A model generated the notes under the pieces. The model was not told the DNA's origin. It searched no databases and saw only the letters and a program-made list of their open reading frames with translations. This document shows, in pieces, positions 1 to 64,000 of a DNA stretch of 64,000 nt. Every line of letters starts with the position of its first letter. Within the stretch, counting starts at the first letter, position 1. The translations under genes and the position numbers were made by a program. This DNA is from an uncultured Enterobacterales bacterium (GTDB lineage Bacteria; Pseudomonadota; Gammaproteobacteria; Enterobacterales; CALYQQ01), in the NCBI GenBank assembly GCA_945288535.1, contig CALYQQ010000001.1:124001-188000 (forward strand), read 5' to 3'.

Positions 1-119
1 GGTATATAGGTATTGTCAGCTACAACTTGTTGAGTAAACAGAATTAAAATAAAAAATAATAAACAACGTTTAAATACGCGTTGCAAACTATCCAATTGAT
101 TACCTGAATCAGATTTCAT
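1..119 (-). CDS. Exported protein of unknown function, N-terminal fragment cut by window edge
   Basis: An ATG at 119-117 on the minus strand opens a frame that runs off the window without a stop. A Shine-Dalgarno-like AAGGAT sits about six bases upstream. The 39 visible residues have a polar N-region, then a hydrophobic core (CLLFFILILF) and a possible cleavage after VVA, so the product is probably secreted or periplasmic. The mature part is outside the window and I cannot name the family. It lies 213 bases downstream of sucB, where many enterobacteria have sucC, and it is clearly not sucC. Confidence 0.55.
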   Translation of the reverse strand, partial: MKSDSGNQLDSLQRVFKRCLLFFILILFTQQVVADNTYI

Positions 120-332
120 GTTTAATCCTTATAGTAAATTGACATCTCATCGTGCAACCGATCTGATGCCAATTTTTATTATTTTATAATTTATAAACAG
201 AACAAATAATCTAAGCATTTATTTATTAAAGGAACCATATCACTATATTACTATCAGTAATCATCATGTGGTCATTCTTTATAAATTATTCCAATGTTAT
301 CAACAGGAATGTGTAACTGTGAATAATCGGGA

Positions 333-1616
333 TTAAATATCCAATAATAATCGTGTCGGATCTTCTAATATTTCTTTAATTGTTAACAAAAATCCAACAG
401 ATTCTTTACCATCAATGATGCGATGATCATAAGATAAAGCAACATACATCATTGGTAAAATGATCACTTGTCCGTCTAAAGCAACCGGTCTATCTTGAAT
501 AATATGCATTCCTAAAATCGCACTTTGCGGAGGGTTGATAATAGGTGTTGACATTAATGAACCAAAAACACCACCATTAGTAATAGTAAAGTTTCCTCCT
601 GTTAACTCCTTAACAGATAATTTACCGTCTCGACCTTTTGTTGCAAGTTCTTTAATCCCTTTTTCTATTTCTGCCATGCTTAAACTATCAACATCGCGCA
701 AAACAGGGGTAACTAATCCACGCGGAGTAGACACTGCAATGCTAATATCAAAGTAGTTATGATAAATGAGATCATCACCATCAATCGAGGCATTTATTTC
801 AGGATAACGTTTTAATGCTTCAAGTGCAGCTTTAACATAAAATGACATAAAACCTAACCGTATTCCGTGGCGCTTTTCAAATATTTCGCCGTAACGTTTA
901 CGTAATGCCATAATGGGTTGCATATTTATTTCATTAAATGTTGTCAACATGGCCGTTGTGTTTTTGGCCTCCAATAACCGTTCCGCAATGCGTTTGCGTA
1001 ACCGTGTCATTGGTACACGCTTTTCATTACGATAAGGATGACGCACCCATGTTTCTACTTTCGTTGCCGTAACAGGGCTAAATTCAGTGTGTTCCTGATG
1101 ATTTTTTATTTTTCCTGTTTCAGTTGAAGTCGTAGAATGCGAAATCGAAAGATAACGTTCTACATCAGCTCGACTAAAACGTCCCGTATGATTAACCGTC
1201 ATTAACTGCTCAATACTTAAATCATACTTATTCATTAGCCGACGCACTGAAGGGCTTATAGCATCCTTAAACGTTGTCACCGTTGCCATATTTATTTCTG
1301 AAACAATATCAGCGGGATTTTGCTGATGATCAGTCTTTTTTATTGTTACATCTAGAGTAGGTTTCCCTGACATATCTGCGGGACGCAAATGACCTAATAT
1401 TTGGCGTGAAACAACGGTTGCTCCTTCATTTTGTGCTATTGATTCCAGAACACCTGGTTCTATGGCAGGTACTTCGAGTACAACTTTGTCTGTTTCAATT
1501 TCGACAAGAATTTCATCGCGTTCAACGATATCACCCGGCTTCTTATGCCAAGTAGCAACTGTTGCATCTGCAACAGATTCAGGTAACTCTGGAACAAGAA
1601 TATCTATACCACTCAT
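333..1616 (-). CDS. sucB: 2-oxoglutarate dehydrogenase E2, dihydrolipoyl succinyltransferase
   Basis: E2 core of the 2-oxoglutarate dehydrogenase complex; it transfers the succinyl group from lipoate to CoA in the cytoplasmic TCA cycle. Visible in order: an N-terminal lipoyl domain with the lipoylation lysine in [11 protein letters not shown] (Lys44), a peripheral-subunit-binding domain around residues 120-158 (SPSVRRLM...), and a catalytic domain ending in the HRIIDG active-site motif (His398, Asp402). At 427 residues it is slightly longer than the roughly 405 of E. coli, mainly in the linkers. It starts nine bases after the sucA stop, so the two are surely cotranscribed. Lipoylation would come from LipB and LipA, encoded at 49-51 kb here. 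Confidence 0.97.
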
Positions 1617-1625
1617 TATCTATCC

Positions 1626-4436
1626 TTATTTATCAATATACAGTGCGTCATTAATCAAATCTTGTTGCTGTTTTTGATGAACAGACAAGTAGCCTACGGC
1701 TGGTGAAGCAGATGCAGGCCTTCCAGCATAACGTAATACTGCCTTATCCGGGATTACTTCACGAAAATTATGCTGACTACAATACCATGCACCTTGATTC
1801 AAGGGTTCTTCCTGACACCAAACAAAATCACGTACATGATGATAGGGTTTTAATAGTTCCAGCATTACTTGATGAGGAAATGGATAGAGTTGTTCAATAC
1901 GAATAATAGCAACATTTGTTTGTTTATTTTTACGACGTTGTTCAAGAAGATCATAATAAATCTTACCCGAACATAAAATAATCCGTTTTACTTGTTTAGT
2001 CGCTAATTTATCAATTTCACCAATAGCTAACTGAAATGTGCCATTAGCAAGTTCATCTAATGTGGAAACCGCTAAAGGATGACGTAATAACGATTTAGGT
2101 GACATAACAATTAATGGACGACGGATCCCCCGCAAAGCTTGCCGACGCATCATATGATATACTTGAGCAGGTGTTGACGGTATACAAACTTGAATATTTT
2201 GTTCAGCGCAAAGCTGTAAATAGCGTTCTAATCTTGCAGAAGAATGCTCTGGTCCTTGACCTTCGTAGCCGTGTGGTAATAGCATAACTAAACCACACAT
2301 TCTGCCCCATTTTTGCTCACCAGAGCTGATGAATTGATCAATAACAACTTGTGCCCCATTAGCAAAATCGCCAAATTGAGCTTCCCAAATAGTTAATGTC
2401 CTAGGAGCAGCTGTTGCATAACCATATTCAAAAGCTAGTACGGCCGCTTCCGATAATACTGAATCCCATACTTGGAAATGTCCTTGTCCAGTACGGACAT
2501 GTTCAAGAGGAATATAGGATGAACCATCTTTTTGATTATGAACAACAGCGTGGCGATGGAAAAACGTCCCTCGACCAGAATCTTCACCTGAAATTCTGAT
2601 AGGAATTCCTTGATCAACTAATGTCGCATAAGCTAACATTTCAGCCCCCCCCCAATCAAATGATTTCTCACCAAGGGCCATTAAAGTACGATCTTGATAT
2701 ATTTTTGCGACCCGAGGATGAATAACTACACTATCGGGTACCTGGCTAATTGTAGCTGCCAACTCTTTTAACCGTTGGCGATCAAATTGGTGTGCATATT
2801 CATCATCCCATGAATTACGCAAATAAGATGACCAAGCAACGGGCTTCGTTTCAACTTTACGCCATTCACTTACAACACAATTCCCTTGTTCTAATGCATC
2901 ACGATATACATTTAACATTTCGGTAGCATCTTCTGTTGTTATTACCTGCTGTTCAATAAGTTGATCAGCATAGATTTTACGGGGTGTTGGATGTTTACGT
3001 ATTTTCTGGTACATCATGGGTTGTGTTGCACTCGGTTCATCCGCTTCATTGTGCCCATGACGGCGGTAACAATAAAGATCAATAACAACATCTCTTTTAA
3101 ATGTATTACGAAAATCAATAGCTAATCGAGTAACAAAGGCAATTGCTTCTGGATTATCACCATTAACATGAAAAATCGGTGCCTGGATCATTTTAGCAAT
3201 GTCGGTGCAATATTCAGAAGAACGACAATCTTGAGGAAAGGATGTGGTGAAGCCAATCTGATTATTGATAACAATACGTACAGTGCCACCAACTTCATAA
3301 GCACGTGCTTGAGACATATTTAATGTCTCTTGAACTATACCTTGGCCGATAACGGCCGCATCACCGTGAATAGTTACGGGTAATATGCGATTATTTTCCG
3401 AAATATTATTACGATCGCGTCGAGCTCTTACAGAGCCCATGACTACTGGACTTACAATTTCTAAATGTGAGGGATTAAATGTTAATGTTAAATGAATTTG
3501 TTTATCATTTGTTTGAAAATCTGAAGAAAAACCTTGATGATATTTAACATCACCTGTACCTAAATGTTCTTTATGTTTGCCTGCAAATTCATCAAATAAG
3601 TCGTTTGGCCGTTTTCCCATTACATTGACCAACACGTTCAATCGTCCACGATGGGCCATGCCTAACACAACTTCTTGTCCGCCATTCCGTGCCGTATGAC
3701 GGATTATTTCTTTAAGCATTGGAATTAAACCATCTCCCCCTTCCAACGAAAAACGTTTTGCTCCTGGATAACGTGCACCTAGATATCGTTCGAGACCTTC
3801 AGCAGCAGTGAGATCCTGTAAAAACCGTAATTTTTCTTCTCTACTAAATGTCGGTAAACCAATCACGGCTTCCATCCGTTGTTGGATCCAATTTTTTTCC
3901 TCAGTACTTGTTATATACATGTACTCGACCCCAATGGGCCCACAATAATTTTTTCTTAATGCCTGGTATAGATCGCCCAATTTCATATTTTCTTGACCAA
4001 AAGCATAAGAGCCTAAATTAAATACTTGCTCATAATCTGCTTCAGATAAATGATGAAATGAAAGTTCTAAATCAGGAATGGGTGCCTTATAGCGTAATTT
4101 TATTGGATCAAGATTAGCATTTTGATGACCACGAAAACGAAATGCATTAATGAGTTGTAAAACTCTCAGTTGTTTGCTATTAACTTCGGGATCACTCACA
4201 TTTGGAGAATAACGATGTGTCTCTTTAGCTAATCGACGAAAATAATCACGTGTTATTGAGTGAAGTTGCTCTGGATTGAGTTCATTAATTGAAATCTGCT
4301 GAAAAATTTTTCGCCAACTATCATCTACTGATTCTGGATCAATTAAAAAATCTTCATAAAGTTGCTCTATATAGGATTGATTTGAACCCGCCATAAAAGA
4401 AGAATTAAGTAATTCTTGCATTGAATCTTTTTGCAT
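1626..4436 (-). CDS. sucA: 2-oxoglutarate dehydrogenase E1 component
   Basis: Thiamine-diphosphate-dependent decarboxylase that starts the 2-oxoglutarate dehydrogenase reaction and passes the succinyl group to SucB. The 936-residue product matches the E. coli length (about 933). It keeps the N-terminal SFMAGSNQSYIEQLYEDF segment, the GMAHRGRLNVLVNVMGK region, the thiamine-diphosphate region around GDAAVIGQG to NNQIGFTT, and the C-terminal transketolase-like domain (SGEDSGRGTFFHRH). Codons for FDWGGAE create a run of nine G on the coding strand (plus-strand C at 2645-2653), a possible slippage site. The 252-base leader separates it from ybgI; no sdh genes precede it. Confidence 0.97.
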   Translation of the reverse strand: MQKDSMQELLNSSFMAGSNQSYIEQLYEDFLIDPESVDDSWRKIFQQISINELNPEQLHSITRDYFRRLAKETHRYSPNVSDPEVNSKQLRVLQLINAFRFRGHQNANLDPIKLRYKAPIPDLELSFHHLSEADYEQVFNLGSYAFGQENMKLGDLYQALRKNYCGPIGVEYMYITSTEEKNWIQQRMEAVIGLPTFSREEKLRFLQDLTAAEGLERYLGARYPGAKRFSLEGGDGLIPMLKEIIRHTARNGGQEVVLGMAHRGRLNVLVNVMGKRPNDLFDEFAGKHKEHLGTGDVKYHQGFSSDFQTNDKQIHLTLTFNPSHLEIVSPVVMGSVRARRDRNNISENNRILPVTIHGDAAVIGQGIVQETLNMSQARAYEVGGTVRIVINNQIGFTTSFPQDCRSSEYCTDIAKMIQAPIFHVNGDNPEAIAFVTRLAIDFRNTFKRDVVIDLYCYRRHGHNEADEPSATQPMMYQKIRKHPTPRKIYADQLIEQQVITTEDATEMLNVYRDALEQGNCVVSEWRKVETKPVAWSSYLRNSWDDEYAHQFDRQRLKELAATISQVPDSVVIHPRVAKIYQDRTLMALGEKSFDWGGAEMLAYATLVDQGIPIRISGEDSGRGTFFHRHAVVHNQKDGSSYIPLEHVRTGQGHFQVWDSVLSEAAVLAFEYGYATAAPRTLTIWEAQFGDFANGAQVVIDQFISSGEQKWGRMCGLVMLLPHGYEGQGPEHSSARLERYLQLCAEQNIQVCIPSTPAQVYHMMRRQALRGIRRPLIVMSPKSLLRHPLAVSTLDELANGTFQLAIGEIDKLATKQVKRIILCSGKIYYDLLEQRRKNKQTNVAIIRIEQLYPFPHQVMLELLKPYHHVRDFVWCQEEPLNQGAWYCSQHNFREVIPDKAVLRYAGRPASASPAVGYLSVHQKQQQDLINDALYIDK

Positions 4437-4688
4437 CAGCCCCCCTAGTTCCTTGATTGATTATTATTTTAGCCGTGCATTTTGATATGATTTATTGTAA
4501 TACGTTGTGTTTTATTCTTCGGTTATACTATAACAAATACCATTTATTTTATAAATTATGATAATGTCAATAATGATAAGATAAACAATGAAATTTTTAT
4601 CTACACAGTAAGATGCTCGCTCAATTAGCAAAATGTAATTATTTAATATCTATAATATTCCGTTTAATATTTCTTTAATAAAGATACT

Positions 4689-5447
4689 TTATACTGGATT
4701 ATCTATGTCTATAAACTGGACATCAAATGCATGATTTTTAGCTAGCCACTCGCCTAATGCTTTTATTCCATAACGTTCTGTTGCATGATGTCCCGCGGCA
4801 TAAAAATGAATATTCATTTCGCGAGCGATATGTACTGTTCTTTCAGAAACCTCACCAGTTATAAACGCATCTGCACCAAAAGCTATCGCTTGCTCAATAA
4901 AATCTTGGGCGCCACCTGTAGACCATGCAATTCTTTTAATTATAGGGGGATGAGCAGAACAACAGTGTAATACCTGCCGTGATAATAAATGTTCAAGTTG
5001 CTGTTTTACCTCTAATCCCGTTTTTTGTTGTTTATACTCACCAAAAGCAATATAAGGATTACCTATATCATGACTAACTTCAGGTAAACAAGTAATACCT
5101 AATAATGTACCTAATTGGATATTATTACCAAGTTCACTATGGGCATCTAAAGGTAAATGATAAGCATAAAGGTTAATATCATTGGCAAGTAATGTTTTCA
5201 GACGATATCGTTTCATATTGCAAATAACGACAGGTTCATTTTTCCAAAAATAACCATGGTGAACAATGATTGCATCTGCATTGACATCCACAGCTTTGTC
5301 TAATAGTGCCTGACATGCGGTGACACCAGTAATAATTTTTTGTACTAATGGTCGGCCTTCAACTTGAAGGCCATTTGGAGCGTAATCCTGAAACGCAGCA
5401 CTGTTCAATTGTTGATTGATTAGTTTTTCTAGTTGATAATTATTCAT
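4689..5447 (-). CDS. ybgI: NIF3/YbgI-family metal-binding protein
   Basis: Member of the NIF3 (GTP cyclohydrolase 1 type 2 homologue) family, a hexameric two-metal protein of uncertain role. The sequence has the metal-ligand motifs VHHGYFW near the N-terminus and GHHATERYG near the C-terminus, with DYAPNGLQVEG, LPLDAHSELGNN and AFITGEVSE between them, in E. coli order. I chose the ATG at 5447 because the protein then begins like E. coli YbgI. An in-frame TTG at 5459 would add four residues but has a poorly spaced ribosome site. It stands alone on the minus strand with gaps on both sides. Confidence 0.92.
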   Translation of the reverse strand: MNNYQLEKLINQQLNSAAFQDYAPNGLQVEGRPLVQKIITGVTACQALLDKAVDVNADAIIVHHGYFWKNEPVVICNMKRYRLKTLLANDINLYAYHLPLDAHSELGNNIQLGTLLGITCLPEVSHDIGNPYIAFGEYKQQKTGLEVKQQLEHLLSRQVLHCCSAHPPIIKRIAWSTGGAQDFIEQAIAFGADAFITGEVSERTVHIAREMNIHFYAAGHHATERYGIKALGEWLAKNHAFDVQFIDIDNPV

Positions 5448-5821
5448 ATGATATGCCAAAGTATCCGTATCACCATAATATTTGTATAAAGTACATTTAC
5501 GCGAATACGCGAATTATTTTATCTTGTATTGTTTGACTAATTATACATAATGGCGTATTACCTTACTGAATATAATCATAATAATCTTATTATTATAAAT
5601 GAATTGTATTATTAAATGATTATGCCTTAACCTAATCTTATCGATCCATCTAAGAATGGCTGTCTACTATCTAATATACAAATTACATGCTAATTTATTT
5701 TATAGGTTATTATTTCTTCACTTAAATGTTATTTAATAAAAGTACTATCTGCCTGAATCTTGTCATAGCGATTAACTTATATGGCAATATATTCTGGCAG
5801 ATAACATACTTTATTATTATA
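5448..5821. other. Gene-free AT-rich gap between ybgI and the DUF535 gene
   Basis: About 370 bases with stops in all frames at short intervals. I see no convincing open frame or RNA gene. It presumably holds the ybgI promoter and the 3' end of the DUF535 transcript. Confidence 0.5.
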
Positions 5822-6763
5822 TTATTGAAGTTGATTTAATTGAATTTTGAACGATTCTGACATTGAATCTAATAACGCATAGCGACAACGATAATTCATT
5901 CGTTTTTTACTTGGTATCTCACTGAGAGATTTACGTGCAATTAAGTTAGGCAATATAAATATCCCTTGTGAATTCATTATACCATTTACCGTAAGCCAAA
6001 AATTATTGTAATCAGAATGCATATGTTTCATACGCTTTGTATAACGCCAATTATTATATATATGTTTTTCATTGCTAATAGCTGCTATTTGTTCTATGGC
6101 AAAAAAATTAGCCACTATTAAAGCAGCTTCTACGACTAACCGTTTAGGAAAAATACCATAACATGCTTTGGTAGCTTGTTGTATTAAATTGCGCGCATCT
6201 GCACTATTACTGCCTTGGAGACCACCGATGAAAAGTGTCGATTTACCTTGGTATTCAACAATAGAAAATGTTAAAGTTGCTAAATCATTATTAGCCTCAT
6301 CAGTAATATATATACTTAATTCTCCTTCTCTTGCATATTTATTGATGGACTGAATATAAATTCTAAATAACTTTTCATGTTTACCTGACAATTCAGCTAG
6401 TAAATAAGGCTTCTCGCTGTAAAATGCGTATGTAAATTTGGCATTATGTGATGTAAAAAAATTATAATGATAAATTAATGCATTTAAACACGCTTTATTA
6501 TTCATTGATGAAGATAAATAAGGCCGTTGTAGTTTACAAGGCAAATTGGTTTGCCTTGCCAGATAATATCCAAGGAGTGGATAATTAACTAATTGTTTAA
6601 GCCAATGAAGTGTATTTGGATATAAAAAAATAGACCTCAAGGCAAACTTATAGCGATAACTCCTTTTCTCCCAAAGAGAATCAAGCCTTAGTCGACCTGT
6701 ACAAAGCCCTTTAAATAAATCGCGACGTTTATTTAACTTTTCAGTATTCAGGATATTATTCAT
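5822..6763 (-). CDS. VirK/YbjX-family (DUF535) protein
   Basis: A 313-residue protein of the VirK/YbjX (DUF535) family, whose members are linked to virulence and envelope-stress resistance in enterobacteria; their biochemistry is not established. Recognisable family blocks are the mid-protein STLFIGGLQG segment, the FPKRLVVEAAL stretch, the NNFWLTVNG motif and the C-terminal IPSKKRMNYRCRYALLD block. There is no signal peptide or membrane segment, so a cytosolic product is expected. It is a single-gene unit. The leader has nested inverted repeats (6796-6839), and a strong Fur-box-like site lies 243 bases upstream of the start. Confidence 0.85.
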   Translation of the reverse strand: MNNILNTEKLNKRRDLFKGLCTGRLRLDSLWEKRSYRYKFALRSIFLYPNTLHWLKQLVNYPLLGYYLARQTNLPCKLQRPYLSSSMNNKACLNALIYHYNFFTSHNAKFTYAFYSEKPYLLAELSGKHEKLFRIYIQSINKYAREGELSIYITDEANNDLATLTFSIVEYQGKSTLFIGGLQGSNSADARNLIQQATKACYGIFPKRLVVEAALIVANFFAIEQIAAISNEKHIYNNWRYTKRMKHMHSDYNNFWLTVNGIMNSQGIFILPNLIARKSLSEIPSKKRMNYRCRYALLDSMSESFKIQLNQLQ

Positions 6764-6795
6764 AATGTTATTCTAAATTTATTCAACTACTTAAT

Positions 6796-6839
6796 TAGCA
6801 TAAATTAATCTAATTATCAAAGTGATAACGTTTATGCTA
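6796..6839 (-). promoter_or_regulatory. Nested hairpin in leader of the DUF535 gene
   Basis: Outer arms TAGCATAAA (6796-6804) and TTTATGCTA (6831-6839) are perfectly complementary. Inside them TTATCA (6814-6819) pairs with TGATAA (6823-6828). The structure ends about 33 bases before the start codon at 6763, so if transcribed it would form a two-level stem in the 5' untranslated region. Function is unknown. Confidence 0.4.
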
Positions 6840-7642
6840 CAACAACAAATTGGGTATAATTCAACCAAATTTAAATGTATAGTACCTAATCTCGACTTAA
6901 TTTGATTGTCTAATTATTAAAATTCATGGCTTAAATAGGCAAAATCCGTTCCAAACACGCATAATTATTAGGAATTTAAAGTGTAACGAATTAATAATGA
7001 AAAATGATAATAGTAATCATTATCGGTTAAACCTATTTATTTAGACTGTAATACATTAGGTAAATGTTACTACTTATGGCTAAATAGTCTGTTTATATTG
7101 CTCTTGTTTATCGAATCAGCAAACAAAATAGTATGCTATAAGAGATATAATGAGATAACATTAGTAGAAAATAGCTAATCTCATAAAATAGAATAGTATA
7201 AGTAACAAAGACTAATTTGTAGTAATCATCAAAATGTATTATTTAAACAGGTTATAATAGTATGAGTTTATGTCTATCTATGATGACGTTCCTGACAAAG
7301 CGTCATATTGAATATCGAGAAGAGAACAAGTGTTCGAGCAAAAACGATCAATTTTAATTGTTTTATTATACATTAAAAATGTATGTCCTTAACTAGTATA
7401 AATAAAACATGATTTAGTATTATTTTATTTCAAAGAGTAACAGCATTTTTAAATATATTATAATAGTAACATATATAGAATAATAACACTTCTATATATG
7501 ATATTTTCCCATAAATAAACTTATATCTATTTTATTTAATAAAAAATAAAAATTTTATTTTAATTATTTACATAATAACATTAAATAATATGATAAATTA
7601 TTATTATCTAACATTTATTATTTTAGAATAACATATCTTATT
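6840..7642. other. Long gene-free region with an orphan Fur box
   Basis: About 800 bases without a credible coding frame. Besides the Fur-box-like site at 7006-7024, it has an 11-base perfect inverted repeat (CATATATAGAA at 7470-7480, complement at 7490-7500) and only tiny frames such as a 31-codon one at 7262-7357. It could be the remains of a lost iron-regulated gene or hold an unrecognised small RNA. Confidence 0.45.
7006..7024. promoter_or_regulatory. Fur box (predicted)
   Basis: The 19 bases from 7006 match the classical palindromic Fur consensus (GATAATGATAATCATTATC) at 17 positions; only the seventh and eighth differ. No coding gene starts within 200 bases on either strand. The nearest start is the DUF535 gene, transcribed leftward from 6763. 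The match is seen directly; Fur binding is inferred. A fur gene is present in this window at 13.7 kb. Confidence 0.6.
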
Positions 7643-7999
7643 CTAATGATTAAGCCAATAGTGTTCTATACCAGGTATAGCACTATAAATAGGAATTACA
7701 CCTAATAAATAAACAATAGATGGTTGATTAAGATAAAGTAATGATTCACTGCCACAGCAAAATTCACGAATTTCTATATTAGAAAAATGAGTGGTAAATT
7801 GTTTCATTAACGACGCTATCTCGTGGGAATGCTGATCCACTACCTTATTCAATAATAACCTACCCTGTAAAGGATAACGACATAATAAAGGTAGCTGATG
7901 ATGTTTAATAAGGTAATAATGATCAGGTTGATTATGCTTTAATTCTTTTAATTGCAATAGGCTTTGTCTTGTAAAATAAAGTCGACTAATTGTTTTCAT
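7643..7999 (-). CDS. Small unknown protein, second gene of an overlapping pair
   Basis: About 118 residues if translation begins at the ATG at 7999, which has GGAAC about ten bases upstream; a longer frame reaches an ATG at 8041. It overlaps the end of the upstream small gene by 14 bases, which suggests translational coupling. I recognise no family with certainty. The N-terminus (LYFTRQSLLQLKEL) and C-terminus (IREFCCGSESLLYLNQ, then IVYLLGVI) loosely resemble the first helix and last strands of RelE/ParE-type toxins. That, with the small-gene-first layout, hints at a toxin-antitoxin pair. This is inference only; two adjacent cysteines are unusual. Confidence 0.5.
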   Translation of the reverse strand: MKTISRLYFTRQSLLQLKELKHNQPDHYYLIKHHQLPLLCRYPLQGRLLLNKVVDQHSHEIASLMKQFTTHFSNIEIREFCCGSESLLYLNQPSIVYLLGVIPIYSAIPGIEHYWLNH

Positions 8000-8168
8000 T
8001 TTTTTTATGTTCCGTTTTTTCATAAGAGGCTTCAGGTTCATTCATTATCATTTTTTCAGGAAGTATACGTTTAGCAATAACATCTTCCATACCAGCTAAA
8101 GCACTTTTAAGTGCATTTAAAAAAATATTTTGATAAACCGAATGAAGGGATAACTGATCATTTTTCAT
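7986..8168 (-). CDS. Small charged protein, first gene of an overlapping pair
   Basis: Sixty residues from the ATG at 8168, which has GGAAT six bases upstream; an in-frame start at 8180 is less well placed. The N-terminal half reads as amphipathic helix (VYQNIFLNALKSALAGMED) and the tail is strongly charged (EKTEHKKNENN). There is no signal peptide and no family I can name. It overlaps the next gene, and a 31-base near-perfect palindrome lies 140 bases upstream (8308-8338), an arrangement seen in self-regulated small operons. An antitoxin-like role is possible but unproven. Confidence 0.45.
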   Translation of the reverse strand: MKNDQLSLHSVYQNIFLNALKSALAGMEDVIAKRILPEKMIMNEPEASYEKTEHKKNENN

Positions 8169-8681
8169 TATTAATTCCATTAATATAAATAGATAATATA
8201 TTTAATTTACTTAAAAAGACAAACTAATAAAAATTTAGTTTAATTTATATTAATATAATCACAATTTTTATTGAAATAATATGTAACTTAACTTTAATAA
8301 CATATATAACTAATATATTACTTAGTAATAAATTAGTTGTAATTAATAATAGAATTAATTAACTATAATAAAAATTATTTATTTTGCTATATTTCGCTGT
8401 TTAAATAAGAACAAATAAATTATTATGTTAGTATAATTGATAAATTAATTAATTATAAAAATAAACACTATTTAATAACAGTGATTTTATATTATCAATT
8501 GTTTTGGTTAACACAAATTATTATTTGTCGATTATAGACTATTATAAATAGCATATTGCTTATTGAATGATAAAATAATATGACACTTACATTATTAATA
8601 ACCAAACAATACTTTCATTTTTTACTGAAATAGTTTATTGTTATCCATTACTAATAATATAAATAATTCATAAAGGTAAAT
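8169..8681. other. Divergent intergenic region between the small-gene pair and the EamA gene
   Basis: About 510 bases, extremely AT-rich, with no gene. It must carry the promoters for both directions. The main visible structure is the palindrome at 8308-8338. Confidence 0.5.
8308..8338. repeat. 31-base near-perfect palindrome
   Basis: Arms AACTAAT and ATTAGTT (8308-8314, 8332-8338) enclose TATTACT and AGTAATA (8316-8322, 8324-8330) around a single central T, with one A-A mismatch pair. So 14 of 15 arm positions are symmetric. It may be an operator for the divergent small-gene pair or a cruciform-prone AT palindrome. Confidence 0.5.
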
Positions 8682-9110
8682 ATGGCTTCCTGGCTGATTT
8701 ATGCCCTATTATCTGCTGTTTTTGCAGCATTAGTTGCTATTTTTGGTAAAGTTGGTTTACAAAATATTGATGCAAATACGGCGACAACGATTCGAGCCAT
8801 TGTAATGGCACTCTTTTTAATAGGCGTTATTGCATTTCAAGGTAAATTAACTTATATCAGTGATGTAATAACCAATAAAAAAGCATTGATGTTTATTTTA
8901 TTAAGTGGAATTTCGGGTGCTTTATCCTGGTTGTTTTATTTTATTGCGATTCAACATGGTAAAGTGTCTCAGGTTGCTCCCATAGATAAATTAAGTGTTG
9001 TATTTGCCGTCATTTTGGCTATGCTGTTGTTGAGTGAAAAGATATCCTTTCTTGCTTTACTTGGCATTATGATGATTTCTGTAGGCACACTGCTCGTTGC
9101 ACTCAACTAA
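8682..9110 (+). CDS. EamA-family transporter, single-domain (about 140 residues)
   Basis: Inner-membrane drug/metabolite-type transporter of the short EamA class. Five hydrophobic segments are visible, starting with WLIYALLSAVFAALVAIFGK and ending with LALLGIMMISVGTLLVAL. The typical half-unit motif (APIDKLSVVFAVILAMLLLSEK) lies near the C-terminus. At 142 residues it is half the size of usual ten-segment EamA proteins and would have to work as a dimer. The start is supported by AAAGG five bases upstream. Substrate is unknown. It converges with pgm. Confidence 0.85.
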   Translation: MASWLIYALLSAVFAALVAIFGKVGLQNIDANTATTIRAIVMALFLIGVIAFQGKLTYISDVITNKKALMFILLSGISGALSWLFYFIAIQHGKVSQVAPIDKLSVVFAVILAMLLLSEKISFLALLGIMMISVGTLLVALN

Positions 9111-9140
9111 CAAAGTACCTACAAAACAATACGACAAATC

Positions 9141-10784
9141 TTAGTGAGTATTTAAAACACTATTGACTATATCTACAGCTTCATTTTCTATCTGTTCACG
9201 ATGCGTAGTACTAAGTAAACTTTCGCAATAAATTTTATAGGCATTTTCAGTACCTGATGGACGTGCTGCAAACCATCCATGTTCTGTCACAACTTTTAAT
9301 CCCCCAATAGGTGCTTTATTCCCTGGTGCATCAGTTAAGCGTGATATAATTTTTTCTCCCGCTAACTTATCAGCCTTAACCTGTTTAGCGGATAAGTTAG
9401 CTAATACAGTTTTCTGTTGTGCATTTGCGGGTGCTTGAATACGGTTATAACTTGATACACCAAAACGTTTAGTTAACAATTGATAATATTCATAGGGTGT
9501 TTTTCCTGTCTTAGCTGTAATTTCAGCTGCGAGTAAACATAAGATCATTCCATCTTTATCTGTTGTCCACGCGTTACCATTAAATCGAAGAAATGATGCA
9601 CCTGCACTTTCTTCACCACCAAAACCAAGTGAACCATCATATAGGCCATCAACAAACCATTTAAACCCCACAGGGACTTCATATAATTTACGACCTAAAC
9701 TATTAGCGACTTTATCAATAATAGCACTAGAGACCAACGTTTTACCTATCGCAATATTTGTCCTCCACTCAGGGCGATGGCGGAATAAATAATCAATAGC
9801 AACAGCTAAATAACTGTTTGGCTCCATTAATCCCTCTGGTGTAATAATTCCATGGCGGTCATAATCAGGATCATTAGCAAAAGCTAAATCAAACTTATTA
9901 CGTAATGCTAATAACCCAGCCATGGCATAACGTGAAGAACAATCCATTCTAATTACACCATCATGATCCAAATGCATAAAACGGAATGTAGGATCAACCT
10001 CATCATTTACTAATTGAAGATCAAACTTATAGTGCTCAGCAATGCGTTGCCAATAACGAATACCTGACCCACCTAATGGATCAATGCCTAGTTTTAATCC
10101 CGATGCTTTAATACTCGCCATATCAACAATTTCAGGAAGTTGTTCAACATAAGGTTGTATGAGATCATATGTATGAACATGCTCACTTCGCATTGCATTA
10201 GTTAAACTGATACGTTGTACACCCTTTAATCCTTGGCGAATTAATGTATTAGCAACTTGTTCTATTTGTTTGGTAATTAATGTATCCGATGGTCCCCCAT
10301 TAATACAATTATATTTAATCCCACCATCTTGGGGAGGATTATGTGATGGTGTTATGACAATACCATCCGCTTTTGATGTATTATCACGGTTATAACATAA
10401 AATAGCATGAGATATAGCTGGTGTGGGTGTAAAACCATTATTTTCCTGAATAATAATATCAACTTTATTTGCTATAAAAACTTCTAAAACTGATATAAAT
10501 GCTGGCTCGGATAATGCGTGAGTATCTTTACCAATAAAGCATGGACCAGTTATTCCCGCTTTTTTACGATATTCAATAATAGCTTGAGCTATCGCCAAAA
10601 TATGCTGCTCATTAAAACTTTGTTTTACAGAACTGCCTCGATGGCCTGAGGTTCCAAACTTAACAGCATGCTCTAAATTGTCTGGATCAGGAATTAATGA
10701 ATAATATTCAGCTACCAGGCGAGGTATATTAATTAAATCCTTCTGCTGCGCTAATTGTCCAGCTCGTTGATTAATAGCCATCAT
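9141..10784 (-). CDS. pgm: Phosphoglucomutase (alpha-D-glucose phosphate-specific)
   Basis: Interconverts glucose 1-phosphate and glucose 6-phosphate in the cytoplasm, linking glycolysis with UDP-glucose and glycogen. It is 547 residues, like E. coli Pgm (546). Seen: the catalytic phosphoserine loop TPSHNPP (Ser147 from the first Met), the metal loop DPDYDRHG, the sugar-binding [12 protein letters not shown] segment and the C-terminal [12 protein letters not shown] phosphate-binding motif. Two adjacent ATG codons (10784, 10781) follow AAGGAT, and either could be used. It starts 23 bases after seqA, so a seqA-pgm operon is likely, as in E. coli. Confidence 0.97.
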
Positions 10785-10807
10785 AGTATCCTTTTGTTAA
10801 TTAACCT

Positions 10808-11344
10808 CTACTCAGTTATGTTCTTAAGTAATACTTTGTCGCAAATATGCTCAATCATAGGAGGCTGGAATTTCATGCCTAGCATGATTTGTTCAATCAT
10901 ATATCTTTTACGCTCAGAATTCGTATTCGTAATAACCCAGTAGGGAGTACCTGTAATATGTTTTGGCTTACTTTGCTTTCCTGAACGTAATAATGTCTCC
11001 GCCTCAAACGCAAAATATTGACGTGTCCTGCCATGTAGCGTATCTGCTGCTACTTTAAATTGTTGTGGGTTATATTGATATAAGATTTGCAAAGCCATCA
11101 TAAAGCGATCAATAACTTTTTTTTGCTCAGTAAAGGATACTGCGGCAAATAATGATATAATATTCTCAACACTGCTTTGCTCCGTATTGAGAACATTAGT
11201 CTGCGTATTTATCAACGGTTGAGTTATTTTTTCCGGATAAAAATTTAACATCCTACGTAATATATCAGATGCGCTTTCACCAATGTCTTGCGTTTTTCCA
11301 GCAATGTAACGATAAAGATCATCATCAATTTCAATCATTTTCAT
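10808..11344 (-). CDS. seqA: Replication initiation negative regulator SeqA
   Basis: Binds hemimethylated GATC sites, sequesters oriC after initiation and organises new DNA. The N-terminal oligomerisation domain (MKMIEIDDDLYRYIAG...GESASDILRRML) and the C-terminal DNA-binding domain (LHGRTRQYFAFEAETLL; GTPYWVITNTNSERKRYMIEQIM) are clear, joined by a diverged linker. It is 178 residues against 181 in E. coli. Its presence implies Dam methylation in this organism. First gene of seqA-pgm, divergent from ybfF. Confidence 0.96.
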   Translation of the reverse strand: MKMIEIDDDLYRYIAGKTQDIGESASDILRRMLNFYPEKITQPLINTQTNVLNTEQSSVENIISLFAAVSFTEQKKVIDRFMMALQILYQYNPQQFKVAADTLHGRTRQYFAFEAETLLRSGKQSKPKHITGTPYWVITNTNSERKRYMIEQIMLGMKFQPPMIEHICDKVLLKNITE

Positions 11345-11448
11345 TTTGATTCTACTCTATTCTTTTATCAATCATTCTGTATGATTATACTCATATAATC
11401 GATGTTTTATAACTGATAGCTTTATTTATTAAAATTTATAGTTTTATT

Positions 11449-12207
11449 ATGCAATTAAATTATCGTATTCATGGTGAAGGTTCACCTATTATTCTTATTC
11501 ATGGTCTGTTTGGTAGCCTTGATAATTTAGGACAAATTGCAAAAGCACTGGCGCAACATTATCAAGTTATTCAATTAGACTTACGTAATCATGGCAAATC
11601 GCCTTGGAATGACACGATGACCATTGATGCAATGGCACAAGATATTATACAGTTAATGGATTACCTTAATCTAAATAACGATATTATTGTCATAGGTCAT
11701 TCATTAGGCGGTAAAGTGGCAATGAAGTTAACAGCACTTGCACCACAAAAAATCATGAAGCTCATTGTTCTTGATATCGCCCCTGTCGCTTATCATCAAC
11801 GACGGCATGATGCTGTTTTTGCTGCACTCAATGCTGTTGAGAAGGCACATTTGAGCCAGCGACGACAAGCAGTTACAATAATGAAAGATTATCTTGCGGA
11901 TGATAATACTATTTTATTTTTACTAAAATCGTTCAATCAAGGCCACTGGTACTTCAATCTACCAGTTATTTATAAGTATTATGATGCTATTTCTACTTGG
12001 CAAGAGGTACCGGCCTGGAAAAAACCGATATTATTTATCCGTGGTAGCTTATCTGACTATATTAAACGGGATTATTGGGATATTATCTCACGTCAATTCC
12101 CTATAGCCAAAGCTCATATAATATATGGTGCAGGGCATTGGGTTCATGGTGAAAAACCTGAGCAAACATTACGAATAATACAACGTTTTTTACAAGAGAC
12201 TGAATAA
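11449..12207 (+). CDS. ybfF: Alpha/beta-hydrolase esterase YbfF
   Basis: Acyl-CoA/short-ester hydrolase of the alpha/beta-hydrolase fold. The oxyanion segment HGLFGSLDN is followed by the nucleophile elbow GHSLGG (Ser85), an acidic residue in the LIVLDIAP segment and the catalytic histidine in GAGHWVHGEKP near the end. Its 252 residues match the E. coli homologue (254). It lies head to head with seqA as in E. coli; physiological substrate is not known. Confidence 0.93.
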   Translation: MQLNYRIHGEGSPIILIHGLFGSLDNLGQIAKALAQHYQVIQLDLRNHGKSPWNDTMTIDAMAQDIIQLMDYLNLNNDIIVIGHSLGGKVAMKLTALAPQKIMKLIVLDIAPVAYHQRRHDAVFAALNAVEKAHLSQRRQAVTIMKDYLADDNTILFLLKSFNQGHWYFNLPVIYKYYDAISTWQEVPAWKKPILFIRGSLSDYIKRDYWDIISRQFPIAKAHIIYGAGHWVHGEKPEQTLRIIQRFLQETE

Positions 12208-12267
12208 CAACATTCATTATCAGAAATACCTATGCATTAATTCTATCCATTTACAACAGACATAACT

Positions 12268-12552
12268 ATGGCAAAAGAACAACTTGATCGAACAACACCC
12301 GATTTATTTAGTGATGAAAAACGCCCGGGACGGCCTAAAACAAGTTTGTTGAATCGTAAAACACAACTGAAAATTAACAAACGAAATCAACTAAAACGTG
12401 ATAAGCAACGCGGCCTTAAACGTATTGAGTTAAAATTACCACAAGATCATGTTGAATTATTAGATGAATTAGCCAAACAATATAGTATTAATCGAAGTGA
12501 ACTTGTAATACGACTGTTAACAAAACAATTCTTATCTCAAGAAAAACCTTGA
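12268..12552 (+). CDS. ybfE: YbfE-family protein (LexA-regulated in E. coli)
   Basis: Ninety-four residues beginning MAKEQLDRTTPDLFSDEKR and continuing GRPKT, a basic middle (LKINKRNQLKRDKQRGLKR) and a ribbon-helix-helix-like C-terminus (IELKLPQDHVELLDELAKQ), as in E. coli YbfE. It is probably a small DNA-binding protein; its target is unknown. The E. coli gene belongs to the SOS regulon. I do not see a clear CTG-N10-CAG LexA box in the 60 bases upstream, so SOS control is unsupported here. Confidence 0.9.
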   Translation: MAKEQLDRTTPDLFSDEKRPGRPKTSLLNRKTQLKINKRNQLKRDKQRGLKRIELKLPQDHVELLDELAKQYSINRSELVIRLLTKQFLSQEKP

Positions 12553-12722
12553 TTGCTTGGTATATCAACTAGAAATAGCATAAAATGGGTCTAGACGAAA
12601 ATATTAAGTTATTGTATGAATCCTCCGCAGACAAATAAACGTGGATCATGATATAGTGACAAATATAGGTATATTTTCCATTAAGCTAATTTTGCTGATA
12701 ATAGAATAGGATATAATGACTT

Positions 12723-13238
12723 ATGGCAACTGTAGGTATTTTTTTTGGTAGTGACACAGGTAATACTGAAAATATCGCTAAACAAATTCAAAAACAGCTT
12801 GGCTCCGATATCGCAAATATTCATGATATAGCGAAAAGTAAACCACAAGATATGGAACATTATGATATTTTACTGTTTGGTATTCCAACCTGGTATTACG
12901 GTGAATCACAATGTGATTGGGATGATTTCTTTCCCTCACTAGAGAAAATCGACTTATCTTCCAAGCGTATCGCTATTTTTGGTTGTGGTGACCAAGAAGA
13001 TTATGCAGAATATTTCTGTGATGCTATGGGAACCTTGCGTGATCTTATTCTTGAGAAAGGTGCAACTATAGTCGGTGCCTGGCCCACTACTGGTTATCAT
13101 TTCGAAGCCTCTAAAGCGGTCAATGATGACGGTAATTTCGTTGGTTTGGCTATTGATGAAGATCGCCAACCTGAACTCACAGAAAAAAGAATACAACAAT
13201 GGGTTACACAAATTAAGCAAGAATTAAATTTGGCTTAA
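12723..13238 (+). CDS. fldA: Flavodoxin 1
   Basis: FMN-binding electron carrier that supplies radical-SAM and other reductive enzymes, relevant to MiaB and LipA in this window. The FMN phosphate loop is GSDTGNTENIA near the N-terminus, followed by the aromatic FMN-stacking segments (PTWYYGESQCDWDDFF and GCGDQEDYAEYFCDA). It has 171 residues against 176 in E. coli. The fldA-fur order is kept, but 418 bases and a hairpin lie between them, so fur has its own promoter. Confidence 0.96.
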   Translation: MATVGIFFGSDTGNTENIAKQIQKQLGSDIANIHDIAKSKPQDMEHYDILLFGIPTWYYGESQCDWDDFFPSLEKIDLSSKRIAIFGCGDQEDYAEYFCDAMGTLRDLILEKGATIVGAWPTTGYHFEASKAVNDDGNFVGLAIDEDRQPELTEKRIQQWVTQIKQELNLA

Positions 13239-13268
13239 TTAGCTATTATTTTTTATCTAGCTTAAATA

Positions 13269-13291
13269 AACAGCAACCATTGGTTGCTGTT
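13269..13291 (+). terminator. Hairpin terminator after fldA
   Basis: Perfect 10-base arms AACAGCAACC and GGTTGCTGTT enclose ATT. Only a short T-containing tail (CTTATATT) follows, so it may terminate moderately. It lies 30 bases after the fldA stop. Confidence 0.6.
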
Positions 13292-13553
13292 CTTATATTA
13301 AAGAAGCTATTTATTAACCTACTGTCAGTAATATATTATTTAATGATTACCTGAAATAGATATATACAAAGTTATCATGAGCCCACATTATAACCTTATT
13401 ACCATTATAATTATGACTAAAAATATAATAGATAAGAAAGATAATAATGCTATAATTTATTGGGAATCGTTATCAATTAAGGTTTACAACTACATACTAA
13501 ATATAAGTAGGGTTTTATGTCGAAATGTATAGTCTTAGCTAACTAATCTACTG

Positions 13554-13582
13554 TTTTCATTTTGTTTTAACCATCTTATAAT
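13554..13582 (+). promoter_or_regulatory. Predicted sigma-70 promoter of fur
   Basis: TATAAT at 13577-13582 is a perfect -10 element, 17 bases after TTTTCA (13554-13559), which matches four of six bases of the -35 consensus. It lies about 75 bases upstream of the fur start codon. I found no strong Fur box overlapping it. Confidence 0.45.
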
Positions 13583-13656
13583 GCCTATCATAGTATTTAC
13601 TTTTTGTTAACATTGTAAACAATCAAGGTTAACACAATAGATCAGGAATAAAATGC

Positions 13657-14106
13657 ATGACTGATAATAATGCAGCCTTAAAAAAAGTAGGCTTAAAAAT
13701 AACTTTGCCACGACTCAAAATAATGAATATGCTCCAACATCCTGACAATCATCATGTCAGTGCAGAAGAACTTTATAAAAAACTTCTGGATATGGGAGAA
13801 GAAATTGGCTTAGCAACAGTATATCGTGTTCTTAATCAGTTTGATGATGCAGGTATTGTGACTCGCCATAGTTTTGAAGGTGGGAAATCTGTTTTTGAAC
13901 TAACCCAACAACTTCACCATGATCATCTTATTTGCCTTGATTGTGGGCAAGTCATTGAGTTTCGTGATGAATACATTGAACAACGCCAACATGAAATTGC
14001 TAAAGAACATGGTATTAAATTAACTAATCATAGTCTTTATTTATATGGAACATGTGATGGCTGTAACTGTGCTAATGATCCACAGGCACATAAAAAACAG
14101 AAATAA
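13657..14106 (+). CDS. fur: Ferric uptake regulator
   Basis: Iron-responsive repressor. The winged-helix DNA-binding domain (residues 1-82, with GLATVYRVLNQFDDAGIV) is nearly identical to that of E. coli. The dimerisation domain keeps the metal-binding HHDHLICLDC segment (Cys93, Cys96) and a second cysteine group (Cys133, Cys136, Cys138). It is 149 residues long. Probable targets here are the boxes near 7.0 kb and, more weakly, 49.0 kb. Confidence 0.98.
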   Translation: MTDNNAALKKVGLKITLPRLKIMNMLQHPDNHHVSAEELYKKLLDMGEEIGLATVYRVLNQFDDAGIVTRHSFEGGKSVFELTQQLHHDHLICLDCGQVIEFRDEYIEQRQHEIAKEHGIKLTNHSLYLYGTCDGCNCANDPQAHKKQK

Positions 14107-14123
14107 TTTATGTGATTATCGAA

Positions 14124-14149
14124 GGGCGTTATTGGACTAAACGCCTTTT
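14124..14149 (+). terminator. Rho-independent terminator after fur
   Basis: GGCGTT (14125-14130) pairs with AACGCC (14140-14145), followed by TTTTC. It sits 18 bases after the fur stop. Confidence 0.75.
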
Positions 14150-14491
14150 CATTGAGCATCTCACACCTAAACTTATCCATCCATTAATAAATAAGTGAAT
14201 AACCTCGCTCTGCATAAGAAAAATTTCATTCAAGCTAATAACTATAATAAAATTTTTGCAAAATAAGGTTAATTATTCATTATCTATATGAATAATAAAA
14301 CTTATAAGAAGACATTTTAGTCTGTAATTACTATAAAATGCATGAGAAAAATTACGTCATAACCATTAGTTATATCGTTTAAAATAATAATTTTGTATTC
14401 TTATTATAGGTTAACGCGATTACCCATTATACGCCCCTTTGCTATCTGGAGCGTATAATAAAGCATATGAAGTTAAGATAACAATGCCAAA
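14150..14491. other. Gap between fur and glnS (convergent)
   Basis: About 340 bases with no gene; the chiPQ genes found here in E. coli are absent. A 9-base inverted repeat (ATTATACGC at 14426-14434, complement at 14451-14459) sits 33 bases beyond the glnS stop and may serve as its terminator, though no T run follows on the glnS strand. Confidence 0.5.
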
Positions 14492-16153
14492 CTAGGCTTG
14501 CCAAGTATCCCGTAAACCAACTGTACGATTAAAAATCAATTTATCAGGTGAAGAATGTACGTTATCGGTACAAAAATAACCCTCACGCTCAAATTGATAT
14601 GCTACATTAAATTGCGCATTAACTAAAGAAGCTTCAACAAATCCATGACGAATAATAAGTGAATTTAAATTTATAGTTGATAATACATCTTTTTCAGCAG
14701 CTGGATTTGCCACTTTAAATAAGCGATCATATAATCTAAACTCAGCAGGTTTTGCATGAGCTACTGATACCCAATGAATAACACCTTTTACTTTACGTCC
14801 ATCAGCAGGATCTTTACCTAATGTAGCTGTATCACAAGAACAATAAATAGTAGTGATATTGCCTGCAACATCTTTGTCTACCCGTTCTGCTTTTATCACA
14901 TAAGCATAACGCAATCTTACCTCTTTACCTAAAACTAAACGTTTATATTGTTTATTTGCTTCTTCACGAAAATCAGCACGATCAATATAAAGTTCACGAC
15001 TAAAAGCAAGCTCACGGCGTCCTTTGCTTTCATCTGCTGGATGATTTGCGACGTTAAGAATTTCTTCGTACCCTTCTGGTAAATTTTCAATTACAAGTTT
15101 AACTGGATCGAGCACTGCCATTGCTCTAGGCGCATTCACATTTAAATCATCACGAATACATGATTCAAGTGCGGCCATTTCAATGACATTTTCTTGTTTA
15201 GTTACACCAATGCGCCGACAAAATTCACGGATAGACTCAGGAGTATAGCCTCGACGACGTAATCCAGAAACAGTAGGCATCCTTGGATCATCCCAACCAT
15301 CAACAATTTTTTCATTAACTAATAATTGTAATTTACGTTTTGATGTGAGTGTATATTCTAAATTTAATCGGGAAAACTCGTATTGACGCGGACGTGCTTG
15401 AATCGATATATTATCTAATACCCAATCATATAAACGCCGATTATCTTGAAATTCTAATGTACACAAAGAGTGTGTAATATCTTCAATAGCGTCCGATATA
15501 CAATGCGTAAAATCATACATAGGATAAATACACCATTGATTTCCCGTCTGATGATGTTCAGCAAATTTTATGCGGTATAAAACAGGATCCCGCATGACAA
15601 TAAAAGGTGAAGCCATATCAATTTTCGCTCGTAAACACGCTTTACCTTCAGCAAACTCACCGTTTTTCATTCGATTAAATAAGTCAAGGTTTTCCTCAAC
15701 TGAACGATCACGATAAGGGCTATTTTTTCCTGGTTCAGTTAATGTTCCACGATATTCACGAATTTGTTCTACTGTTAATTCATCAACATAAGCGAGTCCT
15801 TTATTAATTAATTCAAGTGCATAATCATAAAGTTGATCAAAATAATCTGAAGAATAACGAATAGCACCATCCCAATGAAAACCTAACCAAGCGACATCAT
15901 TCTTAATAGATTCAACATATTCCATGTCTTCTTTAGCAGGATTCGTATCATCAAAACGTAGATTACATTTACCGTGATAATCGTTAGCAATACCAAAATT
16001 TAAACAAATTGATTTAGCGTGACCTATATGTAAATAACCATTTGGTTCTGGTGGAAAGCGCGTATGAATAGTTTTGTACTTGCCTGCTTCTAAATCTTCA
16101 TCAATGATATGTCGAATAAAATTGCCTGGGCGGGCTGTTTCTGCCTCACTCAT
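14492..16153 (-). CDS. glnS: Glutaminyl-tRNA synthetase
   Basis: Class I aminoacyl-tRNA synthetase that charges tRNA-Gln, including the two tRNA-Gln genes at 26.6-26.8 kb. The HIGH-type motif is [16 protein letters not shown] and the KMSKS-type loop is [12 protein letters not shown], followed by the anticodon-binding beta-barrel domains. I chose the ATG at 16153 because GGGGAA lies eight bases upstream and the protein then starts like E. coli GlnRS (553 versus 554 residues). An in-frame ATG at 16192 would add 13 residues. Confidence 0.97.
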
Positions 16154-16386
16154 TGTTTTTTCCCCTATAAATCTTTTATTCAAATATAACACTATATAAT
16201 GTTATATCTGGCACAAGTATACAACAGTTAGTTAATGTTATTATGCTATATCAAGAAATTAACTACCAGAGAATCAATCCATACAATAATTTATCTAATA
16301 GACATAATTACCATAAAATGACACGTTTATTATTGTTTGTAACAATCTAATAATTTTAGTAGGTTAACTTACCTATTTTCAATCGT

Positions 16387-16413
16387 AAAAAAGCCCACTA
16401 AACGTGGGCTTTT
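16387..16413 (-). terminator. Rho-independent terminator of nagE
   Basis: On the minus strand AAGCCCAC, a GTTTA loop and GTGGGCTT are followed by TTTTA, about 30 bases after the nagE stop. The A-rich flank on the plus strand would also let it act in the opposite direction. Confidence 0.85.
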
Positions 16414-16443
16414 AAGTTAATTGATAAAGTTAAAATAACACTA

Positions 16444-18459
16444 TTAACTCGCTTTTACGATTCGCTTCATTGCATCTGCAATAATTTCTGCTTTTGCACC
16501 AACAATAATTTGAATACGCTGTTTATTAAGTTTTACAAATCCAGCAGCACCCAACCTTTTAATGGCTGCTTCATCAATTATATCTGCATCATTCACAGCT
16601 AAACGTAATCGTGTAATACAAGCATCAATTTGTGTTAGGTTCTCAGCACCAACGATATTTACATATTCTTGAGCAAGATAGTCTATATCATCTTTATTTG
16701 CGACTGCCCGTTTTGTTGCGGCTAAATCAGCTTTTTCATTTACAACAGGAACACCGCCTACTATTTGCTTCATGCAATCAGCAATTGATTCTGCTTTAGC
16801 GCCAACAATAATTTGAGCACTTTGTTTATTTAGTTTAATAACAGCGGCTGCACCAAGTTGTTTTGCCGCATCTTCATCAATCAAAGAAGAATCTTCCACC
16901 GTTAAACGTAAACGGGTAATACATGCATCAATTGCTTTTAAATTATCAGCACCAACTACATCAATATAACCTTTTGCCAAGGTTGATAACTCATTAGTGT
17001 CACTCTTTTCCATAGAGGTTATTGCATCTGCATCATCTTCTCTACCGGGTGTTTTAATGTTAAACATACGAATAACTATGTAGAAAATAACAAAATAAAT
17101 GACACTAAAGACTAAACCTACAGGAATAAGAAGTGCAGGTTTTGTTGCTAATCCCCAGTTAAGGACATAATCAATCAATCCAGCTGAAAAACCAAAACCA
17201 TGTAGAATACCTAAACTATTAACAACTACCATTGACACACCCGCTAAAATAGCATGGATGATATACAGCAACGGTGCCATAAACATAAAGGTAAATTCAA
17301 TTGGTTCAGTGATCCCTGTTAAAAAAGCTGTTAACGCGACGGAAAAAAGCAAACCACCTACGCGGGCACGATTACGTTTTGGTGCTGCGAAATACATCGC
17401 CAATGCTGCACCAGGCAAACCAAACATAAAAATTGGATATGCCCATGCCATATAGACCCCAGCAGTAGGATCGCCTGCAAAGAAACGATTTAAGTCTCCA
17501 CGTGTAGTTGTTTGTGCAATTTCGTTTACGACGGAACCAGCAATAACGTGTCCATGAATATCAAAGGCTGTACCATGTAATGTTAGCTGTTTAGCTAATT
17601 CAGGACTGATACATATAATATGTTGGATAGCATCACCACCCGCTGAGGCTATTTCATAAGTAACTTTTGTACATTCACCTAAAAAACCAAACCAAAACAC
17701 AGAATGTAATATATAGTGTAAACCGAATGGGATTAAAGCACGATTCATTACACCATATGTAAATTGGCCGATTGAACCACTATCTGAAACAAACCGACTA
17801 AAATTATTAATAGCCGCTTGAACATATATCCATAATTCACCACAAATAAATGCAGCGATCAGACAGACTAATCCTGTCATAATAGGCACACAGCGTTTAC
17901 CACCAAAGAAGGCCAAATAATCAGGAAGTTTTACTTCACTAAAGGCGTTATAACAGTGACCTGCAACAATACCTGCAATAACACCACCAAAGAAAGATAA
18001 ATCCATTGGTACATTAGTAACTGACTTTATAATCGAATCAGCAATTATTTGACCATGGCTATCAAGTGCTGGAGAAACTCCTAGAGTCAATTCATGTAAT
18101 TTCGTAATAATCGCGTTATCTTTAACAATCAGCGAATGTAATTGACCTAAGTTATTCTGAAGAACATATGTGATTTCTGTATAGTTTCCTAATACTTCTG
18201 TTCCTTTTGTTAAAACAAAATAACCAACAGCACCTGCCAATGCAGCTGCACCAGCTCCATCTCGTGATAATCCAACCGCAATACCTAATGCAAAAAGTAG
18301 CGGTAAGTTATCGAAAATACTTCCACCCGCTACAGAAATAAATGGAATGTTTAAAACATCGGGTCTTCCTAGCCGCAAAAGTAGTGCAGCAATAGGTAAT
18401 GTTGCAATGGGCAACATCAGCGATTTACCCAATCGCTGTAAATATCCAAGTATATTCAA
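16444..18459 (-). CDS. nagE: N-acetylglucosamine PTS permease, EIIC-EIIB-EIIB form lacking EIIA
   Basis: Inner-membrane PTS permease that imports and phosphorylates N-acetylglucosamine. Residues 1 to about 460 form the EIIC transport domain (MNILGYLQRLGKSLMLPIA...; GITEPIEFTFMFMAPLLY). Two EIIB domains follow about 100 residues apart. Each keeps the phosphorylatable cysteine in DACITRLRL (Cys513 and Cys614). The protein then stops: the EIIA domain that ends E. coli NagE is absent, although the 671-residue length is similar. EIIA must come in trans, presumably from Crr. It is transcribed away from nagB but separated from it by another gene. Confidence 0.93.
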   Translation of the reverse strand: MNILGYLQRLGKSLMLPIATLPIAALLLRLGRPDVLNIPFISVAGGSIFDNLPLLFALGIAVGLSRDGAGAAALAGAVGYFVLTKGTEVLGNYTEITYVLQNNLGQLHSLIVKDNAIITKLHELTLGVSPALDSHGQIIADSIIKSVTNVPMDLSFFGGVIAGIVAGHCYNAFSEVKLPDYLAFFGGKRCVPIMTGLVCLIAAFICGELWIYVQAAINNFSRFVSDSGSIGQFTYGVMNRALIPFGLHYILHSVFWFGFLGECTKVTYEIASAGGDAIQHIICISPELAKQLTLHGTAFDIHGHVIAGSVVNEIAQTTTRGDLNRFFAGDPTAGVYMAWAYPIFMFGLPGAALAMYFAAPKRNRARVGGLLFSVALTAFLTGITEPIEFTFMFMAPLLYIIHAILAGVSMVVVNSLGILHGFGFSAGLIDYVLNWGLATKPALLIPVGLVFSVIYFVIFYIVIRMFNIKTPGREDDADAITSMEKSDTNELSTLAKGYIDVVGADNLKAIDACITRLRLTVEDSSLIDEDAAKQLGAAAVIKLNKQSAQIIVGAKAESIADCMKQIVGGVPVVNEKADLAATKRAVANKDDIDYLAQEYVNIVGAENLTQIDACITRLRLAVNDADIIDEAAIKRLGAAGFVKLNKQRIQIIVGAKAEIIADAMKRIVKAS

Positions 18460-18802
18460 GATGTCCTCCAGAAATCGGTTTTGATAGATTAATAAAAGTT
18501 ACTACCAGATAAACCGTACTAACCTTATATTAATATTTTATGCTGTATTAGGTCGAGCTTAGTGTACGAGTATTTATTTTTTATCACAAATTAATGCTTT
18601 AAAAAATGTGATATATATAAAAAATTCACATATTATTAGTTCATTTTTTCATCATTAATAAGCATATTAATTTTTTTAAAAAAAATATGAGAGATGAATT
18701 AATTCATCCTAAAAATTTTACATAATCAAGGTAACTCTATTAATAGAGTTACTGGTGTTTATTTAAAAAAATGCATGATATAAGAAAAAGGAAGGGTTTC
18801 TA
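18460..18802. other. Upstream region of nagE
   Basis: About 340 AT-rich bases between nagE and the TPR gene, both on the minus strand. It should hold the nagE promoter and operator. A NagC-like palindrome at 18574-18594 and TGTGA/TCACA half-sites (near 18608 and 18630), too far apart for a normal CRP site, are all I see. Confidence 0.45.
18574..18594. promoter_or_regulatory. Candidate NagC-type operator upstream of nagE
   Basis: An AT-rich palindrome with half-sites TTATTTT and AAATTAA around a seven-base centre (TTATCAC), about 115 bases before the nagE start. Size and composition resemble NagC operators, but the match is by eye and the key central bases are not verified. Confidence 0.3.
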
Positions 18803-19483
18803 TTAATGCACTTTGATATTCCCATGACGAATAGCCTCTATCATCTTGTCAATATTTCCATCATTCGGAACACGTGCTTTATACATTTCAAGCATGTCAA
18901 TTGCTTTTTTATTCTCATTATTCATAATATAGGCAATTGATAACATAAAATAAGCCGGATAATAATCTTGAGCAACAGCTAACTCAAGATGCGCTATGCC
19001 CTCATCAACATTATTTGCTGACGCAAGAAATGCACCAAATCGAAAATGAGATTCGCTATCATTAGGATCTAATAAAAAAAGTGACTTAGCTGCTTTCTTT
19101 ACCCTTGACATAGACTCTATTGGCTGAACATCTAAATTATATGCAATATTGTTAATTCGTAATGCCATATTCAAGAATGTTCTATTTTCCTTCATTTTTG
19201 GAAAAAATAGATCAAGCATATTACTTAAAAATAGTGTCTCTTTTTGTGCCCTTAATTTTTCTGAGTCTTGGTCAAAAAAAACGGGATATCCTATGGCATG
19301 AATTTCAAGAGATTCAATTACTGTTAATAATGCCTCCAAATTTGGTGAAGCATAATATTTTCCACCTTGTTTATTTAAATTAAATATTTTTTTTAATTCA
19401 CTACTACTATGTTTTTGATAAGGTGTGGCATTAATAGAAATAGATAAACATAATAAAATTAATATTAAGAATGACGATTTCAT
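18803..19483 (-). CDS. Exported TPR-repeat protein, unknown function
   Basis: A 226-residue protein with a typical signal peptide (hydrophobic FLILILLCLSISI, cleavage probably after INA). Residues about 135-215 hold two to three tetratricopeptide-like repeats (LDPNDSESHFRFGAFLASA; DYYPAYFMLSIAYIMNNENK), so a periplasmic scaffold role is likely. AAGGAT nine bases upstream supports the start. I cannot name the family. It occupies the space between nagE and nagB that in E. coli is only a shared regulatory region. Its position may be accidental or may tie it to amino-sugar use. Confidence 0.8.
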   Translation of the reverse strand: MKSSFLILILLCLSISINATPYQKHSSSELKKIFNLNKQGGKYYASPNLEALLTVIESLEIHAIGYPVFFDQDSEKLRAQKETLFLSNMLDLFFPKMKENRTFLNMALRINNIAYNLDVQPIESMSRVKKAAKSLFLLDPNDSESHFRFGAFLASANNVDEGIAHLELAVAQDYYPAYFMLSIAYIMNNENKKAIDMLEMYKARVPNDGNIDKMIEAIRHGNIKVH

Positions 19484-20057
19484 TGATAAACAATCCTTTA
19501 TAATTATGTATAGACAAGATACATATCAGGTGATTATTTCAGTGATGTAATCTACAGCAATAAGTTTATTATAATTTAGATGATAATATCTCTATTTTTT
19601 ATATAACACTAAAATAATTACATACTAATCTTAATAAAATAAAAACCAGTTTTATTATAATTTTTATATAATAATTAATTACAACTTAACAAGTTATTCA
19701 ACTAAAAAAAGAGAAATATGCTATTAGTATTACCTTAACTATTTATGCGTTACTATTTAAGATAGTTAATGACAAATACTAATAAGTTACTTTTATTGTC
19801 TTTTCTTACCTGCTCATGTCAAATTAGCAAAATTTCATCTTTACCTAGTAAATTAGATAACTTAATTTCGCCAGCCTATTTTTTCTTTTTAAAAAAAGGA
19901 GTAAACTTATTTTACAGTGAAAAAAATGTATACCTAAATGCTGACTATTGTTATCTGTAATACATTTTTGTGTGGATTTTATATTGGATTTTTACAATTC
20001 AATGTGAAAAAAGATAGAGATAACGTAGATACTGTTAGATCATAAGATGGGGTTTTT
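19484..20057. other. Divergent region between the TPR gene and nagB
   Basis: About 570 AT-rich bases. A 63-codon plus-strand frame (19769-19960) begins like a lipoprotein (LLLLSFLTCSC) but lacks a good ribosome site and is probably chance. Promoters for nagBA and the TPR gene should be here; I could not identify a confident CRP or NagC site. Confidence 0.45.
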
Positions 20058-20864
20058 ATGAGATTAATACCTTTAAATAATACAGAACAAGTTGCAACAT
20101 GGGCAGCGCGCCACATCATTAATAGAATTAATGAATTTAATCCTTCAGCTGATAGACCTTTTATATTAGGTTTACCTACAGGTGGTACACCATTAGCAAC
20201 CTATAATCAGTTAATCAAGGCTTATCAACAAGGTAAAGTCAGTTTTAAATATGTAGTAACATTTAATATGGATGAATATGTTGGCTTACCTATAAGTCAC
20301 CCTGAAAGTTATCATGCATTTATGCATAACAACTTTTTCGATCATATCGATATTCCAAAAGAAAACATTAATTTGCTTAATGGTAATGCTAAAGATACTG
20401 AAGCTGAATGCTTACGTTATGAAAATAAAATTAAGACTTATGGCAAAATCAATTTATTTATGGGGGGTGTCGGTAATGATGGGCATATCGCCTTTAATGA
20501 ACCCGCGTCATCACTTTCTTCAAGAACACGCATCAAAACATTGACTGACGATACCCGTCAAGCAAATTCACGTTTTTTTGATGGTGATATAACGCAAGTT
20601 CCTAAATATGCGTTAACTATCGGTGTTGGTACTTTATTAGATGCTGAAGAGATTATGATCTTGGCAACAGGGAGCAATAAAGCACTCGCTATTCAAGCTG
20701 CTGTTGAAGGCTCAGTCAATCATTTATGGACAATATCTGCTTTACAGTTACATCCTAAATCAATGATTATTTGTGATGAGCCAGCTACAATGGAGCTTAA
20801 GGTTAAGACATTAAAATATTTTCATGAACTTGAAGCTGAAAATATCAAAGATTTATATATTTAA
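20058..20864 (+). CDS. nagB: Glucosamine-6-phosphate deaminase
   Basis: Converts glucosamine 6-phosphate to fructose 6-phosphate and ammonia, the last step of amino-sugar catabolism. The 268-residue protein keeps the phosphate-binding [13 protein letters not shown] loop, the catalytic NMDEYVGL motif and [13 protein letters not shown] with the ring-opening histidine. Length matches E. coli (266). nagA follows after 27 bases, so nagBA is an operon. Confidence 0.97.
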
Positions 20865-20891
20865 TTCATATAATAATGGAAAACGCATATT

Positions 20892-22037
20892 ATGTACGCC
20901 CTTACCCACTGTCGCATATATACAGGTTTTGATATTTTGGACCAACATGCTGTTGTTATTGACAAAGATAAAATAATCAATATCTGTCCCCAAAATGAGC
21001 TAGACAATAACATTATTACCTATGATCTTAATGGTGCTTATTTGACGCCTGGGTTTATAGATTTACAGTTAAATGGTTGTGGTGGCGTACAGTTTAATGA
21101 TGATCTAAACGCTATATCAGAAGAAACACTGCATACTATGCAAAAAACCAACCAACGATTCGGCTGTAGCAGTTTTCTTCCAACACTTATCACTAGTAGT
21201 GATGAGTTCATGAAGCATGCCGTTGATGTCATGAGATCCTATTTAAAGTCAAATCCTAATCAAGCATTAGGACTCCATTTTGAAGGACCCTACATTAGCA
21301 AAGAGAAAAAAGGCACGCATAATCCTTCATTTATCCGTAAACCCGATCAAATGATGATAGATTATTTATGTGATAATGCCGATGTCATTACCATGTTAAC
21401 ATTGGCACCTGAAATAGTAGAACCACATTTTATTCAACAACTTTCTGATGCAGGCATTATTGTTTCCGCTGGCCATTCTAATGCAACCTATCAACAAACC
21501 CGAGAAGGCTATGCTGCAGGTATTACTTTTAATACCCATTTATTCAATGCAATGCCTTATATTATGGGACGTGAATCAGGCGTTGTTGGCGCTGTTTACG
21601 ATAGTCCTGATGTCTATTGTGGAATTATTGCTGATGGTTTACATGTGAATTGGTCAAATATTCGTATGAGTAAACAACTAAAACGAGATAAACTTGTTTT
21701 AGTTACAGATGCCACAGCACCTGTCGGTACAAATATTAATGATTTTATTTTTGCGGGGAAAACAATTTATTATCGAGACGGATTATGTGTTGATGAAAAC
21801 GGCACACTTAGTGGATCTTCATTAACAATGATCGATGCTATTGCTAATTGTGTGAAGCATGTCGGTATTGCATTAGATGAAGCTATTCGCATGGCAACAC
21901 TTTATCCAGCCCGTGCTATCGGTAAAGAAAAATTACTAGGTAGTCTAACTTGTGGCAAAATTGCCAATATGTGCGTATTTGATCAACAATTCAATGTTAC
22001 ACATACAATTGTTAATGGTGTTATGCAACTTAATTAA
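20892..22037 (+). CDS. nagA: N-acetylglucosamine-6-phosphate deacetylase
   Basis: Removes the acetyl group from GlcNAc 6-phosphate delivered by NagE; the product feeds NagB. Amidohydrolase-fold features are the N-terminal [17 protein letters not shown] segment, the metal-site [16 protein letters not shown] and [10 protein letters not shown] segments, and the catalytic aspartate in LVTDATAP. It has 381 residues (E. coli 382). Transcription probably ends or weakens at the inverted repeat 70 bases downstream. Confidence 0.97.
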
Positions 22038-22092
22038 ATCATTTATTAACTTAATTCAGTTCTAACACGCTTAGTCCTGAATGACTCAAAGC

Positions 22093-22142
22093 CGATAACA
22101 CTAATAAGCGATAAGCACTAATTATTAGATTAGTGTTTATCG
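22093..22142 (+). terminator. Repeat-based hairpin after nagA
   Basis: CGATAAGCACTAAT (22109-22122) pairs with ATTAGTGTTTATCG (22129-22142) across a six-base loop, with one G-T pair. A near-copy, CGATAACACTAAT, precedes it at 22093-22105 and could pair with the same right arm, giving two alternative stems. There is no T run, so it may be an attenuator or an RNA 3'-end stabiliser. Confidence 0.5.
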
Positions 22143-22761
22143 TATAGTATGTTAACACTTTGATATAATTTTTAATAAAAGCGTAATTAGCTATCAAAGT
22201 TATATATAAGAGTAGAGCCTCATTACAGTTTAATAAGCAAATAATATTATAAAGATATGTTAAAATAATAGAAAAGACGTTGTAAGGTCTTACGCATATA
22301 ATAAAATTTATATTTAGAAAAAATTAATTATTTTTCAATTTACTATTTTTATTAGATAATTGATTATCTTCATAGTAAGTAACACTATAAACAAAATGTT
22401 ATATTTTATTTATAGTGTTACTTATTGAAATTAAAATCATTACATTATAAAAAGTAGTGAATATTTTTGTGATCAATCACTAATTTAATAGCACATTTAC
22501 AACACTTAACGCTATTGTGTGTCATAATAATTTCGTTAATTTAATCATATTATTAAAACTACGTATAGTTAGTCGATACTAAATAATAATGTAAATAAAC
22601 TATTCCATTTAACCAAGCTTTAGTGATAGTCATTGTAAAAAATAACCTGTATCTTTTTTCCTATATAAATGCGTAAATGATGTCATCAAAAAATCATCAA
22701 GAAAACATGCAGGCATAATCAAATTAAAAATAGGCTATGACATAAATTTTAAAGGTTACAA
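22143..22761. other. Gap between nagA and nagC
   Basis: About 620 bases with no gene where E. coli has only a few. It holds the 24-base-arm hairpin at 22374-22426, a small AGATAAT/ATTATCT palindrome at 22354-22369 and GTGATCAATCAC near 22470. A separate nagC promoter probably lies here. Confidence 0.5.
22374..22426. repeat. Large hairpin, 24-base arms, between nagA and nagC
   Basis: The arms at 22374-22397 and 22403-22426 are complementary except for two positions, one of which would be a G-U pair in RNA; the loop is GTTAT. The central arm AAGTAACACTATAAA is perfect. It is composed almost wholly of A and T. Confidence 0.7.
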
Positions 22762-24000
22762 TTGATAATGCTCACCAGTACACAAAAAGTTATTGGAAAT
22801 ATTGATTTAGTTAAACAACTGAATAGCGCAGCTGTTTATTATTTGATTGATCAGCAAGGGCCTATATCCCGTACACAAATTACTGAAGCAAGTCAGCTAG
22901 CACCTGCAAGTGTTACCAAGATAACGCGACAAATGTTAGATCGTGGCTTAATTAGAGAAGTCGAACAACAGGCGTCAACAGGTGGTAGACGTGCTATTTC
23001 TATTGTTTCTGAAAATAAAGCATTTCATTCAGTTGCCATACGACTTGGCAGAAATAAGGCAACACTCGCGCTTTATGATCTGGGAGCTAAATTATTATCT
23101 GAACTCACTTATGAACTTCCTCAATCCAACCAACAACAGTTAGAGTCTGAACTAATAAAATGTATTACTGAATTTATTTCGTTAAATCAATATAAGATTA
23201 AAGAACTTATTGCTATTAGTATTGTTTTACCAGGTCTCGTTGATCCAATTAATGATATTATTAAATATATGCCTCACATTAACGTGACTAATTGGGCATT
23301 AAGAAAAAATATTGAGGATCATTTTAATATCAGTTGTTTTATTGGCCATGATAATCGATGTCTCGCACTTGCCGAACACTATTTTGGTGCAACACATGAT
23401 TGTCACGACTCATTGCTTATCAGAATTGATCGCGGTATCGGTGCTGGAATCATCCTTAATGGAAAAGTCTTTACTGGAAAACGTGGCAATGTTGGTGAAA
23501 TAGGCCACATTCAAGTTGATCCACTCGGTGAACGTTGCCACTGTGGTAATTTTGGATGTTTAGAAACGATTTTATCCAATACAGCTATAGAAAAACGAGG
23601 TAGACTTTTGTTAACACAAGGATATTCTAGTCAGATTAATCCAGAATTATGTACTATAGAACATATCTGTTTGGCGGCAAATAATGCGGATCAACTAGCT
23701 ATAGAATTAATTCAACATGCCGGTCGTTATTTAGGAAAAGCTATCGCTATTGCCATTAATATGCTCAATCCTGAAAAAATTGTTATTGCGGGTGAAATTA
23801 TGGTAGCAAAACATATTTTGTTACCGGTCGTACGAGCGACTATCGCACAACAAGCATTAAAAAATTTTAGTGATAATATTCCCATTGAACCATCACAGTT
23901 AAATCATTTATCGGCAATAAGTGCTTTCTCGTTAGTTAAATGTTCCATGCTAGATGGTATATTACTTCTACGGTTACTTGGAGAAAATAGTAACGAATGA
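22762..24000 (+). CDS. nagC: NagC, N-acetylglucosamine-responsive transcriptional regulator
   Basis: ROK-family repressor/activator that senses GlcNAc 6-phosphate and controls nagE, nagBA and other genes. It has an N-terminal winged helix (GPISRTQITEASQLAPASVTK), a sugar-binding ROK domain and the zinc-binding CHCGNFGCLE motif. A TTG at 22762 has AAAGG six bases upstream; an ATG at 22768 gives the same N-terminal length as E. coli NagC, so the start is ambiguous. Unlike E. coli it is not joined to nagA, and nagD does not follow it. Confidence 0.94.
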   Translation: MIMLTSTQKVIGNIDLVKQLNSAAVYYLIDQQGPISRTQITEASQLAPASVTKITRQMLDRGLIREVEQQASTGGRRAISIVSENKAFHSVAIRLGRNKATLALYDLGAKLLSELTYELPQSNQQQLESELIKCITEFISLNQYKIKELIAISIVLPGLVDPINDIIKYMPHINVTNWALRKNIEDHFNISCFIGHDNRCLALAEHYFGATHDCHDSLLIRIDRGIGAGIILNGKVFTGKRGNVGEIGHIQVDPLGERCHCGNFGCLETILSNTAIEKRGRLLLTQGYSSQINPELCTIEHICLAANNADQLAIELIQHAGRYLGKAIAIAINMLNPEKIVIAGEIMVAKHILLPVVRATIAQQALKNFSDNIPIEPSQLNHLSAISAFSLVKCSMLDGILLLRLLGENSNE

Positions 24001-24463
24001 GCAAATAATCCGTGTTTGTTTAACTATCCAATATAATACAAATATCTATTTTCTCATTTGCTATATATTTTTTGTTATGCCCTATAATGATGCATAATAA
24101 GCAAATAAACGTGATGAGTTTATTGTACCTAACTATACTTTGTAATAAATATTAGCTTGTACCGATACACTATCACCATTATTTAAATATTACTTATTAT
24201 ATTCATACTGCATTTTTCTAACGAGTATTATTTATTGATGAAAAGTAAATATTGTATTTGAATATAACTTATTATATGGCTCGTTTATTGCATTACTTAT
24301 TATTTACTTGTCACTCTGGATTTTAATAATCCAATTGCTGAAATAAACCAACTGTTATTTACTTATGACGGTTTAATAATTAGATTTATATTATCTTTAT
24401 CATCTATTTATAAAAGATAAATCATTATACCTGTTTATTGGCTATGGTATTAGGGAGTAATTT
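24001..24463. other. Gap between nagC and asnB; nagD absent
   Basis: About 460 AT-rich bases. E. coli has nagD here; I see no recognisable remnant of it. An 8-base inverted repeat (TTATCTTT at 24391-24398, AAAGATAA at 24413-24420) lies in the asnB leader. Confidence 0.5.
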
Positions 24464-26125
24464 ATGTGTTCAATATTTGGTATTCTGGATATAAAAACAG
24501 ATTCGACTGAATTACGTAAAAAAGCACTGGAACTTTCCAAGCTTATGCGACATAGAGGGCCAGACTGGTCAGGTATTTACGCTAATCACAATGCTATCCT
24601 CGCACACGAGAGGTTGTCTATTGTCGATGTCAATAATGGCGCTCAACCATTATACAACGCAACACATAACCACATCCTGGCCGTTAACGGAGAAATCTAC
24701 AATCATCACCATTTTCGTGAACAGTATGAACATGTTTATCAGTTTCAGACCGCGTCAGATTGCGAAATCATATTGGCACTTTATCAAGAAAAAGGCGTAA
24801 ATTTCATTGATGAATTACAAGGTATGTTTGCCTTTATACTTTATGACAATATCAAAAATTGCTATTTAATCGCTCGTGATCATATTGGTATTATTCCGCT
24901 TTATATGGGCTATGATGAACATGGTAATTTTTATGTTGCCTCTGAAATGAAAGCACTGGTACCTGTTTGTAAAACAATCAAAGAATTTCCGCCAGGAAGT
25001 TACTTATACAGCAATGATGGTGAAATTCGCCATTATTACAAACGTGATTGGATGGATTACAATAATGTTAAAGATAATGTGACTGATACAAATGCATTAC
25101 GCATTGCACTTGAAGAGTCAGTTAAAAGTCATCTAATGACTGATGTCCCTTATGGCGTACTTTTGTCAGGTGGACTTGACTCCTCAATAGTTTCTGCTAT
25201 TACGAAAAAATTCGCTGCGCGTCGTGTAGAAGATGAAGAAAAAAGTGAAGCCTGGTGGCCACAGTTACATTCGTTTGCTGTTGGAATCAAAGGTGCACCA
25301 GATTTAGTTGCAGCACAAAATGTAGCAAACCATCTAGGAACGATTCACCACGAAATTAATTTTACTGTACAAGAAGGTCTCGACGCAATAAAAGATGTCA
25401 TTTATCACATTGAAACTTACGATGTCACGACTATCAGAGCCTCTACCCCCATGTATTTGATGTCGCGTAAAATAAAAGCAATGGGAATTAAAATGGTTCT
25501 CTCTGGTGAAGGTGCAGATGAAGTCTTTGGCGGTTATCTCTATTTTCATAAAGCACCTAATGCAAAAGAATTTCATGACGAAACTGTACGAAAATTATTA
25601 GCTTTAAATTTATATGATTGTGCTCGAGCCAACAAAGCAATGGCTGCCTGGGGAGTTGAAGCACGTGTACCTTTTCTTGATAAACACTTTCTTGATGTCG
25701 CTATGCGATTAAATCCTAAAGATAAAATGTGTGGTGAAGGTAAAATTGAAAAACATATTTTACGTGAATGTTTTGAGGCCTATTTACCCGCCAGCATTGC
25801 ATGGCGTCAGAAAGAACAATTTTCAGATGGTGTTGGTTACAGTTGGATTGATTCATTAAAAGATATCGCAGCACAACAAATTACAGATCAGCAAATAGAA
25901 ACGGCAATATTCCGTTTCCCATACAACACACCGACAACAAAAGAAGCTTATTTATACCGAGAAATATTTGAAACGCTATTTCCTGTTCCTGATGCAGCAA
26001 AATGTGTTCCTGGTGGCCCATCTATTGCATGTTCCTCCGCCAAAGCTATTGAATGGGATGAGTCATTTAAAAAAATGAATGACCCTTCAGGTCGTGCTGT
26101 AGGTGTTCATCAGTCAGCATATTAA
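24464..26125 (+). CDS. asnB: Asparagine synthetase B (glutamine-hydrolysing)
   Basis: Makes asparagine from aspartate, ATP and glutamine. The N-terminal glutaminase domain starts with the nucleophile Cys2 (MCSIFGILD) and includes MRHRGPDWSGIY. The C-terminal synthetase domain has the PP-loop LSGGLDSSIV and SGEGADEVFGGY. Its 553 residues match E. coli (554). The TTAGGGAG just upstream is a good ribosome site. Single-gene unit ended by a strong hairpin. Confidence 0.97.
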   Translation: MCSIFGILDIKTDSTELRKKALELSKLMRHRGPDWSGIYANHNAILAHERLSIVDVNNGAQPLYNATHNHILAVNGEIYNHHHFREQYEHVYQFQTASDCEIILALYQEKGVNFIDELQGMFAFILYDNIKNCYLIARDHIGIIPLYMGYDEHGNFYVASEMKALVPVCKTIKEFPPGSYLYSNDGEIRHYYKRDWMDYNNVKDNVTDTNALRIALEESVKSHLMTDVPYGVLLSGGLDSSIVSAITKKFAARRVEDEEKSEAWWPQLHSFAVGIKGAPDLVAAQNVANHLGTIHHEINFTVQEGLDAIKDVIYHIETYDVTTIRASTPMYLMSRKIKAMGIKMVLSGEGADEVFGGYLYFHKAPNAKEFHDETVRKLLALNLYDCARANKAMAAWGVEARVPFLDKHFLDVAMRLNPKDKMCGEGKIEKHILRECFEAYLPASIAWRQKEQFSDGVGYSWIDSLKDIAAQQITDQQIETAIFRFPYNTPTTKEAYLYREIFETLFPVPDAAKCVPGGPSIACSSAKAIEWDESFKKMNDPSGRAVGVHQSAY

Positions 26126-26139
26126 AAAAGTTATTTATC

Positions 26140-26168
26140 AGCCAATAACGAATGTTATTGGCTGCTTT
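26140..26168 (+). terminator. Terminator hairpin after asnB
   Basis: Perfect 10-base arms AGCCAATAAC (26140-26149) and GTTATTGGCT (26154-26163) with loop GAAT, followed by GCTTTAATT. Confidence 0.75.
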
Positions 26169-26364
26169 AATTCGATTAATTTTCTTACCATAGCAATTTC
26201 ATGTATATAATTAAGTTATATGAAAATAATTTTAATTTAACTTTTGTCGTTTCTTTTTCGATAACGTTTTTATATTAAATTGAATTTTTTAGTGTAATTA
26301 ACAGCCAAAATGGTCATTCGCTCACCAAACAGATGAGTTAAATTAAATTAAATGAAAAAACTAG

Positions 26365-26400
26365 TTGACGAATTGCTTAGAGATACGGATAATGCGCCCC
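26365..26400 (+). promoter_or_regulatory. Promoter of the tRNA operon
   Basis: TTGACG (26365-26370) and GATAAT (26388-26393) are spaced by exactly 17 bases. They are followed by GCGCCCC, a GC-rich discriminator typical of stringently controlled stable-RNA promoters and striking in such AT-rich DNA. Transcription would start near 26400, about 30 bases before the first tRNA. Confidence 0.8.
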
Positions 26401-26431
26401 GCAAAGCTTAAGAAGCTTATGTGAAATTGAT

Positions 26432-26508
26432 GGCTACGTAGCTCAGTTGGTTAGAGCACATCACTCATAATGATGGGGTCACAGGTTCGAATCCCGTCGT
26501 AGCCACCA
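26432..26508 (+). tRNA. metT: tRNA-Met (CAT), elongator type
   Basis: A 77-base cloverleaf with acceptor GGCTACG/CGTAGCC, anticodon loop CTCATAA (CAT), T-loop GGTTCGAATCC and encoded CCA. It is close to identical to E. coli elongator tRNA-Met and heads the tRNA operon as metT does there. Confidence 0.95.
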
Positions 26509-26512
26509 TAAT

Positions 26513-26597
26513 GCGGGAGTGGCGAAATTGGTAGACGCACCAGATTTAGGTTCTGGCGCCGTAAGGTGTGCGAGTTCAAGTCTCGCCTCCCGCACCA
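26513..26597 (+). tRNA. leuW: tRNA-Leu (TAG)
   Basis: An 85-base class II tRNA with acceptor GCGGGAG/CTCCCGC, anticodon loop TTTAGGT (TAG), a long variable arm and encoded CCA. It begins four bases after the Met tRNA and corresponds to E. coli leuW. Confidence 0.95.
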
Positions 26598-26631
26598 CTT
26601 ACTTATAAAATTAAGTAATACATTTAAATGA

Positions 26632-26706
26632 TGGGGTATCGCCAAGCGGTAAGGCATCGGGTTTTGATCCCGACATCCCCAGGTTCGAATCCTGGTACCC
26701 CAGCCA
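26632..26706 (+). tRNA. glnU: tRNA-Gln (TTG), copy 1
   Basis: 75 bases, acceptor TGGGGTA/TACCCCA, anticodon TTG in loop TTTTGAT, encoded GCCA end. Substrate of GlnS. Identical to the next tRNA. Confidence 0.95.
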
Positions 26707-26729
26707 TTCTAATCAAGTAACATAACTGA

Positions 26730-26804
26730 TGGGGTATCGCCAAGCGGTAAGGCATCGGGTTTTGATCCCGACATCCCCAGGTTCGAATCCTGGTACCCCA
26801 GCCA
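26730..26804 (+). tRNA. glnW: tRNA-Gln (TTG), copy 2
   Basis: Exact duplicate of the preceding tRNA-Gln after a 23-base spacer. The E. coli operon continues with metU, glnV and glnX; none follows here, so this locus lacks a CTG-anticodon glutamine tRNA. Confidence 0.95.
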
Positions 26805-27210
26805 TATTACTTCTCTATCAAACAAATATTATAGATATACTTCTATTGTGTAATTGTTTTAATGTCTCATTATTAAACCCTGTCAAATAAAAAATGCTAT
26901 TATCAGCCAGTTTAGCAAGCGTAGTTCGTGATTTTCACTAAGAGTGACTGACTTCAACGTTTATCGTAGTAAATAGGCAAATAAATAACAATAAGTAATT
27001 TATACTAATCCATTCACTTAGTTTAAAACTCGCAATATGGCAAACTAAAGATAGTCATTACAACAGATAGAATTATTGGTATAATCATTTTTAATAAACT
27101 TTCTTAAACTAAGATAATACTTGCTAAGCGAATAATTACTTACCGTTACTTATACACGTAATTAATCTCTCTGCTTTGCAATGATTCCATTTGTACCGAG
27201 TTAATAATTA
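26805..27210. other. Gap between tRNA operon and miaB; ubiF absent
   Basis: About 400 bases with no gene. E. coli has ubiF here on the opposite strand; I see no remnant. The region should contain the miaB promoter; no clear terminator follows the last tRNA. Confidence 0.5.
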
Positions 27211-28638
27211 ATGACAAAAAAGCTTCATATAAAAACCTGGGGTTGCCAGATGAACGAATACGATTCATCGAAAATGGCAGATTTGTTAAATAGTACGCAT
27301 GGTTATGAGTTAACTGACATCGCTGAAGAAGCAGACGTTCTATTATTAAATACCTGTTCTATTCGTGAAAAGGCCCAGGAAAAAGTTTTCCATCAGTTAG
27401 GTCGTTGGAAAACGTTAAAAGAGAGTAACCCAGAGCTCGTTATTGGTGTTGGTGGTTGTGTTGCCTCTCAAGAAGGTGAACATATCCGACAGCGTGCGCC
27501 ATATGTTGATATTATTTTTGGCCCACAAACATTGCATCGTTTACCTGAAATGATTAATCAGGTGCATGGAACACGTAGTCCAATTGTTGATATTAGTTTC
27601 CCTGAAATAGAAAAATTTGACCGTTTACCTGAACCAAAAGCTGAAGGCCCTACTGCATTTGTTTCTATCATGGAAGGCTGTAATAAATATTGCACTTATT
27701 GTGTTGTTCCTTATACCCGTGGCGAAGAAGTCAGCCGCCCTAGCGATGACATTTTATTGGAAATAGCACAATTGGCTGCACAAGGTGTACGCGAAGTGAA
27801 TTTACTTGGCCAAAATGTGAACGCTTATCGTGGTATGACTTATGATAATAATCACTGTAGTTTTGCTGAACTATTGCGGCTCGTTGCTTCTATTGATGGT
27901 ATTGATCGTATTCGTTTTACAACTAGCCATCCGATAGAATTTACAGATGATATTATCGATGTTTATGCTGATACACCAGAATTAGTAAGCTTTTTACATT
28001 TACCTGTACAAAGTGGTTCGGATCACGTATTAAATTTGATGAAACGTAATCATACCGCGTTAGAATATAAAGCAATTATTCGTAAACTACGTAAAGCTCG
28101 TCCTGGTATACATATTAGCTCAGATTTTATTGTTGGTTTTCCTGGAGAAACTCAACAAGACTTTGAGCAAACTATGCAATTAATTGCTGATGTTAATTTT
28201 GATATGAGTTATAGCTTTATTTTTTCTGCTCGACCAGGCACACCTGCGGCAGATATGGAAGATAATGTTAGTGATGATGAAAAAAAACAACGTTTATATC
28301 TTCTTCAACAAAGAATCAACCAACAAGCTATGCAATATAGCCGTCGTATGCAAGGAACTGTTCAGAGGATCCTTGTAGAAGGAACATCTCGTAAAAATAT
28401 CATGGAATTATCTGGTCGCACAGAAAATAATCGTGTTGTGAATTTTGAAGGTACACCAGATATGATAGGCCGATTTGTTGATGTCGAAATTATCGATGTT
28501 TATCCAAACTCATTACGTGGTAAAGTGGTTTTAACAGAGGATGATATGACACTTCGTCTCCACGAGTCTCCTACATCAATTATTGCCAGAACACGTAAGG
28601 AAGATGAACTTGGTGTTGGCATTTATCAGCCATCTTAG
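27211..28638 (+). CDS. miaB: tRNA methylthiotransferase MiaB
   Basis: Radical-SAM enzyme that adds the 2-methylthio group to isopentenyl-A37 of tRNAs. The N-terminal domain carries the auxiliary Fe-S cluster cysteines (Cys12, Cys49, Cys83). The radical-SAM motif is CNKYCTYC (Cys157, Cys161, Cys164). A C-terminal TRAM domain binds tRNA. It has 475 residues (E. coli 474). It precedes ybeZ-ybeY-corC-lnt, with an inverted repeat and 239 bases between them. Confidence 0.97.
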
Positions 28639-28649
28639 CTATGATCTGT

Positions 28650-28672
28650 ACCGCATTGGCTGTCAATGCGGT
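28650..28672 (+). terminator. Hairpin after miaB
   Basis: Perfect 9-base arms ACCGCATTG and CAATGCGGT with loop GCTGT, 11 bases after the miaB stop. No T run follows, so termination may be partial. Confidence 0.55.
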
Positions 28673-28877
28673 CAATTATGTCTATTTATCCTCTCCTATT
28701 AATGATCTTTATTTCTTTATATTATCAATTTAACGAATAAAGGTCAGAGAGGACTTATATGGTAATAGTTTGTTATTTGTAACAATAGTTATCTTCAGGA
28801 TATAATTAATTATTCTACAATTGAAGTATTCTGATTTTTAGATCCATTACTATAATGGCCATAACCAGAGGCAAAGC

Positions 28878-29939
28878 TTGAAAAACACCGCGCAAGAAAT
28901 TTTACTTGAACCCACAGATAATCAAAGATTACTTAGTTTATGTGGCCCCTTTGAAGATAATTTAAAACAAATCGAACGTCGACTGGCTGTTGAAATTAAT
29001 CGACGAGATAATCATTTCACGATTATAGGTCCTTCTGCATGTGTTAATGCCGTAAAAGATATATTACGTAATCTTTATGTTGCAACCGCACCTATGCATG
29101 GCGTTATCCCTATTATTGAACCAGAGCAAATTCATTTATTAATTAAAGAATGTGGTGCTCTAGAACAGGTAAACGATTCAACACCTGATTATGGTAAAGC
29201 TGTTCATATAAAAACTAAACGCGGTCTAATCAAACCTAGAACACCTAATCAATCGCGTTATATTGCTAATATTCTTGGTAATGATATTACCTTTGGCATT
29301 GGTCCTGCTGGGACGGGTAAAACATATCTTGCAGTAGCCGCGGCAGTTGATGCCCTTGAGCGACAAGAGATCCGTCGCATTTTACTTACACGTCCAGCGG
29401 TAGAAGCTGGTGAAAAACTTGGATTTTTACCTGGTGATTTAAGCCAAAAAGTCGATCCTTACTTACGACCACTTTATGATGCATTATTTGAAATGCTAGG
29501 GTTTGAGCGCGTTGAAAAATTGATTGAACGAAATGTCATTGAAATAGCGCCATTAGCTTATATGCGTGGCAGGACATTAAATGACTCATTTATTATTCTT
29601 GATGAAAGCCAAAATACTACTATTGAACAAATGAAAATGTTCTTAACGCGAATTGGTTTTAATTCTAAAGCTGTAATTACAGGTGATATTACGCAAATTG
29701 ACTTACCACGTAACCAAAAATCAGGTTTACGTCATGCTATTGATGTATTAGCCGATGTTAATGACATTAGTTTTAATTTCTTCCATAGTGAAGACGTTGT
29801 TCGACATCCAGTGGTAGCAAGAATTGTTGTTGCTTATGAAGCCTGGGAAACAGCGGAGCAACAACGTAAATCACAACTGGCACAACAGCATAAACAAGAG
29901 CAATTATATTCAGCAGTAACAGAAGAGCAGCATTCATGA
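28878..29939 (+). CDS. ybeZ: PhoH-like ATPase YbeZ
   Basis: PhoH-family P-loop ATPase that partners the ribosome-maturation nuclease YbeY. Walker A is [10 protein letters not shown] and Walker B-like [11 protein letters not shown]; an N-terminal KH-like RNA-binding region precedes them. The start is a TTG preceded by AGAGG at six-base spacing; no better-placed ATG exists in frame. It has 353 residues. The stop overlaps the ybeY start by four bases (ATGA). Confidence 0.94.
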
Positions 29940-30424
29940 ATAAAAAGATAATACTTGATTTACAAATTGTAACTGAAGAAAATAGTCTTTTACCTAATAA
30001 ACAGGATTTTCAGTATTGGGTGAATGCAGCCATTCTGCCTTTTCAAGCAGAAGCGGAATTAACAATTCGTCTGGTTGATGAAGCTGAAAGTAGGGAATTA
30101 AATGCGACTTACCGTCATAAAGATAAATCAACGAATGTCCTTTCTTTCCCTTTCGAATCACCCCCCGAAATAACTTTACCGTTATTAGGTGATTTGGTTA
30201 TTTGTTGCCAAGTAGTACAGCGAGAAGCACAAGAACAAAATAAAGCACTATTAGCACATTGGGCACATATGACTATTCATGGATGCTTACATTTACTTGG
30301 TTATGATCATTTGACCGATGAACAAGCCGAACAAATGGAAAGGCTAGAAACAGAAATTTTACAGAATTTAGGTTATCCTGATCCTTATAAAGAAGAAAAA
30401 ATTTTATTAACTAACGAATATTAG
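29936..30424 (+). CDS. ybeY: Endoribonuclease YbeY, rRNA maturation
   Basis: Zinc-dependent endonuclease for 16S rRNA 3'-end maturation and ribosome quality control. The signature [11 protein letters not shown] supplies three zinc histidines, and the central [19 protein letters not shown] block is conserved. It has 162 residues (E. coli 155). Translationally coupled to ybeZ by a four-base overlap. Confidence 0.96.
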
Positions 30425-30429
30425 ATTAC

Positions 30430-31308
30430 ATGAGCGACGATCAATCACAAAATAACGACGGTCCTTCGAGTAAAAAGGGCTTTTTTTCATCTCTCTATAA
30501 CCACCTATTCACGAACGAATTAAAGAAAAGAGAAGATTTAGTTGAGTTAATCCGTGATTCAGAGCAAAACGATTTAATCGAGCCCGAAATCCGTGAAATG
30601 CTAGAAGGAGTAATGGATATCTCAAAACAACGTGTGAGAGATATTATGATCCCGAGAGCACAAATGATTACTCTTAATATCAATCATTCTCTTGACGAGT
30701 GTATCAAAATTATTATTGATTCTGCTCACTCTCGTTTTCCTGTATTTAGTCAAAATAAAGAGCAAATTGAAGGTTTATTGCTGGCTAAAGATTTGCTACC
30801 TTTTTTAAGTACGCAATCAGAACCATTCAATATTGAAAAAATCTTACGGCCTTCTGTTGTAGTTCCTGAAGGTAAGCGTGTTGATCACATGTTAAAAGAA
30901 TTTCGTTTACAACGCTATCATATGGCAATTGTTGTGGATGAATTTGGTAATGTTTCTGGTCTAGTGACTATTGAAGATATTTTAGAGCTCATCGTTGGCG
31001 AAATTGACGATGAGTATGACGATGAAGACGATATCAATATTCGTCGAATAAACGAAAATACTTACGCTGTAAGTGCCTTAACACCAATTGAAGACTTTAA
31101 TGATGTTTTTGCAAGTCATTTCAGCGATGCTGACGTAGATACTATTGGCGGACTCGTCATGCAATTTATAGGGCATTTACCCAAATATGGTGAAACAATT
31201 ACTATTGATGGTTATCACTTTAAAGTTTCAATGGCTGATTATCGACAAATCATTCAAGTACAAGTAAAAGTACCAGATACAGCGTTAAAACCTGATTTGG
31301 GTAAATAA
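30430..31308 (+). CDS. corC: CorC/YbeX CBS-domain protein
   Basis: Soluble CorC_HlyC-family protein linked to magnesium/cobalt efflux and, as YbeX, to ribosome metabolism. Two CBS domains (about residues 70-195) are followed by an acidic linker (GEIDDEYDDEDDIN) and the C-terminal CorC/HlyC domain (IGGLVMQFIGHLP). The N-terminal DUF21 membrane domain of larger relatives is absent, as expected for YbeX. It lies five bases after ybeY and eight before lnt. Confidence 0.93.
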   Translation: MSDDQSQNNDGPSSKKGFFSSLYNHLFTNELKKREDLVELIRDSEQNDLIEPEIREMLEGVMDISKQRVRDIMIPRAQMITLNINHSLDECIKIIIDSAHSRFPVFSQNKEQIEGLLLAKDLLPFLSTQSEPFNIEKILRPSVVVPEGKRVDHMLKEFRLQRYHMAIVVDEFGNVSGLVTIEDILELIVGEIDDEYDDEDDINIRRINENTYAVSALTPIEDFNDVFASHFSDADVDTIGGLVMQFIGHLPKYGETITIDGYHFKVSMADYRQIIQVQVKVPDTALKPDLGK

Positions 31309-31316
31309 ATGTTATC

Positions 31317-32861
31317 ATGACTAAATTCTTATTATCACATCCTGTCATATGCTATATCATAGCCCTATTGCTAGGTATTTTGGGCGTATTTGCCTTTTCT
31401 CCCTTTGATTTATGGCCATGTGCATTTATTTCTATTACTGGTTTATTAATTCTTCCTCTTAATCAGAGCATAAAGCAAGCTGCGGTAATTACCTTTTTTT
31501 GGGCATTAGGTTTATTTGGTATAGGTTTCTACTGGATTTATATTAGTATACAACAATTTGGTAATATGCCACCCATTGCTGGTATAGGCATGATCCTGTT
31601 ATTGGCCGCCTATTCCTCCATTTACCCTATCCTTTTTTCTGTATTGTTGACATATTTTTGTGCAACCGCGTCATTAATGCGCTTTATCATTATTGCACCA
31701 GCACTTTGGCAATTAACAGAATTTTTGCGCAGTTGGGTAATGACAGGATTTCCTTGGCTTCAATTTGGTTACAGTCAAATTGATGGCCCTTTAAAAGGAT
31801 TAGCTCCTATAGCTGGAGTTGAAAGCATTACTTATATAATATTTATCATATCAGGATTGATCACCTACAGTATTTACCGTAAAAAATGGTATTATACTGT
31901 CATAGCTCTACTTATAATCCTTGCATTATGGCCATTAAAGTATTTGGTCTGGTTCAAAATTGATCCTTATCGCTCCGTTAATATTGCTTTAGTTCAAGGT
32001 AATATTAGCCAACGCCTAAAATGGCTGGCTAATGAACGTGAAAGCATATTAAAAACATATTTAGATAAAACACGCGCTTATTTAGGTAAAAGTCAAATCG
32101 TTATATGGCCTGAAGCGGCTGTACCAGATCTTGATATTTATCAAAATGACTTCCTTAGCACTTTAGATATGTTGGGACGTGAACATAATACTGCAATACT
32201 CACGGGTATTATTGAAGCAAAAACGAATGGTGTTCGTCCCATTTATTATAATTCACTTATTGTATTAGGTGATAAAATTCCTTATAGCGTGTTTAATGAA
32301 AATCGTTATAGAAAACATCATTTAGTTATATTTGGTGAATATGTTCCCCTAGAAAAAATTTTACGTCCTATAGGTAATTTTTTTAATCTGCCAATGTCAT
32401 CAATTAGTAGTGGTGAAGCGTTACAACCACCACTTCACGTTGCTAATTATAAACTGACTCCTGCAATTTGTTATGAAATTATTAAAGGTGAGCAAATTCG
32501 TAAAAATTTTCAGCCTGATACAGATTTTTTACTCACTATTTCAAACGATGCATGGTTTGGAAATTCGATTGGTCCATGGCAACATTTTCAAATAGCCAGA
32601 ATGCGTGCTCTTGAATTTGGTCGACCATTATTACGAGCAACGAATACGGGTATTACCGCGTTTATTGATCCACAAGGTAATATAATCAAGAAATTACCTC
32701 AATTTGAACGTAACGTTTTAATGCAAACTATTGCGCCAACGCATGGTTTAACGCCTTACGCTAAATTCGGCTATTTTCCTTTATGGATCATCACATTAAT
32801 GATGTTAGTAGGAGGTATATCCATTACCTATCGTAGCAAGAAAAGAGCATCTAACACGTAA
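31317..32861 (+). CDS. lnt: Apolipoprotein N-acyltransferase
   Basis: Inner-membrane enzyme that adds the third acyl chain to lipoproteins such as LptE and RlpA. Several N-terminal membrane segments are followed by a nitrilase-fold periplasmic domain with the catalytic glutamate in WPEAAVP, lysine in ENRYRKHHLV and cysteine in AICYEII, then a last membrane segment. 514 residues (E. coli 512). A long AT-rich hairpin follows its stop. Confidence 0.96.
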   Translation: MTKFLLSHPVICYIIALLLGILGVFAFSPFDLWPCAFISITGLLILPLNQSIKQAAVITFFWALGLFGIGFYWIYISIQQFGNMPPIAGIGMILLLAAYSSIYPILFSVLLTYFCATASLMRFIIIAPALWQLTEFLRSWVMTGFPWLQFGYSQIDGPLKGLAPIAGVESITYIIFIISGLITYSIYRKKWYYTVIALLIILALWPLKYLVWFKIDPYRSVNIALVQGNISQRLKWLANERESILKTYLDKTRAYLGKSQIVIWPEAAVPDLDIYQNDFLSTLDMLGREHNTAILTGIIEAKTNGVRPIYYNSLIVLGDKIPYSVFNENRYRKHHLVIFGEYVPLEKILRPIGNFFNLPMSSISSGEALQPPLHVANYKLTPAICYEIIKGEQIRKNFQPDTDFLLTISNDAWFGNSIGPWQHFQIARMRALEFGRPLLRATNTGITAFIDPQGNIIKKLPQFERNVLMQTIAPTHGLTPYAKFGYFPLWIITLMMLVGGISITYRSKKRASNT

Positions 32862-32884
32862 ATATTCATTACTATCATCAAGCT

Positions 32885-32927
32885 ATTAATCACATATTAT
32901 AATTATGAATTATGATATGTGGTTAAT
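32885..32927 (+). terminator. Long AT-rich hairpin after lnt
   Basis: Nineteen-base arms (32885-32903 and 32909-32927) with loop TATGA; the only two non-Watson-Crick positions would be G-U pairs in plus-strand RNA, so the RNA stem is continuous. It starts 23 bases after the lnt stop and is followed by CTTTG only. Likely an operon end. Confidence 0.65.
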
Positions 32928-33854
32928 CTTTGCCTAAGATGCTATAAATATAATTATATTGGCTCATAGTCATATAATTACGTCATTTTTAAATGGTTTT
33001 CATCTAATGTTATGATTAATATATAACAATATCTAAAATATTAAGATAAATAAAATGCTAACTATGAAAATAATAAAAGGGGAAGTAATAAGAGATTATA
33101 TAGCTATAGCCAATAATCACAATATTGAAATTAATAAAATATATTTTTATCATCTAATAAAAAATATAATTATTGTTTTATTTATTTATTAATCAATAAT
33201 GCTATTAAGCACGATTTTATTAATTAACTTTAGTTAACCATATGATAATTAAAGAAATGTAATTATTTTAAAAATATCATTTTCTCTATTGTTGATTGAA
33301 TGATACTTGCTACAGAAGTAATTATTATTAACAAGTGATATCTATTAGTTATCATTATAATTTTAATAAATTATTTATAGAAGTATGTATAATGTCAATA
33401 TTATTTTATTACCATAAAAAGTAATAAAATAATACGTAAATAAGAAAATTAATAATCTTTATATTATAAAAAATATTACATCATTATTAAATTACTTAGG
33501 TAATAATATCACTGGCGTTTTATTTTACTTTATGTCCTCTCAATTAAAAAATAATCAATCTTATTTACCAGTTAAACATAATGTGTATAGTGTAAATTTA
33601 TTTTATATAATATACAGATTATTGCATTATAATTTGGCATATAAATTGCATGTAGTTAGTAATAAGACAATGAATAAAAGATTAGTATGCTTTCCGCATT
33701 TGATTAATTTAAGTCTTATATGTAAAGGTAATAGTAATTTTCCTGCACTTAAATGATCCTCATATTGAACTATTTTAGTGCAATAGGTGATAAATATTTT
33801 GGCTGAGTGCATTCATTTATAGCAATCACTAGCTAATAAACAAAGGAGCAGTTC
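32928..33854. other. Gene-free region between lnt and gltI
   Basis: Over 900 very AT-rich bases. A 74-codon frame at 33532-33756 has no family resemblance and a poor ribosome site. It holds the glt promoter; no specific operator was recognised. Confidence 0.5.
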
Positions 33855-34751
33855 ATGCAATTACGTAAATTCATTCTACCTCTGCTAATGGTCAGTTTAG
33901 GAACAACCGCGAGTTATGCTGAAGAGTTAACAGGCTCACTTAAGAAAATAAAAGATAATGGCATTATTATTGTTGGCTATCGCGAATCTTCAATACCTTT
34001 TTCTTATTATGGTAAAAAACAAGAAGTCATCGGTTATGCACAAGATTATTCAAATTTGATCGTGAGTGCCATAAAGACAAAACTTAATTTACCCAATTTA
34101 CAGGTAAAACTTTTGCCTATTACATCACAAACACGTATCCCTTTGTTACAAAATGGTTCTTATGATTTTGAATGTGGCTCTACCACAAATAATGCAGCAC
34201 GTCAGCGTCAAGCCGATTTTTCTAATAGCATTTTTGTCGTAAATACACGTTTATTAGTTAAAAAAGATTCCGGTATTACCCGTGTTGACGATCTAAAAGA
34301 CAAAAATGTTGTTGTTACTGCAGGAACAACATCAGAAGTTAAATTAAATCAATTAAACTCTGAAAAAAATATGGGAATACGACTTATTCCGGCAAAAGAT
34401 CATAATGGTGCATTTCGTACACTTGAAATGGGACGTGCTGTAGCCTTTGTCATTGATGATGTATTATTGGCCAGTGAACGTGCTAAAGCTCGAAATCCTT
34501 CGGATTGGATTATTGTTGGTGAACCACTGAGCCATGAAGTTTATGGTTGCATGTTACGTAAGGATGATCCTGAATTTAAAAAACTTATCGATGATACAAT
34601 TGCACAAGCACAATTATCAGGTGAAGCAGAAAAATCATATCAACGCTGGTTTATGAATCCAATTCCACCTAAAGGCTTAAATCTTAATTTTGAATTATCA
34701 GATGATATGAAAGCACTATTTAAAGCACCAAACGATAAAGCGTATCAATAG
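33855..34751 (+). CDS. gltI: Glutamate/aspartate ABC transporter, periplasmic binding protein
   Basis: Periplasmic solute receptor of the GltIJKL importer. Signal peptide with cleavage likely after ASYA (residue 22), then a type II binding-protein fold (ELTGSLKKIKDNGIIIVGYR; DFECGSTTNNAARQRQADFS). 298 residues (E. coli 302). An AAGGAG ribosome site precedes the ATG. First gene of the four-gene operon. Confidence 0.95.
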   Translation: MQLRKFILPLLMVSLGTTASYAEELTGSLKKIKDNGIIIVGYRESSIPFSYYGKKQEVIGYAQDYSNLIVSAIKTKLNLPNLQVKLLPITSQTRIPLLQNGSYDFECGSTTNNAARQRQADFSNSIFVVNTRLLVKKDSGITRVDDLKDKNVVVTAGTTSEVKLNQLNSEKNMGIRLIPAKDHNGAFRTLEMGRAVAFVIDDVLLASERAKARNPSDWIIVGEPLSHEVYGCMLRKDDPEFKKLIDDTIAQAQLSGEAEKSYQRWFMNPIPPKGLNLNFELSDDMKALFKAPNDKAYQ

Positions 34752-34825
34752 CTTATACCTGGCTCTATTTTATCGAGTCGTGTCATTATTTATAATGAAT
34801 TAGTTATTTATTTTGTATTAGTTAA

Positions 34826-35581
34826 ATGGGATCACCTATGTCAACTACGACACATTGGAACTGGGGTATTTTCTTTGAAAAAACACCTGCCGGTGATGAA
34901 ATATACCTAGACTGGTTACTTAACGGCATGATGGTCACAATTGCCCTTTCTATTTGTGCTTGGATTATTGCTTTTATACTGGGTTCTACCTTTGGTATTT
35001 TACGCACGCTTCCAAATCGTTTTTTTAATTTTATTGGCCGGGCTTACGTCGAAATCTTTCGAAACGTACCTCTATTAGTCCAATTTTTTGTTTGGGTTTA
35101 TATATTTCCTTTATTTTTACCGGATCCCATACAAGATTGGTTAAATCAACAAAATCAAATGTTAGTTATTTTTATTTATTCATCTATTGCATTGGGATTA
35201 TTTACTGGTGCAAGAATATGTGAACAAATTCGTACTGCAATTGAATCGTTACCTAGAGGTCAAAAAAATGCAGGATTGGGACTTGGACTTACATTGTCAC
35301 AAACCTATCGCTATATTCTTCTACCTGTCGCCTATAGGCGCGTTGTGCCACCACTCACATCTGAAATGCTTAATATGATTAAAAATTCAGCGGTTGCATC
35401 AATTGCCGGTCTCCTTGAACTTAGTGGACAAGCGAATAATTTACGTGAAAATTCACAACAAGCTTATGAGTCATTTATCGCTGTAACATTGGGATATGTT
35501 TTGATTAATTTTATTGTCATTCAATTAATGCGTATTGTTGAAAAGAAAGCACGTTTACCAGGTATGATTGGAGGCAAATAA
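34826..35581 (+). CDS. gltJ: Glutamate/aspartate ABC transporter permease GltJ
   Basis: Inner-membrane subunit with the polar-amino-acid permease fold: several membrane segments and the EAA-like loop [17 protein letters not shown] that docks the ATPase. 251 residues (E. coli 246). Its last base is shared with the gltK start (TAATG). Confidence 0.95.
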
Positions 35582-36279
35582 TGACAGAGCTTTATGACAA
35601 TCTTGTTAATGCCTGGGAATTAATTAGCAGCAACTATGAAACTCTACTTGATGGTATATGGATCACTTTGCGGATTGCCGTTACTGCAATTTTTACCGGC
35701 ATTATTATAGGGACGCTCTTAGCGATAATGCGCCTATCATCAAATCGGTCTTTAGTATTTATTGCTAAAATCTATGTAAATACATTCCGATCTATACCAC
35801 TCGTCATGGTGCTCGCATGGTTCTATTTATTAGTACCTAATCTAATTAGTTCACTCTTTAACCTTTCGCCGAAAACAGATATTCGACTCATTTCTGCTGT
35901 AGTCGCATTTTCATTGTTTGAAGCTGCTTATTATTCTGAAATTATCCGCGCAGGATTCCAAGGTGTATCTAGAGGCCAAGTATCAGCCTCACTTGCATTA
36001 GGCATGACACCCTGGCAAAGTCTGTCCTTAATTATTATGCCCCAAGCATTTCGGACTATGATACCGTTATTATTGACTCAAGGTATTGTCTTATTCCAAG
36101 ACGTTACATTAGTTTATGTTATTCAACTAACGGATTTCTTTAAAGCCGCTACCATTGTTGGTGATAATAGTATTACAGATACTACAACAATGATTATCTT
36201 TGCAGGTGCTGTTTATTTTATTATTTCTTTTTCTGCTTCCTCATTAGTTAACTTTTTCAAGAAAAGGACCATATTATGA
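35581..36279 (+). CDS. gltK: Glutamate/aspartate ABC transporter permease GltK
   Basis: Second inner-membrane subunit. The EAA loop [19 protein letters not shown] and conserved [14 protein letters not shown] segment are visible. 232 residues (E. coli 224). Overlaps gltJ by one base and gltL by four. Confidence 0.95.
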
Positions 36280-37001
36280 TTTCCCTAAAAAATGTTTCCA
36301 AATGGTACGATGACTTTCGGGTATTAACCCATTGTTCTACCGAAGTAAAAAAAGGGGAAGTTGTCGTTGTCTGTGGCCCTTCTGGTTCCGGTAAATCGAC
36401 ACTTATTAAAACCGTCAATGGGCTTGAACCGATTCAGGAAGGTGGCATATTTATTGAAGGGATCCAAGTGAATGATCCAAAAACCAATTTAGCAACATTA
36501 CGTGCACGTGTTGGTATGGTCTTTCAACATTTCGAGCTATTCCCTCATTTATCTATTATAGACAATCTCACATTGGCGCAAATTAAAGTGTTAAAGCGTG
36601 ATAAAACTGAGTCTAAAGATAAAGCTATTGCACTTCTCAAGCGAGTTGGACTAGCTAGCCATGCTAAGAAATTTCCAGGACAACTATCTGGAGGTCAGCA
36701 ACAACGAGTTGCTATTGCTCGCGCGCTATGTATGGATCCTATTGCAATGCTATTTGACGAACCAACATCTGCACTTGATCCAGAAATGATTAATGAAGTC
36801 CTTGATGTTATGGTTGAACTTGCATACGAAGGCATGACAATGATGGTTGTTACGCATGAAATGGGTTTTGCTCGTAAAGTAGCTCATCGCGTATTGTTCA
36901 TGGATGAAGGTAAAATTATCGAAGATCGCTTTAAAGATGACTTCTTTAATAATCCTGAATCTGACCGAGCTAAAGACTTTTTAGCTAAAATTATTCATTA
37001 A
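36276..37001 (+). CDS. gltL: Glutamate/aspartate ABC transporter ATPase GltL
   Basis: ATP-binding subunit. Walker [10 protein letters not shown], signature [13 protein letters not shown], Walker [12 protein letters not shown] and the switch histidine in VVTHEMGF. 241 residues, as in E. coli. Operon ends at the hairpin 23 bases downstream. Confidence 0.96.
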
Positions 37002-37023
37002 TATAACCGTAGTATGATGATAT

Positions 37024-37052
37024 AGGCAGATATTTTATATATCTGCCTTATT
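37024..37052 (+). terminator. Terminator after gltIJKL
   Basis: Arms AGGCAGATA (37024-37032) and TATCTGCCT (37040-37048), followed by TATTCTTT. Confidence 0.7.
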
Positions 37053-37298
37053 CTTTATCTATTCTCTTTATTTGTAAACTAAGCTAATGTATCAGATTCG
37101 ACATTATTGATATGTTCGTCAATCATACTTAAATGGTATTTATTTAACTAACAATGCAAAAACACAACAAAAAGTCACATTACCTACTGTTGTAACAGTG
37201 TTGAATCGGCTATCCTAATAACATCTGACTTATTCAAACAAACACCAGTTAACAGTAATTATCACTGTAACGATCGTTGACTACAGGATTTTTGTCAC

Positions 37299-39884
37299 AT
37301 GCAAGAACAATATACGCCAAATGAAATCGAATCAAACGTACAACAACATTGGGCTGAACAAAAAACATTTCACGTTACCGAAGACAGTAATAAAGAAAAA
37401 TATTACTGTTTATCAATGCTACCTTATCCTTCTGGAAGACTCCATATAGGACACGTTCGAAATTATAGTATTGGTGATGCTATTTCCCGTTTTCAGCGTT
37501 TACAGGGTAAAAATGTATTACAACCCATTGGTTGGGATGCCTTTGGTTTACCTGCTGAAGGTGCGGCTGTTAAAAATAAAACGGCACCTGCACATTGGAC
37601 TAAAGAAAATATTGCTTATATGAAGTCACAACTGAAAATGTTGGGGTTTGCTTATGACTGGCAACGAGAAGTGACAACGTGCGATCCTGATTATTATCGT
37701 TGGGAACAATGGTTTTTTACTCAATTGTATAACAAAGGTCTTGTGTATAAAAAAACATCAGCCGTCAATTGGTGCCCAAATGATGAAACTGTACTTGCTA
37801 ACGAACAAGTCATTGATGGGCGTTGCTGGCGTTGTGATAGTCTTGTTGAACGCAAAGAAATTCCACAGTGGTTTATTAAAATTACTGCGTACGCTGATGA
37901 GCTATTGAATTCATTAGATAGCTTACCGGGTTGGCCAGACCAAGTAAAAACCATGCAACGCAATTGGATTGGTCGATCTGAAGGTGTTGAAATTGATTTT
38001 ACTATTGAAAATAGTGCAGAAAAATTACGTGTATATACAACACGCCCTGATACCTTTATGGGGGTCACCTATGTCGCTATTGCAGCAGAACATCCTTTAG
38101 CGCAGCTTGCCGCAAAAAAATATCCAGAATTAACTTCCTTTATTAATGAATGCCGTAATACTTCTGTTGCTGAAGCCGATATGGCAACTATGGAAAAAAA
38201 AGGTATCGCGAGTGGTTTGTTTGCTATACATCCGTTAACCGGTGATAAATTACCTATTTGGATAGCCAATTTTGTATTAATGGATTATGGTACAGGTGCC
38301 GTGATGTCTGTGCCTGCTCATGATCAGCGTGATTGGGAGTTTGCCCATAAATACAACTTACCTATTAAAGCCGTTATTTTGGATGCTGATGGCAATGTAC
38401 CTGATGTAAGCCAACAGGCGTATACAAGCAAAGGTAAATTATTTAACTCTGCAGAATTTGACGGTGCTGATTTTAATACCGCCTTTAATACTATTGCTGA
38501 TAAACTTATCTCAATCAAAGCAGGGGAACGTAAAGTCAATTATCGTTTACGTGATTGGGGGGTTTCTCGCCAACGTTATTGGGGCGCACCTATTCCAATG
38601 GTTACACTGGAGGATGGCAGTGTCATACCAACTCCTGAAGATCAACTTCCGGTAATTCTGCCGACCGATGTTATTATGAATGGTATTACTAGCCCCATTA
38701 AAGCCGATCCTGAGTGGGCTAAAACTAGGGTTAATGGTAAACCTGCCATTCGTGAAACAGACACATTTGATACCTTTATGGAATCATCCTGGTATTATGC
38801 TCGGTATACCTGTGCTAATTATGATAAAGGCATGCTCGATCCTGCGGCGGCAAATTTCTGGCTACCTGTTGATCAATATGTTGGTGGAATTGAACATGCT
38901 ATTATGCACCTACTTTATTTCCGTTTCTTCCATAAATTAATGCGTGATGCTGGCTTAGTTAATTCTGATGAACCTGCCCATCGTTTATTATGTCAAGGTA
39001 TGGTATTAGCAGACGCTTTTTATTATGTTCCTGAAGGAAGCTCTGAACGTGTATGGGTTTCTCCACTTGATGCCATTATTGAAAAAGATGAAAAAGGCCG
39101 TATCGTTAAAGCACATAATGCAGAAGGTCAGGAGTTAATTTATGCGGGCATGACTAAGATGTCTAAGTCAAAAAATAATGGTATTGATCCGCAGTTGATG
39201 GTAGATAAATATGGTGCTGATACAGTGCGTTTATTTATGATGTTTGCAGCACCGCCCGAAATGACTTTAGAATGGCAAGAATCAGGTGTTGAAGGTGCAA
39301 GTCGCTTTTTAAAACGATTATGGCGTCTTGTCTACGAACATACTGCGCGAGGAACAACTATCTCATTAGATTTGACGTGTTTAACAACGCAACAAAAAGC
39401 ATTACGTCGAGAGCTGCATAAAACGATTGCAAAAGTCACTGATGATATTGGCCGACGTCAAACATTTAATACAGCTATTGCTGCAATAATGGAATTAATG
39501 AATAAATTGACGCGTGCCAACCATGAAACAGGACAAGATCGTGCATTAATGCAAGAAGCGCTAGAGGCTGTAACATGCCTACTCTATCCATTTACCCCGC
39601 ATATTTGTTTTAAATTATGGCAAGCATTAGGTTGTCAAGGCGATATAGATAATGCGCAATGGCCACAAATAGATGAAAATGCTATGATCGAAGACAATAA
39701 AACAGTAGTGGTTCAGGTTAATGGTAAAATAAGAGCTAAATTGGTTGTACCCGCAGATTGTAGTGAAGACGCAATTAAAGCATTAGCATTTAAGGAACCA
39801 GCAATCGAAAAATGGCTTGCAGAAGGTACATTGCGTAAAGCAATTTATGTCCCAGGTAAAATCCTGAATCTGGTGATTAACTAA
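37299..39884 (+). CDS. leuS: Leucyl-tRNA synthetase
   Basis: Class I synthetase charging tRNA-Leu, including leuW here. HIGH motif in [28 protein letters not shown] loop, and the CP1 editing domain ([20 protein letters not shown]) are visible. 861 residues (E. coli 860). First gene of leuS-lptE-holA-nadD; lptE follows after 18 bases. Confidence 0.98.
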
Positions 39885-39902
39885 CAGAGTTAAGGAGTTA
39901 GA

Positions 39903-40541
39903 GTGTCACAATTTGTGCGCCAGTTAATTATTTTTTGTTTCAGCCTGTGTGTGATCACCACATCAGGCTGTGGATTTCATTTGCGCGGTAAAATTGAAGT
40001 TCCGCGTTCATTGCAAACAATCCTGTTAGAAAATAATGACCCTTACGGTCCATTAAATCGAGCGATTATTAAAGAGTTACGCAATAATGGTGTTACAATT
40101 TCCCAAGATAAAACGCGAACCGATATTCCAATATTACGTATTATCAATAGCCGGCAAAATCAAGATACCGTATCCATTTTTGCAGACGGTAATACAGCAG
40201 AATATCAATTAACACTTTTAGTGAATGCACAAGTCTTGATTCCGAATAAGGCCTTACATTCATTAGATGTACGCGTCAATCGTAGCTTTTTTGATAATCC
40301 ATTAACCGTCCTCGCAAAAGATGCTGAGCGTAGCATGATTGATACAGAAATGCGCGAAGCAATTGCGCGCCAATTAGTTCGTAAATTATTGACGATTAAT
40401 ATCGATAGTTTAGAAAACACATTAATTGATGACGTAGATCAGCACAGCCTGCCGAAAGTAGATGATTTGCGAACTGATAATTTGCCACCAGTTATTGTTA
40501 ATAATAATGAATATGTTTTTCCAGGAAAAAGTAATAATTGA
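39903..40541 (+). CDS. lptE: LPS-assembly lipoprotein LptE
   Basis: Outer-membrane lipoprotein plug of the LptD lipopolysaccharide translocon. The lipobox ends TTSGC (Cys23), followed by GFHLRGKIEVPRSLQTILLE. The core NTAEYQLTLLVNAQVLIP and RSFFDNPLTVLAKDAE blocks match the family. The start is GTG with AAGGAG six bases upstream. 212 residues, about 20 longer than E. coli in the tail. Confidence 0.94.
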   Translation: MSQFVRQLIIFCFSLCVITTSGCGFHLRGKIEVPRSLQTILLENNDPYGPLNRAIIKELRNNGVTISQDKTRTDIPILRIINSRQNQDTVSIFADGNTAEYQLTLLVNAQVLIPNKALHSLDVRVNRSFFDNPLTVLAKDAERSMIDTEMREAIARQLVRKLLTINIDSLENTLIDDVDQHSLPKVDDLRTDNLPPVIVNNNEYVFPGKSNN

Positions 40542-40592
40542 TAGCAATATTCTAATTACTTGCCATCAACTAGAAATGGATAAGAAAATTTA

Positions 40593-41648
40593 ATGACTCG
40601 CCTTTATCCCGAACAACTATTAGCGCATATCAAACATGATATGCGTGGTTGTTATATTTTAAGCGGTAACGATGCCCTATTGCAGCAAGAAAGCAAAGAA
40701 TATTTGCATTCGAATGCAATAGCTCAAGGATTTGAGGAACAATTAGTAATAACGGTTGATAGCCATATGGAATGGTCAACTGTATTTAACTTTTGTCAAG
40801 AATTAAATTTATTTTCCACAAAAAAATTTATTTTTCTTGATTTTGGTGATGGTATACCGACAAATGCACAAGCAGAGTCATTAATAAAATTAAGTGCATT
40901 ATTGCATTCTGATATATTACTTTTACTTAAAACCGGACGATTAACATTACAACATGAAAATAGTCTTTGGATTAAGTCATTAAAGACAACCAGCAATGTG
41001 GCTGTCGTCATTTGCCAAACACCGGATCAGGAACAGTTACCTCGCTGGTTATCCACTCGTGCAAACGCGATGTCATTAAATCTTGAGAAAGATGCATTGC
41101 AGTTATTATGTTTCTATTATGAGGGGAATTTATTAGCACTAACACAGTTGCTCTCATTATTATCGCTACTTTATCCTGACGGACAGTTAACCTATCCTCG
41201 TGTTGAACAATCAGTAAATGATGCTGCTCGATTTACTGTTTATCATTTAGCGGATTCGCTATTAGCAGGAAAAAATAAACGTTCGTGGCATATTCTCCAG
41301 CAATTACGCAATGAAGATATAGAAGTACTAATTTTACTTCGTGTGTTGCAAAAAGAGTTAATTCAGTTATTAGATATGAAATTAATGAGTCACCATTCTT
41401 CATTAAAAATATTATTTGATCAAAAAAAAATTTGGCAATCACGCCGATCATTAATTACGCAAGCCTTACACCGTCTTTCAGTACAGCAGATCACACAGGC
41501 TATTTCTTTACTTGCTCATATAGAGCTAAAGGTTAAACAAGATTATAGTCAATCCGTTTGGTCCGAATTTGAAGATTTAATTATGATGATTTGTGGTAAA
41601 CACCTTCCCTATTCACTTGAATCATCTGATGGAACCTTTGATGTGTAA
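40593..41648 (+). CDS. holA: DNA polymerase III delta subunit
   Basis: Clamp-loader subunit that opens the beta sliding clamp. Begins MTRLYPEQLLAHI as in E. coli; the AAA+-like N-terminal half lacks a P-loop, as expected for delta, and the C-terminal collar domain follows (FTVYHLADSLLAGKNKRSW). 351 residues (E. coli 343). The last eight bases overlap nadD. Confidence 0.95.
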   Translation: MTRLYPEQLLAHIKHDMRGCYILSGNDALLQQESKEYLHSNAIAQGFEEQLVITVDSHMEWSTVFNFCQELNLFSTKKFIFLDFGDGIPTNAQAESLIKLSALLHSDILLLLKTGRLTLQHENSLWIKSLKTTSNVAVVICQTPDQEQLPRWLSTRANAMSLNLEKDALQLLCFYYEGNLLALTQLLSLLSLLYPDGQLTYPRVEQSVNDAARFTVYHLADSLLAGKNKRSWHILQQLRNEDIEVLILLRVLQKELIQLLDMKLMSHHSSLKILFDQKKIWQSRRSLITQALHRLSVQQITQAISLLAHIELKVKQDYSQSVWSEFEDLIMMICGKHLPYSLESSDGTFDV

Positions 41649-42303
41649 CTACAATACCGTTGACACTAAACTTTATGCTATTTTAGGTGGGACATTTGAC
41701 CCTATTCATTATGGCCATTTACATCTAGCAAATTCATTAATAAAAAAACTATCTCTTAGTAAAATTATTTTTATGCCTAATCATATTCCGCCACATCGCC
41801 CTCAACCGAAAGCGTCAGCGAAGCAAAGAGTAGCCATGATAAAATATGCTATTGAGAATAATGCGTTATTTGCAGTAGATGAGTTAGAACTAAAAAAAAC
41901 AACACCCTCTTATACAATTGAAACATTAAAAACAATAAGGAAACATATTACACCTGAACAGCCATTAGCATTTATTGTTGGCCAGGATGTATTGCTTACC
42001 CTTTCAACATGGCATCAATGGCAATCATTAATTGATTATTGTCATTTGGTTATTTGCCAACGACCCGGTTATCATAAAGACATCAGAGAAAAACAGCTTC
42101 TAGACTGGTTTACTCAACATCATACAAACAAAGTAAGTCTGCTTCATCAACAACCGCACGGCTATATCTACCCTGCGGATATCCCCGTATTATCTATTTC
42201 CGCAACAGAAATCAGACAGCGTTGTGCCAATGGTTTGCAATATAATAAACTTCTGCCTAACGCCGTGCATCAATATATTCTTCAACATCACTTGTACCGC
42301 TGA
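41641..42303 (+). CDS. nadD: Nicotinate-mononucleotide adenylyltransferase
   Basis: Forms nicotinate adenine dinucleotide in NAD synthesis. GGTFDPIHYGHL nucleotidyltransferase motif, PNHIPPHRPQP substrate loop and the ISATEIRQR ATP-binding motif are present. I place the start at the ATG at 41641: GGAA lies about eight bases upstream and the overlap with holA is then eight bases. The open frame extends upstream to 41593. E. coli cobC, which follows nadD there, is missing; 201 bases follow instead. Confidence 0.94.
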   Translation: MCNYNTVDTKLYAILGGTFDPIHYGHLHLANSLIKKLSLSKIIFMPNHIPPHRPQPKASAKQRVAMIKYAIENNALFAVDELELKKTTPSYTIETLKTIRKHITPEQPLAFIVGQDVLLTLSTWHQWQSLIDYCHLVICQRPGYHKDIREKQLLDWFTQHHTNKVSLLHQQPHGYIYPADIPVLSISATEIRQRCANGLQYNKLLPNAVHQYILQHHLYR

Positions 42304-42513
42304 ATAATGCTTCGTGCTATTATAGTTACTTATTATTAATGCTTGTGTAATAGCTGTTTTGCTATAAACAATTAATAGATATAATATAATTTACTTTTTT
42401 TATTTTTATGGCTAAACAAAAGAGATCTTTATTGATTCGAAAAGTAATGTTATAAAAATAAAGACGCATTCGATAAAATAGAGTTATATCGTAAAATACA
42501 TAAGGTGATGCAT

Positions 42514-42831
42514 TTGCAAGAAGATAAATTACAAAACTTGATTATTGACAAAATTGATGATTTAAAAGGTCAGGATATTATTACTATTAATGTAAAAGGT
42601 AAGTCTAGTATTACCGATTGTATGATCATTTGTACCGGTACTTCAAATCGTCATGTAGCTTCCATTGCTACACATATTGTTGATGCAGTAAAAGCTATAG
42701 GCATTCGACCGTTAGGTATCGAAGGTGAAAAAGAAGCAAGTTGGATTGTGGTTGATCTTAATAATGTCATCGTACATATCATGCAAGATGAGGCCCGTCA
42801 ACTTTATCAATTAGAAAAACTCTGGAGTTAA
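42514..42831 (+). CDS. rsfS: Ribosome silencing factor RsfS
   Basis: Binds L14 (uL14) and blocks subunit joining in starved cells. The conserved core [20 protein letters not shown] and [15 protein letters not shown] are plain. The start is best read as TTG at 42514: AAGG is eight bases upstream and the product is then 105 residues as in E. coli. The in-frame GTG (42505) and ATG (42508) sit on top of or too close to that ribosome site. Confidence 0.93.
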
Positions 42832-42834
42832 TCG

Positions 42835-43305
42835 TTGAAATTGCAACTTATTGCAGTAGGTACGAGAATGCCGGAGTGGGTGCAGCAAGGCTTTACTAAT
42901 TATCTTCGCCGTTTTCCTAAAGACATGCCTTTTGAGCTAATAGAGATCCACGCAGGGAAACGAAGTAAAAATGCAGATATCCGTCGTATCCTTGATAAGG
43001 AAGGTGAGCAGATGCTTGCTGCCGTAAGCAAAGGTAATCGAATAGTGACATTAGATATTCCTGGCGCTAAATGGGATACGCCTCAATTAGCTCAGCAACT
43101 CGAACGCTGGAAAATAGATGGCCGAGATGTTAGCCTGTTAATTGGTGGTCCTGAAGGTTTAGCACCAGCATGCAAACTCGCGGCTGAGCAGAGTTGGTCA
43201 TTATCACCATTAACCATGCCTCATCCTTTAGTAAGAATAGTCGTAGCCGAAAGCCTATACCGTGCCTGGAGTATTACAACGAATCATCCTTATCATCGAG
43301 AGTAA
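42835..43305 (+). CDS. rlmH: 23S rRNA pseudouridine-1915 N3-methyltransferase RlmH
   Basis: SPOUT-class methyltransferase acting on helix 69 of assembled ribosomes. Conserved SAM-binding knot [14 protein letters not shown] and C-terminal [14 protein letters not shown] are present. Starts with TTG three bases after rsfS; begins [16 protein letters not shown] like E. coli. 156 residues. Confidence 0.95.
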
Positions 43306-43312
43306 TAGTAGA

Positions 43313-45268
43313 TTGGAGACAAAATCTTACCAGGCTATAAAGAAAAAAGGCCGTAATCATATTCGCGATCATACTGCTGAGGCTAGCTTATTTATAAGGC
43401 GTACTTTAGTCTCTTTTTTCGTGGTATTAGTCCTGTTTGCAATTTTGCTAGCTAACCTTTATCACTTACAAGTCGATCTCTATGATCTATTTCAAACGAG
43501 ATCGAATAATAACCGTATTAAATTAATTCCTATTTCACCCACTAGAGGATTAATTTATGACAGAAATGGTAAAGTTCTAGCATTGAATAATACAACTTAT
43601 CAATTAGAAGTTATTCCTGGTAAGGTAAAAAATTTAGACAAACAACTTGATCGCTTACGTTCAATTATTGATTTAACTGATGATGATATTGCTGCTTTTC
43701 AAAAAGAACAAAAAAGCAAACGTCGTTTTGCTTCTGTAACATTGAAAAACGATTTATCTGAAGAACAAATTGCGCGTTTTTCCGTAAACCAATATGACTT
43801 TCCTGATTTTGAAATTATAGGTTACCAACGTCGTTTTTATCCGTACGGTGCTGCCCTTACCCATATTATTGGTTATGTTTCAAAAATAAACGATAAAGAT
43901 TTGCAATGGTTGAGTGAACAAGATCGGAATAAAGATTATGCTGCCACGCGTGATATTGGAAAATTAGGTATTGAAAAATATTATGAACCGTTATTACTTG
44001 GAAAACCTGGCTATGCTGAAGTGGAAGTAAATAGTCGCGGTCGAATTATTCGTAAATTGAGTGAAATGCCACCGCAAGCAGGGCAAAATATCTATCTTAC
44101 ACTAGATCTCGATTTACAAATGTATATTACTAAAATTATGGCTGGACGACGCGGTGCAGTTATCGTCTCCGATCCTCGCAATGGTGAAATTCTTGCAATG
44201 GTTTCAAGTCCTAGTTATGACTCTAATTTATTTGTCGATGGAATTTCAAATAAAGATTTTGATACATTGCGTAATGATCCCGATGGACCCTTGTTTAATC
44301 GGGCAACCCAGGGAACATATCCACCCGCCTCAACGGTTAAACCTTATATTGCATTTTCAGCTCTTAGTGAAAAAGTGATTGATGCATCAACAACCATACA
44401 TGACCCAGGTTACTGGCGTTTACCAAACAGTAAAAATAAAGGCCCTTGTACGGCGAAAGATAAAAATAATGGTTGTTATCGAGACTGGAGTTGGCGACGA
44501 GGAGGACAAGGTTCAGTCAACGTATTAAAAGCGATTGAATCCTCTTCTGATACTTTTTTTTACCAAGTTGCTTTTGACATGGGGATTGATCGATTATCGC
44601 AATGGATGAAACAATTTAGTTTTGGTGAATATACTGGCATCGATATCTATGAAGAAAGCAAAGGACTAATGCCAACACGGGAATGGAAAAAAAAGAATCG
44701 AAAAGCATCATGGTTTTGGGGTGATACTATTTCAGTTGGTATAGGACAAGGTTACTGGCGAGCAACACCAATACAGATGAACAAAGCATTAATGACGCTA
44801 ATTAATCATGGTAAAGTTGTTACGCCTCACTTTTTACTAAGTAGCCAGTCGAGTAAGCAACAAGATAACTATCTCGATGAAAATAAAAAACAATTAAGCA
44901 CCTCCAATTCGCCTTACTGGAATTATGTTTTAGAGGGCATGAATCAAGTTATGCAAGGTCCGAAAGGCTCAGCGCATTTAACATTTAGCAAAGCCCCCTA
45001 TAAATCTGGTGGTAAATCGGGGACTGCGCAGGTTTTCGGTTTAAATAAACAGATTTACGATGCGTGTAACTTACCTGAAAACTTACGTGACCATGCTTTA
45101 TTTATTGCTTACGCCCCATTTGATAATCCTAAAGTCGCCATTACCTTAGTGATTGAAAATGCCTTAAGTGGCGGGGGAAGCACAGCTGCACCTATTGTTA
45201 GGCAGATCATGGATCATATGTTAGTAGGTAAGGAATATATACCTGAACCTCTTAATAAATGTCAGTAA
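43313..45268 (+). CDS. mrdA: Penicillin-binding protein 2 (rod-shape transpeptidase)
   Basis: Transpeptidase of the elongasome, anchored by one N-terminal membrane segment (LVSFFVVLVLFAILLANLY). The PBP dimerisation domain is followed by the catalytic PPASTVKP motif (Ser340 counted from this start), SSDTFFYQ and KSGTAQVFG. The frame is open back to a GTG at 43262 inside rlmH, but no ATG lies near the family start; TTG at 43313, eight bases after rlmH, is my choice. Compared with E. coli there is a roughly 14-residue insert with two cysteines (PCTAKDKNNGC) before YRDW. Confidence 0.9.
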   Translation: METKSYQAIKKKGRNHIRDHTAEASLFIRRTLVSFFVVLVLFAILLANLYHLQVDLYDLFQTRSNNNRIKLIPISPTRGLIYDRNGKVLALNNTTYQLEVIPGKVKNLDKQLDRLRSIIDLTDDDIAAFQKEQKSKRRFASVTLKNDLSEEQIARFSVNQYDFPDFEIIGYQRRFYPYGAALTHIIGYVSKINDKDLQWLSEQDRNKDYAATRDIGKLGIEKYYEPLLLGKPGYAEVEVNSRGRIIRKLSEMPPQAGQNIYLTLDLDLQMYITKIMAGRRGAVIVSDPRNGEILAMVSSPSYDSNLFVDGISNKDFDTLRNDPDGPLFNRATQGTYPPASTVKPYIAFSALSEKVIDASTTIHDPGYWRLPNSKNKGPCTAKDKNNGCYRDWSWRRGGQGSVNVLKAIESSSDTFFYQVAFDMGIDRLSQWMKQFSFGEYTGIDIYEESKGLMPTREWKKKNRKASWFWGDTISVGIGQGYWRATPIQMNKALMTLINHGKVVTPHFLLSSQSSKQQDNYLDENKKQLSTSNSPYWNYVLEGMNQVMQGPKGSAHLTFSKAPYKSGGKSGTAQVFGLNKQIYDACNLPENLRDHALFIAYAPFDNPKVAITLVIENALSGGGSTAAPIVRQIMDHMLVGKEYIPEPLNKCQ

Positions 45269-45291
45269 CGTATTGTTAGACTGGAATAATT

Positions 45292-46404
45292 ATGACTGAA
45301 AATTCTAAAAGAACTTCATTTTGGTCACAAATACATATCGATTTCCCTTTATTACTATGTATTTTGATATTATTAGGCTATAGCATGATTATTTTATGGA
45401 GTGCTAGTGGCCAAAATATAGATATGATGGAACGTAAACTATTCCAAATTGCTATGGGCCTTGGTATTATGCTTGCTATGGCCCAAATTCCTCCAAGAAT
45501 TTATGAAAGCTGGGCGCCTTATCTTTATTTTTTAAGTCTACTTTTGTTACTTATGGTTGATATTATGGGCTATGAGAGTAAAGGAGCCCAGCGTTGGCTT
45601 GATCTTGGTGTGCTCCGATTTCAACCTTCAGAAATTGCTAAAATCACTGTTCCTCTTATGGTAGCGCGATTTATTAATCGGGATCGCTGTCCTCCGACGT
45701 TAAAGAACACTTTTATTGTCCTTTTTATTATCATTATCCCTACATTACTTGTGGCGGCACAACCTGACTTAGGTACCTCTATTTTAATTGCATTATCTGG
45801 ATTATTTATCTTATTTCTTGCTGGATTGAGCTGGCGTTTTATAAGTGTATCTTTTGTCTCACTTTTAGCGTTTTTACCCATACTTTGGTTTTATCTGTTA
45901 CGACCTTATCAACGTGCCCGCGTAATGACATTTATACATCCAGAACAAGATGCTTTAGGTTCTGGTTGGCATATAATTCAATCTAAAATTGCTATTGGTT
46001 CTGGTGGTATCTGGGGGAAAGGCTGGCTTAATGGTACTCAATCTCAATTAGAATTTTTACCAGAACGACATACCGATTTTATTTTTTCTGTGCTTGCCGA
46101 AGAAATAGGAATGTTAGGCGAATTATTGCTATTAATGTTTTATTTATGCTTAATAACGCGTGGATTAATTATAGCAATGAATGCACAAACTGCATTTGGT
46201 CGTATTCTTGCTGGAGGATTAACCTTAATATTATGTGTATATGTATTTGTTAATATTGGCATGGTAAGCGGTATTTTACCTGTTGTCGGTGTGCCACTAC
46301 CTTTTATTAGCTATGGTGGTTCGGCTTTGATTGTTTTAATGGCAGGCTTTGGTATTACAATGTCAATTCATACTCATCGAAAAATGTTATCAAAATCAGT
46401 ATAA
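45292..46404 (+). CDS. mrdB: RodA peptidoglycan glycosyltransferase (SEDS family)
   Basis: Polymerises glycan strands with PBP2 in lateral wall growth. A ten-segment membrane protein with the SEDS signatures SKGAQRWLDLGVLRFQPSE, AAQPDLGTS and the periplasmic LPERHTDFIFSVLAEE loop. 370 residues, equal to E. coli. Follows mrdA after 23 bases. Confidence 0.96.
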   Translation: MTENSKRTSFWSQIHIDFPLLLCILILLGYSMIILWSASGQNIDMMERKLFQIAMGLGIMLAMAQIPPRIYESWAPYLYFLSLLLLLMVDIMGYESKGAQRWLDLGVLRFQPSEIAKITVPLMVARFINRDRCPPTLKNTFIVLFIIIIPTLLVAAQPDLGTSILIALSGLFILFLAGLSWRFISVSFVSLLAFLPILWFYLLRPYQRARVMTFIHPEQDALGSGWHIIQSKIAIGSGGIWGKGWLNGTQSQLEFLPERHTDFIFSVLAEEIGMLGELLLLMFYLCLITRGLIIAMNAQTAFGRILAGGLTLILCVYVFVNIGMVSGILPVVGVPLPFISYGGSALIVLMAGFGITMSIHTHRKMLSKSV

Positions 46405-46419
46405 AAGGTGAACATCAAT

Positions 46420-47010
46420 ATGAAAAAATATGTTTGTTTATTATTGCTAAACTTATTACTAAATGGGTGCCAATTTTTACCAACATATCATGATGAACAA
46501 CCTGATCCTCCTTTTGTGGGTACCTTAACCGAAGTCAGTGGTGCTGATATTTATTATCAGCCTTACGTTGAAACTTCATTATATGATTGGCAGGCAGGAA
46601 ATAGAACATTTATTATTGAAAAAAAGCCAGCTTACTATAGTAAAATAGGTAAAGCGGCTATTTTTAATTCGCAGAAGGATGGTAAAGTGACTTTCACCGG
46701 CGAAATAACAAATAGTGCTGAATTTACTGCCATTCATGATACCTTACCCTTACCGGCGTATGCGAGGATCACTAATATTGAAAATGGTCGCCAACTTATT
46801 GTTCGTATTAACGATCGAGGTCCTCTTGCCGAGGATAAGATTATTGGTATCTCAGAAGCTGCTGCATTTCGCTTGAATATGAATGAAAATAGTAGGATCA
46901 AGGTTGATGCTATCGTCATTTCACCAGATGGTTCGCTTTCTGGTAAAGGAATGTATGGCAGCAAAATTGCTGAACTTAGTTTTGCTTTGCCACAACAACC
47001 ACTATTGTAG
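46420..47010 (+). CDS. rlpA: RlpA-like lipoprotein, short form without SPOR domain
   Basis: Septal-ring lipoprotein of the double-psi beta-barrel family. The lipobox is LLNGC (Cys17). The barrel domain has IHDTLPLPAYARITN and VRINDRGP, which include the conserved His and Asp positions. The E. coli protein (362 residues) continues with a linker and a SPOR domain that binds denuded glycan; here the protein ends right after the barrel at 196 residues, and no SPOR-like sequence follows. AAGGTG nine bases upstream supports the ATG at 46420 over the GTG at 46408. Confidence 0.88.
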   Translation: MKKYVCLLLLNLLLNGCQFLPTYHDEQPDPPFVGTLTEVSGADIYYQPYVETSLYDWQAGNRTFIIEKKPAYYSKIGKAAIFNSQKDGKVTFTGEITNSAEFTAIHDTLPLPAYARITNIENGRQLIVRINDRGPLAEDKIIGISEAAAFRLNMNENSRIKVDAIVISPDGSLSGKGMYGSKIAELSFALPQQPLL

Positions 47011-47011
47011 G

Positions 47012-47030
47012 TTGTTACACTATGTAACAA
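47012..47030 (+). terminator. Small hairpin after rlpA
   Basis: TTGTTAC and GTAACAA with loop ACTAT immediately follow the rlpA stop; TATGTTGTTTTTAT follows. A weak terminator or 3'-end stem. Confidence 0.4.
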
Positions 47031-47295
47031 TATGTTGTTTTTATAGCGTTAATCATCACCGAGCCGTTTAATAGAATAGCAATTATTCAGCATATAGTGC
47101 TTATCTTTTGTTTTACAACAATAATCAGATGTTGCGCTATACTCAGTTTATATTATTGATAAATAATCTAGTACTGATAATTTTATAACGATTACATTAT
47201 AACTTATCTCTAAACTGAATGCGCTGTCAGTCATATAAGTTACATGTTATAGTATACAAAGCTATTAACTCACTAACATTCAAATAGATCGTCTT

Positions 47296-48507
47296 ATGAA
47301 ATTTTTTCTTTCTTCTGGTAAACAAGCAATAAAAAATACTATTTTCAGTGTACTGCTATTATCAAGTTCAGTAGCCAGCTACGCTGATCCTATTGATTTG
47401 AATACATTAATACCTGATGCCCCCAAAATAGCTTCACCGTCTTATATTCTGATTGATTATCATTCAGGACAAATTTTAGTTGAACATAATGCTGAAGAGC
47501 GACGTAACCCGGCAAGTTTGACCAAAATGATGACGAGTTATATTATTGGGCAAGCAATAAAAAGTCATAAAATATCGCCGGATGATTATGTGGTCATTAG
47601 TGATAATGCGCGTACCACTAATCCTATTTTTCGTGATTCTTCGTTAATGTGGCTCGAAAAAGGAAAATCAGTAAAAGTTTCTGATTTAAACCGTGGCATT
47701 ATTATCCAATCAGGTAATGACGCGTGTGTTGCTATGGCTGAACACGTAGCAGGTAGTCAAGATACCTTTATTAGTTTGATGAATACTGCAGCAAAGAGTC
47801 TTAACATGAATGATTCCCATTTTGCTACAGTACACGGTCTTGATGCGGATGGCCAATATAGTACAGCACATGATATGGCCAGACTAGCTCAAGCATTGAT
47901 TCGTGATGTTCCTAATGAATATGCTGTTTATAAAGAAAAAGAGTTTACTTTCAGTAATATTAAACAACGTAATCGTAATGGGCTACTTTGGGATACGAGT
48001 CTTAATGTAGATGGAGTAAAAACTGGCCACACTAGTACTGCAGGTTATAATTTAGTTAGCTCAGCTACGCAAGGAAATATGCGTCTTATCGCTGTTGTGA
48101 TGGGGAGTGCAAATAATAACGAAAGACAATCACAAAGTAAGCAACTATTGACTTGGGGATTTCGTTATCATGATACATTATCGCCATTGCAAGCGAATAA
48201 ACCTTTTATTACTCAGCCTGTATGGTTTGGTAATGAGTCACAGGCAAACTTAGGAATTAATCAGGATGTTTACGTAACGATTCCTCGTGGCCGTAATAAT
48301 GATTTAAAAGCGAGCTATACGTTAACAAATACTGAACTATTAGCACCATTAAAGAAAGGGCAAATTGTTGGTAAAATTACGTTTTCGATGGATAACAAGG
48401 TTATTTCAGAACATCCTCTTGTGGTATTAAATGATATAACGGAAGGTGGTTTCTTTAGCCGCATAGTAGATCATATTATGTTGACATTCCATCGTTGGTT
48501 TAACTGA
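47296..48507 (+). CDS. dacA: D-alanyl-D-alanine carboxypeptidase PBP5
   Basis: Trims the terminal D-Ala of peptidoglycan stem peptides in the periplasm. Signal peptide ends near ASYA (residue 30). Active-site motifs are SLTK (Ser74), SGND and KTGHTSTAG. The C-terminal beta-sandwich domain is followed by an amphipathic membrane anchor ([17 protein letters not shown]). 403 residues, as in E. coli. Confidence 0.97.
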
Positions 48508-48528
48508 CAGCAACAAATCGTCATATTC

Positions 48529-48551
48529 CGCCGGTTTTACCGGCGTTTTTT
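48529..48551 (+). terminator. Rho-independent terminator after dacA
   Basis: CGCCGG, loop TTTTA, CCGGCG and a run of six T: one of the clearest terminators in the window. Confidence 0.92.
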
Positions 48552-48675
48552 ATGGAATACAATCTGATCACAATAAGCTTCTTAAAGGTAAAATTTTAAT
48601 TTACCTATATAGTTAAGTAATAATGCATGAGACAATCACGTTGTTTTGTTTATATGCAAATTTTGTGGAGAAATT

Positions 48676-48939
48676 ATGAAAACAAAATTAAATGAGCTGC
48701 TTGAATTTCCTTGTTCTTTTACTTATAAGGTTATGGGATTAGCCCAACCAGAACTAGTGGAGAAAGTCGTTGAGGTCATACAACGTCATGCTCCAGGTGA
48801 TTATTCTCCAACAATAAAACCGAGCAGTAAAGGTAATTATCATTCTGTTTCAATTACGATTAATGCAACACATATTGAGCAAGTTGAAACACTCTATGAA
48901 GAGTTAGGCAAAATTGATATTGTTCGAATGGTATTATAA
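48676..48939 (+). CDS. ybeD: YbeD, DUF493 family
   Basis: Small ACT-like (ferredoxin-fold) protein of unknown function linked by position to lipoate and PBP5 genes. From the ATG at 48676 it is 87 residues and nearly identical to E. coli ([20 protein letters not shown]). GTGGAG lies six bases upstream; the open frame extends ten codons further but that part is not conserved. Confidence 0.95.
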
Positions 48940-48945
48940 GGGTCA

Positions 48946-48974
48946 ACTGGCTTAGCATAGGTTGCTATGCCAGT
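48946..48974 (+). terminator. Hairpin after ybeD
   Basis: ACTGGC...GCCAGT arms extend to about 12 base pairs with one mismatch (TAGCA/TGCTA inside). Followed by AATATTTATTTAA; no pure T run. Confidence 0.55.
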
Positions 48975-49016
48975 AATATTTATTTAATCCAATACATTTT
49001 AAATAATACATTCTCA

Positions 49017-49074
49017 TATAATGAAAATGATTTTCTTCTATATATTATTGATTTACTGCTTATCATTTTCATTA
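49017..49074. promoter_or_regulatory. Inverted repeat with Fur-like sequence upstream of lipB
   Basis: Thirteen-base perfect arms TAATGAAAATGAT (49019-49031) and ATCATTTTCATTA (49062-49074). The left side (49017-49035) matches the 19-base Fur consensus at 15 positions. It lies about 220 bases upstream of lipB. AT-rich DNA gives such matches by chance, so this is tentative. Confidence 0.3.
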
Positions 49075-49257
49075 CTAGCATAGTATTCACTTAATGATTC
49101 ATTTACACTATTATTTTATAAGGTTAATGTTATTGTTCTATAGTAGATTTACTGCATAACTATTAAATTAAGTCATGCTTTACGATTAAAATAATAGTTG
49201 CTAGTGATCCCCCGTTAATTATAATAAAAACAAACCAAACACATAAAATTAACAATT

Positions 49258-49917
49258 ATGCAACATAGATCACTTATAATACGTCAAGCCGGAATACAGC
49301 CTTATCAAACAATGTATACTGCAATGCATGCATTTACTGATAGGCGCACAAAAGAAAGCTGCGATGAAATTTGGTCAGTTCAGCATTATGCTATATATAC
49401 GCAAGGCCAGGCAGGTAAACCTGAGCATCTAATAACCCCTAACTCTATTCCTGTTATACAAAGCGATCGTGGTGGGCAAATTACGTATCATGGACCAGGG
49501 CAGCAAATAATTTATGTGTTGCTTGATCTCAAGCGACTTAATTTATCAGTTCGTAATTTAGTCACTGTTCTTGAAGATAGTGTTATTGATACACTAGCCC
49601 TCTTAGGCATCGAAGCATATAGCCGTCAAGATGCACCCGGTGTTTATGTCGCTCAAGCAAAAATATGTTCTCTTGGCTTACGTATTCGCAAAGGATGTAG
49701 TTTACATGGCCTTGCACTAAATATCGATATGGAACTAAGTCCATTTGATGCCATTAATCCTTGTGGTTATGCTGGTTTAAAAATGACACAAGTTCGAGCA
49801 TTCTATCCCTCTGCCAACAGTGCCAATATTAGCCAATCCTTGCTAGAAAATTTAAGTAAAAAACTTAATTATTCATATATAAAATATAAAAACTGGAGTT
49901 CAGCTGACTATGATTAA
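49258..49917 (+). CDS. lipB: Octanoyl-[acyl-carrier-protein]:protein octanoyltransferase
   Basis: Transfers octanoate from ACP to lipoyl domains, such as that of SucB. The motif [14 protein letters not shown], the catalytic lysine in [11 protein letters not shown] and cysteine in NPCGYAGL are present. 219 residues (E. coli 213). It overlaps lipA by eight bases, a tighter arrangement than in E. coli, where another gene separates them. Confidence 0.96.
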
Positions 49918-50875
49918 ACCAGGTAAGATGCAACCAGGTATTAAATATCGTGATGCAGATAAAATCGGTATTATTCCGGTGAAATCTATTACTGAAAATA
50001 GTGCTTCACATTTACCAAAACCGAAATGGATGAAAATCAAACTACCTAGTGATACAAACCGTATTGCTGAAATAAAATCAGCCATGCGTCATAATGGTTT
50101 ACATTCGGTATGTGAAGAAGCAGCTTGTCCTAATCTTGCTGAATGTTTTAATCATGGCACGGCAACTTTTATGATCCTTGGTGCAATTTGTACGCGTCGC
50201 TGTCCTTTTTGTGATGTCGCTCATGGAAAACCATTACCGCCCGACACTGAGGAACCATATAAGTTAGCAGAAACAATTAAACAAATGAAATTACGTTATG
50301 TCGTAATAACATCCGTTGATCGCGACGATTTACCCGACGGTGGTGCGCAACATTTTTCTGATTGTATAATAGCTATTCGCAAAAAAAATCCTCATATAAA
50401 AATAGAAATACTTGTTCCTGATTTTCGTGGCCGTCAAAAGCAAGCACTTACCTTTTTACAAAATAATCCTCCTGATGTATTTAATCACAATTTAGAAAAT
50501 ATTCCTCGCTTGTATCCACAAATCAGACCGGGTGCAAAATATGACGCATCATTAAAGTTACTACAGGAATTTAAACAACTCCATCCATCCATTCCAACAA
50601 AATCGGGATTGATGGTGGGATTAGGTGAAAGTAATAGTGAAATTTTAGATGTCATGTCAGACTTGCGTCAACATGGCGTAACTATGTTGACATTAGGTCA
50701 GTATCTTCAACCAAGCCGACATCATTTTCCTGTACAACGCTATGTGACTCCAGAGGAATTTACCGAATTAAAATCGGCTGCATTAGCTATGGGATTTACT
50801 CATGCAGCATGTGGGCCTTTTGTCCGATCATCTTATCATGCAGATCTACAAGCACAAGGTATAGAAGTAAAGTAG
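49910..50875 (+). CDS. lipA: Lipoyl synthase
   Basis: Radical-SAM enzyme inserting two sulfurs into octanoyl groups. The auxiliary cluster motif [12 protein letters not shown] and the radical-SAM motif CTRRCPFC are intact, as is the C-terminal [12 protein letters not shown]. 321 residues, identical in length to E. coli. Translation is probably coupled to lipB. Confidence 0.97.
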
Positions 50876-50976
50876 TAATTATAATTAACATAGAAAAGCA
50901 AGTCGATGCTATTATTGATAGCGTATTTGTGAAGATAGTTGGTTTATATTTTTAACTTTTATTAATAGGGTATATT

Positions 50977-51360
50977 ATGAATAAATTATCGATAAAATAT
51001 GGTCTTTTCTTTCTTTTATTATCCTTGATGTCAAGTTATAGTTTTGCAGTAGATAATCATATGCAACATCAACAAGCAGATCTTAAGTCCGTGGAGCAAT
51101 CACCTGCAACAACAGATTTTTTGATGGCTATGACCAAAATGCATCAACCCATGATGGATGGTATAATGGATAAAAATGCAGATATTGCCTTTGTTAAAGG
51201 AATGATCCCTCATCATCAAGGTGCAATAGATATGTCTGAAATTATACTTAAATATAGTAATGACCCACAAATACGTCAGCTTGCTGAAGATATCATCGCG
51301 GCTCAGAAAAAAGAGATAAAACTAATGCACGACTGGCTTGCTAAACATGATAAACAATAG
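50977..51360 (+). CDS. DUF305-family exported protein, probable metal binding
   Basis: 127 residues with a signal peptide (GLFFLLLSLMSSYSFA) and a ferritin-like DUF305 domain. The conserved histidine/methionine segments are KMHQPMMDGIMD, FVKGMIPHHQGAIDMSEI and MHDWLAKH. Some family members (CopM type) bind copper or silver; that role is inferred here, not shown. Single gene with GGGTAT upstream, convergent with the fimbrial operon. Confidence 0.88.
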   Translation: MNKLSIKYGLFFLLLSLMSSYSFAVDNHMQHQQADLKSVEQSPATTDFLMAMTKMHQPMMDGIMDKNADIAFVKGMIPHHQGAIDMSEIILKYSNDPQIRQLAEDIIAAQKKEIKLMHDWLAKHDKQ

Positions 51361-51406
51361 CTCATTGATAAACTACGCTATACTGCCAATATAGTGTAAT
51401 ATCAAG

Positions 51407-51445
51407 TTGGTTGAAGAACGAGCTTAGTCTTTGTTCTTCAACCAA
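51407..51445. terminator. Bidirectional terminator between the DUF305 gene and the fimbrial operon
   Basis: Thirteen-base perfect arms TTGGTTGAAGAAC (51407-51419) and GTTCTTCAACCAA (51433-51445), placed between two convergent stop codons. Confidence 0.7.
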
Positions 51446-51452
51446 ACGATAA

Positions 51453-52214
51453 CTACATTGATAAAGTTTGTGTACCTAAGAGGTCGTTTCCTTCGTCATT
51501 TATTACTGTAAAACGTACAACGACATTTCCTTTTTTCAGCTTAGAAAAGTCTTTTATTTCAATATGATGTACCGTATTAGGTGCAATAAATTGTGATGGT
51601 AATACGAGGCTTTGCTCAGCTACCAGTGCCAAACTATTCATGGTAATGTAAAAAGGTGTCGGATTAGTGAGTTTTAAATAAGTTTTACCTGCTTGAGAAT
51701 AAAAGCTAAAGTGCAATTTATCTAATGCTAATTCAAGCCTTCCAATCTTTTTAGGGCGGAATAAAAATTTAACTTGCGTTTTAACGGTAACCGTTAACGT
51801 CGAGTATTCATCCGGTATATTTTTAGGTTTTGACGGTATTTCATACAAGTTTAACCAGAATAATGTTTCCTGCTCTGTAGAGAGTTTTTTTCGATTATAA
51901 ATAATGCGTAAATTTTGCATAGTACCCGGCTCTAGTCGAAAAACAGGCGGAATAACAATAAAGGGAGAGTTTGCAGAGTCAGGAGAGCCGCCTTCTTCAT
52001 TTTTATCCACCCAGGCCTGGATCATTACGGGGAGATCTCCCCGATTTTTTATACTATATGTTTGTTCTGTTTTATCAGAGCTAAAAATAATTCGAGTAGA
52101 TGTTAATAATAATTCAGCCTCACAACGAGAACTACTACATAAAATTAATAGCGTCAGACTTAATAAGTTAAATACTGCTTTATAATGGTGATATAGCAAA
52201 TAAAAACAACTCAT
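51453..52214 (-). CDS. Fimbrial periplasmic chaperone, second copy
   Basis: PapD-like chaperone that holds pilus subunits before the usher. It has an N-terminal hydrophobic signal, the strand-G1/F1 pattern (TRIIFSSDKTEQTYSIKNRG; QAWVDKNEEGG; FIVIPPVFRLEPGTMQNLRI) and the FWLNLYEIP block. 253 residues. It is the last gene of the operon, next to the adhesin, so it may be dedicated to that large subunit. Confidence 0.92.
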   Translation of the reverse strand: MSCFYLLYHHYKAVFNLLSLTLLILCSSSRCEAELLLTSTRIIFSSDKTEQTYSIKNRGDLPVMIQAWVDKNEEGGSPDSANSPFIVIPPVFRLEPGTMQNLRIIYNRKKLSTEQETLFWLNLYEIPSKPKNIPDEYSTLTVTVKTQVKFLFRPKKIGRLELALDKLHFSFYSQAGKTYLKLTNPTPFYITMNSLALVAEQSLVLPSQFIAPNTVHHIEIKDFSKLKKGNVVVRFTVINDEGNDLLGTQTLSM

Positions 52215-52326
52215 TAACTACTCCTTTTTATAAATTTGCTATAAAAATATATAATATTGCTTGTAGTGAATAAATAAAACAGGATTAACTTTATTTACTA
52301 ACTTTATCTATCGATAGCTATCATAA

Positions 52327-53919
52327 TTATTGGACTTGCACCACAATATAAGCGGTAGCATCTATTTTACCGGTCGTGACTTTCTTATCCGGAAGTCGCT
52401 CTAATATACCAGTAAAACGATGATGATAAATTTTATAGTTACCTTCATTAGAAATATTTGCATTACGCGGAATAGATAACCAGCCGCCACTTTCATCCAG
52501 ACGATTATATTTTGAAGGACTTGCCGAAAAACCATTTTTATCTATATCACTTGGTGCTTCTAACCCTTCATAACCCATTAATTTTACAGGTCTTCTGTCC
52601 GATGTGACAATTCTAATACCAACACCTCTAGCCAACGAACCATCATTGGTTTGATAGCGATTTGAAAGTAAATGAGTTACTGGTGGCCATGAGCTACTTC
52701 CGCCTCCGGCAGATAATTTCTCGTCAATTGCAGCTTTATAGGCATCTAACGGAATTCGAATTCCCATTACTGTTTCAAATTCGCCAAAACCGAATTTGAC
52801 GCCAGTTCCATGACATTTAATTTCAACATCAAAATCTTCTTCACGATAGCCACCTGACATTAATTCACCAACCGTAATCGTCGAAAAGAAGACAACCGGT
52901 GTGACATTTTTTACAATACAGCTTTTTTTCCGTGTCAGACGTATCATATTGTTAATACCATAACCAGCCGCAAATGTACTTCTATTAACGGCTGAGGGAT
53001 GGCCATTACCAATATTGTTATTTAATCCCCCACCTTTTAAGGTTATAAAGCCAGCTGCTTGCCGAGTCATTTCGACATAACCTGTTGAACCAATGCCAGT
53101 ACCTATAATTTTACCTTCGCCTTCATTACGTCTGGCAATATCACAATTAATTTTGCTGGTATTTGTTGGGCCATCTGCACGACTACATGTCTGAGTTGAC
53201 AGATTAGCGGGCGCACCAACTCTAAACAATTCCATGGTAACTAATGGAATATGTTTGGCTTTTATTGCAATTTTTTTTACACCTTTGTAATCATATTCTT
53301 CATAATTTTCTTTAGTAAGTTGTATAGATTTCCATCTACCGCTAAATGCTTCTCCATTAGCAACGGTTAAACGTAATCCAACATTTTTTGCAATTGTCTG
53401 AAATACACCATCAACGCCACCACTGTATTTTTTAACGACAAGACCATTCGCTGTTTCAGTTGCCCAAAAACCACCACCATATAAACCCTGTACATTAGAG
53501 ACATAAAAAAAACGTAACTCACCAACATCAGCTGGATCACAAAGATAAATTATTTGTTCGGGTGATATTTTATTAGAAATATCAGCTGAAATGACCGTGG
53601 AAGCTAATAGACTACCATTTGGTTGTAATTCTTGATCATCTTCGATATTAACTGTTGCAGGTAAGTTAGTATCACGTACAAAAGTATCATCAGCATAATA
53701 CAAAGGTAAGCCTATAGCATTATCTATATCACTTCCCCCTCCTTTATTACCTACAGTTTGACAGGTTGCTAATGCGGGAAAAGCTGTAAATAATGATAAG
53801 CTGGCTGCAATTGTTATATGTTTGATTTTAGATAATCCGGATAGGTAGTGATAACATTGCGCTATAGTGTTAAGGTATTTTTCACTGATATAGCGGTTAA
53901 GGTGTGTAGCACATCCCAT
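52327..53919 (-). CDS. Large fimbrial tip adhesin
   Basis: About 530 residues. A long signal peptide ends near AFPALA, then an N-terminal receptor-type domain of about 300 residues with several cysteines, then a pilin-like C-terminal domain beginning near the SCIVKNVTP segment and ending TAYIVVQVQ, a donor-strand-like end. That two-domain plan is typical of tip adhesins, but the size is nearly twice that of FimH. I chose the ATG at 53919 (GGAG eight bases upstream) over the ATG at 53934. Receptor unknown. Confidence 0.85.
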   Translation of the reverse strand: MGCATHLNRYISEKYLNTIAQCYHYLSGLSKIKHITIAASLSLFTAFPALATCQTVGNKGGGSDIDNAIGLPLYYADDTFVRDTNLPATVNIEDDQELQPNGSLLASTVISADISNKISPEQIIYLCDPADVGELRFFYVSNVQGLYGGGFWATETANGLVVKKYSGGVDGVFQTIAKNVGLRLTVANGEAFSGRWKSIQLTKENYEEYDYKGVKKIAIKAKHIPLVTMELFRVGAPANLSTQTCSRADGPTNTSKINCDIARRNEGEGKIIGTGIGSTGYVEMTRQAAGFITLKGGGLNNNIGNGHPSAVNRSTFAAGYGINNMIRLTRKKSCIVKNVTPVVFFSTITVGELMSGGYREEDFDVEIKCHGTGVKFGFGEFETVMGIRIPLDAYKAAIDEKLSAGGGSSSWPPVTHLLSNRYQTNDGSLARGVGIRIVTSDRRPVKLMGYEGLEAPSDIDKNGFSASPSKYNRLDESGGWLSIPRNANISNEGNYKIYHHRFTGILERLPDKKVTTGKIDATAYIVVQVQ

Positions 53920-54020
53920 AAGTAACTTCTCCATTTATTACTGTATTATTGTTAATAAAAACTATAACGCAGTATTATTGACGCTCTATTCGATTCATTA
54001 TCTAACTAATGTTAAAGGTC

Positions 54021-56993
54021 TTATATGTCATTAACATCCATACAAATACCATTGAGTTGATATAAACTTTCATTATTGTTTGGATTGCGAATAACATAAT
54101 TGACTGTACATTTTTCGTCATCGGATTCGCCCCACTTAACCATTAAGCTTCCTTTTTTATCTTCCGCTCGTGCATAAATTTGGCCACCTTGCCCAACCAT
54201 ACCTACAACAATACCATCTTGATTATAAACATTAGCACCTAATGGTAAGGGTTGATTACTTTGACGTTTGGTTGCAATTAATACAGGATAACCAGAAATA
54301 GTATCAAATTTGACTTTTACTACTGCACCGGCATAAGGTGCAATAACATGATTATTATTTTTTAACTCTACATTTTTATCCATGCCTTCAGAATCTAGCG
54401 TAATACTGTTGTAACGATAAGGTGACAGAGAGGGTACAATCGCATAACCAAATTTATTAATTCTAATATCATTACCACCAATTACTTTGGCACCTTCTGC
54501 ACCTTTTGCCTCAATGAGAGCAAATGTGTCACCCACATATGATCCTAATGTTATTCCACCTGTATGAGCCACTATAGATCCGCGCATACCAAGTGAACCA
54601 CTCCATCCAGAACTTCCTAGATTATTATAGTTACCTGTTAAACTAATAACTGGATAACGTTTTGATAAGGTTACGCCCCATTGTGTCTCATCACTATAGG
54701 AATCATAGCCAGCATTTAAGCTATAGCTTATGGTATTTTCTTCATCTAACAAGCCTGCAACATTGGCTTGCGTCATATAATCATTACCACTAAAGTGGCT
54801 GCCATTTAATGTGAGGATAGGTGCTCGAGTACTACCGCCAAGTGGCATTGCCAGTGTCATCGAAACTGTATTTTCATTTTTGTTATTGTTCGTGTTATAT
54901 ACCCGATTAAAGCGTAATGTATAGGCTAAACTTTTCCAGTTATTGGAGTAGCCTGCTTGAATTTGATTATCATTTTCGCGATTATCCCGATAATATTGTC
55001 GGGAAGCTGACAAATATAATTGACCGTATCGATTAAGTGACTGATTCATTACAATTTCAAGTCGCGCTCGTTGTAAATAAGTCGATGATGACCAATCTGA
55101 ATCATTTTCATATGACTCTCTAATCCCAATTACATCAGCATAGTCACGGTAACCTTTTGAAGAATAGCGATACCCTGCAAAGGTTAATGTTGTACCTGTG
55201 GCTTGGAGCGTCCGGCTATAAGATAAATTAGCCATCCAACCTTTTTGTGAATTATCTTCAGGTAGTTTAGCATATGAATAAGTAAGATTTGCTCCAAATG
55301 AACCAAGCCAACCACTTACTGTATTACCTAGCATAAGTGAATAATAGTCTTTACCGATACGGCTTGCAGAGTTAAAAGTAATAAAATTATTTAAACCATA
55401 TTGATAACTAAATTCACCAAACCAATCATCCCCATTACCAATGTCTCTGGCTTGACCTACAACAGCGGTATAACGTGAAGAACCTTCACGTAATGATTCA
55501 GGCAAGGCTGAGAATGGCACGGAGAAAAATGAACTCTGTCCATCTGCTTCTAAAACTTCAACATCCAAATCACCACCATAATTAGTTGGAGCCAAATCAT
55601 TTATTTCAAACGCACCAGCAGATACAGTAGTTTGGTAAACGAGATTACCATTTTGACGAACTAATACAGTAGCATTTGATTTTGCAACACCGCGAATAAC
55701 TGGAGCATACCCTTGCATGGATACTGGATACATACGTTCATCTGATGCCAACTGTATCCCACGAAAAGCTAAGCCAGAAATAAATCGTCCTGAGGTAAAA
55801 GAATCTCCCAGTGTCAATTCACTATTTAATATTGGAACTGCACGCTGCACATAAGCCCTGATTGATTTCCAGTGACTGCCATTATTATCATTATAGGTAT
55901 AGGAACCTTGTTGACGAAAGCGCCATAATCCCAAATTAATACCTGAATTCACATTTAAAAAAGTATTCGTATTGTCAGCTACTGAAGTGTAGCTATTGGT
56001 TGCAGAATAATTAATGAAAGCAATACTATTTCCTTCTGACCAATCTTTTGGATCAACATAACCACGAGGATGATGCTTTAACATTGCTTGTGGGATAGAA
56101 ACATTTAAACGTAAGCTTGTTGAATCATAGTTAACAAAAGCACCTTCGACAAATTCATTGACGGGTGCACATGTTGATGTTACTTCACTAATTTTATTTA
56201 CGTCAATGCTTTCAAAAAATGCCTTATCTAAGCATGGGCCTATATTTTTATTACTTTGTTCTGCAAAATGAATTACGCGTCGCTCTTTATATTTACCATT
56301 CACATAAACATCGACTTCATAATCCCCTGCTGCAATACTGCCTTTTTGATTAAATCGTGCAATACCGCCATAACTACTGGCACTACCTAGAATTAATGCG
56401 TCATCAAAAAAATACTCTTGATTCCCTACACTATTTGCTAAATCGACGGTTTGAGTCACATCAGAATTTATCGATTCAGCGTGTGATTGCTGTGTGTTAC
56501 TTGTACTTAACGACTCAACAGAAGATATTTTTGGCTGATTTATAACTGTACGTTGAGGCTTTTTATGTGCTTTTTGTGTAGTAGAACGATTTTTTACTAT
56601 TGATGACGATTTCTCAGAGGTTGATGTTTTTTTCTCTGATCGCGCTTTGCTCGATGTTGACGAAACTTTAACTAACGCGTTATCTTTTTTTGATACGCTT
56701 ATTTTCTTAGTAACACTCTTATCTGAACCAGTTGTTGATCCTACCGATTTCCGCATCGTTGTTCTTCGTGTCGGTTTCTCTTTAATACTCTTTTTTGCCT
56801 TATTTAAATATTCACTATCAACCACAGCAAATCCATTTGATTCTGTTTGTTCATCAATAATAATCGCCGCAGCTTCGTTCGAAAAGAGAACAACATTAAT
56901 CATACAACTAAGAAGTGTGAGCTTTATCCACGGATGGTCATCAGAAACACTTAATATATTAGGTTGTTCTGTGCATTTATTGATGTTATTCAT
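54021..56993 (-). CDS. Fimbrial outer-membrane usher with long basic N-terminal insert
   Basis: Outer-membrane pore that assembles and secretes the pilus. From about residue 194 (YFFDDALILGSASSYGGIARF) onward it is a normal FimD/PapC usher: N-terminal domain, 24-strand barrel, plug (GFEINDLAPT-like region) and C-terminal domains with a cysteine pair (EKCTVNYVIRN; NGICMD). Unusually, about 140 residues rich in Ser, Thr and Lys lie between the signal peptide and the usher domain. The ATG at 56993 has GGGGAA eight bases upstream; an upstream ATG (57014) overlaps that site. About 990 residues against a usual 830-870. Confidence 0.93.
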   Translation of the reverse strand: MNNINKCTEQPNILSVSDDHPWIKLTLLSCMINVVLFSNEAAAIIIDEQTESNGFAVVDSEYLNKAKKSIKEKPTRRTTMRKSVGSTTGSDKSVTKKISVSKKDNALVKVSSTSSKARSEKKTSTSEKSSSIVKNRSTTQKAHKKPQRTVINQPKISSVESLSTSNTQQSHAESINSDVTQTVDLANSVGNQEYFFDDALILGSASSYGGIARFNQKGSIAAGDYEVDVYVNGKYKERRVIHFAEQSNKNIGPCLDKAFFESIDVNKISEVTSTCAPVNEFVEGAFVNYDSTSLRLNVSIPQAMLKHHPRGYVDPKDWSEGNSIAFINYSATNSYTSVADNTNTFLNVNSGINLGLWRFRQQGSYTYNDNNGSHWKSIRAYVQRAVPILNSELTLGDSFTSGRFISGLAFRGIQLASDERMYPVSMQGYAPVIRGVAKSNATVLVRQNGNLVYQTTVSAGAFEINDLAPTNYGGDLDVEVLEADGQSSFFSVPFSALPESLREGSSRYTAVVGQARDIGNGDDWFGEFSYQYGLNNFITFNSASRIGKDYYSLMLGNTVSGWLGSFGANLTYSYAKLPEDNSQKGWMANLSYSRTLQATGTTLTFAGYRYSSKGYRDYADVIGIRESYENDSDWSSSTYLQRARLEIVMNQSLNRYGQLYLSASRQYYRDNRENDNQIQAGYSNNWKSLAYTLRFNRVYNTNNNKNENTVSMTLAMPLGGSTRAPILTLNGSHFSGNDYMTQANVAGLLDEENTISYSLNAGYDSYSDETQWGVTLSKRYPVISLTGNYNNLGSSGWSGSLGMRGSIVAHTGGITLGSYVGDTFALIEAKGAEGAKVIGGNDIRINKFGYAIVPSLSPYRYNSITLDSEGMDKNVELKNNNHVIAPYAGAVVKVKFDTISGYPVLIATKRQSNQPLPLGANVYNQDGIVVGMVGQGGQIYARAEDKKGSLMVKWGESDDEKCTVNYVIRNPNNNESLYQLNGICMDVNDI

Positions 56994-57022
56994 GTGGAAG
57001 TTCCCCTTTTCCATACAATTTA

Positions 57023-57760
57023 TTAGCGATGAATAACAAACGATCCTGGAATATCTCCTCCCTGATCACCCACTAATATAAAATCAATTTTAATATTTGC
57101 TGCTGAGGATAACTTACTGGCATTGTTGATAATAATTGTTTCTGATGATTTAGGTGCGATCATCGGTAAATTATCATCAATTTTATTTATCGTTTTACCG
57201 TTAGCTGTTATTAACACATTAGAATATGTGGCATAATAACTCGACGTATTGTTAATTGTTAAAGCCCATTTATTACCTTGTGGCTTAAGTGTGAATGATT
57301 GCAATTCACTTACTGTTTTACCTACATTGGGTATCGTTGTTGGACGATAAAAAATCTTCATACGATGGCGAAATAGCAAACGTAACTGATTTTTACTTAA
57401 ACTTTCACCGTTCGTTGGTGGTATTTGTAGCATATTTAAATAAAATATGGACTCTCGATCGGCTGGTAATGATGATTTATTACCACTATAAATTAATCTA
57501 ACATTTTGACCACCATTAGCTTCAATACGAAAAACAGGTGGACTTAGGATAAAGGGGCCATCAGCATCATCTGGCGTAGAATTCGGATTGTTAATATCGA
57601 CCCACATCTGGACAACATTAAAGAAAGGATCGTTATTTTTTAGCTGAATTGTTTTACTTTTGGCATCTGAAGGATAGATAACTCGTGTTCCTGTCATTAC
57701 CACACTTGCAAAAGCACTATTTGTGAGCAAAACCAATAAAATTACTAAGTATTTCATCAT
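57023..57760 (-). CDS. Fimbrial periplasmic chaperone, first copy
   Basis: PapD-like chaperone: signal peptide (YLVILLVLLTNSAFA), TRVIYPSDAKSKTIQLKN, VQMWVDINNPNSTPDDADGP, FILSPPVFRIEANGGQNVRL and FYLNMLQIPP. About 245 residues from the ATG at 57760; the frame is open ten codons further upstream but lacks a ribosome site. It lies between the pilin and usher genes, the standard place for the main chaperone. Confidence 0.93.
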   Translation of the reverse strand: MMKYLVILLVLLTNSAFASVVMTGTRVIYPSDAKSKTIQLKNNDPFFNVVQMWVDINNPNSTPDDADGPFILSPPVFRIEANGGQNVRLIYSGNKSSLPADRESIFYLNMLQIPPTNGESLSKNQLRLLFRHRMKIFYRPTTIPNVGKTVSELQSFTLKPQGNKWALTINNTSSYYATYSNVLITANGKTINKIDDNLPMIAPKSSETIIINNASKLSSAANIKIDFILVGDQGGDIPGSFVIHR

Positions 57761-57816
57761 TATTTTATTGTATAGTCCACAATTATCCATAACAAAACAT
57801 CCCCAACAGTATAACT

Positions 57817-57841
57817 CGGCTCTAAAACAACTTTAGAGCCG
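57817..57841 (-). terminator. Intercistronic hairpin after the pilin gene
   Basis: Perfect 10-base arms CGGCTCTAAA and TTTAGAGCCG with a five-base loop, between the pilin stop (57888) and the chaperone. Such stems protect pilin mRNA and reduce read-through, giving far more pilin than usher. No T run follows. Confidence 0.7.
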
Positions 57842-57887
57842 ATAATTATTATATTAATACTACGGCAAATTTTACAACCAATGACAA

Positions 57888-58484
57888 TTACTTATAAGTA
57901 ATTGCATATTGGACATTACTTTGAATCAAACCAAGTTTTGGCGCTGATGTATCGGCCTTAGAATAACCAACTTTAAATACTAGTTCGACATTGATATTTG
58001 GATCTGCTGCACCTGCTGGCTGTGGATACAAAGCATATAAACGCGCATCACCATTTGCAAATGATAATGCAGTATTAGTTGCATCAGCTAAACGTAAGTA
58101 TACGTTATCTGTTACAGGATTGCCTTGTGCTGCAGTAGGATTATCTACTAAGTAGTTTTTCAAGAAATAAGCGGCATTAGCAGTACCTGCGCCTGTTGTA
58201 ACTAATGAATTAGGTACTAAACGAATACCTACCTGTGAAGGTTTAGTTGTGCAACCAAAAATACGCACGTTAACATCTTGTGGCATCAAAATTTCACCTA
58301 CATTAGCATTACTTACAGCTTCAGCAGTAATAGGATCAAGCAATACGGCAGGGTTAGTTGGGTTGTCATTTACCAATATACTACATGATTGATCCGTAAC
58401 TTCCCCAAAAAAACGAATTTGATTCGCTGAATAGGCTGATCCGGCTACAGTTAAGAGTGCTAAAGTAATGAGAGTTTTTTTCAT
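57888..58484 (-). CDS. Fimbrial major subunit (pilin)
   Basis: 198 residues: signal peptide (MKKTLITLALLTVAGSAYSA), a conserved disulfide pair (DQSCSIL and IFGCTTK) and a C-terminal beta strand with the penultimate tyrosine (YAITYK), as in type 1-like pilins. TGGAG lies upstream of the ATG. It is first in the operon, so it is the likely rod subunit. Confidence 0.93.
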   Translation of the reverse strand: MKKTLITLALLTVAGSAYSANQIRFFGEVTDQSCSILVNDNPTNPAVLLDPITAEAVSNANVGEILMPQDVNVRIFGCTTKPSQVGIRLVPNSLVTTGAGTANAAYFLKNYLVDNPTAAQGNPVTDNVYLRLADATNTALSFANGDARLYALYPQPAGAADPNINVELVFKVGYSKADTSAPKLGLIQSNVQYAITYK

Positions 58485-59771
58485 AAAGAGGCTCCATATC
58501 CCATGTTATATTCCTTGGCTGATAACATTATAATAGCGCATATTATATCCGCTATAATTATTGTTATTAGCAGAGAGTAAAAAACTTAATCATTGGTACT
58601 GAATAAAAAAGACAACACGTTAAGTAATAAAAAATTAACTTTGAGTTTCATTTTATTTCAAGGCCGCAGAATACCTTCTGAAAAAATAAAGTCAACATAT
58701 ACATTTTATTAAACAGAGTAATTACTTAATTGAACATATAATAACTTATAAAAATCAAAAAGATTGATTAATTTAAATAATTTTTATAAAAAACCTTACT
58801 AAATTTAAATAATTTTTTTATTCAATGTTATATATTATAATAATTTATATCTAATCGTGTTTTACGCTCTATATTTTATAGCTTGTATTTTTTAATCTAA
58901 AATAACAAAAAAATATCACCTTTAAAAGGTATTATTATTATTTTATTTTTATTAATATAAGAAATTTATTTCATTGATTTATAAGTAAATTTATTTATGT
59001 TATAATATAATTGTTACAAAACCGCAGATTTTAATTTTATTTAAACGATTTCACTTGTTAAAACAACATATATAATATATTTCAATATATTATATATAAC
59101 AATAAATAAAAATACTATAAAATATTGTTATTAATAATAGTAATTTTATATTTATTGTTAAAAAACATAATTAAATATTGATTTATATGTGTTTAACACG
59201 TAAATATTCTAATTACTCATAAGTTTCTTAGATTATCACATATTTTTAGCGAGTTAATAATAAGAACAGCATATTTATCATAATATTAATAAAAGTGTTT
59301 GTATAGATTTAGTGATATATAAGGTAGATTATAAACAGGCTTTCTTTAAAAGTTTATCTTTTATAATCTATTTGTTATAGACCAAGCTAGCTATTTAATT
59401 TAAAATATAACGCATAATTCATTGATAATAACAAAATTAAACTAGATATTTCATATAAGTAAAAACAGCTCAACTATAATATGTCTATTTTTATTGCTAT
59501 AAATATTACTCTTGCTTATAACAACGCGTTAACCATAGTTAAGTTTTTGTGAATAAAAAAGGGGGTGACGCTCTCTCATTGTGAAGTTAATTATTAAAAA
59601 ATGCGTCAATATATACGGCAAATAGAAATAATTGTACTTTAACTGTTCATTACTCACAAATTTATGACTTTATACTAATTAATTAAATACTATTAACCTA
59701 TCATAGGTAAAATATTTATTATATTGCCGTGATAAATATTACTATGATAGGTTAATAATTTCATGCGGATT
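58485..59771. other. Long gene-free region upstream of the fimbrial operon
   Basis: Nearly 1,290 bases, among the most AT-rich in the window, with no credible gene. It should hold the fimbrial promoter. It has a 14-base pure A/T palindrome (59068-59097) and the rhtA-side hairpin (59692-59756). I found no recombinase gene or clear pair of invertible-element ends nearby. Confidence 0.5.
59692..59756 (-). terminator. Long hairpin downstream of rhtA
   Basis: Fifteen-base perfect arms ATTAACCTATCATAG (59692-59706) and CTATGATAGGTTAAT (59742-59756), with further partial pairing (TAAATAT-type) inward. It lies 16 bases past the rhtA stop, so it is the likely end of that transcript. Confidence 0.65.
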
Positions 59772-60668
59772 TCAATTGTTATTTTCTATTTCTACAATAG
59801 TTGTTGATGATCTAAAAGTTAAAATAGCACCAATAGAAGCAATAACAATTGCGCTAAGTGCTAACCATTGTATTAACGTTAACCTTTCCCCTAAAAATAA
59901 AAGACCGCATAAAGCGCCAATAACAGGCTCCATACTCATTAAAGTACCGAATGTTTTAGAAGGTAAACGCGTTAATGCTGTCATTTCCAAGGTATAAGGA
60001 ATTGCTGTCGATAATAATGCCACACAAAATGCTAAACGCCATACCGAAGAAGATAAAATTACCTGATAGGAATAAAATAAAGCAACAGGCAAAATCAATA
60101 TTGCACCTAATAAAGTGCCTAATGCAACGGCTGACGTGCCAAAATATTCACCAACACGTTTGCCAAAAAAGATATAACATGCCCAGAAAAAACCTGCTAT
60201 TAAAGCAAATATAGCCCCAATGGGATCAATTGCATTTATTGATTCTCTTAATGGTAAAAGAAAGTATAAGCCAATTACCGCTAAAATCACCCACATAAAA
60301 TCAATTGGCTTTCTCGATGCCAAAAGCGCAACAGTTAATGGTCCAGTAAACTCCAATGCCACTGCAATACCAATAGGAATACGTACTAATGCATAGTAGA
60401 ATGATAAATTCATAACAGCAAGTGAAATGCCATATCCTATAAGCATAATAAGATTTATTTTATTAACTTTCCATTTTGACCATTTTCGCCAAGGCCGCAA
60501 TAAAAACAGCAGTATAAATGCACCAAATGCAATGCGTAGCGCAGTCATTTCTAATGGTCCCATTATATAAAAAAGTGATTTTGCTAAAGATGCACCACTT
60601 TGGATTGAGAACATAGCAATAAGAATGATAACTACAGAAAATAATGTAGAGTTTTTATTATATGGCAT
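59772..60668 (-). CDS. rhtA: Threonine/homoserine exporter RhtA (EamA family)
   Basis: Ten-segment inner-membrane exporter with two EamA halves. Recognised by SIQSGASLAKSLFYIMGP, GPLEMTALRIAFGAFILL, PIGIAVALEFTGPL and TRLPSKTFGTLMSMEPVIGA, as in E. coli RhtA (295 residues; 298 here). GAGG nine bases upstream supports the start. Single-gene unit. Confidence 0.93.
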   Translation of the reverse strand: MPYNKNSTLFSVVIILIAMFSIQSGASLAKSLFYIMGPLEMTALRIAFGAFILLFLLRPWRKWSKWKVNKINLIMLIGYGISLAVMNLSFYYALVRIPIGIAVALEFTGPLTVALLASRKPIDFMWVILAVIGLYFLLPLRESINAIDPIGAIFALIAGFFWACYIFFGKRVGEYFGTSAVALGTLLGAILILPVALFYSYQVILSSSVWRLAFCVALLSTAIPYTLEMTALTRLPSKTFGTLMSMEPVIGALCGLLFLGERLTLIQWLALSAIVIASIGAILTFRSSTTIVEIENNN

Positions 60669-60940
60669 TAAAAATAGCCTCTGAAAACAAAGAATAACAT
60701 ATACATAATTTAATAATATACTATGGCTGAGTGCCTATATCTACAGCGATTATAGCCATTGCTCTTTTATTATATTAAATAGTAGATAATAATATCTTAT
60801 TCAGTAGACTTATTTGAATAATTTTATTGCTATAACCATTATCGTTACCATTAAAAATGGTTAGATATGATATCTATCATTACTTTAATTGGTTATTCAA
60901 ACACCTTATATGGACGTTAGATTAGATACCTGATTATATA

Positions 60941-60954
60941 TTGATCTATATCAA
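60941..60954. promoter_or_regulatory. FNR box (perfect match)
   Basis: TTGATCTATATCAA equals the FNR consensus TTGAT-N4-ATCAA with perfect symmetry. A class II FNR promoter reading right would start near 60989, with GATTAT (60978-60983) as a -10 element matching four of six bases. Alternatively it could act on rhtA, whose start is 273 bases to the left. Confidence 0.55.
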
Positions 60955-60988
60955 GTAAATATAATTTACCACTGACTGATTATTGCCA

Positions 60989-61090
60989 ATATTATATGTT
61001 AAGCTATATTAGCACAGGTACAATTTGGATTTGGCACTAAAAGCCTATTTATCCTATATCCCCCGCATCACTTTTTAGGTGCGGTTTTTT
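60989..61090 (+). ncRNA. Candidate FNR-activated small RNA
   Basis: From the start predicted by the FNR box to the end of the terminator is about 100 bases, a usual small-RNA size. Only a 14-codon frame with no ribosome site lies inside. It has an unpaired-looking pyrimidine-rich stretch (TATCCTATATCCCCC) before the terminator. I do not recognise FnrS, ArcZ, RybB or CyaR in it. Prediction only. Confidence 0.4.
61063..61090 (+). terminator. Rho-independent terminator with no upstream gene
   Basis: CCGCA (61063-61067) and TGCGG (61080-61084), then six T. Orientation is rightward; the nearest plus-strand gene upstream ends at 51360, so it must end a non-coding or lost transcript. Confidence 0.75.
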
Positions 61091-61555
61091 CGTTACTCTT
61101 TTGACCGTAGTGACTAAAAAATAATAATGACCATTAAATTATTATTATTTTATGCATAATCAGTACAGCATAAATTATTTTATTTACTGGCTAAAAAATG
61201 CTTTTTTTTACCATATTTTAAATAAGCACCGTTGTTTTCCGTTGATGATAAACGATTAAACTACTTAATTAAACTCCATTGATCACGCATGGCGTAAGTA
61301 ATAGATAATATAAAGCATATTATTTAATTAGCTATACTGCCAATGACAAAAGACATTTATTAATAATATGTTTATATTTACTATTGTATATAGTTAAATG
61401 TGTTATTTGATAAATTAAATAAGAATAAATCCTATCAATTAAAATTTTTATATCGTAATTACCAGCAATTTTTCTCTGTCTCTTTACTTAAATTCCTTGT
61501 AATCAATGACTAAATTATATTTTAGTAGATCAATTTATTAATTATCAATTTGATA

Positions 61556-62218
61556 TCAGATTACTGCGTATGTTTTAATTAATTCCATAATTCCATTAAT
61601 GATAAACTGTACACCCATACAAACTAATAAAAACCCCATGATACGTGAAATTGCATCTATACCATGTTGGCCAACTAAACGCATAATTGCACCAGCTCCT
61701 CTTAGTCCAGCCCACAAAATTAAACTAATCAACATAGGGACTAATAAGGATGAACAATATATTACATAGGGTGAAAAATCTGTTTGGCCACTTCTAATTG
61801 TCGATGCAGCACTAATAATCATAGCGATTGTTCCTGGACCTGCCGTGCTGGGTATTGCTATTGGCACAAATGCTATATTTATCGACTCCGTCGTATTTAA
61901 CTGCGGTATATTATTTGCAACAGGTTGTTTTGCTAATGGAAACAACATCCTAAAACCAATAAAAGAAACAATCATTCCACCTGCAATGCGTAATCCTGGG
62001 ATGGATATACCAAAAATATTCATGACTAATTGACCACAGTAAAAAGAAATAACCATAATCATGAATACATAGATTGAGGCCATAAGCGCTTGATGATTTC
62101 GTTGTTTATCTGACATTTCACCCGATAATGCTAAAAAAAGGGCTATTGATGTTAATGGATTAGTTAAGGGTAATAACACGAGTAACCCTAATCCTATTGC
62201 ATGAAGTAATTCAAACAT
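61556..62218 (-). CDS. marC: MarC-family inner-membrane protein
   Basis: Six-segment membrane protein of the UPF0056/MarC family; the function is unknown, and a role in multiple antibiotic resistance was not upheld for E. coli MarC. Long near-identical blocks: [58 protein letters not shown] and [20 protein letters not shown]. 220 residues (E. coli 221). AAGGAA upstream of the ATG. Confidence 0.94.
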
Positions 62219-62839
62219 ATCTTTTATTCCTTAATAGACACTTGACAGCATAATTTAATCATTGGCATTTTTCTCAGCTACAATCAATAGATATCCGTTA
62301 CTCAGCAATGTAAATTGACTGTAATTAATAAACTAAACGCACTACAATAATTTACTATTTTCGCATGTAATAGTTCCGTAATTTCTTATGTGTTTTATAC
62401 CCAGGATACGATAGCTATCGACCTAATATGATCTCTCTGTGAATAATGTAATGAAAAATAAAATAACAATATATTGTTAATATTTAATATATAGCTTATT
62501 ACACTTAGATTAATTAAATCTATTACTTGTATACTTATTTAACGTCTTATGATAAATACGTTTCTTTTTCAATAAGGCATTATAGCCATATTAGTTAAGG
62601 ATCTTAATATGGGAAATTATCTATAATTGATTATGGTTTTTAATATGAAAAAAGTAATAGATAAAATAAAAAATTGCGTTTAAATATAGTGAAAAGGATC
62701 ATGCAAGAGGCATATATTCGGCATAATATGATGTGTTTCATTCAACTTATAAGTTAGTCATGATTTAAACACATCATATCATCAATATACAATGGCAACG
62801 ACACTCTTTGTTATATCTGTAGTACAATTATTCCCTTCG
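62219..62839. other. Gap between the ABC transporter operon and marC
   Basis: About 620 bases, no gene. It holds a 12-base palindrome CGATAGCTATCG (62409-62420) and the large hairpin at 62726-62779. Confidence 0.5.
62726..62779 (-). terminator. Hairpin downstream of the amino-acid ABC operon
   Basis: Thirteen-base perfect arms ATATGATGTGTTT (62726-62738) and AAACACATCATAT (62767-62779). The 28-base loop holds its own palindrome AACTTATAAGTT (62744-62755). It begins 60 bases beyond the ATPase stop. Confidence 0.6.
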
Positions 62840-63604
62840 TTATAGCATAGTATTGATAAAATTCTGTGTTCTTTCATTGGTTGGTTTAGCAAAAAAATCG
62901 CTAGCAGTTCCGCCTTCAATAATCTTACCTTGATCCATAAAATAGACTGTATCAGCAACTTCCCGAGCAAAGGCCATTTCATGTGTGACAATGATCATTG
63001 TCATATCTTCTTCAGCCAATTGTTGAATCGTTTTTAATACTTCACCCGTTAATTCAGGATCTAGTGCAGATGTTGGCTCATCAAATAACATAATATCGGG
63101 TTCCATAGCCAGTGCTCTGGCAATCGCAACACGTTGCTTTTGGCCCCCGGATAATTGAGAAGGATAATGGTCAGCTTTTGCTAATAAGCCGACTTTTTCA
63201 AGTAACTTTTTGGCTTTAGGTAAAATTTGCTCCTTTTTTAGCCCCTTTACAATGATTGGTGCCTCAATAATATTTTGTAGCACAGTCATATGTGGAAATA
63301 AATTAAAATGCTGAAAAACCATCCCCATCTTTCGGCAAATCTGACGACTTGTTGACTCATTAGCATAGACTGCCTGTTGACCTTCATTACTGGAAACTAA
63401 TACATTACCTTCAATTTGAATGGAACCGCTATCGATAGATTCAAGATGATTAAGACAACGTAATAATGTACTTTTTCCTGAGCCTGAAGGACCAATTAAT
63501 GCAACAACTTCACCCTTACTAACCTGTAAAGAAACGTCTTTAAGAACTTTAGTTTCCCCAAAATATTTAATAATATTTTCTGCTTTAATCATCATAGGCT
63601 GCAT
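62840..63604 (-). CDS. Polar amino-acid ABC transporter ATP-binding protein (GlnQ-like)
   Basis: ATPase of a PAAT-family importer. Walker [12 protein letters not shown], signature LSGGQKQRVAIAR, Walker [16 protein letters not shown], switch IVTHEMAF. A roughly 14-residue insert (SSNEGQQAVYANES) before the Q-loop makes it longer than E. coli GlnQ, so I do not assign a symbol. The ATG at 63604 has GGAG seven bases upstream and overlaps the permease gene by 20 bases. Substrate unknown; glutamine, arginine and cystine are all possible. Confidence 0.92.
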   Translation of the reverse strand: MQPMMIKAENIIKYFGETKVLKDVSLQVSKGEVVALIGPSGSGKSTLLRCLNHLESIDSGSIQIEGNVLVSSNEGQQAVYANESTSRQICRKMGMVFQHFNLFPHMTVLQNIIEAPIIVKGLKKEQILPKAKKLLEKVGLLAKADHYPSQLSGGQKQRVAIARALAMEPDIMLFDEPTSALDPELTGEVLKTIQQLAEEDMTMIIVTHEMAFAREVADTVYFMDQGKIIEGGTASDFFAKPTNERTQNFINTML

Positions 63605-64000
63605 AATGTTTCTCCAGTTTTTGAAATCCCCAGGTCAAAATCAGGGTCATCATTAAATAAAATAGCGCAGCAACAATAAAAGGTGTTGTTGTAAAATCCT
63701 TCTGGACTATATCTCTAGCAGCCTTTAGTAAATCATCTAACGCCAATATATAAATGAGCGAAGTATCTTTAACTAATGTTATCGTTTCATTACTTACAGG
63801 TGGTAAAATACGCTTGATCATTTGTGGCAAAATGATACGTCGCATTGTTTGGCTATAAGTAAAACCTAATGTTTGAGCAACTTCATATTGGCCTTTATTA
63901 ACTGATTGGATCCCGGCTCGAAAAATTTCAGCAAAATAAGCGGCATAGTTAAGAGCAAACGCTGCTACTGCTGTTGGAAAAGCAGCCAATTTAATCCCGA
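63585..64000 (-). CDS. Polar amino-acid ABC transporter permease, partial
   Basis: C-terminal about 138 residues; the frame continues past the window edge. The PAAT permease signature AAYFAEIFRAGIQSVNKGQYE, then VAQTLGFT (the EAA loop), and a final membrane segment (FIVAALFYLMMTLILTWGF) are present. It overlaps the downstream ATPase gene, so both belong to one operon; the binding protein gene is presumably further upstream. Confidence 0.92.
   Translation of the reverse strand, partial: GIKLAAFPTAVAAFALNYAAYFAEIFRAGIQSVNKGQYEVAQTLGFTYSQTMRRIILPQMIKRILPPVSNETITLVKDTSLIYILALDDLLKAARDIVQKDFTTTPFIVAALFYLMMTLILTWGFQKLEKHYAAYDD

Follow-up and report, generated by a model that had tools for sequence, protein, structure and literature searches.

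The locus and its elements

The window, by which we mean the whole 64,000-nucleotide stretch of DNA analysed here, contains an 887-base gap (60669-61555) between an rhtA-like gene and marC, and this gap holds an FNR box, a predicted promoter and an intrinsic terminator. The features of the locus are as follows:

59772-60668, minus strand: flanking gene of the EamA family, near RhtA (threonine/homoserine exporter), scoring just under the family cut-off
60941-60954 (centre 60947.5), palindromic: perfect FNR box TTGATCTATATCAA, a full match to the FNR consensus
60960-60965, plus strand: perfect TATAAT read from the sequence, its role judged from geometry
60978-60983, plus strand: predicted -10 element GATTAT, a 4/6 match, 23 nt after the box
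60990-61062, plus strand: predicted RNA body (~73 nt) with two weak hairpins and a C-rich single-stranded 3′ part (CCUAUAUCCC)
61063-61090, plus strand: intrinsic terminator CCGCATCACTTTTTAGGTGCGG-TTTTTT, with a 7-bp stem (five G-C pairs), an 8-nt loop and six T
61556-62218, minus strand: flanking gene marC

An earlier note on this DNA had described a symmetric TTGAT-N4-ATCAA site, a reasonably spaced -10, about 100 bases without a gene and a clean stem with six T. This description was borne out on every point: the site is the perfect box, GATTAT follows it at the distance given above, no open reading frame of 20 amino acids or more lies within 60941-61090, and the GC-rich hairpin stands ~100 nt downstream of the box with no gene between.

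The terminator, which folds at −11.1 kcal/mol with a z-score of −3.9 against shuffled sequences, is the firmest part of the unit, while the body without it has no more structure than shuffles (fold z 0.18) and so lacks a structural signal of its own. When the whole window was scanned for terminators with an energy cut-off, only nine hairpins passed, and the one at 61063-61090 is among the stronger. Both flanking genes lie on the minus strand, which leaves this plus-strand terminator without a recognisable gene to end. Nearby, an A+T-rich hairpin with an A-run on one side and a T-run on the other (61118-61153) could terminate marC, which runs on the minus strand. Elsewhere in the window, a strong minus-strand hairpin and its short T-run (13271-13289) sit between fldA-like and fur-like genes and point against both.

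The unit might be thought to encode a very small protein, for example from a frame of 14 codons that begins with the ATG at 60996 or from a TTG frame that ends in the terminator loop. Such open frames are visible in the sequence, and a few bases before the TTG frame stands an AGG; however, the interval contains no frame of at least 20 codons and the ATG has no ribosome-binding site, and we find a coding function here hardly credible.

Counting from GATTAT, transcription is predicted to start at ~60990, which places the box centre at −42.5, a class II position upstream of this predicted start. Judged by its geometry, the perfect TATAAT at 60960-60965 appears to lie too near the box for class II activation, and bound FNR would be expected to block it. 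As the box is palindromic, it may instead serve the minus strand, in which case FNR would control a transcript running toward the rhtA-like gene, and the terminator would be a relic or have nothing to do with the box. There is a minus-strand TATAAT just past the box, and the start of the rhtA-like gene is 273 bases from it, but the best class II -10 in that direction matches at only 3/6 positions, the transcript would have to carry a long leader of ~230–260 nt and there would be no explanation for the plus-strand terminator; we regard control of this gene as improbable.

FNR and its sites in the genome

The genome to which the window belongs (2.52 Mb in 29 contigs) encodes a true FNR protein, scoring 492.7 bits against NF008365 (cut-off 228) and carrying Cys20, 23, 29 and 122; an Hfq gene is also present.

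A perfect box is by itself not rare at genome scale: there are 34 in the 2.52 Mb, against 15 occurrences of a reversed control pattern that serves as a rough background only. About two thirds of the 34 boxes lie within coding sequence, and any single box may therefore still be due to chance. When the 68 orientations of these boxes were scanned for a terminator at a distance of up to 260 nt, just two cases remained, and only the box at 60941-60954 is intergenic; the other lies inside a coding region, which we take to be ftsH, with the terminator at the end of that gene.

Several perfect boxes stand where FNR sites would be expected. The reverse complement of the TTGATCTATATCAA box occurs upstream of focA-pflB (contig C1, 47240-47253; locus L065, 1501-1514), another perfect box precedes an ndh-like gene, and a third lies before grcA (contig C20, 7753-7766; locus L130, 1501-1514) at class II spacing, with a TATAAC -10 element 22 nt after the box. 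The identity of GrcA was confirmed by TIGR04365, whereas focA, pflB and ndh are names that we presume from the starts of the proteins. All of these genes are under FNR control in E. coli, and the boxes before them make it very likely, at the level of sequence, that FNR uses this type of box in the present genome; the grcA box with its -10 element is well suited as an internal control for FNR promoters here. The focA-side box is located within the terminal part of a YcaO-like gene; 370 bases separate it from focA, and pflB comes next. Another perfect box, 67 bases upstream of an SLC13-type carboxylate permease-like gene (contig C1, 100373-100386; locus L066, 1501-1514), marks that gene as a possible FNR target. 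A second perfect FNR-type box in the window (32131-32144), inside a coding region that reads as lnt-like, is probably there by chance.

Chance could also account for the box at 60941-60954 even if a small RNA or other short transcript is real: the box might be fortuitous or no activation site, and expression might be constitutive or governed by a different regulator, for example via the TATAAT at 60960. The reversed-pattern control would predict ~15 perfect boxes genome-wide, many of the observed ones are inside genes, and the perfect TATAAT is present along with other, overlapping promoter-like sites. Nevertheless, this box is intergenic, has fnrS-like spacing and is identical, as the reverse complement, to the focA-pflB box, and we consider a transcript independent of FNR unlikely, if still a serious alternative.

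Chance of the layout and conservation

As a null model for the layout, the 887-base gap was shuffled 4000 times with its dinucleotides preserved (8000 shuffled strands). A perfect box arose in 22 strand-hits (11 palindromes), three of them with a class II -10, while none of the 8000 strands combined a box with a terminator of this kind; a terminator of such quality was found nowhere in 1000 shuffled strands.

Searches with the core of the unit returned nothing beyond short chance pieces in 395 genomes of the order and no match covering the core in 44 genomes from the family whose MarC is most similar; E. coli genomes, viral contigs and plasmids gave no match. The kilobase upstream of each of 58 RhtA-like loci contains no FNR box. 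In relatives, marC has different neighbours (ssb and kdsB-like genes, or other genes), which means that the orthologous gap does not exist there, as opposed to having diverged. The lack of a long-range core match would fit a young small RNA and would also fit a sequence without function. That the elements came together by coincidence, forming no functional unit, is a reading to which the absence of core matches in the 395 genomes and the 44 lends something, but the terminator is far beyond its shuffles and the joint layout never arose by chance, and we judge coincidence very improbable.

Two sets of partial matches were set aside. Weak DNA matches to 60975-61021 in another genome (G055) and in the genome itself (L002, L003), with E-values of ~1e-4 to 1e-3, were treated as chance, given that they are A+T-rich, have unrelated upstream sequence and, by eye, fall on in-frame membrane-protein codons. 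Matches to the terminator in a further genome (G216; L080, L083) involve a related hairpin with different flanks, and amount to resemblance of the terminator only. On contig C8 of G216, these near-identical terminator hairpins recur at a distance of 479 bases and surround short genes, apparently repeated cassettes.

Comparison with FnrS and other anaerobic small RNAs

The earlier note had stated that the sequence does not resemble FnrS, and covariance and nucleotide searches agree. The Rfam model RF01796 (frnS) gave no match in the window at the gathering score, nor near the locus at E-values up to 10; a search of the whole genome with the same model found no match, with a positive E. coli control. 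The locus matched no Rfam family, and blastn of the core against six fnrS loci from other genomes produced chance matches only. FnrS has the conserved 5′ sequence GCAGGTGAATGCAACG, whereas the RNA predicted here begins UAUUAUAUGUUAAGC.

In layout, on the other hand, the locus shares with FnrS of the Enterobacteriaceae a free-standing intergenic unit of ~100–120 nt, a single FNR box at −42.5 and an intrinsic terminator. The box centre lies at −42.5 from GCAGG in all six of the fnrS loci, an agreement that is geometric only, since the start at the present locus is predicted and not mapped. For E. coli fnrS itself, the FNR site is placed at −42.5 in a ChIP-seq table (PMC3688515) and is cited at −41.5 elsewhere (PMC3032703). 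The two differ in that the box is perfect here and degenerate in fnrS, the GC content is lower here and the U-run has six residues here and eight in fnrS. As judged from sequence, the locus is FnrS-like in layout yet outside the FnrS family (RF01796).

Other bacteria have anaerobic small RNAs of their own. A small RNA called fnrS in Neisseria gonorrhoeae, for which anaerobic induction was shown experimentally, has no sequence homology to E. coli FnrS and was proposed as its functional equivalent (PMC3032703). It has in common with the present locus a class II FNR site, a small transcript and a terminator, features that are predicted here from sequence; it belongs to a different lineage, and the likeness is one of description and not of sequence comparison. 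PaiI of Pseudomonas aeruginosa is an anaerobically induced small RNA reported to depend on NarXL and nitrate (PMC5703892), unlike the FNR control proposed here.

Proposed function

We favour the reading that the locus is an FNR-activated, free-standing small RNA gene of ~100 nt, and think it probable. The architecture of a small-RNA unit claimed in the earlier note is well supported by the box, the fnrS-like class II geometry, the orphan terminator, the FNR protein and FNR-type sites at the expected genes; its proposal of an anaerobic small RNA stands as regards this architecture and is weakened by the lack of a core match elsewhere in the order. Against an FNR-activated small RNA we also count a -10 element that matches at only 4/6 positions, a core that folds like shuffles, and the short U-run and lack of an outstanding target described below.

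Under anaerobic conditions, dimeric [4Fe-4S] FNR would bind the box at 60941-60954 and activate RNA polymerase at a class II promoter, presumably through the -10 element at 60978-60983. Transcription would begin near 60990 and be terminated by the hairpin with its T-run (61063-61090), which would yield a product of ~100 nt. If this RNA acts as FnrS does, its 3′ end may bind Hfq, and the RNA may base-pair with mRNAs of oxygen-linked genes and lower their translation. Typical Hfq-bound RNAs have a longer U-run than the one seen here, in which six residues are followed by CG. A duplex scan against 121 gene starts revealed no outstanding target, and the two superoxide dismutase (SOD) genes were unremarkable.

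The small RNA is best read as analogous, and not demonstrably homologous, to FnrS, and its predicted features make the locus a good candidate for a non-homologous addition to the known class of FNR-activated small RNAs. It is conceivable, though we hold this only tentatively, that a lineage-specific FNR-activated small RNA unrelated to FnrS fills the role of FnrS in a lineage without fnrS, the circuit having arisen independently. If real, the locus would be a further case of FNR driving a small RNA that has no sequence relation to FnrS, and would suggest a repeated origin of the FNR-to-small-RNA circuit. A sample of 248 genomes from the order yielded frnS in just two families, which makes lineages without fnrS natural places to seek replacements.
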